A stretch of DNA of 34,236 nucleotides, taken from a bacterium. GTDB taxonomy: Bacteria; Patescibacteriota; Microgenomatia; Daviesbacterales; UBA10151. A program made the position numbers and the translations under genes. The notes under the pieces were generated by a model that made no database searches, was not told where the DNA came from, and worked only from the letters and a program-made list of their open reading frames with translations. The first letter of the stretch is position 1. Each line of letters starts with the position of its first letter. The stretch lies in assembly GCA_030647265.1 (NCBI GenBank), contig JAUSJM010000018.1, forward strand, positions 1 to 34,236. The letters run 5' to 3'. Shown piece by piece: positions 1 to 34,236 of this stretch.

Positions 1-340
1 GCCACCCGTAGGTGTATGGGCCGTGTCGCAGTCCCATTGTGGCTGACCATCCTCTCAGACCAGCTACCCGTCGTCGCCTTGGTAGGCCATTACCCCACCA
101 ACAAGCTGATAGGAGGCAGGCTCATCTTAAAGCGTCTTGCGACTTTGACCTTGCGGTCACATGGGAGATTACCCCCGATTTCTCGGGGCTATATCCCACT
201 TTAAGGAAGATTCCCACCTATTACTCACCCGTCCGCCGGTTATCTCGTCCGCCTCTTGCGAGGCGAGACGGACCCCCTTGACTTGCATACATTAAGCACG
301 CCGCCAGCGTTAATCCTGAGCCAGGATCAAACTCTCAAAT
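1..340 (-). rRNA. rrs: 16S ribosomal RNA, 5' portion (partial)
   Basis: The reverse complement carries the standard 16S opening AGAGTTTGATCCTGGCTCAG at 336-317, then GCTGGCGGCGTGCTTAA and TGCAAGTCAAG, and ends at the window edge in the helix-15 region (ACACCTACGGGTGGC, about E. coli 338-352). So roughly the first 350 nt are present and the remaining 3' two thirds lie to the left of the window. The mature 5' end is estimated near 340 from the position of the 27F site; exact processing cannot be seen. Compared with the E. coli-type sequence, helix 15 has a swapped base pair (U340-A349 to A340-U349). The short ORFs on the plus strand here are shadows. Confidence 0.97.
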
Positions 341-448
341 TAAATGAGTAAACTTGTATCCGGCTCTACTTAAATTTTAACTCAAGCAAAGCTTTCAACA
401 AGCTTTACTCAAAAGAAACTGACAAGAATTTACACTCTTGTCATTTGC

Positions 449-476
449 CAGCTATCAGCTTTCAGTCTTCAGCTTT
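449..476. repeat. heptamer array, 4 units (CAGCTTT type)
   Basis: Four consecutive 7-mers (CAGCTAT, CAGCTTT, CAGTCTT, CAGCTTT) in the rRNA leader. It directly abuts the CCCGAT/ATCGGG hairpin, which separates it from the next array. Confidence 0.8.
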
Positions 477-496
477 CCCGATAAAATCGGGGCGAC

Positions 497-524
497 TGAT
501 GACTTAGTACTGATGACTGACTTT
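497..524. repeat. heptamer array, 4 units (TGATGAC type)
   Basis: Units TGATGAC, TTAGTAC, TGATGAC, TGACTTT in the rRNA leader. The unit resembles the array inside the neighbouring methyltransferase gene. Confidence 0.75.
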
Positions 525-610
525 ACCCACCACTTTTTCAAAATTAATTAAGTGGTTATAAAAACGAAGTTTTTTCAAGCTTCGCTTATTTATTTGTTAA
601 GGTGCAAAAG

Positions 611-645
611 GAATTTGGAATGTAGAATTAAGAGCAGAGAATTAA
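611..645. repeat. heptamer array, 5 units (GAATTAA type)
   Basis: Units GAATTTG, GAATGTA, GAATTAA, GAGCAGA, GAATTAA keep a strict 7-nt period in the rRNA leader. Confidence 0.7.
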
Positions 646-682
646 AAATGAGTAGACCTAAAATTTGTCATCATCATAGAAA

Positions 683-710
683 AATTCCAAACTCCGGAAC
701 TCCACACTCT
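683..710. repeat. degenerate heptamer array (AACTCCG type)
   Basis: Units AATTCCA, AACTCCG, GAACTCC, ACACTCT show a weaker 7-nt period just inside the predicted rRNA transcript. This is the least certain of the leader arrays. Confidence 0.5.
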
Positions 711-726
711 TCATTCAAACACTAGT

Positions 727-755
727 ATTCTATCTGATTCAGCTTGAAGTGTCAA
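727..755 (-). promoter_or_regulatory. rRNA operon promoter
   Basis: On the minus strand TTGACA (755-750) is followed by a 17-bp spacer and TAGAAT (732-727), a near-consensus sigma70-type promoter pointing at the 16S gene; transcription would start near 720. The -35 hexamer overlaps the TGA stop codon (754-752) of the upstream methyltransferase gene. Confidence 0.85.
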
Positions 756-1294
756 TCAGCACAAACTGTCTTTTCTAAGGCCTTATATAAAACTATTGCC
801 AGACTTACCATAACGTTTAAACTGATATTTACCCCGAACATAGGGATCTCCACTACCCCGTCTACCATCTCCAAAACTTCCTTGGACACTCCATATGTCT
901 CATGCCCTACCACCAAAGCCAAGGGCAAATTATAGTCAAACTTATTATAAGGGACGGATTTCTCGCTTTGCTCTACTGCCACAATCTGTATCTTTGGTAC
1001 CTTCTCCCTTATCTCCCTAATTACCCCAACCACATTCTCAGAGTAGCTCCACTCCACCCACTCGGTAGTATTAATGGAGGCCTTTTTAATCCTGGGATTG
1101 GGAGGAGTACTTGTACTACCACAGAGATAAACTTTCTTTGCTCCTACCCCATCAGCCAGTCTAAAAATAGAACCTACATTATAAGTATCTAAAACGTTAT
1201 CCAAAATAATATAAATTTCGTTCTTTGCTATTTTCTGACGACTGACAGCTGATGACTGATGACTTCTTAACTGTTTAGCATTCAGTTTAACCAT
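752..1294 (-). CDS. TrmH/SpoU family RNA 2'-O-methyltransferase
   Basis: Probable SAM-dependent tRNA/rRNA ribose 2'-O-methyltransferase of the SPOUT (TrmH/SpoU) superfamily, cytoplasmic. All three family motifs are visible: NVGSIFRLAD (about residues 39-48), LALVVGHETYGVS (about 125-137, the knot SAM site) and EIPMFGVNISLNVMVSLAI (about 150-168). At 180 aa it is a minimal catalytic domain without the L30e-like substrate domain of RlmB, so the target is unclear (TrmL/TrmH-like). I chose the ATG at 1294 rather than the track start at 1375 because an extended -10 (TGATAAAAT) ends 7 nt before it, and the longer start would run through the divergent neighbour's promoter. Residues 11-20 (SHQSSAVSRQ) are encoded by a heptamer array just before the catalytic domain. 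Its stop codon is shared with the rRNA promoter -35 box. Confidence 0.88.
   Translation of the reverse strand: MVKLNAKQLRSHQSSAVSRQKIAKNEIYIILDNVLDTYNVGSIFRLADGVGAKKVYLCGSTSTPPNPRIKKASINTTEWVEWSYSENVVGVIREIREKVPKIQIVAVEQSEKSVPYNKFDYNLPLALVVGHETYGVSKEVLEMVDGVVEIPMFGVNISLNVMVSLAIVLYKALEKTVCAD
1235..1262. repeat. heptamer array inside the methyltransferase gene
   Basis: Units CTGACGA, CTGACAG, CTGATGA, CTGATGA lie in the 5' part of the methyltransferase gene and are translated as a polar Ser/Gln-rich stretch. Confidence 0.8.
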
Positions 1295-1301
1295 ATCTGG
1301 T

Positions 1302-1307
1302 ATTTTA
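1302..1307 (-). promoter_or_regulatory. extended -10 of the methyltransferase gene
   Basis: TGATAAAAT on the minus strand (hexamer 1307-1302) is 7 nt before the ATG at 1294. No good -35 and no Shine-Dalgarno are seen, so the mRNA is probably leaderless. Confidence 0.6.
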
Positions 1308-1330
1308 TCATTCCCCAAACTCTCCTGCCC

Positions 1331-1360
1331 TTGACACTCTCTAAAGAAGATAGCTATGAT
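1331..1360 (+). promoter_or_regulatory. promoter of the surface-protein operon
   Basis: TTGACA (1331-1336), 18-bp spacer, TATGAT (1355-1360). The track's ATG at 1356 lies inside the -10 box, so translation must begin downstream; GTG at 1368 is 7 nt after the hexamer. Confidence 0.75.
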
Positions 1361-1367
1361 GGGGTTA

Positions 1368-1817
1368 GTGTCCATCCCTAAGCTTTTTCTGGTTATCCTT
1401 ATTCCCCTGGCTCTGCTGGCAGCTGCCTACGGGGGTTTCTGGTACGGATCAAAGTTTGCCAGCCAACAGGGCTTGGGAACCCTTCCCTCCTTTAACCCCT
1501 CCTCCATCTCCACCTCTGATCTGAAATCTTTAGTAAAGAGCCAGCAGACTATTATGGAAGGGGTTGTTGTTAAAAAAGATTCTACCAGTATTACCCTGCA
1601 GGCCTCTGACAAAAAAGAAGCTACTATTAAATTATCACCCACTTTAATTATTTATCCGGCTCCGGCAAAACCTAATTTACCAAGCAGGGCCACCTCGGAT
1701 ATAAGTGCCATCCAAACAGGGAAAAATGTCCTGATTACTTTAGAGTCCCAAGGGTCAGAGTATCTGGTAAAAACTATCACTTACTCAACAGCCAGTTCAT
1801 CAGCAACCAAAAAATAA
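1368..1817 (+). CDS. small membrane-anchored or secreted protein, DUF5666-like
   Basis: A 149-aa protein of unknown function. Residues about 4-26 form a hydrophobic segment (signal anchor), followed by a Ser-rich linker and a small beta-rich domain (EGVVVKKDSTSITLQASDKK ... GKNVLITLE) that resembles the OB-like DUF5666 pattern of alternating 'is it expressed in / contribution of' strands; this assignment is tentative. It would sit on the outer face of the membrane. The GTG start at 1368 replaces the track's ATG at 1356, because that ATG lies in the promoter -10 box. It is the first gene of an operon with the fibre protein, whose ATG follows its stop by one base. Confidence 0.7.
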   Translation: MSIPKLFLVILIPLALLAAAYGGFWYGSKFASQQGLGTLPSFNPSSISTSDLKSLVKSQQTIMEGVVVKKDSTSITLQASDKKEATIKLSPTLIIYPAPAKPNLPSRATSDISAIQTGKNVLITLESQGSEYLVKTITYSTASSSATKK

Positions 1818-1818
1818 C

Positions 1819-3216
1819 ATGGACCCAAGAAAACTTTTAATGAAGATTAAACCCCTCCAGACAGCAGTTCTGGTCCTTTCCCTTGTAGTCCTCTCTTTAG
1901 GAGGCTATCTCCTTTATCAAAAAGCTATTTCTCCCCACCCTCAAGTAGCAGGAGTCTCTTCTCCTTCCCTTCCCGGGAAGTTTGATGATGATTCCTTTTT
2001 TGATGTCCTAGAAGCAGGAGCAGTAGTTAATCCCACTTACCAGGATATCCAATCTGATGTTAATATCTCAGGCATAGTTCAATTAAACCAAAATACTGCT
2101 CCTTCTCCTACTACAGATAAGTTATATAATGTGGCCGGAGACCTTTTTTGGAATGGCATTAAACTTAACTCTGGAGGTTATTGGACACTCTCCGGCAACA
2201 ACTTATATCCTACCACCATAGGTAACAACGTCGGCATCGGAACAGCGGGACCGGGAGCGAAACTACATGTTTCCGGAGGTTCTAGTTCTTCGGATAGACC
2301 ACTGAAACTTCAGTCGACGTCTCAATATGAAGTAGCTGAACTGATAGGGCCTTTATGGACATCTCTGTTGCTTACTAATTCGGGTGGTACTACATCCTTT
2401 ATATCAAATTCTGGTAGTGGCTTAGCTTTTGGTGCAGATAGCACGACGTGGAGTACTACTGATTTGTTTATTGCAAATGCAGGCAACGTTGGCATCGGGA
2501 CGGCGAGTCCAGCAAATAAGTTGGATGTTAATGGTGATGTTGCTTTATCAGGTAAACACGCCTTCAGAAGCAGCGACAGCTGGTTAAGACTTAATCAAGA
2601 TGGTGCTTTTACTTCTGGCGTACACACTCCAGGAGTGTTTGCTCCAGGGTCGTTAAATGTCGGAGGAGCCGGTGGTTGGGGTAATCCAGGCTTTGGTAAT
2701 GCCTGGTTTGTCGGCAACGTCGGCATCGGGACAACAAACCCTTCTCAAAAGCTGGATGTCGCAGGTTATGTCAAAGGTCAGAGTGGGCTTTGTATGAACA
2801 ATGATTGTAGAGCTAGCTGGCCGTCAGGAGGAGATGGAACTTTAAGCGCAATCAAAACTTGGAACTGGTATGCCGCCGGCACTGCGTGGGGAGATGGGAA
2901 TGATTCATATCATGAGCTGGCAGGATGGACTTTTACTGCTCCTGTTGCCGGTGTAGTGGAAGCCAATGGTCAATGGGGACTACAAGATGATGATGACAGT
3001 CATATCGCCATGAGACTTGCTGTTGATTCTCAATACGGGCCAGAAGGTGTTTCTGATAATCCGGCATCATTTAGAGGTGGTATCTCTCAACAATTCTTAG
3101 TAGGTGCAGGTTCTCATCGATTTGCACTGCAGTGGCGCTCCAATGGAGGCTGCTGTAATTACTATAGAGGTGTTTCAGTGTCTGCCAAATTCCTTCCTTC
3201 ACAGGCGAGGAACTGA
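1819..3216 (+). CDS. VGIGT-repeat surface fibre protein
   Basis: A 465-aa surface protein of the tail-fibre/adhesin style. A membrane anchor at about residues 12-34 is followed by an extracellular part carrying three NVGIGT...KLxVxG repeats (about residues 137, 224 and 300), the pattern that precedes fibre heads in phage tail fibres and bacterial adhesins. The C-terminal domain (from SAIKTWNWYAAGTAWGDG to YRGVSVSAKFL) looks like a compact beta-sandwich, with paired Cys (GGCCNY). The LYNVAGDLFWNGIKL segment is the usual spacer before VGIGT repeats. It is the second gene of the operon starting at 1368. The reading frame ends soon after a tandem CCTT duplication; without it the frame would continue to 3403, so the present C-terminus may be a frameshift product. 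Confidence 0.75.
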   Translation: MDPRKLLMKIKPLQTAVLVLSLVVLSLGGYLLYQKAISPHPQVAGVSSPSLPGKFDDDSFFDVLEAGAVVNPTYQDIQSDVNISGIVQLNQNTAPSPTTDKLYNVAGDLFWNGIKLNSGGYWTLSGNNLYPTTIGNNVGIGTAGPGAKLHVSGGSSSSDRPLKLQSTSQYEVAELIGPLWTSLLLTNSGGTTSFISNSGSGLAFGADSTTWSTTDLFIANAGNVGIGTASPANKLDVNGDVALSGKHAFRSSDSWLRLNQDGAFTSGVHTPGVFAPGSLNVGGAGGWGNPGFGNAWFVGNVGIGTTNPSQKLDVAGYVKGQSGLCMNNDCRASWPSGGDGTLSAIKTWNWYAAGTAWGDGNDSYHELAGWTFTAPVAGVVEANGQWGLQDDDDSHIAMRLAVDSQYGPEGVSDNPASFRGGISQQFLVGAGSHRFALQWRSNGGCCNYYRGVSVSAKFLPSQARN

Positions 3217-3403
3217 GATAACCACTTCAGTTACTATTTGGTACGGAGCCATTAGTGGTGCAAGGTCTGGTCATGGTTGTGATGGAGGTCGTCTTCCCGG
3301 CCAATTAAGAACTTATAAAGCTTCTGTCGGTACCGGATCACACAGTTTTTGGATTAATGTTTGGACCGGACCTTCCGTATGTAGAAAGTTGACTTGGGAG
3401 TAG
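3191..3403 (+). pseudogene. out-of-frame C-terminal extension of the fibre gene
   Basis: After the fibre stop, the +1 frame encodes about 62 protein-like residues (ITTSVTIWYGAISGARSG ... GTGSHSFWINVWTGPS ... KLTWE) with the same Gly/Ser/aromatic style as the fibre head. The sequence TTCCTTCCTTC at 3190-3200 holds a tandem CCTT. Removing one copy joins the two frames into one ORF ending at 3403. So this is either a genuine slippage mutation, phase-variable, or a sequencing error. Its last codons form copy 1 of the 19-bp direct repeat. Confidence 0.6.
3385..3403. repeat. 19-bp direct repeat, copy 1
   Basis: AAAGTTGACTTGGGAGTAG, identical to 4758-4776. This copy ends the fibre reading frame (KLTWE-stop). 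Confidence 0.95.
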
Positions 3404-3421
3404 GAAGTTTTATCCTGAAAA

Positions 3422-3457
3422 GTTTTCATTGACAATGAAAACAATTTATGATAAGAT
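3422..3457 (+). promoter_or_regulatory. ATPase promoter within a perfect palindrome
   Basis: TTGACA (3429-3434), 17-bp spacer, TAAGAT (3452-3457); the ATG at 3468 is 10 nt further. The -35 box sits at the centre of a 21-bp palindrome with 10-bp arms (GTTTTCATTG, centre A, CAATGAAAAC; 3422-3442), which looks like an operator for a dimeric repressor, possibly autoregulation. Confidence 0.7.
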
Positions 3458-3467
3458 TTCACTTAGA

Positions 3468-4757
3468 ATGAAATTCTCTGATGAGATACGCGCCTTATTA
3501 ATAGAGCAGCGGGAAGAAATTCTCCATAAAGACTTAGGAATAGAGAGAAATAAACTTGCCGAGATCGCGTCATATAAGAACACGCCATTTCCGGTAGTGA
3601 TATCCGGCTTACGTCGAGCAGGAAAGTCAACACTACTGGCACAACTGGCCCACCAATTCTATCCGGATAATAACTATTTCTATGTTAATTTTGAGGATGA
3701 GAGGTTTCTTAGCTTTACAGTAGCAGATTTTACTAAACTGCACGAGCTTTTAATAGAACTTTTTGGAAATCAACAAGTCTTCTTAATGGATGAGGTACAG
3801 AATATAAAAGGGTGGGAAAGCTTTGTTAATAGAATGATCAGAGCAGGATACAAATTTTATATTACCGGCTCTAACGCCTCGCTTCTTTCCAAAGAACTCG
3901 GCACAAAGCTAACCGGACGCTATGTTCCGGTTGAGCTTTTTCCCTTTTCTTTCAAAGAGTACTTAAAGTTTAAAAAGTTGGACCTGCCGGATTTAAAACT
4001 TTTAACAACCGTCCAGAAAGGTGAGCTAAAAAAGGCTTTTAGAGATTATTTACAGGAAGGCGGAGTACCACAAGCCCTACAATATCCCCAGGTGCCAATA
4101 TATAAGACTCTCTATGACGATATTATAAGTCGGGATATTGGAGAAAGGTATAAATTAACCGATACTAAACCACTCCGGGAACTGACATTTTATCTTCTGA
4201 GTAATATTTCCTCCCTTGTTTCTTATAACAAGCTTAAAGGGCTGTTACAACTTGGGAGTGTTAATACTATATCCAGCTACATAGATTATTTAGAGGCCAG
4301 TTGGATGCTTTTGGTGGTTTTCCGTTACGCCTTTTCGGTTAAAAAACAACAGATTGCAAATAAGAAAGTCTACTGTATTGATACGGGACTTGTTAAAGCG
4401 GTGGCGTTTTCTTTTTCCGAGGATAAAGGCAAATTTTTAGAAAATTCTGTCTTTCTAAAACTGCGCAGACTATATGAAGATGACATTTACTATTATAAAA
4501 CAGAGACAGATAAGGAAGTTGATTTTTACCTTCCTAAAGAGAAAACCTTTATCCAGGTTTCTCAAACTATAACCGAACCTACTGCCAGGGAAAGAGAGAT
4601 ACAGGCTTTACTTGAAGCGATGAATGAGGTAGAAAAAAGCACCGGAATAATATTAACGGAAGATGACAATGAGACTCTTGAGTTTGGGGATAAAATAATA
4701 ACTGTATTACCGGTATACAAGTGGTTGTTAGATGAAAAACAAATTAGTTCACTTTAA
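3468..4757 (+). CDS. AAA ATPase with DUF4143 domain
   Basis: A 429-aa P-loop ATPase of the AAA_14/DUF4143 type common in archaea and CPR bacteria; cellular role unknown. Walker A is GLRRAGKST (about residues 47-55), Walker B VFLMDEVQ (about 105). The ITGSNASLL and LTGRYVPVELFPFSF segments are typical of the family. The C-terminal DUF4143 part contains VYCIDTGL and TETDKEVDFYLP, with spaced acidic residues resembling a PD-(D/E)XK nuclease core, an inference only. The ATG at 3468 is preferred over the track's TTG at 3429 because the TTG lies in the -35 box. It is a single-gene unit with its own promoter between 19-bp direct repeats, so it was probably acquired as a cassette unrelated to the surface genes around it. 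Confidence 0.88.
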   Translation: MKFSDEIRALLIEQREEILHKDLGIERNKLAEIASYKNTPFPVVISGLRRAGKSTLLAQLAHQFYPDNNYFYVNFEDERFLSFTVADFTKLHELLIELFGNQQVFLMDEVQNIKGWESFVNRMIRAGYKFYITGSNASLLSKELGTKLTGRYVPVELFPFSFKEYLKFKKLDLPDLKLLTTVQKGELKKAFRDYLQEGGVPQALQYPQVPIYKTLYDDIISRDIGERYKLTDTKPLRELTFYLLSNISSLVSYNKLKGLLQLGSVNTISSYIDYLEASWMLLVVFRYAFSVKKQQIANKKVYCIDTGLVKAVAFSFSEDKGKFLENSVFLKLRRLYEDDIYYYKTETDKEVDFYLPKEKTFIQVSQTITEPTAREREIQALLEAMNEVEKSTGIILTEDDNETLEFGDKIITVLPVYKWLLDEKQISSL

Positions 4758-4776
4758 AAAGTTGACTTGGGAGTAG
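4758..4776. repeat. 19-bp direct repeat, copy 2
   Basis: Identical to 3385-3403 and starting directly after the ATPase stop codon. It supplies TTGACT (4762-4767), the likely -35 box of the next gene. Confidence 0.95.
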
Positions 4777-4791
4777 TATTACCCCTATATT
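4762..4791 (+). promoter_or_regulatory. promoter of the Pro/Thr-rich protein gene
   Basis: TTGACT (4762-4767, inside direct-repeat copy 2), 18-bp spacer, TATATT (4786-4791), ATG 9 nt later at 4801. Confidence 0.6.
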
Positions 4792-4800
4792 TAAAGAAGG

Positions 4801-5631
4801 ATGATAACTTCTACTAAAGCCTTCTCCCTAATTTTTAGCCTTACCATTCTAGCTGTCCTCTTTTACCCTCAACCCACTAAAGCTGAACTGGCTACCTCTT
4901 ATGACTGGATGGGGTTGTTTATAGTGGGAACTGAAGATACTGATGCCAGTGATATCCCCCTCACTAATAACGCTGTCATGCAAAAAGCTTTACTCTGGAA
5001 AACTACCGGCAACAACCCCGGCAGCCCTTGTTTAACTTCTTTACCCAGCACCAGGCCATGGCTTGCCGGAGGCTGTTCTCTCCAACTCCCCAGCTCCATG
5101 GATCCCGGAGCCTATGAGTTCCGTCTTTATGGCAACTACCGCTCTGACAACTTGGTCTTCCTTCTCTCCCATTCTAAACAATTTTGGATTGACTGGCCCA
5201 ACCCAGCCCTTACTGCCACCTGTGCCTTTAACGGCGACAGGATCAATATTGACCTCTCCTGGCCTACGCTGCTCGGTATTTACCCCTTAATCTACCCCCT
5301 CACTGACCACTACAAAATCTATGATAACGACTCCTTCCTCGATATCAGCTACATTAACACCTACCGAGATGTGGTGAACCCCAATACCAACCATAGCTAT
5401 TACGTAATAGGTTATAACAGTTTTGGTTCATCTCCTCGTTCTAATATCGTCCCCGTTGCTGCTAACTCTGCCAACTGCCCGGGAGGATTAATGGCCACCC
5501 CTACCCCTACTCCCAGTGTTGCCCCCACCTCTACTCCTACTCCCACTACAGCCCCTACTGCTACCCCCACTCCCGGTGCTAACAGCCCCTGGCTGAAAAC
5601 TTCCGGCGGTGATGTTCATTCCAACCAATGA
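4801..5631 (+). CDS. secreted protein with Pro/Thr-rich C-terminal linker
   Basis: A 276-aa exported protein of unknown function. It starts with a signal peptide (hydrophobic core about residues 8-22, then PTKAEL), followed by a beta-rich extracellular region with two Cys pairs and aromatic motifs, an Fn3-like stretch (INIDLSWPTL ... DHYKIYDN), and a Thr-Pro repeat linker (about residues 232-260) of the kind that spans cell walls. The last residues, SPWLKTSGGDVHSNQ, look like the start of another module that is cut short. The stop overlaps the next start (ATGA at 5628-5631), so translation is coupled and the two products are probably partners or halves of a once longer protein. Confidence 0.75.
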   Translation: MITSTKAFSLIFSLTILAVLFYPQPTKAELATSYDWMGLFIVGTEDTDASDIPLTNNAVMQKALLWKTTGNNPGSPCLTSLPSTRPWLAGGCSLQLPSSMDPGAYEFRLYGNYRSDNLVFLLSHSKQFWIDWPNPALTATCAFNGDRINIDLSWPTLLGIYPLIYPLTDHYKIYDNDSFLDISYINTYRDVVNPNTNHSYYVIGYNSFGSSPRSNIVPVAANSANCPGGLMATPTPTPSVAPTSTPTPTTAPTATPTPGANSPWLKTSGGDVHSNQ

Positions 5632-7055
5632 AGGCACAAAAATTTCTAGTTTTCGTCGTCGGCCTGGCAATTGCCATTGTTGTTTCATCTTTTTATCTTT
5701 GGCCCGGATCCAATATTTTAGCCCAGAGTTGCCCTACCGGTACTAATGCCATTCAGATTGACAGCGGTTTTTTAAGCGTTACCAATCCCAACTCCGCCAC
5801 TAACTTTTCTCTTGACCCAACCTTTTCCTGTATTATTAACAGTGAAGCCCAAATTCCCCAGTTCTCCATTCTTTCCTATGAGGAACTAAAGTCCCTTTAC
5901 TATGACCAGTCCAAAGTAATCAGCAGTTATAAAACGGAGTTCACAGGTTCGATAACAGAATCTCTGACCTCTTTCCCTCTCACAGGTTATCCGGGAAACA
6001 CTATTAATCAATATATCGAAGCAGAGGCATGGACAGATCGAATTAATGGTGCTCAGGGGTCCCAATTCTCCACTCAGCCCGGACCGCCAATTCATATTAC
6101 TCCCAGCAAAACAGCCTCTCCTGGCCCTCGGGTAGGTTACTCAATTTACATTCCTACCCTAGGAGACTACCAAATCTATGCTTATGTTAATACTACCGCC
6201 ACTACTAACAATACCTTCCTCGTTGATTTTGACACCGACCCCTACACAGACATAACAAAAGCCTGGGATATTCCTTCCACAGGGGGAGCTTTTGTGGAAA
6301 AAATTGCTTCCTGGAGAGGCACAACAGGAAGTGATACTAACCCACCTATAGCACAATACTCTCCCAAAATCTGGACTAATTTATCTGCTGGAACTCACAC
6401 TCTTTACATAAGAGGCGCCGAGATAAATGCCAAGTTAGACAAATTTAAGATTGTTCCAGTTTCAGGTGGATCTCAACCTACTCCCCTGCAAAGTAACGAT
6501 CCCTACCGCCTATTTCATATCAGTAAGAATGGAGTAGACCCTGGTAACCTCACTATTGATACCAAATGTCTCTTTCTAAACAACAATGATCAACCAGCCT
6601 GTTCCGGAGATAAAACTACCAATAATGGCACAGTTATTATTTTTGTAGACGGGGATTTAACTATTAACGGTAATATTACCTATGGAGGAGCTGTTGATGC
6701 CTCACTCAACAACACTAAAACCTACGGCACCATCTTTATTGTCAAAGGGAACATTTATGTGGCCACCACTGTCACAGAATTAGATGCTGTTTTCATTACT
6801 GCCGGACCAACCAGCCAATTTTGTGATGCCGCCTCATCCAGTCCCTGTCCCACCTCCGTGGTCTCAGCCAGTGCTTTAATCATTAATGGAGCAGTCATCG
6901 CTTTAAATCCCTCTTATCCTCCCCAATTCATGCGCACCTTGGGAGCCATTAACGGCACTACCCCTGCAGAAACAGTGAAATACCAACCTAAATATTTGGT
7001 AAATTTCAAGGATATCTTAGGAAGAAACCTTTCCATCTGGAACGAGGTTCCTTAA
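5628..7055 (+). CDS. pilus-like surface protein with carbohydrate-binding-like domain
   Basis: A 475-aa exported protein. An N-terminal signal anchor (about residues 7-27) is followed by a region around QIPQFSILSYEELKSLYYDQ and then a CBM6/35-like beta-sandwich at about residues 125-280, with the typical opening YIEAEAW, a central VGYSIYIPTLGDYQIYAYV and a closing LSAGTHTLYIRG...DKFKIV. The C-terminal part (GTVIIFVDGDLTINGNI ... IFIVKGNIYV ... LIINGAVIAL ... QPKYLVNFKDIL) is a repetitive beta-helix-like module that I associate with CPR pilus/adhesin-type surface proteins. Likely role: surface attachment or glycan binding. It is translationally coupled to the preceding gene and ends one base from the convergent UppS stop. 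Confidence 0.72.
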   Translation: MKAQKFLVFVVGLAIAIVVSSFYLWPGSNILAQSCPTGTNAIQIDSGFLSVTNPNSATNFSLDPTFSCIINSEAQIPQFSILSYEELKSLYYDQSKVISSYKTEFTGSITESLTSFPLTGYPGNTINQYIEAEAWTDRINGAQGSQFSTQPGPPIHITPSKTASPGPRVGYSIYIPTLGDYQIYAYVNTTATTNNTFLVDFDTDPYTDITKAWDIPSTGGAFVEKIASWRGTTGSDTNPPIAQYSPKIWTNLSAGTHTLYIRGAEINAKLDKFKIVPVSGGSQPTPLQSNDPYRLFHISKNGVDPGNLTIDTKCLFLNNNDQPACSGDKTTNNGTVIIFVDGDLTINGNITYGGAVDASLNNTKTYGTIFIVKGNIYVATTVTELDAVFITAGPTSQFCDAASSSPCPTSVVSASALIINGAVIALNPSYPPQFMRTLGAINGTTPAETVKYQPKYLVNFKDILGRNLSIWNEVP

Positions 7056-7056
7056 A

Positions 7057-7764
7057 CTATTTACCAAAATTTCTCTTTTGGGCTTGATACCACAAAATAG
7101 CCTTCTTTAAATCTGCTGCTCCAAAATCAGGCCAGAGTGTCTTAGTAAAATATAATTCCGAATAAGCTGTCTGCCAAAGCAGAAAATTAGAAAGCCTGAT
7201 ATATCCACCCGTTCTGATTACCAATTCCGGATCTTTCTGACCATTCGTATAAAGGCTTTTATTGATGATCTCCTCGTTTAATTTCTCCACATCAATCCCT
7301 GATTTCATAATACTTTTAATAGCTTCCAAAAGCTCTTTTTTCCCTCCATAATTTAAAGCAATATTTAATTTTATGGATTCGCTGGCAATATAGGTTTTCC
7401 GTATCTCCTCCACAATCTTTCGGATAGTACTTGGTAGCCCGTTTAACTCCCCCAAAATATCCACCCTGACTCCTTTTTGCATCATCTTTTTTAGCTTAGT
7501 GCGGTAACCGCTGCGCATAATCTGGAATACAGCCCTCACCTCACGCTTGGCCCGCTCGGTAATATTCTCAGTAGAAAGAGCATAAACAGTAACTGTTTTA
7601 ATGCCCATCTTCTCTGCTGCCTCAACAATTTTTTCCAGGGCCTCAGAACCTGCTTCGTGCCCCTTATAATCCGGCAACCCCCGGAACCTGGCCCAGCGGC
7701 GGTTACCGTCCATGATGATGGCAATATGAGAAGGCACATAATCAAGGTTAGTCTTTTTCTTCAT
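7057..7764 (-). CDS. uppS: isoprenyl transferase (undecaprenyl diphosphate synthase)
   Basis: cis-Prenyltransferase that condenses IPP onto an allylic diphosphate to give the long polyprenyl diphosphate used as lipid carrier for wall and glycan synthesis. Family motifs: HIAIIMDGNRRWA with the catalytic Asp, YALSTEN, LNYGGKKEL, and the C-terminal IRTGGYIRLSNFLLWQTAYSELYF...LWPDF. In E. coli the corresponding segment is RTGGEHRISNF; here the Glu after GG is Tyr. The 235-aa start at ATG 7764 leaves the usual short lead before the catalytic motif; the track's TTG at 7800 is an alternative (247 aa). It is divergent from the glycan operon starting at 7831, which would use its product. Confidence 0.93.
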   Translation of the reverse strand: MKKKTNLDYVPSHIAIIMDGNRRWARFRGLPDYKGHEAGSEALEKIVEAAEKMGIKTVTVYALSTENITERAKREVRAVFQIMRSGYRTKLKKMMQKGVRVDILGELNGLPSTIRKIVEEIRKTYIASESIKLNIALNYGGKKELLEAIKSIMKSGIDVEKLNEEIINKSLYTNGQKDPELVIRTGGYIRLSNFLLWQTAYSELYFTKTLWPDFGAADLKKAILWYQAQKRNFGK

Positions 7765-7818
7765 GCCTGACAGGTTATCAAAAAAAGATAACTTTAGCAA
7801 TAAACAAGGTAAATAAGG

Positions 7819-7824
7819 TAAAAT
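7819..7824 (+). promoter_or_regulatory. -10 of the glycan-assembly operon
   Basis: TAAAAT ends 6 nt before the ATG at 7831, placing the transcription start on the start codon. The -35 is poor. Confidence 0.5.
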
Positions 7825-7830
7825 TAGTCC

Positions 7831-9132
7831 ATGAGGATAGCTATTTTAGGAGCTGGCTTTACGGGACTTACTGCGGCGTTAAGGCTTACCCAACAGGGGC
7901 ATGAAGTGGCTGTGTTCGAAAAAGAGTCCCAGGTGGGCGGCTTAGCCGTTGGTTTTAGTAAGCCGGAATGGGAGTGGACCTTAGAAAAAGCTTACCATCA
8001 TTGGTTTACCAGTGACGATTATGCTTTAAATTTAGCTAAAGAGTTAAATTACCCGGTAATAGTGAAACAACCACAAACCAATGTTTTTGTGGACAACAAA
8101 TCTTTGCCTTTTGACTCGCCGCTCTCAATTCTAAGGTTTCCTTATCTGCCTTTTGTGGACCGGATCCGGATGGGACTGGCCGCTTTTTACATGAAACTCA
8201 CTCCCCGCTACCAAAAATTTGAAGGCCAAAAAGCTCTTCCCTGGATCAGGAAATATATGGGTGAAAAAGCAACTAAGCTCGTTTGGGAACCTTTATTTAC
8301 CGGCAAATTCGGAGATTATAAAGACAACATTGCCTTAACGTGGTTTTGGTCCCGCATTAAAAAAAGAACCTTTAAATTAGCTTACCCCCAAGGTGGCTTT
8401 CAAAGTTTTGCGGACAGGTTAGCTCAGGAAATAGAAAATCTGGGTGGAAAAATATTACTTAATACTGAGATTTCAGGTCTTACTAGTGGTGAGAATAAAA
8501 TTAGTCTTACCATCAACCACAAACCATCAACTACCCACCAATTTGATAAAGTGATTGTTACCCTACCTTCTCCCATCTTTACTAAAATTACCTCTGGCTT
8601 ACCCCATGATTACATCCAAAGGATCTCCTCTATCCCTCACCTTCATGCTCTTAATTTAATTCTCATTTTAAAAAAGCCTTTTTTAGGTGACATTTACTGG
8701 CTAAACGTCACTGATACTTCTTTCCCTTTTTTGGTTTTAGCCGAGCATACTAACTTTATGGACTCGAAATATTATGGTAACCACCATATTCTTTATATCG
8801 GCAATTACTTGCCATCCGACCACCCTTATCTGAAAATGACCGCCACACAACTGCTTCAGATTTTTGATCCTTTCTTAAAACAGATTAATCCAACCTACCA
8901 CTCGTCTCTTATCACTTCCCACTTATTTCTCTCCCTTTTTGCTCAACCTATCGTCACCGCTGACTATCCCAACCTTATCCCCACCATGGAAACACCCATA
9001 AAAAATGTCTACCTGGCTAATATGGACATGGTCTATCCTTGGGACCGTCAAACCAACTATGCCATGGAGATGGGAGAAAAAGTGGCGCGAAGCGCCATCC
9101 TGAGCGAACGGAGTGAGTCGAAGGATCTATAA
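7831..9132 (+). CDS. FAD-dependent oxidoreductase (amine-oxidase/protoporphyrinogen-oxidase-like)
   Basis: A 433-aa NAD(P)/FAD-dependent oxidoreductase. The N-terminus has the Rossmann dinucleotide motif GAGFTGLTAALRL, the acidic VFEKE ribose-binding end and the GG motif VGGLAVGF. A second FAD segment near the C-terminus reads VYLANMDMVYPWDRQTNYAMEMG. Such proteins in glycosyltransferase operons are often annotated as UDP-galactopyranose-mutase-like or desaturase-like; the substrate is not predictable. It is the first gene of an operon with two GT39-like proteins and possibly the DUF2298 protein. Two heptamer arrays are translated inside it, and its last 16 or so residues (ARSAILSERSESKDL) come from a palindromic repeat, so the C-terminal tail is repeat-derived. 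Confidence 0.82.
   Translation: MRIAILGAGFTGLTAALRLTQQGHEVAVFEKESQVGGLAVGFSKPEWEWTLEKAYHHWFTSDDYALNLAKELNYPVIVKQPQTNVFVDNKSLPFDSPLSILRFPYLPFVDRIRMGLAAFYMKLTPRYQKFEGQKALPWIRKYMGEKATKLVWEPLFTGKFGDYKDNIALTWFWSRIKKRTFKLAYPQGGFQSFADRLAQEIENLGGKILLNTEISGLTSGENKISLTINHKPSTTHQFDKVIVTLPSPIFTKITSGLPHDYIQRISSIPHLHALNLILILKKPFLGDIYWLNVTDTSFPFLVLAEHTNFMDSKYYGNHHILYIGNYLPSDHPYLKMTATQLLQIFDPFLKQINPTYHSSLITSHLFLSLFAQPIVTADYPNLIPTMETPIKNVYLANMDMVYPWDRQTNYAMEMGEKVARSAILSERSESKDL
8509..8536. repeat. heptamer array in the FAD oxidoreductase gene
   Basis: Units ACCATCA, ACCACAA, ACCATCA, ACTACCC, translated as part of INHKPSTTH, probably a surface loop. Confidence 0.7.
8896..8923. repeat. second heptamer array in the FAD oxidoreductase gene
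   Basis: Units TACCACT, CGTCTCT, TATCACT, TCCCACT keep a 7-nt period, with a partial fifth unit (TATTTCT). Confidence 0.6.
9084..9126. repeat. palindromic repeat element, copy 1
   Basis: A GGCGC-gaa-GCGCC hairpin followed by CCTGAGC...GTCGAAGG (9099-9124). It forms the 3' end of the FAD oxidoreductase gene and is in frame with it. Confidence 0.85.
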
Positions 9133-9137
9133 AAACC

Positions 9138-10844
9138 ATGTCACTTTTGAAAATTAAAACTGAATTTACTTTTATAGTTCTACTTCTCTTCGCAGGAGGT
9201 TTTCTTAGGTTCTATAATCTTAATTGGGATTCTGGGCATTATTTCCATCCCGATGAAAGAAATATTGCCAGTACTGTCTCCAGAATCCATTTTTTTGATA
9301 ATCTGGACCCCCAATTTTTTGCTTATGGGGGCCTGACTATTTATCTTTACCGGGTCTCCGGAGATTTATTGGTAAAGTTTACCCACAATCCTGCCTGGGT
9401 TTCTGACTGGGGACAAATTAATCAGTTAGGAAGATTTTTCTCCGCTCTTTTTTCCACCCTCACCATTATTCCCCTCTATCTTTTAGCTAAAAAGAGTTTT
9501 AATAAAGAGACGGCTCTGCTTTCTGCCCTGGTTTTTACCTTTGCTGCCGGCTCTATCCAAACAGCTCACTTTGATACCACCGAGGGTATTCTGGCTCTTC
9601 TGGCAGTTTCCCTGGCCTTGTTTTCCATAGATTTTTTGGGAAAACCCGGAATTAAAAATATAGTCTGGGCAGCAGGAATTTTGGGGCTTTCTGCTGCAGC
9701 AAAAACCACCGCTGCCTCCTATATCATTTTTCCTTTGACAGCCTTTTTATTTTTTATTCTCTCTAAAAAAAAGTTTCTTCAAGCCGGTTTTTTTCTGCTC
9801 ATACTTTTCATTTTAGGAGCTGTAGTTTTTACCATCCTTTCCCCCTACACCTTCCTTTCTTGGGATAAGTTTCTAGAATCCATGAGGTATGAGTCCGGAG
9901 TAGCTACTGGTTCTCTAGCAGTTCCCTATACTTTACAGTTTGACCACACTATCCCCTATCTTTTCCAACTCCAAAATCTCCTTTGGCAAATAGGGCCCCT
10001 GGCCCTTTTTATTATTCCAGGAATCCTTCTTACTATCTGGGAAGGGGTGAGGAAAAGGGATCTTAAACTGATAGTACTTCTTTCTTTCCCTCTGGTTTAT
10101 TTTGCTTATGTGGGAACCTGGCATACTAAATTTATCCGCTACATGATGCCAGTGATTCCTTTCTTTATTATTTTTGCCAGCTTCTTTTTATATCGCTTTG
10201 CTCAAGCCCTTCATCATAGTGCCCACCAGGTCCATCAACTGCCCCATCTGCTAGTTTATTTCTTAAGGGTTATTTCCTCTACCTGGAAAGTGATGATAGT
10301 TGTCTTGATTACCCTCAGTATTCTTTGGGGCTTAGCCATTTTTTCCATCTATACCAGGGAACAAACCAGAATTAGTGCTTCCCTCTGGATTTACAGCCAT
10401 ATCAGGGAGGGGAGTATTATCTATAATGAGCACTGGGATGATGGTTTACCCCTCCCTCTTAAGAATCTTGATCCAAACCTTTATCAAACCGAGTCTCTAA
10501 CCATTTATGATGCAGATAACGGGGAAAAGCTTGATTATTATGCCCAAAAACTATCCTCCGGAGATTACATTATCTTAGGCAGTAGAAGACTTTATGGAAC
10601 TTTAATTAATTTATCGGAAAAATACCCTCTCACCAGCAAATATTACCAGCTGTTGTTTTCAGGCCAACTTGGTTACCAAAAGGTAGCAGAATTCTCTTCC
10701 TACCCTTCCCTTTTGGGCTGGGAAGTTAATGATGATTTAAGTGAAGAAACTTTTCAAGTCTACGATCACCCCAAAGTCATAATTTTTAAAAATACAAGCA
10801 GACTAACTGCTGATGACTATTTGCAAATCCTCGGCAATGATTAA
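9138..10844 (+). CDS. GT39/PMT-like membrane glycosyltransferase
   Basis: A 568-aa polytopic GT-C fold glycosyltransferase of the ArnT/PMT (GT39) type that transfers a sugar from a polyprenyl-phosphate donor outside the membrane. The first extracytoplasmic loop contains the acidic motif HPDERN (Asp39-Glu40) after the first membrane helix, the catalytic site of the family. About ten hydrophobic segments follow, with a soluble C-terminal domain from about residue 420. It begins 5 bp after the oxidoreductase stop and its end overlaps the next gene (ATG at 10837 inside its last codons), so the three genes form an operon. Acceptor unknown; the surface proteins upstream are plausible targets. Confidence 0.85.
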   Translation: MSLLKIKTEFTFIVLLLFAGGFLRFYNLNWDSGHYFHPDERNIASTVSRIHFFDNLDPQFFAYGGLTIYLYRVSGDLLVKFTHNPAWVSDWGQINQLGRFFSALFSTLTIIPLYLLAKKSFNKETALLSALVFTFAAGSIQTAHFDTTEGILALLAVSLALFSIDFLGKPGIKNIVWAAGILGLSAAAKTTAASYIIFPLTAFLFFILSKKKFLQAGFFLLILFILGAVVFTILSPYTFLSWDKFLESMRYESGVATGSLAVPYTLQFDHTIPYLFQLQNLLWQIGPLALFIIPGILLTIWEGVRKRDLKLIVLLSFPLVYFAYVGTWHTKFIRYMMPVIPFFIIFASFFLYRFAQALHHSAHQVHQLPHLLVYFLRVISSTWKVMIVVLITLSILWGLAIFSIYTREQTRISASLWIYSHIREGSIIYNEHWDDGLPLPLKNLDPNLYQTESLTIYDADNGEKLDYYAQKLSSGDYIILGSRRLYGTLINLSEKYPLTSKYYQLLFSGQLGYQKVAEFSSYPSLLGWEVNDDLSEETFQVYDHPKVIIFKNTSRLTADDYLQILGND

Positions 10845-12405
10845 AGTTCCCTTTAAACTGGAATACTTACTACTTGCTGCTATTTTAATACTAGGGTTAT
10901 TCCTTCGTCTTTACAAACTCGATGCAGTTCCCGCTGGGTTTTTTGCCGATGAGGCCTCTATAGGCTATAACGCTTTTACCATCCTTACTCAAGGAAAAGA
11001 TGAGCATGGTATTCCTCATCCTATTTTCTTTAAAGCTTTTGGAGAGTATAAAAATCCCCTGCAGATTTATTCCACAGTTCCTTTCGTAGCCCTCTTTGGC
11101 CTAAATGAGTTTTCCGTCCGTCTTGCCTCAGTAGTCTATGGAGTTTTAGGGATACTGGCCCTTTTTTTATTAGTCCGGGAGCTCTTTCCCCAACAAGAAG
11201 GGGAAATGATAGCCCTCTTGTCTGCCTTCTTTTTAGCCATCTCACCCTGGCATATCCATATAAGCCGGGTGGCTTTGGAAGGAATTGCAGCTTTTGTCTT
11301 TTTTACCACTCTGGCTGTCTATTTTTTCCTCAAATCTAAAAACTCTCCCCTCTACCTGCTCCTCAGTGTTATAACCTTTACTGTTAGTCTCTACAGCTAT
11401 TTTCCGGCCCGGGTTTTTGTACCCTTACTGACTCTAAGTCTGGCCTTTTTATACCGCAGATTTTTCCTAAAACATCGAGTTCATACCATGGCAGGCCTCT
11501 TCATATTATTCCTATTGATTTTCCCCTTTTTCCAAGCTCTTGCTTCTCCTTCCGGCTGGGCCAGATGGGAACAAGTGAGTATTTTCTCTCAACCTCCTGC
11601 TTCCAAAACTGCCACCCAGCACATCATAAAAAACTATTTTAGCCATTTCTCCCCTGACTTCCTCTTTTTGAAAGGAGACATTGGTATGCCGGGGAGTTTT
11701 ATCACCCGCCACTCTGTAAAAGGCATCGGTGAGCTTTATCTTTTTCAGCTGCCACTCACCCTTCTAGGTATTGTTTTTATTATCAAGAATAAACAAAAAG
11801 CGACTCTCTTTCTTTTAGGAGTGTGGCTTGTTTTGTACCCTTTAGGAAGTGCTTTTACTGTTGATGAGAGTGCTCGAGCTACCAGATCAATTATTGGGGT
11901 TATCCCTTGGCAGATTCTTTCTGCGGCTGGCTTATTTTATCTTCTGACTCTTTTTAGCAAAAATTTTATTAAAATTCTCCTGACCTTCCTTTTGACTGTA
12001 ATTATTTTCCTTTCTTTTCAAATCTTCCTGCAGAAATACTTCCAGGACTATCCTCTTTATTCTTCAGACTATTGGGGATGGCAGTATGGACCCAAAGAGA
12101 TCATGGGTTACTTTCTAAGCCACAAAGATAATTTTGACGATCTTTATCTAAGCGGGGAGTTTAACGCCCCGGAGATCTTTTTAAAATTTTATGATCCCGG
12201 GGGGAAGTGTTTGAATAAATGCCGTATCGGGAACTTAACCAGCTATAACCCTGCCCGAAAACAGCTCTTTGCTGTGAGTTCAAAAGATCTGTCCAATTCT
12301 CCTTTGAGAAACTATTTTGATATTTACCAAACTATTTATTATCCCAATAAAAATCCAGCTTTCTATCTTGGAGAAATTCATCCTAACAATTCCTTATCTC
12401 TTTGA
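10837..12405 (+). CDS. GT39/PMT-like membrane glycosyltransferase
   Basis: A 522-aa second GT39-type transferase. After the first membrane helix the loop reads LDAVPAGFFADEASIGYNAF with the catalytic-type acidic pair Asp38-Glu39, followed by FGEYKNPLQIY, a segment usual in this family. About ten membrane helices are visible, and a short periplasmic tail carries two Cys (GGKCLNKCRIG) that may form a disulfide. I prefer ATG 10837 over the track start 10813 because it overlaps the previous stop (ATGATTAA), the typical coupling in this genome, and leaves a normal N-terminus before the first helix. It is a paralogue in style, but not a close copy, of the preceding gene. Confidence 0.83.
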   Translation: MIKVPFKLEYLLLAAILILGLFLRLYKLDAVPAGFFADEASIGYNAFTILTQGKDEHGIPHPIFFKAFGEYKNPLQIYSTVPFVALFGLNEFSVRLASVVYGVLGILALFLLVRELFPQQEGEMIALLSAFFLAISPWHIHISRVALEGIAAFVFFTTLAVYFFLKSKNSPLYLLLSVITFTVSLYSYFPARVFVPLLTLSLAFLYRRFFLKHRVHTMAGLFILFLLIFPFFQALASPSGWARWEQVSIFSQPPASKTATQHIIKNYFSHFSPDFLFLKGDIGMPGSFITRHSVKGIGELYLFQLPLTLLGIVFIIKNKQKATLFLLGVWLVLYPLGSAFTVDESARATRSIIGVIPWQILSAAGLFYLLTLFSKNFIKILLTFLLTVIIFLSFQIFLQKYFQDYPLYSSDYWGWQYGPKEIMGYFLSHKDNFDDLYLSGEFNAPEIFLKFYDPGGKCLNKCRIGNLTSYNPARKQLFAVSSKDLSNSPLRNYFDIYQTIYYPNKNPAFYLGEIHPNNSLSL

Positions 12406-12411
12406 TATAAT
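12406..12411 (+). promoter_or_regulatory. extended -10 of the DUF2298 gene
   Basis: TGATATAAT (hexamer 12406-12411) lies 21 nt before the ATG at 12433. This is one of the few first-gene promoters here that would give a short untranslated leader rather than a leaderless mRNA. Confidence 0.55.
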
Positions 12412-12432
12412 CAAAACAGATTCAATTTTTAA

Positions 12433-14577
12433 ATGTTTACTTCAGACCTTTTATATATCTTTCAATGGTGGATTATCCTTTTTTCTTTAGGGCTGATTTT
12501 TTTCCCTCTCACTTCTCTCCTTTTTAAATCCTTTTTTGATAAAGGTTATATCTTTTCTAAAATCTTAGGAGTATTACTGCTCAGTTATTCTATTTGGCTT
12601 TTAGGAAGTTTAAAAATCCTCAACTTCAGTGTTATTTCTCTGCTGATAGTTTTAGCCTTATTTTTAGTTGTTAATACCTATCTGGCCTACCAGAGGAAAA
12701 CTTCAGAGGCAGTTTTACCAAACCTGAAATTATTTATCTTTGAGGAGGTTCTTTTTACCTTTGGGCTCATCTTTTGGGCCTGGGTGAGGGGTCATGAACC
12801 CTCCATTCATGGTTTGGAAAAGTTTATGGATTTTGGCTTTATCAACTCCATTCTTCGAGCTGATTATTTTCCACCCAAAGATCTTTGGCTGACCCCGGAT
12901 TCTATCAACTATTACTATTTTGGACATTTGGTAACAGCAGTGTTGACCAAACTTTCCGGCATTGATTCCATTATTACCTATAATCTGATGTTAGCTACTC
13001 TTTTTGGTTTAACGCTGGCTGCTTCTTTTTCTCTCGGGGCTAACCTTTACCACAAGTTCACAGTTCACAGTTCACGGTTCACAGTTTTAGCAGGCCTTCT
13101 TAGCTCTTTTCTGGTCACCCTGGGAGGGAACCTTCATACCATCTATGCCTTTTTTCAAACTTATACTCCTGCCGACCAAGCAGTACCTTTTTGGACCCTT
13201 CCTCTAAAGTGGAACTTTTCCGGTTACTGGTATCCCAATGCCACCAGGTTTATCCCCTTCACCATCCACGAGTTTCCTCTCTATTCTTTTGTAGTAGCAG
13301 ATTTACATGGCCATGTCCTGGGTATCCCCTTTATTCTCCTAGCCCTGGCTCTTTTGCTTGTTATTTTCTTCTCCTCCAAACTGCATATTACTCACTACTT
13401 ACTACTTTCACTTCTTATAGCCACTTTTTTGATGACCAACGTTTTAGACGGGCCGATTTATTTATTGGTCATCTTTTTGGTGCTCCTTATGAAAGAAAAA
13501 CAAACCTTGAAGTGGGGTAAAGCCTTTTCAGAAAGCATCCAATCTATGGTAATTATCGTTTTACTGACAGCTGTTTTTTCCCTCCCTTTCTGGCTGGCTT
13601 TTAAACCCTTTGCCTCGGGAGTGGGAGTGCTTTGTGCTCCCCAGTTCTTAGTCAACCGGGGACATCTCGGACCTTTCTTATTTGAAGCTAATCATTGTGC
13701 CCGTTCTCCCCTTTGGATGCTGGCAATACTTTGGGGCTTTCCCTACTTCGTGCTGTTTGGTTTTCTTACCTTTGTTCTCCCTACTAAAAAATTCCTTCAC
13801 TCCATCTTTAGAAAATTACCATCTACCATCTACCATCTACCATCTACAGATTTGCTAGTTCTCACTCTGATCCTCTCTGCCACCATCCTCATCTTCATCC
13901 CTGAGTTTTTCTATGCCAAAGATATCTATCCTGCCCACTACCGGGCTAATACTGTTTTTAAGTTTGGTTACCAAGCCTTTATTATCTTAGGTCTGATATC
14001 TGGTTACATGATCACTAGAATTCTTACCCTTCCTAATAAAACTTTACGCTTCACCCTTTACGCTACACCCTTATTTCTACTTTTTTCCCTGGTAGCCATT
14101 TATCCTAATTTTGCCGTTAACTCCTTCTATGGAGAGCTAAAGACTTACCAAGGACTTGATGGCTTAAGTTACTTAAGTGAGTTATATCCAGCAGATTACC
14201 AGGCAATTCTTTGGCTGAGCCAAAACGTTCCGGGCCAACCGGTTATTTTGGAAGCCCAGGGAGATTCCTACACTGATTATGCCCGGATCTCTTCCAACAC
14301 CGGTCTGCCTACAATAATTGGCTGGCCGGTTCATGAGTGGCTGTGGAGAGGTTCTTATGATGAAGCAGGCAAAAGATCTACTGAAGTCACAATCCTATAT
14401 GAAAGCCAAGACTCAGAGGCCACTAAAAACCTGCTTAAAAAATATAACGTTTCATATGTTTATATTGGAGATTTAGAAAGACAAAAATATCCTAATTTAA
14501 ATGAAACAAAGTTCCAAACCCTGGGAAAAGTGATCTTCCAATCAGGAAACACCAGAATCTACCAGATAAACCCTTAA
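12433..14577 (+). CDS. DUF2298 (Chlor_Arch_YYY) membrane protein
   Basis: A 714-aa polytopic protein of the DUF2298 family, thought to be GT-C-like membrane enzymes. The diagnostic tyrosine run is in LTPDSINYYYFGHL (about residues 153-166), preceded by MDFGFINSILRADYFPPKDLW; later come FPLYSFVVADLHGHV and the conserved YPAHYRANTVFKFGYQAF. About 15 membrane helices and a soluble C-terminal domain (YPADYQAILWLSQNVPG ... YVYIGDLE) are visible. It lies 27 nt after the GT39 genes and probably acts in the same surface glycan pathway. Four separate heptamer arrays are translated within it, in hydrophilic connectors between helices or at their edges (for example HKFTVHSSRFTV). The YjbQ remnant on the other strand overlaps its stop codon. 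Confidence 0.85.
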   Translation: MFTSDLLYIFQWWIILFSLGLIFFPLTSLLFKSFFDKGYIFSKILGVLLLSYSIWLLGSLKILNFSVISLLIVLALFLVVNTYLAYQRKTSEAVLPNLKLFIFEEVLFTFGLIFWAWVRGHEPSIHGLEKFMDFGFINSILRADYFPPKDLWLTPDSINYYYFGHLVTAVLTKLSGIDSIITYNLMLATLFGLTLAASFSLGANLYHKFTVHSSRFTVLAGLLSSFLVTLGGNLHTIYAFFQTYTPADQAVPFWTLPLKWNFSGYWYPNATRFIPFTIHEFPLYSFVVADLHGHVLGIPFILLALALLLVIFFSSKLHITHYLLLSLLIATFLMTNVLDGPIYLLVIFLVLLMKEKQTLKWGKAFSESIQSMVIIVLLTAVFSLPFWLAFKPFASGVGVLCAPQFLVNRGHLGPFLFEANHCARSPLWMLAILWGFPYFVLFGFLTFVLPTKKFLHSIFRKLPSTIYHLPSTDLLVLTLILSATILIFIPEFFYAKDIYPAHYRANTVFKFGYQAFIILGLISGYMITRILTLPNKTLRFTLYATPLFLLFSLVAIYPNFAVNSFYGELKTYQGLDGLSYLSELYPADYQAILWLSQNVPGQPVILEAQGDSYTDYARISSNTGLPTIIGWPVHEWLWRGSYDEAGKRSTEVTILYESQDSEATKNLLKKYNVSYVYIGDLERQKYPNLNETKFQTLGKVIFQSGNTRIYQINP
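13057..13084. repeat. heptamer array in the DUF2298 gene (TTCACAG x4)
   Basis: Units TTCACAG, TTCACAG, TTCACGG, TTCACAG: four copies with one mismatch, translated in frame. Confidence 0.9.
13387..13414. repeat. heptamer array in the DUF2298 gene (ACTACTT type)
   Basis: Units ATTACTC, ACTACTT, ACTACTT, TCACTTC; the two central copies are exact. Confidence 0.65.
13818..13845. repeat. heptamer array in the DUF2298 gene (ACCATCT x4)
   Basis: Four exact copies of ACCATCT plus a partial fifth, the least diverged array in the window and therefore the most likely to change length. Confidence 0.93.
14043..14070. repeat. heptamer array in the DUF2298 gene (TTTACGC type)
   Basis: Units TTTACGC, TTCACCC, TTTACGC, TACACCC, alternating two variants. 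Confidence 0.8.
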
Positions 14578-14645
14578 AGTTCTTCTATTTCTTCCAAAGG
14601 ATAAATCCAGATTTGGACTGTTCTTTGTCTAATGGGATTTTTACC
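14574..14645 (-). pseudogene. remnant C-terminus of a YjbQ-like gene
   Basis: Reads GKNPIRQRTVQIWIYPLEE-IEEL-stop, the last 23 residues of a YjbQ protein; the first 50 bp are identical to the end of the intact gene at 15045-15094 and the last codons differ. It overlaps the DUF2298 stop, the spacing typical of convergent genes here. So it is probably the original 3' end of yjbQ, separated from its gene by an insertion. Confidence 0.75.
14596..14645. repeat. 50-bp direct repeat, copy A
   Basis: Identical over 50 bp to 15045-15094 (449 bp apart). It encodes the YjbQ C-terminus on the minus strand. Confidence 0.95.
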
Positions 14646-14682
14646 AGCAAAGAATATTACATCCTTCATATGTGCTTTGTGT

Positions 14683-14688
14683 TACAAT
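14683..14688 (+). promoter_or_regulatory. extended -10 of the 44-aa ORF
   Basis: TGTTACAAT (hexamer TACAAT at 14683-14688) ends 8 nt before the ATG at 14697. Confidence 0.6.
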
Positions 14689-14696
14689 TTAGTAGT

Positions 14697-14831
14697 ATGA
14701 ATCCTAAGGTTGTTACTAAGGCCAGAGAATACACTAAAAAACATCCTAAAAAAGCTGCTCTGATTAAGCGGGCAGTTAAGCGTGGTCTCAAAGAATATGG
14801 CGAAACCTTCAAACTTCTTGCCAACTCCTGA
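14697..14831 (+). CDS. small basic protein, 44 aa, unknown
   Basis: MNPKVVTKAREYTKKHPKK... ends KEYGETFKLLANS. It is Lys/Arg-rich (about 14 basic of 44 residues) and predicted helical, so nucleic-acid or partner binding is conceivable, but I do not recognise it. The ATG at 14697 is preferred over the track start at 14613, because the earlier codons read backwards through the YjbQ remnant and an extended -10 box sits right before 14697. It is probably co-transcribed with the 55-aa ORF that follows by 29 nt. The pair has the size and layout of a toxin-antitoxin or other small two-gene module, which is speculation. Confidence 0.6.
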   Translation: MNPKVVTKAREYTKKHPKKAALIKRAVKRGLKEYGETFKLLANS

Positions 14832-14860
14832 AAGCAAATGGTAATAAAAGAATTGCAGTT

Positions 14861-15028
14861 ATGTCCTTAATAGTCTTTCTCTACATAAATAATAAGTGGA
14901 TTTCTGTTCATCCTGTCGATCTATACAAATTAGCCTGCGAAGTTTCCGAGTCCTCTCCCTCTATAAAAGCCAGTCAGCTAAAGAGTATTGAGAAATTTGT
15001 TGAAGAATCTACCTCTTACCTAGTCTAA
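14861..15028 (+). CDS. small protein, 55 aa, unknown (below track cutoff)
   Basis: MSLIVFLYINNKWISVHPVDLYKLACE ... IEKFVEESTSYLV-stop. It was found by eye; the ORF is continuous from ATG 14861 to TAA 15026-15028. The N-terminus is hydrophobic and the C-terminal half looks like an amphipathic helix rich in Ser, Lys and Glu. It partly overlaps the convergent YjbQ stop (15020). No Shine-Dalgarno is evident. It has no family I can name and could be spurious, but its codon use resembles real genes here. Confidence 0.45.
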   Translation: MSLIVFLYINNKWISVHPVDLYKLACEVSESSPSIKASQLKSIEKFVEESTSYLV

Positions 15029-15556
15029 CATCTCAACCTCTTCTAAAGGATAAATCCAGATTTGGACTGTTCTTTGTCTAATGGGATTTTTACCTGTTCC
15101 ATCCCTGCCATCAAACTCCAAAGCTGCCACCTCCTGATATTTTCCCAGCACAGGCTTATTGTCTTGGATAGGAATAAACACAGAAGGGTGACCATAAAGC
15201 ATCGATCTGATATGGGAAGGAGCATTGTAGTCTTCATCGATCTCATTACAATATGGGTTATCCTGACAACGGTGAGTATAATCACAGGTAGGATAGGTGA
15301 AACCCTCTTTTTTAGCCTGCCAAGCTCTTCTGTCTGTGGGTACTAAATGAAAGGCAAAATTGAGCATGTCTTTTAGTAAATTGGGCTCAGAAATTTCCTG
15401 GATCACTACCGTTAGGGTGGTATGTTTGGAGTTTACCACCACCAAACCTTGTTTAACTTTGGACTTTTTAACAGCTTTTTTTACTTCATCGGTAAGGTTT
15501 TTAAAGTGGGCATAATCTGTGGAAGGAAACTTGATCTCTTTAAGGTAAGCTTTCAT
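15020..15556 (-). CDS. YjbQ/UPF0047 family protein
   Basis: A 178-aa member of the YjbQ (UPF0047) family, small homotrimeric proteins some of which show weak thiamine-phosphate-synthase activity; the true role is unsettled. Family features: VVNSKHTTLTVVIQE, NLLKDMLNFAFHLVP, APSHIRSMLYG, LGKYQEVAALEFDGRDG and RQRTVQIWIYP. The protein is longer than the usual ~135-140 aa, with an insertion around YPTCDYTHRCQDNPYC that carries three Cys and could bind a metal. It starts 18 nt after the polyprenyl synthase stop, so the two are an operon. Its last 17 codons lie in 50-bp repeat copy B, so the present C-terminus was rebuilt by the neighbouring insertion. Confidence 0.85.
   Translation of the reverse strand: MKAYLKEIKFPSTDYAHFKNLTDEVKKAVKKSKVKQGLVVVNSKHTTLTVVIQEISEPNLLKDMLNFAFHLVPTDRRAWQAKKEGFTYPTCDYTHRCQDNPYCNEIDEDYNAPSHIRSMLYGHPSVFIPIQDNKPVLGKYQEVAALEFDGRDGTGKNPIRQRTVQIWIYPLEEVEMLD
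15045..15094. repeat. 50-bp direct repeat, copy B
   Basis: The copy at the 3' end of the intact YjbQ gene. Confidence 0.95.
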
Positions 15557-15574
15557 ACAATAAATTCCATTTTA

Positions 15575-16606
15575 CTACTTTTTCCTGGTCACTAAAAAGT
15601 CTGCCATTTGAGAAAGCAACTCTTTATGATTTGGAGAAATTACCATCTTTTTAATCACCTCTTTGGCTTCATTAACCAGCTCCTCTGCCCTGCTTTGAGA
15701 ATACTCCAAAGCCCCGGTGCTTATAAAGATCATCTTAATTTGCTCCAACTGGGCGGCACCAATTTGACCTTTACCGTAATATTTACTCAACACAGTTCTT
15801 TGCTTAGGTGAAGCATGTTTCAAAGCATAAATAATAAGCAAGGTGTTTTTTCCCTCCTCAATATCCGAAGTCACCGATTTTCCTAAGGTCTTTTCATCCC
15901 CAAAGACACCTAAGATATCATCCTGAATCTGAAAAGCTATCCCTAAAGCCTCACCAAATTTTCTCAAATGATCCAAAAATACAAGGTCTGTTCCGGCTAG
16001 AATTGCCCCCAACTGTAGAGGCCCCACTAGGGTGTAAAAAGCAGTTTTTAATAAAAATATCTTTAAGGCATCTTCCTCTGTCCCCTCTCCTAAATGGGGA
16101 ATCTCCACATCTAACATTTCTCCTAAAGCAGTTTGGATCGTGGAATTAGCAAAGCAGAGAATTGCCTGATTTTTTTTCTTGGCAGGAATATCAGATTCAG
16201 AAATTAATTTAAAGGCCAGAAAAAAGCCGATATCTCCCAGACAAATAGTTTGAGAAACACCATAATGGTTACCACCTAAAGCCTGATAAATAGTTGGCTT
16301 CCCTCTTCTTATAGGACTTTGATCAATAATATCATCGTGGGCCAAAATTGCAGTCTGGAAGATTTCAAAGGCCACAGCCGCCTTGAGGATATCCGCATTT
16401 TCCTTCCCTCCCGCCATCTCGTATCCCAGTTTAACCAAAGCTCCTCTTAGCCTTTTTCCTCCTTCTGAAGCCTGGATAAAAGCTTTATTCAAACCTATAA
16501 GTTTGGGGCTCACTGAGGCTACTTCCTTACTCCACTCAGCAAAGAACTTCTCCATCTCCTCATTAATTTCAGAAGCTGAAGTTTTTAAATAACTTTGAAA
16601 GTCCAT
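15575..16606 (-). CDS. trans-polyprenyl diphosphate synthase
   Basis: A 343-aa all-alpha trans-prenyltransferase (farnesyl/geranylgeranyl diphosphate synthase family) that condenses IPP with allylic primers, giving the primer for UppS or longer isoprenoids. First Asp-rich motif DDIID (91-95), followed by SPIRRGKPT; second motif QIQDDILGVFGD with KSVTSDIEEGK. Small chain-length markers cannot be assigned by eye. A TGCTAAATT-type -10 lies 9 nt before the ATG at 16606. It is first in an operon with the YjbQ-like gene and divergent from the isopentenyl phosphate kinase gene. Confidence 0.93.
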   Translation of the reverse strand: MDFQSYLKTSASEINEEMEKFFAEWSKEVASVSPKLIGLNKAFIQASEGGKRLRGALVKLGYEMAGGKENADILKAAVAFEIFQTAILAHDDIIDQSPIRRGKPTIYQALGGNHYGVSQTICLGDIGFFLAFKLISESDIPAKKKNQAILCFANSTIQTALGEMLDVEIPHLGEGTEEDALKIFLLKTAFYTLVGPLQLGAILAGTDLVFLDHLRKFGEALGIAFQIQDDILGVFGDEKTLGKSVTSDIEEGKNTLLIIYALKHASPKQRTVLSKYYGKGQIGAAQLEQIKMIFISTGALEYSQSRAEELVNEAKEVIKKMVISPNHKELLSQMADFLVTRKK

Positions 16607-16673
16607 GTAATCGTAAATTTAGCATAGAAATTTAGGTTTTACCACCTCTGCTAACACTATCTCAGACTTGTTG

Positions 16674-16679
16674 TATAAT
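16674..16679 (+). promoter_or_regulatory. -10 of the isopentenyl phosphate kinase gene
   Basis: A perfect TATAAT ending 6 nt before the ATG at 16686, which puts the start codon at +1. The -35 is weak. Confidence 0.7.
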
Positions 16680-16685
16680 TCACCC

Positions 16686-17489
16686 ATGAATAAGGGACTT
16701 ATCATCATAAAAATTGGCGGAAGCATAGTAAGTTACAAAGATAGCGCATCACCTAAGGCTAAGACAACGGTCATAAAGCGTTTAAGCAGAGAAGTTCGCC
16801 TAATTTTAGAAAAGAAGAAATATCATCTTATTGTTGTTCACGGAGTGGGATCTTTCGGCCACCCATCTGCCAAAAAACATAACTTAGTAAACGGCATGTT
16901 CACAGACGAACAAAAACTGGGTTATTGTCTGACTGAAAATGATGAGCTAAATCTTCATAATCAAATAATCTCTTCCCTTTTAAAATTCAATGTTCCAGCA
17001 ATTGGCTTACCGCCTCGATCTTTTATTAAAACCAACGCTAAAAATTTCTCTGGTTTTAATCTGTCAATTATCAAAGGTTTTTTGAACCAAGGGCTAGTAC
17101 CAGTTTTATTTGGAGATATTGTTTTCGACTACAAACAAGGATGCGCTTCCGTTTCAGGTGATCTTATCCTTCCCTATTTAGCAAGAAAGTTGCATGCAAA
17201 GCAGGCTATTTTCCTTTCTGATGTTGATGGAGTCTTTGACAGTAATCCAAAGCAAAATTCTCACGCTAAACTCATCTCAAATATCAATGACGAGAACTTA
17301 GAGCAGGTCATGAAAGGGCTCACTTCGAGCAATAAATATGATGTCAGCGGTGAGATGAGAGGGAAAGTTCTAAAAATCAAGAGTCAGTCGGTTGGTATAC
17401 CAATTTATATTATAAACGGTTTGAAACCAAAAGCGCTACAAAAAGTTATCGACGGAAAAGTTCGAGGAACGCAGCTCATCTTCCGCTAA
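16686..17489 (+). CDS. isopentenyl phosphate kinase (archaeal type)
   Basis: A 267-aa amino-acid-kinase-fold enzyme that phosphorylates isopentenyl phosphate to IPP, known from the archaeal alternative mevalonate pathway and plants. The N-terminal IIKIGGSIVS lysine/glycine loop, the IPK hallmark HGVGSFGHPSAKKH (residues 52-65, His59 matching the catalytic His of archaeal IPKs), LPVLFGDIV-like VPVLFGDIVFD, FLSDVDGVFDSNP and DVSGEMRGK are present. ATG 16686 is chosen since TATAAT lies upstream; the track start at 16668 lies upstream of that box. It ends two bases from the convergent Nudix gene. In this cluster it would feed IPP to the two prenyltransferases, by salvage of isopentenyl phosphate. 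Confidence 0.9.
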   Translation: MNKGLIIIKIGGSIVSYKDSASPKAKTTVIKRLSREVRLILEKKKYHLIVVHGVGSFGHPSAKKHNLVNGMFTDEQKLGYCLTENDELNLHNQIISSLLKFNVPAIGLPPRSFIKTNAKNFSGFNLSIIKGFLNQGLVPVLFGDIVFDYKQGCASVSGDLILPYLARKLHAKQAIFLSDVDGVFDSNPKQNSHAKLISNINDENLEQVMKGLTSSNKYDVSGEMRGKVLKIKSQSVGIPIYIINGLKPKALQKVIDGKVRGTQLIFR

Positions 17490-17491
17490 AA

Positions 17492-18031
17492 TTATCCTAG
17501 TTTACCTGACCAAAAATCATTAACTAACCCCAAAGAGATCTCCTCAATCTGGGCTCCGCTTTTTACTTTTTCAACAAGATCGAATTGAGATAAAAAAACA
17601 GCTTGTTCCACTTCAGCTTTTTCTATTTTAATTTCCTCACCACTATATTTTCCAATGTAACAATAATGAAATTGGGCCTGATTTGGCATTTTATTAAATC
17701 TTTTATCGACAAATTTCAACTCCGTATCAAAACCCAGTTCTTCTTCTAGCTCCCGATGAGCCGTCTTATCTGAGTCTTCCCCTTTGATAACATAACCTGC
17801 ACAACTGATTGTCCATTTTAAAGGATTCACAACTTTGTGACGACTTCTTTGTTGGAAAAGAATTTTCTTTTGATCGTCATGAATTAAAATAGCAATTTCC
17901 CGATGAATTAAGTTTGGATTTTGTCGCGCTTCTTTCCGAGTAGTCTCGCCGATGATTTGATCATTTTGATCAACTAAGTCAAGCGTCTCGTCCGAAGAAT
18001 TTGTTTTATCCACTCTCATATGTTTCGGCAT
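17492..18031 (-). CDS. Nudix protein, probable isopentenyl-diphosphate isomerase
   Basis: A 179-aa Nudix-fold protein. The Nudix box is GYVIKGEDSDKTAHRELEEELGF, preceded by HREIAILIHDD, ILFQQRSRHK and WTISCAGYV. The Trp-x-x-x-Cys segment lies where type I IDI has its catalytic Cys, and HR...QQR is shared by IDI and YfcD-type hydrolases. The location among isoprenoid genes favours IPP/DMAPP isomerase; a YfcD-like hydrolase or a phosphatase paired with IPK is the alternative. TATAAT ends 4 nt before the ATG at 18031; the Met at 18019 is a second possible start. It is divergent from ispG. Confidence 0.72.
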   Translation of the reverse strand: MPKHMRVDKTNSSDETLDLVDQNDQIIGETTRKEARQNPNLIHREIAILIHDDQKKILFQQRSRHKVVNPLKWTISCAGYVIKGEDSDKTAHRELEEELGFDTELKFVDKRFNKMPNQAQFHYCYIGKYSGEEIKIEKAEVEQAVFLSQFDLVEKVKSGAQIEEISLGLVNDFWSGKLG

Positions 18032-18035
18032 CTAG

Positions 18036-18041
18036 ATTATA
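18036..18041 (-). promoter_or_regulatory. -10 of the Nudix/IDI-like gene
   Basis: Perfect TATAAT on the minus strand, 4 nt before the ATG at 18031. Confidence 0.6.
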
Positions 18042-18062
18042 CACAAATTAATTAACATAAGC

Positions 18063-18091
18063 TTGACCTATACGAGAAGAATACATACAAT
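18063..18091 (+). promoter_or_regulatory. ispG-ispH promoter
   Basis: TTGACC (18063-18068), 17-bp spacer, TACAAT (18086-18091), 10 nt before the ATG at 18102. The track's TTG start coincides with the -35 box and is rejected. Confidence 0.8.
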
Positions 18092-18101
18092 TAACTTCAA
18101 A

Positions 18102-19277
18102 ATGACTCAAACTTCTTTTCCTCGTTTTAAAACACGTCCTGTCAAAGTCGGCAATGTTATCATTGGCGGAGACAATCCTGTTGTAGTGCAAACGATGTGT
18201 ACTGAGCACACAGAAAATGTACCGGCTGTTGTAAAACAAATCATAGAGCTTCATAAAGCTGGGGCAGAGCTTGTCCGAGTCACTGTTCCCTCTTTAAAAG
18301 ATGCTGAGCATGTAGCCAAGATTAAAAAACTGCTGAAGATTAAATACCAGGATGTTCCTTTAGTGGCTGATGTTCATCATTTTGGCTCGGACATTGCCAT
18401 TAAAACTGCCAAAGTTATGGATAAAATCCGGATTAATCCCGGTCTGTTTGTCTTCAAAAAACCTTCCGGAAAACTGGAATATTCTAAATCAGAAGTTGAA
18501 GCAGAGTTAGCAGAGATTGAAAAAGCCCTTCTTCCAGTTTTGGAAACTTGTAAAAAACATGACACTGCCATGAGAGTAGGAGTAAACCACGGCAGCCTAT
18601 CGGAAAGATTAAAAGTGATGTATGGAGATACCCCGGAAGGCATGGTGGAATCTGCTATGGAATATCTAAAAATTTGTGAGAGGAATAACTTTCAAGAGCT
18701 GGTAATCTCTTTGAAGGCAAGTAAGGTGAGAGTGATGATTGAGGCCAATAGATTAATGGTGAAAAGAATGGAAGAGGAAGGAATGAATTATCCTCTACAT
18801 TTAGGAGTCACAGAAGCTGGTGCTGGACAGATGGGCAGAGTAAAAGGGGTTGTAGGCATTGGGACACTGCTGGCAGAAGGAATTGGAGACACCATCAGAG
18901 TTTCCCTTTCTGAAGATCCCATAAACGAGCTTAGTGTTTGTTATGACCTGCTTCAATCACTGGGACTTAGGAGAACTAAATTAGAGTTAATCGGTTGTCC
19001 CACTTGTGGGAGAACCCGTTTTGACTTACCACCCATGCTGGAAAAGGTGGAAAAGGAGTTTGGACATTTAAGCAATCTTTCTATTGCTGTCATGGGTTGT
19101 ATTGTTAACGGACCGGGAGAGATGGCAGATAGTGACTACGGCATAATGGGCCAAGGTGAAAAAACAGTGGCTATTTTTAGGGGCCAGACTTTGATTAAAC
19201 CTCATGTTCCCCAAACCCAGGCTTTAACAGTTTTAAAGGAGCTTATTCAAGCTGATGGTAGATGGATTAAAAAGTAA
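18102..19277 (+). CDS. ispG: 4-hydroxy-3-methylbut-2-enyl-diphosphate synthase
   Basis: IspG (GcpE), the [4Fe-4S] enzyme converting MEcPP to HMBPP in the MEP pathway. The N-terminal TIM-barrel part shows TRPVKVGNVIIGG, VVVQTMCTEHT, ELVRVTVPS, ADVHH and KIRINPG. The C-terminal cluster domain has the ligands in GCPTCGRTRFDL and VMGCIVNGPGEMADSDYG (three Cys). At 391 aa it is the compact bacterial form without the plant-type insertion. ispH overlaps its end by 23 bp. The reductase-like gene convergent to ispH may supply electrons. Confidence 0.96.
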   Translation: MTQTSFPRFKTRPVKVGNVIIGGDNPVVVQTMCTEHTENVPAVVKQIIELHKAGAELVRVTVPSLKDAEHVAKIKKLLKIKYQDVPLVADVHHFGSDIAIKTAKVMDKIRINPGLFVFKKPSGKLEYSKSEVEAELAEIEKALLPVLETCKKHDTAMRVGVNHGSLSERLKVMYGDTPEGMVESAMEYLKICERNNFQELVISLKASKVRVMIEANRLMVKRMEEEGMNYPLHLGVTEAGAGQMGRVKGVVGIGTLLAEGIGDTIRVSLSEDPINELSVCYDLLQSLGLRRTKLELIGCPTCGRTRFDLPPMLEKVEKEFGHLSNLSIAVMGCIVNGPGEMADSDYGIMGQGEKTVAIFRGQTLIKPHVPQTQALTVLKELIQADGRWIKK

Positions 19278-20211
19278 CTTTCCTAAAAAACTTCTTTTAG
19301 CCTCACCTAGGGGTTTTTGTGCTGGGGTAAAGAGGGCTATCGATACCTTAAACCAATTAGTAAAAACCCATCCCGGGCAAACCATTTATTGTTACCACCA
19401 GATCGTCCATAACACTCATGTAGTGGCTGAGTTTGAAGAAAAGGGGGTGAAGTTTGTTAACTCTATAGATGAAGTCCCAAAAGGAAGTATTATAGTTTTT
19501 TCCTCCCATGGAGTCTCTCCATTAGTTCGTCTGAAAGCTGAAGACCGACGACTGACGACTATTGATGCTACCTGTCCCTATGTCATCAAAACCCACCTCG
19601 AGGTTAAAAAATATGCCTCGGAAGGAGATAAAATTATCTATATCGGTAAGCCCCAACATGATGAGGCAGTAGGAACCACCGGGGAAGCTTTGGAAAGTAC
19701 TGTCATTGTCCAGACTCCAGAAGAGGTAGAATCTCTAGAAATTTCCCCCACTGAGAAAGTAGCCTTAGTTACCCAAACCACTCTTTCCTATGATGAAACA
19801 GAAGATTTAAGAAAAGCCATGAGAAAAAAATTTCCTCAACTAATTGAACCCCTAAAATCTGATATCTGTATGGCTACCCAAAACAGACAAAATGGAGTCA
19901 AAGAGCTAGTTAAAAAAGAAGCAGAGCTAGTGATAGTTTTAGGTTCTGCTAACAGCTCCAACTCCAATAAATTAAAAAAGGTAGCTGAGAATATGGGAGC
20001 CAAGGCAGTGTTAATTGATGATATCTCTGAACTGGATCTTAATTTGCTGGAAGGTATAAGTTGTGTAGGCCTAACAGCAGGAGCATCTTTACCGGAACAA
20101 CTTATTACTGAGGCTATCACCTGGTTTAAAGAACATGGCACAAAAACAGTTGAAGAAGTAGTTACAGCAAAAAAATCTTTTGTCTCTTCCCCTCCAGTAA
20201 AAATTACTTAA
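19255..20211 (+). CDS. ispH: 4-hydroxy-3-methylbut-2-enyl diphosphate reductase
   Basis: IspH (LytB) reduces HMBPP to IPP and DMAPP using a [4Fe-4S] cluster. The three ligand cysteines are in PRGFCAGVKRA (Cys22), DATCPYVIKTH and SDICMATQNRQ; substrate-site motifs QIVHN, SSHGVSP, VGTTGEALE, TQTTLS and SANSSNSNKL are also visible. The ATG lies inside the ispG end, so translation is coupled. A heptamer array is translated as LKAEDRRLT just before the DATCP motif; this region is usually a variable helix, so the array seems tolerated. It is the last step supplying C5 units to the prenyltransferases of the cluster. Confidence 0.96.
   Translation: MVDGLKSNFPKKLLLASPRGFCAGVKRAIDTLNQLVKTHPGQTIYCYHQIVHNTHVVAEFEEKGVKFVNSIDEVPKGSIIVFSSHGVSPLVRLKAEDRRLTTIDATCPYVIKTHLEVKKYASEGDKIIYIGKPQHDEAVGTTGEALESTVIVQTPEEVESLEISPTEKVALVTQTTLSYDETEDLRKAMRKKFPQLIEPLKSDICMATQNRQNGVKELVKKEAELVIVLGSANSSNSNKLKKVAENMGAKAVLIDDISELDLNLLEGISCVGLTAGASLPEQLITEAITWFKEHGTKTVEEVVTAKKSFVSSPPVKIT
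19531..19558. repeat. heptamer array in ispH
   Basis: Units CTGAAAG, CTGAAGA, CCGACGA, CTGACGA, translated in frame directly before the second cluster-ligand motif. The unit resembles the array in the methyltransferase gene (1235-1262). Confidence 0.75.
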
Positions 20212-20239
20212 GCCAAAGTGAGAACTTTTTAATTTTCCT

Positions 20240-20944
20240 TCAAAAGTATCTTTCAAAATATATCTTATCATGGGGAAAATCTATTTTAGCTAAACTTTCC
20301 CTGACATCATAAACCATCTCACTGCTGCCACAAAGATAAACACTAGTTTTATCTTTTGAACTCTTCCCAACCATCTCTATGACACATTCTGTCACATGAC
20401 TACTCTCCCCTTCCCAACCTGCTTCTGGTTTTGATAAGACAATCTTAAAATCAAAGTTGGGGTAATCTTTCTGCCATTTCCCAAGAATATCTTCTAAAAA
20501 AATCTCACTTCCATATCTCAAACCCCAAAAAAGGCAGACCTTCTTTTTTTCTGAACCAGAGAGCAACTCTTCAATCATGGGTTTTAAAGGAGAAATTCCA
20601 CACCCCGTAGCTCCTAAAATGACCGTCTCTGCCCCATCCTCCTGGAGGGTAAAAACACCCCGGGGACTGGTGGTCTCTACTGTTTCCCCAGGTTTTAATT
20701 GTTTTAAATAAGTTGTTCCTGGACCACCAGGGGTAACATCAACTACTATCTCCCATTGGGGTAAGGCTTGAGGAGTGCTGGCTAGAGAATAGTCCCGGTA
20801 AAGATCTTCCCCTACTTTAAGCACCACAAACTGCCCTGTTTGGAAAGCAAAGGTATCCCCCTGTAGCTTAAACTTAAGTTGATGAAACTTTTGATTTACC
20901 TGTTTATTTTCCAGGACTTTCGATTGGTAAAGGTTAGTCATCAT
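20240..20944 (-). CDS. ferredoxin-NADP reductase-family flavoprotein
   Basis: A 234-aa FAD/NAD(P)-binding oxidoreductase of the ferredoxin reductase family. The FAD domain shows GQFVVLKVG and the RDYSLAST flavin motif, then GPGTTYLKQLKPGETVETTSPRG; the nucleotide domain has ILGATGCGISPLKPMI, FWGLRYGSEIFLEDIL and YLCGSSEMV, ending with ...KIYFERYF. The aromatic C-terminus fits the FNR pattern. There is no ferredoxin domain, so it must pass electrons to a separate partner; IspG and IspH next door need reductant, which suggests a link. Two adjacent ATGs (20944, 20941) are possible starts. It is convergent with ispH. Confidence 0.85.
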   Translation of the reverse strand: MMTNLYQSKVLENKQVNQKFHQLKFKLQGDTFAFQTGQFVVLKVGEDLYRDYSLASTPQALPQWEIVVDVTPGGPGTTYLKQLKPGETVETTSPRGVFTLQEDGAETVILGATGCGISPLKPMIEELLSGSEKKKVCLFWGLRYGSEIFLEDILGKWQKDYPNFDFKIVLSKPEAGWEGESSHVTECVIEMVGKSSKDKTSVYLCGSSEMVYDVRESLAKIDFPHDKIYFERYF

Positions 20945-20953
20945 TCGAGCCTA

Positions 20954-20985
20954 TTGACAATAACCGATATATAGATCTTTGTCAA
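20954..20985 (-). promoter_or_regulatory. promoter/inverted repeat upstream of the flavoprotein
   Basis: Minus-strand TTGACA (20985-20980), 17-bp spacer and TATTGT (20962-20957) precede the ATG by 12 nt. The same stretch is bounded by a TTGACAA/TTGTCAA inverted repeat, so a symmetric operator is possible. The rest of the gap 20945-21037 shows nothing else. Confidence 0.5.
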
Positions 20986-21037
20986 TATATGTCTTGTGAA
21001 AATCCACTATTTAGTACTGGCTGATGAAGTTTTAAAG

Positions 21038-21784
21038 CTAGAAGATATTTTCCTGGTTTTGGAAGACTAAATCATGATATTCCCAGTACTTCCCCTGGTC
21101 TCCAGCACAGCGGGCAGCCTCAGCCCCCTTTTCTGCCCCCGGGTGAATTTGGGTCAAAGGATAATCCCGGTAGTAAAACTTTACCTTACCTGTATCAATA
21201 TATTCTTTTTTAATTTGGGCTTCAGCGTCTTCGTAAAATCTGCCACAGAAAGGACATTGATAGTCAGAAAACTCCACAAAGGTTACTGCAGCACTACTAC
21301 TGCCTAGTACCGGTAAATTCCCCACCGCCACAGTTTTCCTTTCAGTACCGGCGGGAGCACTCCCCGAAAGCTCCTCATCGATAACCTTTTTAAACTGGGC
21401 AAAGGGCGAAGCTCCGATAAAAAGAGGCCTGCCGTTAACAAAAAAAGAGGGGGTCCCCCCGACTCCTAAATCATTACCTTCTTTTTGATCTGCAGAAACT
21501 TGTGAGGCCTTCTCCCCCGAGTCCAAACATTGATTAAACTTATTTTGGTCCAAACCTAATTTCCCGGCATAAGTTTTGAGGTTAGCCACAATATCAGCTT
21601 CCGTTTTTTGTTGGGGCTGCTGCTGAGGCTGAGGAGTGGGTTGGACTTGAACTACAGCAGAATCTTTAGAAGTTTTGGCAGATTTTAAGCTGATCACCCC
21701 TCCGGAAACAAGTATGGAAAGACTAATAAGAATACTGCCGATGATAATAGCAGTCGAAGGATTAAGCCCCCCTTTTTTATCCAT
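21038..21784 (-). CDS. DsbA-like thioredoxin-fold protein with permuted halves
   Basis: A membrane-anchored (about residues 12-34) extracytoplasmic thiol oxidoreductase, 248 aa. After a Gln/Pro linker comes what is normally the C-terminal half of DsbA (LKTYAGKLGLDQNKFNQCLDSG ... GVGGTPSFFVNGRPLFIGA ... FKKVIDEEL, with the cis-Pro loop GTP). Only after it comes the normal N-terminal half (LPVLGSSSAAVTFVEFSDYQCPFCGRFY with the CPFC active site, then FYYRDYPL ... CAGDQGKYWEYHDLVFQNQ), and there the protein ends. The two halves add up to one complete domain in swapped order, a circular permutation. Start ATG 21784 follows a TTGACA-18-TAGACT promoter by 7 nt. It probably makes disulfides in exported proteins. 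Confidence 0.85.
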   Translation of the reverse strand: MDKKGGLNPSTAIIIGSILISLSILVSGGVISLKSAKTSKDSAVVQVQPTPQPQQQPQQKTEADIVANLKTYAGKLGLDQNKFNQCLDSGEKASQVSADQKEGNDLGVGGTPSFFVNGRPLFIGASPFAQFKKVIDEELSGSAPAGTERKTVAVGNLPVLGSSSAAVTFVEFSDYQCPFCGRFYEDAEAQIKKEYIDTGKVKFYYRDYPLTQIHPGAEKGAEAARCAGDQGKYWEYHDLVFQNQENIF

Positions 21785-21791
21785 GCCACCC

Positions 21792-21821
21792 AGTCTACAA
21801 ACAAACATCTACCTTTGTCAA
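21792..21821 (-). promoter_or_regulatory. promoter of the DsbA-like gene
   Basis: TTGACA (21821-21816), 18-bp spacer, TAGACT (21797-21792), then 7 nt to the ATG at 21784. Confidence 0.7.
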
Positions 21822-21831
21822 TCCAACGTGG

Positions 21832-22593
21832 TTACTTTAAACCGAAGGTGGCAAGAAGCCGGGAGGTGAGATAAAAAAGGACTACTCCTAAGAGGAAAAA
21901 CCAAATGCCTTTTTTGTCTTTCGTACCGGAGATAAATGGTACTAACTCCGAAGAGGCAATATAGGTAAAAGAGCCTGCAGCCAGTCCCAAAAAGACCAAA
22001 CTAAACTGGGTTTGCTGGGTAAGGTAAACTACTAAAGCTCCGAAGATGGTGGAAAAACCCAAAGTTACAGCTGCCAAAAAAGAACGGGATCGGGCTGATC
22101 CTCCCGCCAGAAAAATCGAAGCCATGGAAAAACCTTCCGGTACTTTGTGAGATAAAACAGCAATAAAAACCAAAATCCCGGCTGCCGGTGAAGCGAGTAT
22201 CCGCGCCGAGATAGCTGCCCCGTCAAAAAAAGTATGAATAAGTAACCCCAAAAAGGCTGCCCATACCGAATGCTCCTTTAAGACATCGTCCTCAAAATGC
22301 CTGCCTAAAAGGGTGTGCTCATGCTCATGAGCTCCTTCGTGAGCCGTATTAGCAAAGAGGTTTTCCATCATAAAAATAGCCACAAAGCCGACTAAAATCA
22401 ACAGCGGCCCACTCTCTATACCGCTCACTACTTCAGGATAGAGGTCTAAAATAGTTACCGCCAGAATAAAGCCTGCCGAAGTGGAGATAAAATAACGCAA
22501 AGTTTTTTGATCAACCTTTTTGGCAACCGACAAAAATCCTCCTAAAACATCGGCAAAACCGGCAATCAGTGATAAAAATAAAGCTAAAATCAT
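21832..22593 (-). CDS. ZIP family metal transporter
   Basis: A 253-aa divalent-metal (zinc/iron/manganese) importer of the ZIP family. About eight membrane helices are visible. A His-rich loop HEGAHEHEH follows the third helix; helix IV carries LLIHTFFDGAAI and helix V SHKVPEGFSMA, the paired metal-binding HxxxD/HxxE signatures of ZIP proteins. The ATG directly follows the pth stop with no gap, so the two are co-transcribed and probably translationally coupled. Confidence 0.9.
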   Translation of the reverse strand: MILALFLSLIAGFADVLGGFLSVAKKVDQKTLRYFISTSAGFILAVTILDLYPEVVSGIESGPLLILVGFVAIFMMENLFANTAHEGAHEHEHTLLGRHFEDDVLKEHSVWAAFLGLLIHTFFDGAAISARILASPAAGILVFIAVLSHKVPEGFSMASIFLAGGSARSRSFLAAVTLGFSTIFGALVVYLTQQTQFSLVFLGLAAGSFTYIASSELVPFISGTKDKKGIWFFLLGVVLFYLTSRLLATFGLK

Positions 22594-23181
22594 TTAATTA
22601 AATTGGTTTTGAGCTTCCTCCACACTACTTTCCAACAGCAGCTCTAAAGCCTCCACTCCCCTTTTTAAAAGTTGTTTTACTTTAGAAGATTCTGAAGGCA
22701 AAAAAGTTTCCAGGACAAAATGTTCAGCATTAAAACTTCTCACTTTGTGTTCCCCGAGTTTGGCCAGCCCCGAGGAAGGAGCAATACCTGCTCTGATTCT
22801 CACAAACTTATCATCTCCCAAAGAGGCAATGATTGATTCTACTCCGTGGTGACCGGCAGCTGAACCTCCCGTTCTTACTTTAATCTTCCCTAAAGGCAGA
22901 TCAAGCTCATCATGGATGACGATAATCTCATCCAAAGGAACCTTGAAGTAGTTTGCTAAAATGCTTACCGATAATCCGGAGTTATTCATAAAAGTCTGGG
23001 GTTTAACAAGTAATACTTCTCCCACTTTTAAAGTTTCTGCCTTAAACTTATCTTCTCTGGTCCAGAAAATTTCTGAACCAAGAACTTTTCTGGCATATTC
23101 ATCCAAAATGGCAAATCCCAGGTTATGCCTGGTTCGGTAATATTTTTCTCCGGGGTTTCCTAACCCTACTACTAGCTTCAC
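22594..23181 (-). CDS. pth: peptidyl-tRNA hydrolase
   Basis: A 195-aa bacterial Pth that releases peptides from peptidyl-tRNA dropped by ribosomes. KLVVGLGNPGEKYYRTRHNLGF contains Asn9 and the catalytic His19; KPQTFMNNSG, IVIHDELDLPLGKIKVR and GGSAAGHHGVESI are the other signatures. The start is GTG at 23181, with TAGAAT ending 6 nt before it (hexamer 23193-23188). It is divergent from speD and upstream of the ZIP transporter in one operon. Confidence 0.95.
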   Translation of the reverse strand: MKLVVGLGNPGEKYYRTRHNLGFAILDEYARKVLGSEIFWTREDKFKAETLKVGEVLLVKPQTFMNNSGLSVSILANYFKVPLDEIIVIHDELDLPLGKIKVRTGGSAAGHHGVESIIASLGDDKFVRIRAGIAPSSGLAKLGEHKVRSFNAEHFVLETFLPSESSKVKQLLKRGVEALELLLESSVEEAQNQFN

Positions 23182-23226
23182 CCTTTAATTCTACCTCACT
23201 TCTCCTCCTCAAAAAAGTAGTTACTG

Positions 23227-23255
23227 TTGAAATTCCCTAGGATTAGCCATAAGAT
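23227..23255 (+). promoter_or_regulatory. speD promoter
   Basis: TTGAAA (23227-23232), 17-bp spacer, TAAGAT (23250-23255), 6 nt before the ATG at 23262; a clean leaderless layout. Confidence 0.8.
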
Positions 23256-23261
23256 TAATTA

Positions 23262-23612
23262 ATGCCTAAATCTGCCCGGATTATTATTGATCACCGAGTA
23301 GCTGAATTGGAAGGAATTAACTTTAAGCTGTTAAACAGTAAAAAGAAGCTTCTCCAGGCTGCTGCCAATATTACTGAGGCTCTTCAGCTCACCGTAGTCA
23401 ACTCTTTTGTCCACCGCTTTAAGCCCCATGGGATTTCTCTGGTACTGGTAATCTCCCAATCTCATCTGGCCATCCACACCTGGCCCGAGTTTGGCTATCT
23501 TCATATGGATGTCTTAAGCTGCTCTCAAAATACCAGGTTAGAAAAGTTAGCAGAAGTTTTAAAAAAGGAGTTTTCCCCTACCAAAATCAGAACCAGGGAA
23601 ATTTCCTACTAA
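23262..23612 (+). CDS. speD: S-adenosylmethionine decarboxylase proenzyme
   Basis: A 116-aa prokaryotic AdoMet decarboxylase that self-cleaves to form a pyruvoyl group and makes the aminopropyl donor for spermidine. The processing site is ISQSHLAIHTWPE: Ser67 becomes the pyruvoyl group, with His72 and the DVLSC Cys87 as the expected processing and proton-donor residues. The residue before Ser67 is Gln rather than the usual Glu (QSH instead of ESH). No spermidine synthase (speE) is in the window, so the product's fate is unknown. It is a monocistronic gene with its own promoter; its stop overlaps the convergent gene's stop. Confidence 0.93.
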   Translation: MPKSARIIIDHRVAELEGINFKLLNSKKKLLQAAANITEALQLTVVNSFVHRFKPHGISLVLVISQSHLAIHTWPEFGYLHMDVLSCSQNTRLEKLAEVLKKEFSPTKIRTREISY

Positions 23613-24166
23613 ATCAAAGTAAAGGCTGCTGCTGAGGACATGGCAACGTAAGAGCCAATGATTAGAGCTTTTATCAAAGTCTCATTCCAACCGGGAAAGT
23701 TGTTAAACAGTACCAATCCTAAAAGCTGGACTAGTATAGCTATAAAGTATAAAGTGAGTAATTTTTGTCCGATATAAATAAAGCCGTTAGTTCTGGAGGG
23801 AATCTGATCCTTATCATGCTTGTAGATTAAAATACCTACTAAAATCAGAATAAAGAGTAAAATACCCAGGGTATTTATCCAAGGCAATAATTTAGCTAAA
23901 TCCACACTTCCTCCTAAAGCCTGGCCTAATCCTACCCCCAGGAAAGCTCCTGCTGCTCCCCTGGCCAGTTCCAGCAGTTGAGATCTTTTGACAGTCAGCT
24001 TTCCAACTTGAAGTAGAGATTTTTCTAACTTTCTCTCCTCCTCTTCTACCTCTTCAATTTCTTTAACCTCTTTTTCCACCAAACCCTCTAGTCTCTCCTC
24101 CACCCTCTCCACAACTTCCAGTTTTTTATCCAAAGCCTCAATTTTTCCCAAAATTTTACTGGACAT
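23609..24166 (-). CDS. membrane protein with N-terminal coiled coil
   Basis: A 185-aa protein I do not recognise. Residues about 5-58 are a highly charged Glu/Lys coiled coil (VERVEERLEGLVEKEVKEIEE), followed by a Gly-rich hydrophobic stretch (RGAAGAFLGVGLGQALGG) and about four membrane helices to the C-terminus. The charged coil suggests oligomerisation on the cytoplasmic side. A TGCTATTCT extended -10 ends 6 nt before the ATG (hexamer 24178-24173). It lies 21 nt after the DNA ligase stop. Confidence 0.7.
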   Translation of the reverse strand: MSSKILGKIEALDKKLEVVERVEERLEGLVEKEVKEIEEVEEEERKLEKSLLQVGKLTVKRSQLLELARGAAGAFLGVGLGQALGGSVDLAKLLPWINTLGILLFILILVGILIYKHDKDQIPSRTNGFIYIGQKLLTLYFIAILVQLLGLVLFNNFPGWNETLIKALIIGSYVAMSSAAAFTLI

Positions 24167-24187
24167 AAATTAAGAATAGCATAAAAT

Positions 24188-25948
24188 TTACTTTTGAGTT
24201 TTGACCTTTGAATTTTGATATTGCTGTTGGTACATCTCTACTAACTCTTTAACACTGGTCGCATCTTCCGGCTCTTTATCTTCCCTAAAGGTGATTAATC
24301 TGGGGAATCTCAGAGCATAACCTGGCTCTTTGCCAGCTTTGCCTGCAGTATGAACCGGTGATCTGGTGATCTCATCAGCCAACACTTCTATCACAATCTC
24401 TGGCTTAATCCACACTGAAGGCTCTAAGATAGAGTTTACTCTGGCAGGTCTTTGTTCTACCTTAATTTTGTCAGCCTGGGCATGAATCTCCCTCCACTCT
24501 ATATCTGTCAGCCCGGTACCAATTTTAGAAACGGTTACAAACTCATCTTTTTCCTGGTCATAAACACCTACCAAAAGTGCTCCTGCTCCAAATTCTGCCC
24601 TTTTACCTCTACCAAAGATATATCCTAGGATCACCACATCTATCGTGTCTTTTAGCTCCCCTGAAGAGTGTCTTTTTAATTTCACCCAGTTAAAGTTTCT
24701 GGCCCCGGCTTCATATTTGGAATCAGGCCTTTTGACCACCAAACCCTCTAAACCTTTAGTTAAAGCATCATTGAAAAGTTCATTTAGTCTCTCCTCCCGG
24801 GTAACAAACTCTCCCGGCTGAGGGATCAGCACCCCGTCTCCCAAAACAACCTGCTTAAGCCTTCCCATCCTTTCCCGAAGCGGCAGGTCTACCAAAGATT
24901 CCCCCTCAAGATACATCACATCAAAGACAAAAGCCTTTAAAGGGATTTTCCGGCTCATCTCTTCCACATTATATTTTCTTCTTCTTTTGGTAGTTTCCTG
25001 AAAAGGCAAGAACTCATCAGACTCCGGGTTAAAAGCTAAAGATTCGGCATCCAAAATAGCTATTTTGGCCTTCACTTGTTTCAAAACTCCAGCCACAATA
25101 TCAGGTAAGCTGGCGGTTGTTTCTTCTAAGTTCCGAGAAAAGATTCTTACCTTTTCTCCATCTTTATGAATTTGGGTGCGAAAGCCATCATATTTATATT
25201 GAGCATGAACCTCTCCCCCAAACTTTTCTAAGATGGCTTTGGCATCTGGCAACCTTTCACAAAGCTGAGATCTGATGGGCCTGCCCACTGTCACATCAAG
25301 CTTCCTTACCCCTGCCAACCCTTTTTCCCAGAGGGTTTCTCCTATTAACCCTAAGTCTGAAATTTTATTGTAGGCTTCTTCCAGCTCTTTCCTGTTTTTT
25401 CTGTCTCCTAATTTAGCCTGGGCAAAAGCATCTAAAACTGTAGGATCTCCTACTCCTAACCTGCTTACTCCCAAAGGAATCCTCACTAAGTGTTTTGCTC
25501 CTATAGGATCAACCTTTTTTAAAAGCTCGGCTAGAGCACCAACCTTCTTCTCCACTGTCCCCTCACCAAAAGTCTGAGCAATCTGCCTTAAAATTCCAAA
25601 GACTTCCGATACAGTAAGAGTGGATAATTTATGGGGGTTACCCTGAGCGAGCGCAGCGAGTCGAAGGGCCACCTTGCCTAAATCCCCCACTTGGCCATAC
25701 TCCTTGAGCACTTCTTCCCGCTCTACTTTACAGTCTCGAGCTATGGCCAGGGCAACCAGTTTTTCACTCATTCCCATCTCTATAGGTTCATAAAAAGGCC
25801 CTACCCTTCCCTGAATCAGATAAGCCACCTTAGCTATTTCCTTAGCCTCAACCTCTCCAAAAAGCTGGGCTAAAATATTAATTAAAGCCAGCCTGGAAGA
25901 GGTCTCTTCTAATTTTTCTAAATACCGGGAAAACTTAGCAAAAGTCAT
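24188..25948 (-). CDS. lig: ATP-dependent DNA ligase, archaeal type
   Basis: A 586-aa ATP-dependent DNA ligase of the archaeal/eukaryotic Lig1 type: an N-terminal DNA-binding domain (about 1-220), then the adenylation domain with motif I AQYKYDGFRTQIH (catalytic Lys near residue 250), FSRNLEETTASLPDI, ILDAESLAFN, FVFDVMYLEG, EGLVVKRPDSKYEAG and WVKLKR, then the OB domain ending with YALRFPRLITFREDK. This type is uncommon in bacteria, where it suggests transfer from archaea; whether NAD-dependent LigA is also present cannot be seen. VALRLAALAQG in the DNA-binding domain is encoded by a palindromic repeat, and the C-terminal tail (NSKVKTQK) by a heptamer array. TACAAT ends 7 nt before the ATG. 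Confidence 0.94.
   Translation of the reverse strand: MTFAKFSRYLEKLEETSSRLALINILAQLFGEVEAKEIAKVAYLIQGRVGPFYEPIEMGMSEKLVALAIARDCKVEREEVLKEYGQVGDLGKVALRLAALAQGNPHKLSTLTVSEVFGILRQIAQTFGEGTVEKKVGALAELLKKVDPIGAKHLVRIPLGVSRLGVGDPTVLDAFAQAKLGDRKNRKELEEAYNKISDLGLIGETLWEKGLAGVRKLDVTVGRPIRSQLCERLPDAKAILEKFGGEVHAQYKYDGFRTQIHKDGEKVRIFSRNLEETTASLPDIVAGVLKQVKAKIAILDAESLAFNPESDEFLPFQETTKRRRKYNVEEMSRKIPLKAFVFDVMYLEGESLVDLPLRERMGRLKQVVLGDGVLIPQPGEFVTREERLNELFNDALTKGLEGLVVKRPDSKYEAGARNFNWVKLKRHSSGELKDTIDVVILGYIFGRGKRAEFGAGALLVGVYDQEKDEFVTVSKIGTGLTDIEWREIHAQADKIKVEQRPARVNSILEPSVWIKPEIVIEVLADEITRSPVHTAGKAGKEPGYALRFPRLITFREDKEPEDATSVKELVEMYQQQYQNSKVKTQK
24192..24219. repeat. heptamer array at the 3' end of the DNA ligase gene
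   Basis: Units TTTTGAG, TTTTGAC, CTTTGAA, TTTTGAT; they encode the last residues of the ligase. Confidence 0.8.
25641..25668. repeat. palindromic repeat element, copy 2
   Basis: CCTGAGC...GTCGAAGG, 26 bp and closely similar to 9099-9124, inserted in frame in the ligase DNA-binding domain. Confidence 0.9.
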
Positions 25949-25955
25949 CGTAAGA

Positions 25956-25961
25956 ATTGTA
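25956..25961 (-). promoter_or_regulatory. -10 of the DNA ligase gene
   Basis: TACAAT on the minus strand, 7 nt before the ATG at 25948; the divergent GGDEF gene has TTGTAA-17-TAAGCT (25978-26006), 7 nt before its ATG. Confidence 0.55.
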
Positions 25962-26013
25962 ATCTATCCCTCCCACCTTGTAAAATATTTTTTTCTGCAC
26001 TAAGCTTTAAAAA

Positions 26014-26697
26014 ATGGAGCAGACAGAACGAGAACAAACCTCAACTCAACAGCCTCCTTTGCCTCAACGAAGGCGAGCCGCTCACGAAGAATATTTAAAA
26101 TCATATTTTCTGAGACAACTTAAAAAATTTCAAAAGGGAGAGGTAGAAGCAGAACCGCTGGCAGTAAAACTTACTAACATCCGCTTGGCTGCAGAAAGAC
26201 AAGCTGAACGTGATGCTCTGCTAAGGAAATTTTTAGATCAAGGTACTTTCCCTAAAGACTTAGAGGAATCACTAGCCATCATCCAAGAAAATGGCCTAGA
26301 TGGCACTCTGCTCTATTTAGACATCGATCAGTTTAGCAGATTTAACAACACCTTCGGGCATCCTGCTGGAGATAAACTGCTGAGACTTTATGGGAGAGCT
26401 ATCATCAGCTCTACCCGATTAACTGATCTGTGTGGGCGAGTAGGCGGAGATGAGTTGGCAATTTTCTTGCCTGCCACTGATCTTGAAGGAGCAAATGTAG
26501 TGGTAGAAAAAATTAGAACGGCTATTTTGGAAGAAGTTCAAAAGGAGCTTCCCAACCTACCTTGGCAACAAACAATTAGCATTGGTACAGCTGAGGTTCA
26601 AAGAGATGATACCGTCACCAGTCTTCTGGACCGCGCTGATAAAGCTTTATATGAGGCCAAACGAGAAAAAGCAAATTGCAATAACGCGCCCCTTTAA
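26014..26697 (+). CDS. GGDEF-domain diguanylate cyclase
   Basis: A 227-aa protein with a single GGDEF domain (about residues 95-220) that should make cyclic di-GMP from GTP. Substrate and metal residues are visible in YLDIDQFSRFNNTFGHPAGDKLL; the active-site motif is GGDEL (144-148). An RLTD inhibitory site (135-138) lies exactly five residues upstream, so product inhibition is likely. The 90-residue N-terminal part is charged and helical, with no recognised sensor domain or membrane segment, so the protein is cytoplasmic. It ends three bases from the convergent Fic gene. No EAL or PilZ partner is in the window. Confidence 0.92.
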   Translation: MEQTEREQTSTQQPPLPQRRRAAHEEYLKSYFLRQLKKFQKGEVEAEPLAVKLTNIRLAAERQAERDALLRKFLDQGTFPKDLEESLAIIQENGLDGTLLYLDIDQFSRFNNTFGHPAGDKLLRLYGRAIISSTRLTDLCGRVGGDELAIFLPATDLEGANVVVEKIRTAILEEVQKELPNLPWQQTISIGTAEVQRDDTVTSLLDRADKALYEAKREKANCNNAPL

Positions 26698-26700
26698 AGA

Positions 26701-27777
26701 TCACTTTAAAACATAAACTGCATTTTTAGTGCCGCCGGTTTTCTTAAGCAGGTCTTTTTGCTTTAAGAACTTGATCTCCCGAAGCACTGTATCATCGGAA
26801 AAATCAGGGAAAATTTTCCTAAAGTCTTTATTTCTCATCTCTTTGTGACGGTGTAGGTACTCCATAATAAGCATCTGCCTTTCATTTAACTCCACCTGCT
26901 CCCCTAACTTATCCTTCACCCGAGAATCCATAGAAATTCTTCTGACCCTTTCTTTGATTTTATTAAGTTCAATGGCTACTCCCTCTACAAAATATTCCAG
27001 CCAGGGAGTTAAATCCCGGTCTTTATTATCCAAAACCAGCTGGTTGGAAACAGCCTGTAGATTGGTGTAATAATCCATAGGGCTGGAATCAAAGTACTCC
27101 TCTAAAGAAAAGAGCTTCCTAATATCATAACCATCTAAAAACATGATTAAGGTAGCCACAGCCCTGGCAGTTCTACCATTCCCCTCTACAAAAGGATGAA
27201 TTCTAGCCAGTTCATAGTGGACAATTCCAGCTTTTATAATTGGATGGACTTCTAATATTTCCTCAGAGTTAATCCAATTTAACAAGTCCTCTACCTGATA
27301 TGGCACTTCAGCAGCAGGAGGTGGAGTGTAAGAAACCTCTCCGGTGAGGCTGTTTTTTAAAACCACCTGTTTTGTTCTGAAGGCTCCTGCTTTTTCAGGA
27401 ATAACAAGTTTTTCCACCACCAGGCGGTGAATATCACACAAAATTTCCGGGGTTAGAGTATATCTTCCTTCAGCTTTAATTTGGGAAGCTAAATCATCTA
27501 AAAACTTTAAAACATTTCTATAATTTATAACCTCCTGGATATCCCTTTCTCTGGCCACCACTTCCTGTCCATCTAACACCTCCTGGGCCTCTTCAAAAGA
27601 GAGTCTGTTTCCCTCCAAATGGGTTCCATGATGGACTGATCTTTCTAAGGCTTCTTTTCTGAATTTAGCCTCCCAGGCAGGAATTAAAGGAGAGTTTAAG
27701 ATCACCTCTCTTGAGGCATCAACAACACCGATGTTTTTGAGAATCTTGTTGGTAATAATATACTTAGGCAGAAACAT
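26701..27777 (-). CDS. Fic family protein (putative AMP transferase)
   Basis: A 358-aa Fic-domain protein, predicted to transfer AMP to target protein hydroxyls. The catalytic motif is complete: IHPFVEGNGRTARAV. An N-terminal inhibitory-helix-like motif HGTHLEGNRLS, with its Glu, precedes it, so this is a self-inhibited class II Fic. The C-terminal part (NERQMLIMEYLHRHKEM ... DDTVLREIKFLKQKDLL) is a winged helix, typical for this subfamily. ATG 27777 is chosen over the track's 27885 since the extra N-terminus overlaps the divergent gene and a TGCAAGAAT-type -10 ends 6 nt before it. Target unknown. Confidence 0.9.
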   Translation of the reverse strand: MFLPKYIITNKILKNIGVVDASREVILNSPLIPAWEAKFRKEALERSVHHGTHLEGNRLSFEEAQEVLDGQEVVARERDIQEVINYRNVLKFLDDLASQIKAEGRYTLTPEILCDIHRLVVEKLVIPEKAGAFRTKQVVLKNSLTGEVSYTPPPAAEVPYQVEDLLNWINSEEILEVHPIIKAGIVHYELARIHPFVEGNGRTARAVATLIMFLDGYDIRKLFSLEEYFDSSPMDYYTNLQAVSNQLVLDNKDRDLTPWLEYFVEGVAIELNKIKERVRRISMDSRVKDKLGEQVELNERQMLIMEYLHRHKEMRNKDFRKIFPDFSDDTVLREIKFLKQKDLLKKTGGTKNAVYVLK

Positions 27778-27834
27778 CACCCTATTCTTGCATATTTCCC
27801 GCAAAAGAGAAAGAGTGATACAATAACTACAGGT

Positions 27835-28116
27835 ATGGCCAGAAAAACCAGGGCTCAAAGACAAGCAGAAGAAAAAACCTTTCATGGAGAGCTTTTTACT
27901 CAGCTTTTGACTCTTTCTACCTCAGGTTTTGGACTGGTAGCAGCTTTAGCCTGGAACGATACTATCCAACAACTGGTAAAAGAATTTATTGAACCAAGGA
28001 TCCCAGGTTCCGGACTTTTATCCAGGTTTATTTATGCTTTGATTGTGACCCTCTTTGCAGTGTTGATAACCTATCAACTATCCCACCTGGCAGCCAAATT
28101 TCAGACAAAAAAGTAA
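27835..28116 (+). CDS. DUF5654 family membrane protein
   Basis: A 93-aa protein with two membrane helices (about residues 27-45 and 63-83), separated by a short loop and preceded by a basic N-terminus. The segment GLVAALAWNDTIQQLVKEF and the C-terminal ITYQLSHLA match what I know of DUF5654, a family of unknown function seen in archaea and CPR bacteria. TACAAT (27819-27824) ends 10 nt before the ATG. It is a single gene, one base from the convergent recF stop. Confidence 0.78.
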   Translation: MARKTRAQRQAEEKTFHGELFTQLLTLSTSGFGLVAALAWNDTIQQLVKEFIEPRIPGSGLLSRFIYALIVTLFAVLITYQLSHLAAKFQTKK

Positions 28117-28117
28117 T

Positions 28118-29194
28118 TCATTCTGAAAATAGTTTTCCCTCTTCCACCTTTATTACCTGGGCTGACTTAAGGAAATCTTTGGGGATAGGCTCAGTTTCTA
28201 CAGCAGATAAAATAGTTTGCTGGCCAAAGACCAAGGAGATAACATAATCCCGGTGTTTTATATCCAGCTCTGAAAAGATATCATCTAAAAGTAACACCGG
28301 CCTTGAGCCTTTGACTTCGCTGACAAACTGCAACTCTGCCAGTTTCAGCTCCAAAACTGCTGTCCTTTGTTCCCCTCTAGAACCAAAAAAGGCTAGATCA
28401 TGCCCATCCATCATAAAGGTGAAATCATCCCGGTGCGGACCAATTAAGGTAGCAGCTGCTCCTATCTCCCGAGGCTGATACTCCTTTATCCTGCCCTCAG
28501 AGATCGTGTTCTCCTCGTAAACAAACTTAAACTTGCCCATGGAACCGGGGATAAGCCGAAGTTTATGTATCTGCTCATTCAAACTGGTAAAAAGATCTCT
28601 TCTTTTAGCAGAAATAATACTCCCCCACTTTACCAACTCGGTAGTCCAAAACTCCAGCTCGGAAATTTTAGCTTGGCCTTCCTGAATCCTTTTTAACAAC
28701 CTATTCCGGGAAATTAAAGTGGCTATGTAGCTTCCTAGGGCTTTTTTATATTCCCGATCTACTTGAGACAAAGCGTTATCCATAAAGTTACGGCGGAGTG
28801 TTGGAGGTCCAGCCACTAAAAAAATATCCTCAGGAGCAAAATAAACTGCTACCAGATTCCCCACATAATCCATAACTCTTCTTGGTATCCCATTAACCTT
28901 GACCCTCTTTTCCAAACCACCTTCAGCTTTTAACTGCATCCCAATCTCCAGTTTAGTGACCTCTCCACCCTCCTCTATCTCACCTTCCAGTAAACAATAA
29001 CTTTCTCCCTGTTTAATTAACTGCTGTTCAGTTTCTGCCCGAGTAGATTTAGTGGTAGCCAGGAAATATACTGCCTCCAAAAGGTTTGATTTTCCCTGAG
29101 CATTCTTGCCTCTAAATAAAGTGACTGGAGAAAAGTCTAAATTAACTTTGGAGAAATTTCTGAAGTTAATAAGTTTCAGGTTTTTAAGAAACAT
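28118..29194 (-). CDS. recF: DNA replication and repair protein RecF
   Basis: A 358-aa SMC-like ATPase that helps load RecA at gapped DNA with RecO and RecR. LKLINFRNFSKVNLDFSP is the characteristic start, Walker A is GKNAQGKSN (29-37), the ABC signature region reads GSRGEQRTAVLELKLAEL, and Walker B with the D-loop is PVLLLDDIFSELD. Unlike in many bacteria it is not next to dnaA/dnaN but three bases downstream of an MFS exporter gene, sharing its transcript. Confidence 0.94.
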   Translation of the reverse strand: MFLKNLKLINFRNFSKVNLDFSPVTLFRGKNAQGKSNLLEAVYFLATTKSTRAETEQQLIKQGESYCLLEGEIEEGGEVTKLEIGMQLKAEGGLEKRVKVNGIPRRVMDYVGNLVAVYFAPEDIFLVAGPPTLRRNFMDNALSQVDREYKKALGSYIATLISRNRLLKRIQEGQAKISELEFWTTELVKWGSIISAKRRDLFTSLNEQIHKLRLIPGSMGKFKFVYEENTISEGRIKEYQPREIGAAATLIGPHRDDFTFMMDGHDLAFFGSRGEQRTAVLELKLAELQFVSEVKGSRPVLLLDDIFSELDIKHRDYVISLVFGQQTILSAVETEPIPKDFLKSAQVIKVEEGKLFSE

Positions 29195-29197
29195 AGC

Positions 29198-30577
29198 CTA
29201 TCTTTCCCAATGACCCAGCCCTAAAAACTCCTGAATTCTAAAAGGTAGCTTCCCCTGGCGAAAGAAAAGGTCCGGGCGAAGTGAAATAAGACCCAATAAA
29301 AAGATAAGACTCCCTAAAGCTACAAAAATGGGAGTGATGCCTAAAAGATCAGCTAAGACTCCGGTTAAAACAGCAGTCACCGCGGAAAAAGAGGTCATGA
29401 TGACAAATAGAAAAGCAAAGATCTTTCCTCTGTCTGCCTCGGGAGTATTCTCCTGCAAGGCTGTTTGGCTGGGGATGATAATGGCTACCGTCGCCAAACC
29501 GGTCAAAAAGGCTAACACCGCAAAGAAGGAAGAAAGAGATGGGGCCCGGAAAAAGTAACGGGGATGAGTGATATAACTTGGCAGCTCCGTCGACTGAAAG
29601 ATCTGGGCAAAAAAAGGCACCAAACCGATCAGCAGTAACATCAATCCTGCCAAAAGGATGGCCGGACGAACCAGTATTCTCCTAGGCAAATGCTGGAAAA
29701 AACGGCCGATCAGTAAAGCTCCCGAGACCATCCCCAACCCCAGAGGCAGCATCACAAAGTAGGAAGCATCGGTGGCATGAATACGCAACACCCTCTCTAA
29801 ATAAGCCGGGGTAACCACCGCTAAAATGCCCACCATCCCCTGCACTGCTGACAAAAGCCCGATGGAGGTCATTACTGAAACCTTACCTCTAATAAACCTG
29901 AGAGTATCTGTAGCCTCCTCAAAGGTAAAATCCAACATCTTCCCCACCACAGAAAAAGATACTTTTCTGCCAAAGGTGTGGGCAGCTTTGCGAGAAACCT
30001 TGATCACCGGTAAATTCCGGGCCAAAATAAAGGCTAAAAAGAGCAGCCCCGCTCCCAGGTAAAAAAGGGTGTTGATGCCAAAATGGTTTAAGACTGGTCC
30101 TCCCAGGGAAAAACCAAGCATAAAAGATCCATATAAAGTCAGGGAAAATAAAGAGTTGGCTAAAAAGAGTTGTTTTTTAGAAACCAGCATGGGGATAGAG
30201 GAAGATTCTGAAGGCATAAAAAATTGAGCCAGGGAGTTGACAATAAAGGTGTTTACTAAAATTAAAGGATAAGAGCGTTTTATAAAAACAAAGAAGATAA
30301 AAGAGATAGCTAAAAACAAGTCGATTAAGATGATCAGTTTTTTGCGGTCCACAATATCCACAAAAACCCCGGCAAACATGCCAAAAATAATGGCCGGCAG
30401 AAAAACTGCCAACATATAAGCTGAAACAGCAAAGTTGGAGCCGGTTAGCTTATAAACCCAGATGATGAGGGCAAAATTTAAAGCATTGTAGGAAAGCTGG
30501 ACTAAAATTTGGTTAAACCATAAGTACCTAAAACCATGGTTAGAAATTACTGAAGAAAAGCTCACCTTTTGAGACAT
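29198..30577 (-). CDS. MFS transporter (MFS_3, DHA3-like)
   Basis: A 459-aa major facilitator with about 12 membrane helices. The N-terminal segment FRYLWFNQILVQLSYNAL, the motif-A-like loop GVFVDIVDRKKLI after helix 2, and the FFMPSESSSIPMLV-type segment (AQFFMPSESSSIP) mark the MFS_3/enterobactin-exporter-like group, usually drug or siderophore efflux. The substrate cannot be deduced. On the minus strand TATAAT (30615-30610) lies 32 nt before the ATG, so this mRNA has a short leader, and a 6-bp stem (AGCCCT/AGGGCT, 30584-30602) sits just upstream of the start codon. recF follows at once. Confidence 0.88.
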   Translation of the reverse strand: MSQKVSFSSVISNHGFRYLWFNQILVQLSYNALNFALIIWVYKLTGSNFAVSAYMLAVFLPAIIFGMFAGVFVDIVDRKKLIILIDLFLAISFIFFVFIKRSYPLILVNTFIVNSLAQFFMPSESSSIPMLVSKKQLFLANSLFSLTLYGSFMLGFSLGGPVLNHFGINTLFYLGAGLLFLAFILARNLPVIKVSRKAAHTFGRKVSFSVVGKMLDFTFEEATDTLRFIRGKVSVMTSIGLLSAVQGMVGILAVVTPAYLERVLRIHATDASYFVMLPLGLGMVSGALLIGRFFQHLPRRILVRPAILLAGLMLLLIGLVPFFAQIFQSTELPSYITHPRYFFRAPSLSSFFAVLAFLTGLATVAIIIPSQTALQENTPEADRGKIFAFLFVIMTSFSAVTAVLTGVLADLLGITPIFVALGSLIFLLGLISLRPDLFFRQGKLPFRIQEFLGLGHWER

Positions 30578-30583
30578 AGATTA

Positions 30584-30602
30584 AGCCCTGGCAGAGAGGG
30601 CT
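30584..30602 (-). promoter_or_regulatory. hairpin in the MFS gene leader
   Basis: AGCCCT-7 nt-AGGGCT sits between the TATAAT box and the ATG at 30577, close enough to affect ribosome access. It has no T-run, so it is not a clear terminator. Confidence 0.35.
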
Positions 30603-30621
30603 AAAAAGTATTATACAACTA

Positions 30622-31674
30622 TTAAGTCTTGACCTTTTTTTCTAGAAGATGTGTATATTTTTTTAAGGCTCGATCAATTGACCTTTGTCCTAAAATATCA
30701 ATCAGACGCAACCCTTTTCTCCCTACTAACCTGCTATCCTTATTCCACAACCACCTAGTATCAATAAAGAAGACTCCTCCACTATTAGTATCCACTAACA
30801 CATTGGCAGTCTTTTTAAACCACTCCCAGGGGTGTCTGGCTACCTCTTCCGGACGGGTGTCAATCAATCTTCCGGTATCAAAGTACATTTTCTTGGCCAA
30901 AAGCGCAAAAACCAGAAGTTTCTCGACAACTTCGGGATGTTGTTGCATCTGGTCATCGTTTAACTTTTCTAAAGGAACAATCCCCTCGCCAGTAACCGGC
31001 TTCTGAATAATATAGTAGGTAGAAGGCAACCTTTTACCCTGCGCTTTCAATTCCTCCGCGCGTTCCCAAGTTAATTTTAGGGGGTGGCCAATAATCGCTC
31101 CTTCTCCCTTTAGGAAGCTATCGTCTTCATGCCTTTGAAAAACTCCAGCAATGCAGGTAATTGTCTCCTCGCTTCCTAAAACTTTTAGTAACTCCTGGTG
31201 GAATGGATCAGCGGGATCTTTTAAAGATTTTAGTACTTCTGCTCGAACCGGCGATTCTCCTTCGGGGTAAAGGGTAACTTTTCCTTGAAAATTCTTCTCA
31301 TACTCTTTAACTGGATAATCGGCCAGGCTATTTTGTTCTGATCCACTGAAATATTTTCTGATTAGAAGGTATTCTGCAACCCCATTTTTTATGAATTCCT
31401 GATCTGGGTAAATTTTAAATTCTGGACCTAATACTCTGGCCAAAAAATTACTGGCTAATTTCCTAGGTACAACCAATCTAAGCATCTTGAGTATAGGGAG
31501 AGGGAAATTCTCCACCATACCCATTTTGATATAGAAATCCGGTGTGGGTGACAAACTCTCCGATTTCCTAGCTTCAAAAACTTCAGCGTGAGAACCATCA
31601 GTAACCTTATTTAAAGACATCCCTGGATTAAAAGGCGATAAATCCTGTAATCCTTCTCTCGACTCCCCTGCCAT
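30622..31674 (-). CDS. protein of unknown function, 350 aa
   Basis: A soluble protein with no signal peptide or membrane helix. I do not recognise the family. The C-terminal half has a layout faintly like protein-kinase-fold enzymes (YYIIQKPVTGEGIVPL, then a helical stretch with FDTGRLIDTRPEE, then TANVLVDTNSGGVFFIDTRWLW, where NVLVD...FFIDT resembles a catalytic/metal-binding pair), but a clear nucleotide loop is missing, so it could be a degenerate kinase or something else. An extended -10, TGTTAGAAT, ends 6 nt before the ATG (hexamer 31686-31681). It lies between the alpha/beta hydrolase and MFS genes. Confidence 0.75.
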   Translation of the reverse strand: MAGESREGLQDLSPFNPGMSLNKVTDGSHAEVFEARKSESLSPTPDFYIKMGMVENFPLPILKMLRLVVPRKLASNFLARVLGPEFKIYPDQEFIKNGVAEYLLIRKYFSGSEQNSLADYPVKEYEKNFQGKVTLYPEGESPVRAEVLKSLKDPADPFHQELLKVLGSEETITCIAGVFQRHEDDSFLKGEGAIIGHPLKLTWERAEELKAQGKRLPSTYYIIQKPVTGEGIVPLEKLNDDQMQQHPEVVEKLLVFALLAKKMYFDTGRLIDTRPEEVARHPWEWFKKTANVLVDTNSGGVFFIDTRWLWNKDSRLVGRKGLRLIDILGQRSIDRALKKYTHLLEKKVKT

Positions 31675-31704
31675 AGTTCGATTCTAACACATTCATTTCA
31701 AATT

Positions 31705-32352
31705 CTATGAGCAGAAATGCTGCCAAAAATACTTTGGAGAGTGAACCAGCCAGTTATGATCCATTCCCTCTAAAATAAACATTTTAGAGTTAGAAATTAG
31801 GTGCTGGAGAGCCCTTCCTTGGTTAAGAGGTGTAACCCGATCTTTCTCACCCCAAATTAACACAGTTGGAACATTTATAGCTTTTGCTTCTTTTTCCAAG
31901 TTAGCATTTTTGGCATAAAATCCCAGCTTTGAATGGAAAATGGGCCTTCTTAAAAACCTCCCAGGGAAACCTAAACCCATACCTATTTTTTTGTTTGTAT
32001 GATTAAACCAGTCCTGAAACTGCTTAGAAAGCGCTTGCCAGATATTCTCGCGATAATCAACACCTTTAGTATCTATTAAATAAAGTTTGTTGACTTTCTC
32101 TGGATGGTGACTAGCAAAAGCCAAAGCTAATACCCCACCCAAGGAATGACCAATTAAATTAGCTTTCTCTAAATTATTTCTTTTTAAAAAATGAAGAAAA
32201 TTTTCTTCAAACAACTGAGGGTTACCATCCGGTACCACTAATTCTAAAGGAGCCACCAAGACCTTTGTATCTGAAGGTGCAGATTTAATCAGTTTTTTGT
32301 AAAAGCCTTCATTTAACGTCCAAGCTGGAATAACAACTATTGATTGTTTCAC
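31705..32352 (-). CDS. alpha/beta hydrolase
   Basis: A 215-aa alpha/beta-hydrolase-fold protein. The nucleophile elbow is GHSLGGVLALAFA (Ser catalytic), the acid probably Asp in IWGEKDRVTPL, and the base His in EGMDHNWLVHSP; the early strand reads VVIPAW. It is shorter than most family members, with a small lid. The substrate is unknown; an esterase or lipase-like role is generic. The start is GTG at 32352, preceded by AAAGGA at good Shine-Dalgarno spacing, one of the few such sites here and in keeping with its internal position in the mutM operon. Confidence 0.88.
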   Translation of the reverse strand: MKQSIVVIPAWTLNEGFYKKLIKSAPSDTKVLVAPLELVVPDGNPQLFEENFLHFLKRNNLEKANLIGHSLGGVLALAFASHHPEKVNKLYLIDTKGVDYRENIWQALSKQFQDWFNHTNKKIGMGLGFPGRFLRRPIFHSKLGFYAKNANLEKEAKAINVPTVLIWGEKDRVTPLNQGRALQHLISNSKMFILEGMDHNWLVHSPKYFWQHFCS

Positions 32353-32361
32353 ATTAATCCT

Positions 32362-32772
32362 TTAGCTTTCTAAGAGATTGTGGTTGTCAAAAAGCCACTT
32401 AGCGCTACTTACCAACTGAAGATTTGGAATCTCCTCTGGAGAGAAGAAGCTAGCTTCTAAAATTTTCTTCTCCTTTTTGGAAAGTTTAGGCTTCCCTTCT
32501 GTTTCTGCCAGAAAGAAAAAGATGATGGTATGGTAATCAAAATTAGGAAAGATAGCCTGATGATGGTTAATTAACTTAAGATTTTTTAATTCCAAACCCA
32601 CCTCTTCTTTTAATTCTCTTAGGGCTGCCTGTTCTAAACTCTCCCCAAACCTTACTCCTCCACCTGGAACAATCCAGTACTCTTTTTCATCTTCCAGTTT
32701 CTCTTTGATGAGCAGAAACTTCCCATCCTTTTTAGCCACCACACTCACCACCACTCTTGGTCTTTTTTCCAT
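32362..32772 (-). CDS. Nudix hydrolase
   Basis: A 136-aa Nudix-fold hydrolase. The box is GGGVRFGESLEQAALRELKEEVGLEL (GX5EX7REUXEEXGU intact), preceded by a substrate-strand segment (KEKLEDEKEYWIVPGGG). It cleaves nucleoside-diphosphate-linked compounds of unknown identity; an ADP-ribose or MutT-like nucleotide-cleaning role would fit its place directly after mutM (3-bp gap). It is followed 9 bp later by the alpha/beta hydrolase. Confidence 0.9.
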   Translation of the reverse strand: MEKRPRVVVSVVAKKDGKFLLIKEKLEDEKEYWIVPGGGVRFGESLEQAALRELKEEVGLELKNLKLINHHQAIFPNFDYHTIIFFFLAETEGKPKLSKKEKKILEASFFSPEEIPNLQLVSSAKWLFDNHNLLES

Positions 32773-32775
32773 AAA

Positions 32776-33636
32776 TTATTTTTGGCAAAATGGACAAAAG
32801 TAGGTTCCTCTACCTGCCTGAGTAATTTTGACTACTTTATCTGGGCAGCCCCGGCAAGCTTGACCCTCCTTACCATAAACATTGGCAAAGTTTAAAAAGT
32901 AACCCTTTTTACCTTCAGCATCTACAAAGTTTGAAAGAGTTGAACCTCCGTGTTTTAAAGAGGTTTGTAAAGATTCAACAATTCCCTGATGGAGCTTTTT
33001 AAACTCGCCATCAGTGATAGTATTTACCAATCTTCTGGGATCTACTCTGGCTAAAAATAAGCTTTCTGAAGCATAGATATTACCAATACCAGCTATTAAA
33101 CTTTGGTCCATTAAGGCCACCTTGATTGGTGTTTTCTTCCTTTTCAAAATGTTGTCTTTCAGCACCTGCCAGGTAAAGTCTTTTTCTAAAGGTTCAGGCC
33201 CCAACTCCCCCAAAAGCTTCTTTTCTTCAGCTTCAATCCGAGAGGTAGGAATAACCTTCACCCAGCCAAACTGACGTTGATCATTAAAGTAAAGGTGAGA
33301 CCCATCATCAAAAGAAAAGATCACTACAGTACTTTTATTGGGCATCGGACCAAGCATATCCTCTGTGGGATGTCCCCCGATGATTTTTTCCTTGCCCTTT
33401 TCAAAGATTAATTGTCCGGTCATTTTTAAGTGGAAAAGGAGAGTTAAATCCGAAGTTAAGTCTATGCCTAGCATCTTAGCTCTTCGCCATACATTGAGTA
33501 CCTTTTTACCCCATAGGTTTTTCCTATCTCCCTGGAAGGTTTTAGGGCGAATAACCTCAATATTTTTAATTTCCAGGCCAACAATTTTTTCCTCTAGGCC
33601 ACGCCTTATAATTTCTACCTCAGGAAGCTCTGGCAT
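32776..33636 (-). CDS. mutM: formamidopyrimidine-DNA glycosylase
   Basis: A 286-aa Fpg/MutM base-excision enzyme removing 8-oxoguanine and formamidopyrimidines with AP-lyase activity. The N-terminus PELPEVEIIRRGL gives the catalytic Pro2 and Glu3; the helix-two-turn-helix contains QSLIAGIGNIYASESLFLARVDP; and the C-terminal zinc finger has four Cys (CRGCPDKVVKITQAGRGTYFCPFC). ATG 33636 is fixed by the family N-terminus and overlaps the end of the upstream small gene by 17 bp. It heads a DNA/nucleotide maintenance set with the Nudix hydrolase. Confidence 0.96.
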   Translation of the reverse strand: MPELPEVEIIRRGLEEKIVGLEIKNIEVIRPKTFQGDRKNLWGKKVLNVWRRAKMLGIDLTSDLTLLFHLKMTGQLIFEKGKEKIIGGHPTEDMLGPMPNKSTVVIFSFDDGSHLYFNDQRQFGWVKVIPTSRIEAEEKKLLGELGPEPLEKDFTWQVLKDNILKRKKTPIKVALMDQSLIAGIGNIYASESLFLARVDPRRLVNTITDGEFKKLHQGIVESLQTSLKHGGSTLSNFVDAEGKKGYFLNFANVYGKEGQACRGCPDKVVKITQAGRGTYFCPFCQK

Positions 33637-33949
33637 GAAGATATTTTACTACAGCTCGTACAGGAGTAAAGGGATCTTGCTGCTGACTTCTAATCTGTCT
33701 TGCTAATGATAACGATCCAATTTGAAGAAGCCCCTGTATCGCAATCTTAACTATTTCTGAAGTAATGTGAGGACCGCCTTGGAGTACTTCTACCATCTTT
33801 TCAGCTGTCATTTTATTCTCCCCCGTACCATCTTCCCCTTCGTCTGTTGAAGGATAAATCACAGTTATTCCCCTGTCGGGGCAATCGCAAACAGGCATAC
33901 CAGTTACACGCTCTGGAAAACGATCAGAGGAAAGCAACTCTCTAGCCAT
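33620..33949 (-). CDS. small protein of unknown function, 109 aa
   Basis: A soluble protein with no recognised domain. The N-terminal part has CDCPDRGITVIYP and an acidic linker (EGEDGTGEN); the C-terminal half is helical (MTAEKMVEVLQGG ... VKIAIQGLLQIGSLSLARQI). A TTGACT-18-TATATA promoter places the start codon at about +1, and the 17-bp overlap with mutM indicates an operon, so a link to DNA repair is possible but unproven. Confidence 0.7.
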   Translation of the reverse strand: MARELLSSDRFPERVTGMPVCDCPDRGITVIYPSTDEGEDGTGENKMTAEKMVEVLQGGPHITSEIVKIAIQGLLQIGSLSLARQIRSQQQDPFTPVRAVVKYLHARAS

Positions 33950-33956
33950 ATATCTA

Positions 33957-33986
33957 TATATAGAAGTTTTAAGAAAGAAAAGTCAA
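33957..33986 (-). promoter_or_regulatory. promoter of the mutM operon
   Basis: TTGACT (33986-33981), 18-bp spacer, TATATA (33962-33957), 7 nt before the ATG at 33949. The -35 box contains the TGA stop (33985-33983) of the upstream glycosyltransferase gene. Confidence 0.75.
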
Positions 33987-34236
33987 CCCCTTAAATTTTT
34001 GGCAATGAGATCTAAAATTTCTGCTTTAAATCTTTCTTTGGAAAATTTGGCAGCTTGCTTCTGACAATCCTCTACCTTATATTTCTCAGGATGAAAATTT
34101 TGGAGCACCTTCATCAAACTTTCCCCTTCACCCCTCCCCTTTTCCCCTCCAAAGAATTCTCCAGTCGCTTCGCGTCCTGAGCTTGTCGAAGGATTGCTTT
34201 CCACTATAGTTTCCTAATACCCTCCCTCTCTTTAAG
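33983..34236 (-). CDS. family 4 glycosyltransferase, C-terminal end (partial, frameshifted)
   Basis: The 3' end of a gene entering from the right. ETIVES...TGEFF, ESLMKVLQNFHPEKYKVED and KFSKERFKAEILDLI match the C-terminal end of GT4 (GT-B fold) glycosyltransferases, where xETVIxGxTGxFF binds the donor. Upstream of GAAACT the frame hits TAG (34216-34214), but dropping one G in TTAGGAAAC gives RGRVLETIVES in one frame, as expected, so there is a 1-nt insertion here (real or an error). Between ETIVES and TGEFF the residues NPSTSSGREA come from a palindromic repeat, and GGEKGRGEGE just after comes from a heptamer array. The track's GTG at 34204 is not a true start. Confidence 0.65.
34120..34147. 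repeat. heptamer array in the glycosyltransferase gene
   Basis: Units TTTCCCC, TTCACCC, CTCCCCT, TTTCCCC, translated on the minus strand as a Gly/Glu/Lys-rich loop. Confidence 0.75.
34157..34193. repeat. palindromic repeat element, copy 3 (short form)
   Basis: CGCTTCGCG then TCCTGAGCTTGTCGAAGGA (34175-34193): same ends as copies 1 and 2 with a shorter centre. The CGCTTCGCG preface matches the small hairpin preceding copy 1 (reverse complement). Confidence 0.85.

Follow-up and report, generated by a model that had tools for sequence, protein, structure and literature searches.

How does a single ATPase gene come to lie between two perfect 19-bp direct repeats within a run of surface-protein genes, and what placed it there? 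The locus in question belongs to a patescibacterial genome and lies in the window, by which we mean the whole stretch of 34,236 nucleotides that was analysed. An initial annotation, made from the sequence alone, had described an AAA/DUF4143 ATPase gene inserted between such repeats, and the two copies are indeed exact, with a spacing of 1373 nt (Table 1). The ATPase gene is the only reading frame between them; the cassette starts at the base right after the left copy, and the right copy starts at the base right after the TAA stop codon. The 19-mer is not a dispersed sequence, since a search of the 785-kb genome with up to 3 mismatches allowed returned the two copies and only one further match, with 3 mismatches, on another contig. 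Two 540-nt stretches drawn at random from the window rarely have more than 14 nt in common.

Table 1. Features of the ATPase cassette and its neighbours in the window.
Feature	Position	Strand	Remark
Upstream surface-protein gene	1819..3403	+	Apparently frameshifted near 3180-3216; what remains ends in the left repeat
Left direct repeat AAAGTTGACTTGGGAGTAG	3385..3403	+	Holds the last codons and the TAG of the upstream frame
Cassette body: 18-nt filler, paired-dyad operator/promoter, ATPase gene through its stop	3404..4757	+	No DNA homology to other cassettes beyond such a unit
Dyad 1 GTTTTCATTGACAATGAAAAC	3422..3442	+	-35 box within
Sigma-70-type promoter TTGACA-17-TAAGAT	3429..3457	+	From sequence; -35 at 3429-3434, -10 at 3452-3457
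Dyad 2 GATTTCACTTAGAATGAAATT	3455..3475	+	Covers the start codon; centre exactly 33 bp from that of dyad 1
DUF4143 ATPase gene, 429 aa	3468..4757	+	STAND-like NTPase, winged helix and PD-(D/E)XK-like C-terminal domain; E325/D352/Q363, no ExK; ATG at 3468, TAA at 4755-4757
Right direct repeat, identical to the left copy	4758..4776	+	First base follows the ATPase stop codon
Downstream secreted-protein gene	4801..5631	+	Adjoins the surface gene in ATPase-free relatives

The annotation further held that neither neighbour was damaged and that the downstream -35 box was kept, and each of these statements stands in part. Copy 1 finishes on the TAG of the upstream frame and so preserves it, but the upstream gene had already changed frame: its frame from 1819 to 3216 stops at 3216, a different frame is used by the tail (3104-3403), whose end lies in the repeat, and the preserved stop is that of the shifted tail. 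The change is apparently a frameshift or a sequence error, located upstream of the insertion. Read in that other frame, the tail (3200-3400) matches the terminal part of a 500-aa surface protein encoded in G016, a genome of the same family. Copy 2 does hold TTGACT 18 nt ahead of TATATT, but an independent downstream promoter is doubtful because the flanks, when joined in silico, give TAG, then only 24 nt, then the next ATG.

Two genomes of the same family carry the corresponding locus in ATPase-free form. In G016 the surface gene (..GLCMNNDCR..), a 262-aa homologue of the window's 276-aa gene, a 293-aa homologue of its 475-aa gene and, on the opposite strand, uppS stand in intact order, with an ATPase-free gap of 102 nt between the surface gene and the 262-aa homologue; in G017 the surface gene, of 468 aa, is followed after 44 nt by the homologue, again with no ATPase. 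This synteny makes an insertion in the lineage of the window the simplest account of the ATPase. The empty site that the annotation had predicted, with one copy of the 19-mer, was thus recovered as to the ATPase but not as to the repeat: a single-copy 19-mer was not found in G016 or G017, and because the C-terminal domain of the surface gene differs there, these genomes can demonstrate the absence of the ATPase only.

Direct repeats recur around other DUF4143 genes, as the annotation had suggested might be the case. The best ungapped repeat between the 500-nt flanks was taken, with a score of at least 14 required, and neighbouring or other ORFs served as controls. Repeats were present at 24/68 DUF4143 genes as against 4/105 other ORFs in a first sample, at 16/63 as against 4/122 in a second sample from new genomes (p=1.1e-5), and at 20/75 as against 6/149 in a third, which consisted of window-type homologues from GTDB, archaea included (p=1.8e-6). 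After four genomes counted twice were dropped, the pooled result is 59 of 201 relatives (29%) with flanking direct repeats of 14-187 bp compared with 14 of 376 neighbouring ORFs (3.7%), counts that include non-independent tandem neighbours and two near-identical strains (L268 and L269) and in which some of the control hits are ATPases of the same kind. These two strains are differently named Thermoplasmata MAGs that have one ATPase and one repeat in common within a locus that is 99.6% identical. Between tight flanks there were 43 exact matches of at least 11 bp, where 1.5 were expected from swapped flanks. All of the data come from assembled genomes, many of them MAGs, and one array described below contains a gap of Ns, so coincidental repeats or assembly errors are a concern; three samples with matched controls, the swapped-flank null and the syntenic empty sites nevertheless make chance or artefact extremely improbable as the explanation.

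The duplicated stretch does not have a constant length. Across the family the repeats range from 11 to 187 bp, the identity between copies is variable as well, and the repeats are specific to their locus, often gene ends, with no evident common core between sites. By hand count, 17 of the 22 long neighbour genes that overlap a repeat do so at their 3′ end. Mismatches between repeat copies fall at codon positions 1, 2 and 3 in numbers of 31, 22 and 63, a third-position bias that would be expected if one copy remains functional while the other decays. The bias is strong in L134 and L264, and in long repeats such as these both copies look as if they had once been functional. A repeat scoring at least 14 is missing at about 70% of the genes, among them some recently transferred pairs (L131, L152, L233, L237), so duplication is frequent rather than universal and is either not obligatory or often lost.

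The DNA common to genomes of different families consists of the promoter and gene only and ends 0-11 nt past the stop codon. The copies in L128 and L131 share 93.5% identity over 1247 bp, have unrelated flanks and cease to match within the stop codon; further cross-family pairs match over 1211 bp at 83% and over 1202 bp at 79%, and L233 and L237 match at 88.9% over 1373 bp, to 5 nt after the stop. Several recently shared copies are without a long repeat, and no integrase gene was found travelling with the shared units. The initial idea of a self-contained, duplication-flanked single-gene cassette is upheld by the ATPase-free syntenic relatives together with the similar repeats at other DUF4143 genes.

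A single site can be used more than once. In G009 a window-type ATPase, 75-76% identical, lies between two copies of GTTAGGGTCTA, and in G032, of the same genus, the corresponding junction has a single TTAGGGTCTA and lacks that ATPase. G032 also carries an array (L056:2800-6460) of the form S0-AbiEii-S1-C-S2-B-S3, in which an AbiEii gene, preceded by a small ORF, is followed by ATPase C and ATPase B and the spacers are four copies of a 22-45-bp repeat from the start-codon region of a surface gene. At this place G009 carries ATPases A, B and C, with the order of B and C changed and an assembly gap (Ns) between those two. ATPases B and C both belong to PDC-S01, the PADLOC candidate family discussed below, and this one genus holds three unlike ATPases and an AbiEii gene at one repeat-punctuated site. 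Elsewhere, repeats flank 7/30 AbiEii operons when the left flank is extended to 1300 nt so as to clear the partner gene (0 were seen at 500 nt), the matched control set itself including DUF4143 and AbiEii genes, and they flank 3/30 Fic genes. A Micrarchaeote locus (L284:2080-5334) has one repeat in three copies, which bound first a PIN-toxin (PIN/VapC) gene segment and next a DUF4143 ATPase. In G032 a GrpB-family gene sits between duplicates of the 3′ end of a TrmH/SpoU methylase gene, an end that in G004 directly adjoins a DUF4143 ATPase (L077:563-1927, L093:4104-4652); the SpoU gene of the window, at 752-1375, has no insert. Taken as a whole, the comparisons show that the units spread horizontally with one gene each and insert at gene ends, that the target is frequently duplicated over a variable length, and that unlike cassettes re-use sites.

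In principle, arrays of this kind could grow and shuffle in an integron-like manner without an integrase, if cassettes were excised as circles through their repeats and re-entered a matching gene end in any cell. Such homology-driven exchange would account for unlike cassettes with the same repeat between them in G032 and for the different B/C order in G009, and the concentration of mismatches at third codon positions (63/116, most clearly in L134 and L264) is also in its favour. The perfect repeats of 19, 11 and 17 bp, however, are below the usual needs of homologous recombination, the short repeats are unlike between related cassettes, the G009 order spans the Ns, and the first repeat at any site would need another origin, so that we consider this route rather unlikely. 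Repeated use of one site could instead mean a dedicated recombinase, that is, an enzyme of the Xer, tyrosine or serine type that acts in trans and inserts cassettes at gene ends. The re-use of one site by unrelated cassettes is what such an enzyme would produce, and the Fic gene in L174 lies between 26-bp repeats that resemble a tRNA 3′ end, the classic integrase target. Yet neither the sequences nor the lengths of the repeats have an evident core in common between sites, the units carry no integrase gene, and inspection of four plasmid-borne homologues revealed no convincing repeat and no dif-like motif nearby, which together make a recombinase in trans very unlikely.

The nature of the encoded protein bears on whether the cassette could move itself. 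Pfam assigns the window protein to AAA_14 (E 2e-36) and DUF4143 (E 2.2e-19), its Walker A and B motifs are conserved (GLRRAGKST, FLMDEVQN), and among PADLOC profiles it matches PDC-S01 (AAA_14 plus DUF4143) with E 2.4e-111; by profile match, the gene is a member of this candidate defence system. The statement in the annotation that these ATPases have no known role is thus outdated (PMC12988326). That report presents PDC-S01 as a fusion of an ATPase with a domain of the PD-(D/E)XK superfamily, ranks it fourth in frequency among prokaryotic defences and counts about 39,000 copies of it, although it treats PDCs as mostly not yet validated experimentally and PDC-S01 as a candidate (PMC12988326). 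The window subtype differs from PDC-S01 in that ExK is absent: where an active PD-(D/E)XK nuclease has D...(D/E)xK, the window subfamily has EVDF...IQVS, and Q363 is at least 90% conserved among 66 family members.

A sequence search for a solved structure found none. The fold was predicted as a confident AlphaFold2 model (66-sequence input, pLDDT 90.9). The best structural matches of the model are STAND NTPases, namely the archaeal PAB2304 and SSO1545, CED-4 and plant NLRs, with Avs ranked lower; residues ~20-320 align to STAND structures with Z of 16-17 and rmsd of 4-5.5 over 250-286 residues. At the level of the fold, the predicted protein has an NTPase core and winged helix in the STAND arrangement. 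It shares this fold with the archaeal STAND ATPases and with the NLR/CED-4-type STAND NTPases, from which it differs by the addition of a nuclease-like C-terminal domain and by having no repeat sensor domain. Pfam and PHROGs scans detected no transposase family in the window protein, and a pattern scan detected no relatives in viral contigs.

The annotation was right to give the ATPase its own promoter, since TTGACA-17-TAAGAT precedes its ATG. This promoter coincides with a pair of like dyads, whose centres are exactly 33 bp apart in 28/78 window-type family members and 32-34 bp apart in 32/78, compared with 1/289 control stretches. The dyad sequence varies by lineage while the spacing is constant, GTTTTCA..TGAAAAC being the form in bacteria and ATTTGGT..ACCAAAT that in DPANN archaea. 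The latter dyads were seen, 33 bp apart, upstream of the ATPase in the DPANN homologues L259-L265. The 33-bp pair is mostly confined to the window subfamily; among other DUF4143 genes single dyads are mildly commoner than in control stretches (25/131 vs 29/478), 2 of the 25 being runs of N. The two dyads probably bind the putative winged-helix domain of the ATPase itself for autoregulation, and since dyad 1 lies over the -35 box and dyad 2 over the start codon, autorepression would be the simplest reading. Self-regulation of this type could let the cassette work wherever it is inserted, and the conserved pair gives this uncharacterised family a concrete regulator site that can be tested.

The dyads are also relevant to the possibility that the cassette is a one-gene transposon or homing-type element, in which the ATPase would bind its own dyads and the PD-(D/E)XK-like domain would make staggered nicks far apart, giving long target duplications. 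Consistent with this, an NTPase, a winged helix and a nuclease-like region are combined in one protein (see also PMC12988326), paired dyads mark the left end of many window-type cassettes, and the unit borders are sharp. On the other hand, the right end of the cassette has no dyad matching those at the left, and repeat length is not fixed. The annotation had suggested movement through the nuclease-like domain, and this is argued against by the absence of ExK from window-type proteins, by a repeat rate that is not tied to ExK (33/95 ExK genes and 10/45 of the Q type) and by AbiEii, Fic, PIN/VapC and GrpB cassettes with the same footprint. We therefore hold self-mobilisation to be unlikely.

The reading that we prefer, and regard as reasonably probable, is that 3404-4757 is a horizontally acquired one-gene cassette, comprising a candidate anti-phage STAND-like ATPase and its paired-dyad promoter/operator, that was inserted by a host-driven process with a 19-bp target duplication and was subject to selection for sparing the neighbours. 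The cassette would have entered the cell as foreign DNA, and a host process, either template switching or a short-homology single crossover, may have joined it to the chromosome by copying or re-joining a short overlap. Joining through a short overlapping stretch would explain why the duplicated stretch is variable in length and often absent. In the window the target would have been the 24-nt junction between two co-directional surface-protein genes, and the nuclease-like domain of the cassette would not be the integrase. Selection might then retain cassettes that are useful or addictive, protecting the cell, as well as insertions in which the duplicated gene end spares the neighbour. A point against host joining is that the border at the stop codon is sharper than random joining predicts, unless selection for compactness is strong. 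A more ambitious proposal can be made, of an integrase-free, repeat-delimited cassette system of DUF4143/PDC-S01 ATPases, AbiEii operons and other compact defence/TA genes in Patescibacteria and DPANN archaea, in which each insertion duplicates the target gene end, the duplicate becomes the next landing site, the 33-bp dyads act as recognition end and operator, and the ATPase is active in its own transfer; we consider it speculative and improbable.

Integron and pdif cassettes pack unlike genes into small units with repeats in between, and IS elements generate target duplications. The cassettes described here are built in the same compact way, but their repeats appear to be ends of genes, specific to the site and variable in length, rather than attC or dif; target duplication is in common with IS elements, but there is no fixed-length TSD and no transposase or recombinase aboard the unit. 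The same domain plan, as compared by description, is found in arCOG03166, an AAA+ ATPase that carries fused HTH and RecB nuclease domains, occurs in archaeal dark-matter islands and is listed as a likely defence or plasmid gene (PMC4158269). In the available part of that study direct repeats served to locate virus or plasmid attachment sites, and single-gene cassettes are not described there (PMC4158269). Likewise, the available text on PDC-S01 does not mention mode of mobility, repeats or 33-bp paired dyads (PMC12988326), and hardly any paper in the literature searched refers to DUF4143 or COG1373 by name.

PDC-S01 is reported to be among the most abundant suspected prokaryotic defence systems (PMC12988326), and the repeats bear on how it spreads without a visible mobile element. 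They provide insertion footprints, empty sites and exact cassette ends. With these, defence-gene transfer into the tiny genomes of symbionts can be tested directly, and the repeats could lead to new defence or addiction genes that they surround. The recurrence of the footprint in bacteria and archaea shows how a suspected anti-virus gene of very wide occurrence can spread as a package of one gene. As a minor observation on the contig itself, positions 1-342 of the window lie inside the 5′ part of a 16S rRNA gene on the minus strand, and 16S rRNA genes are a usual place for contig breaks.
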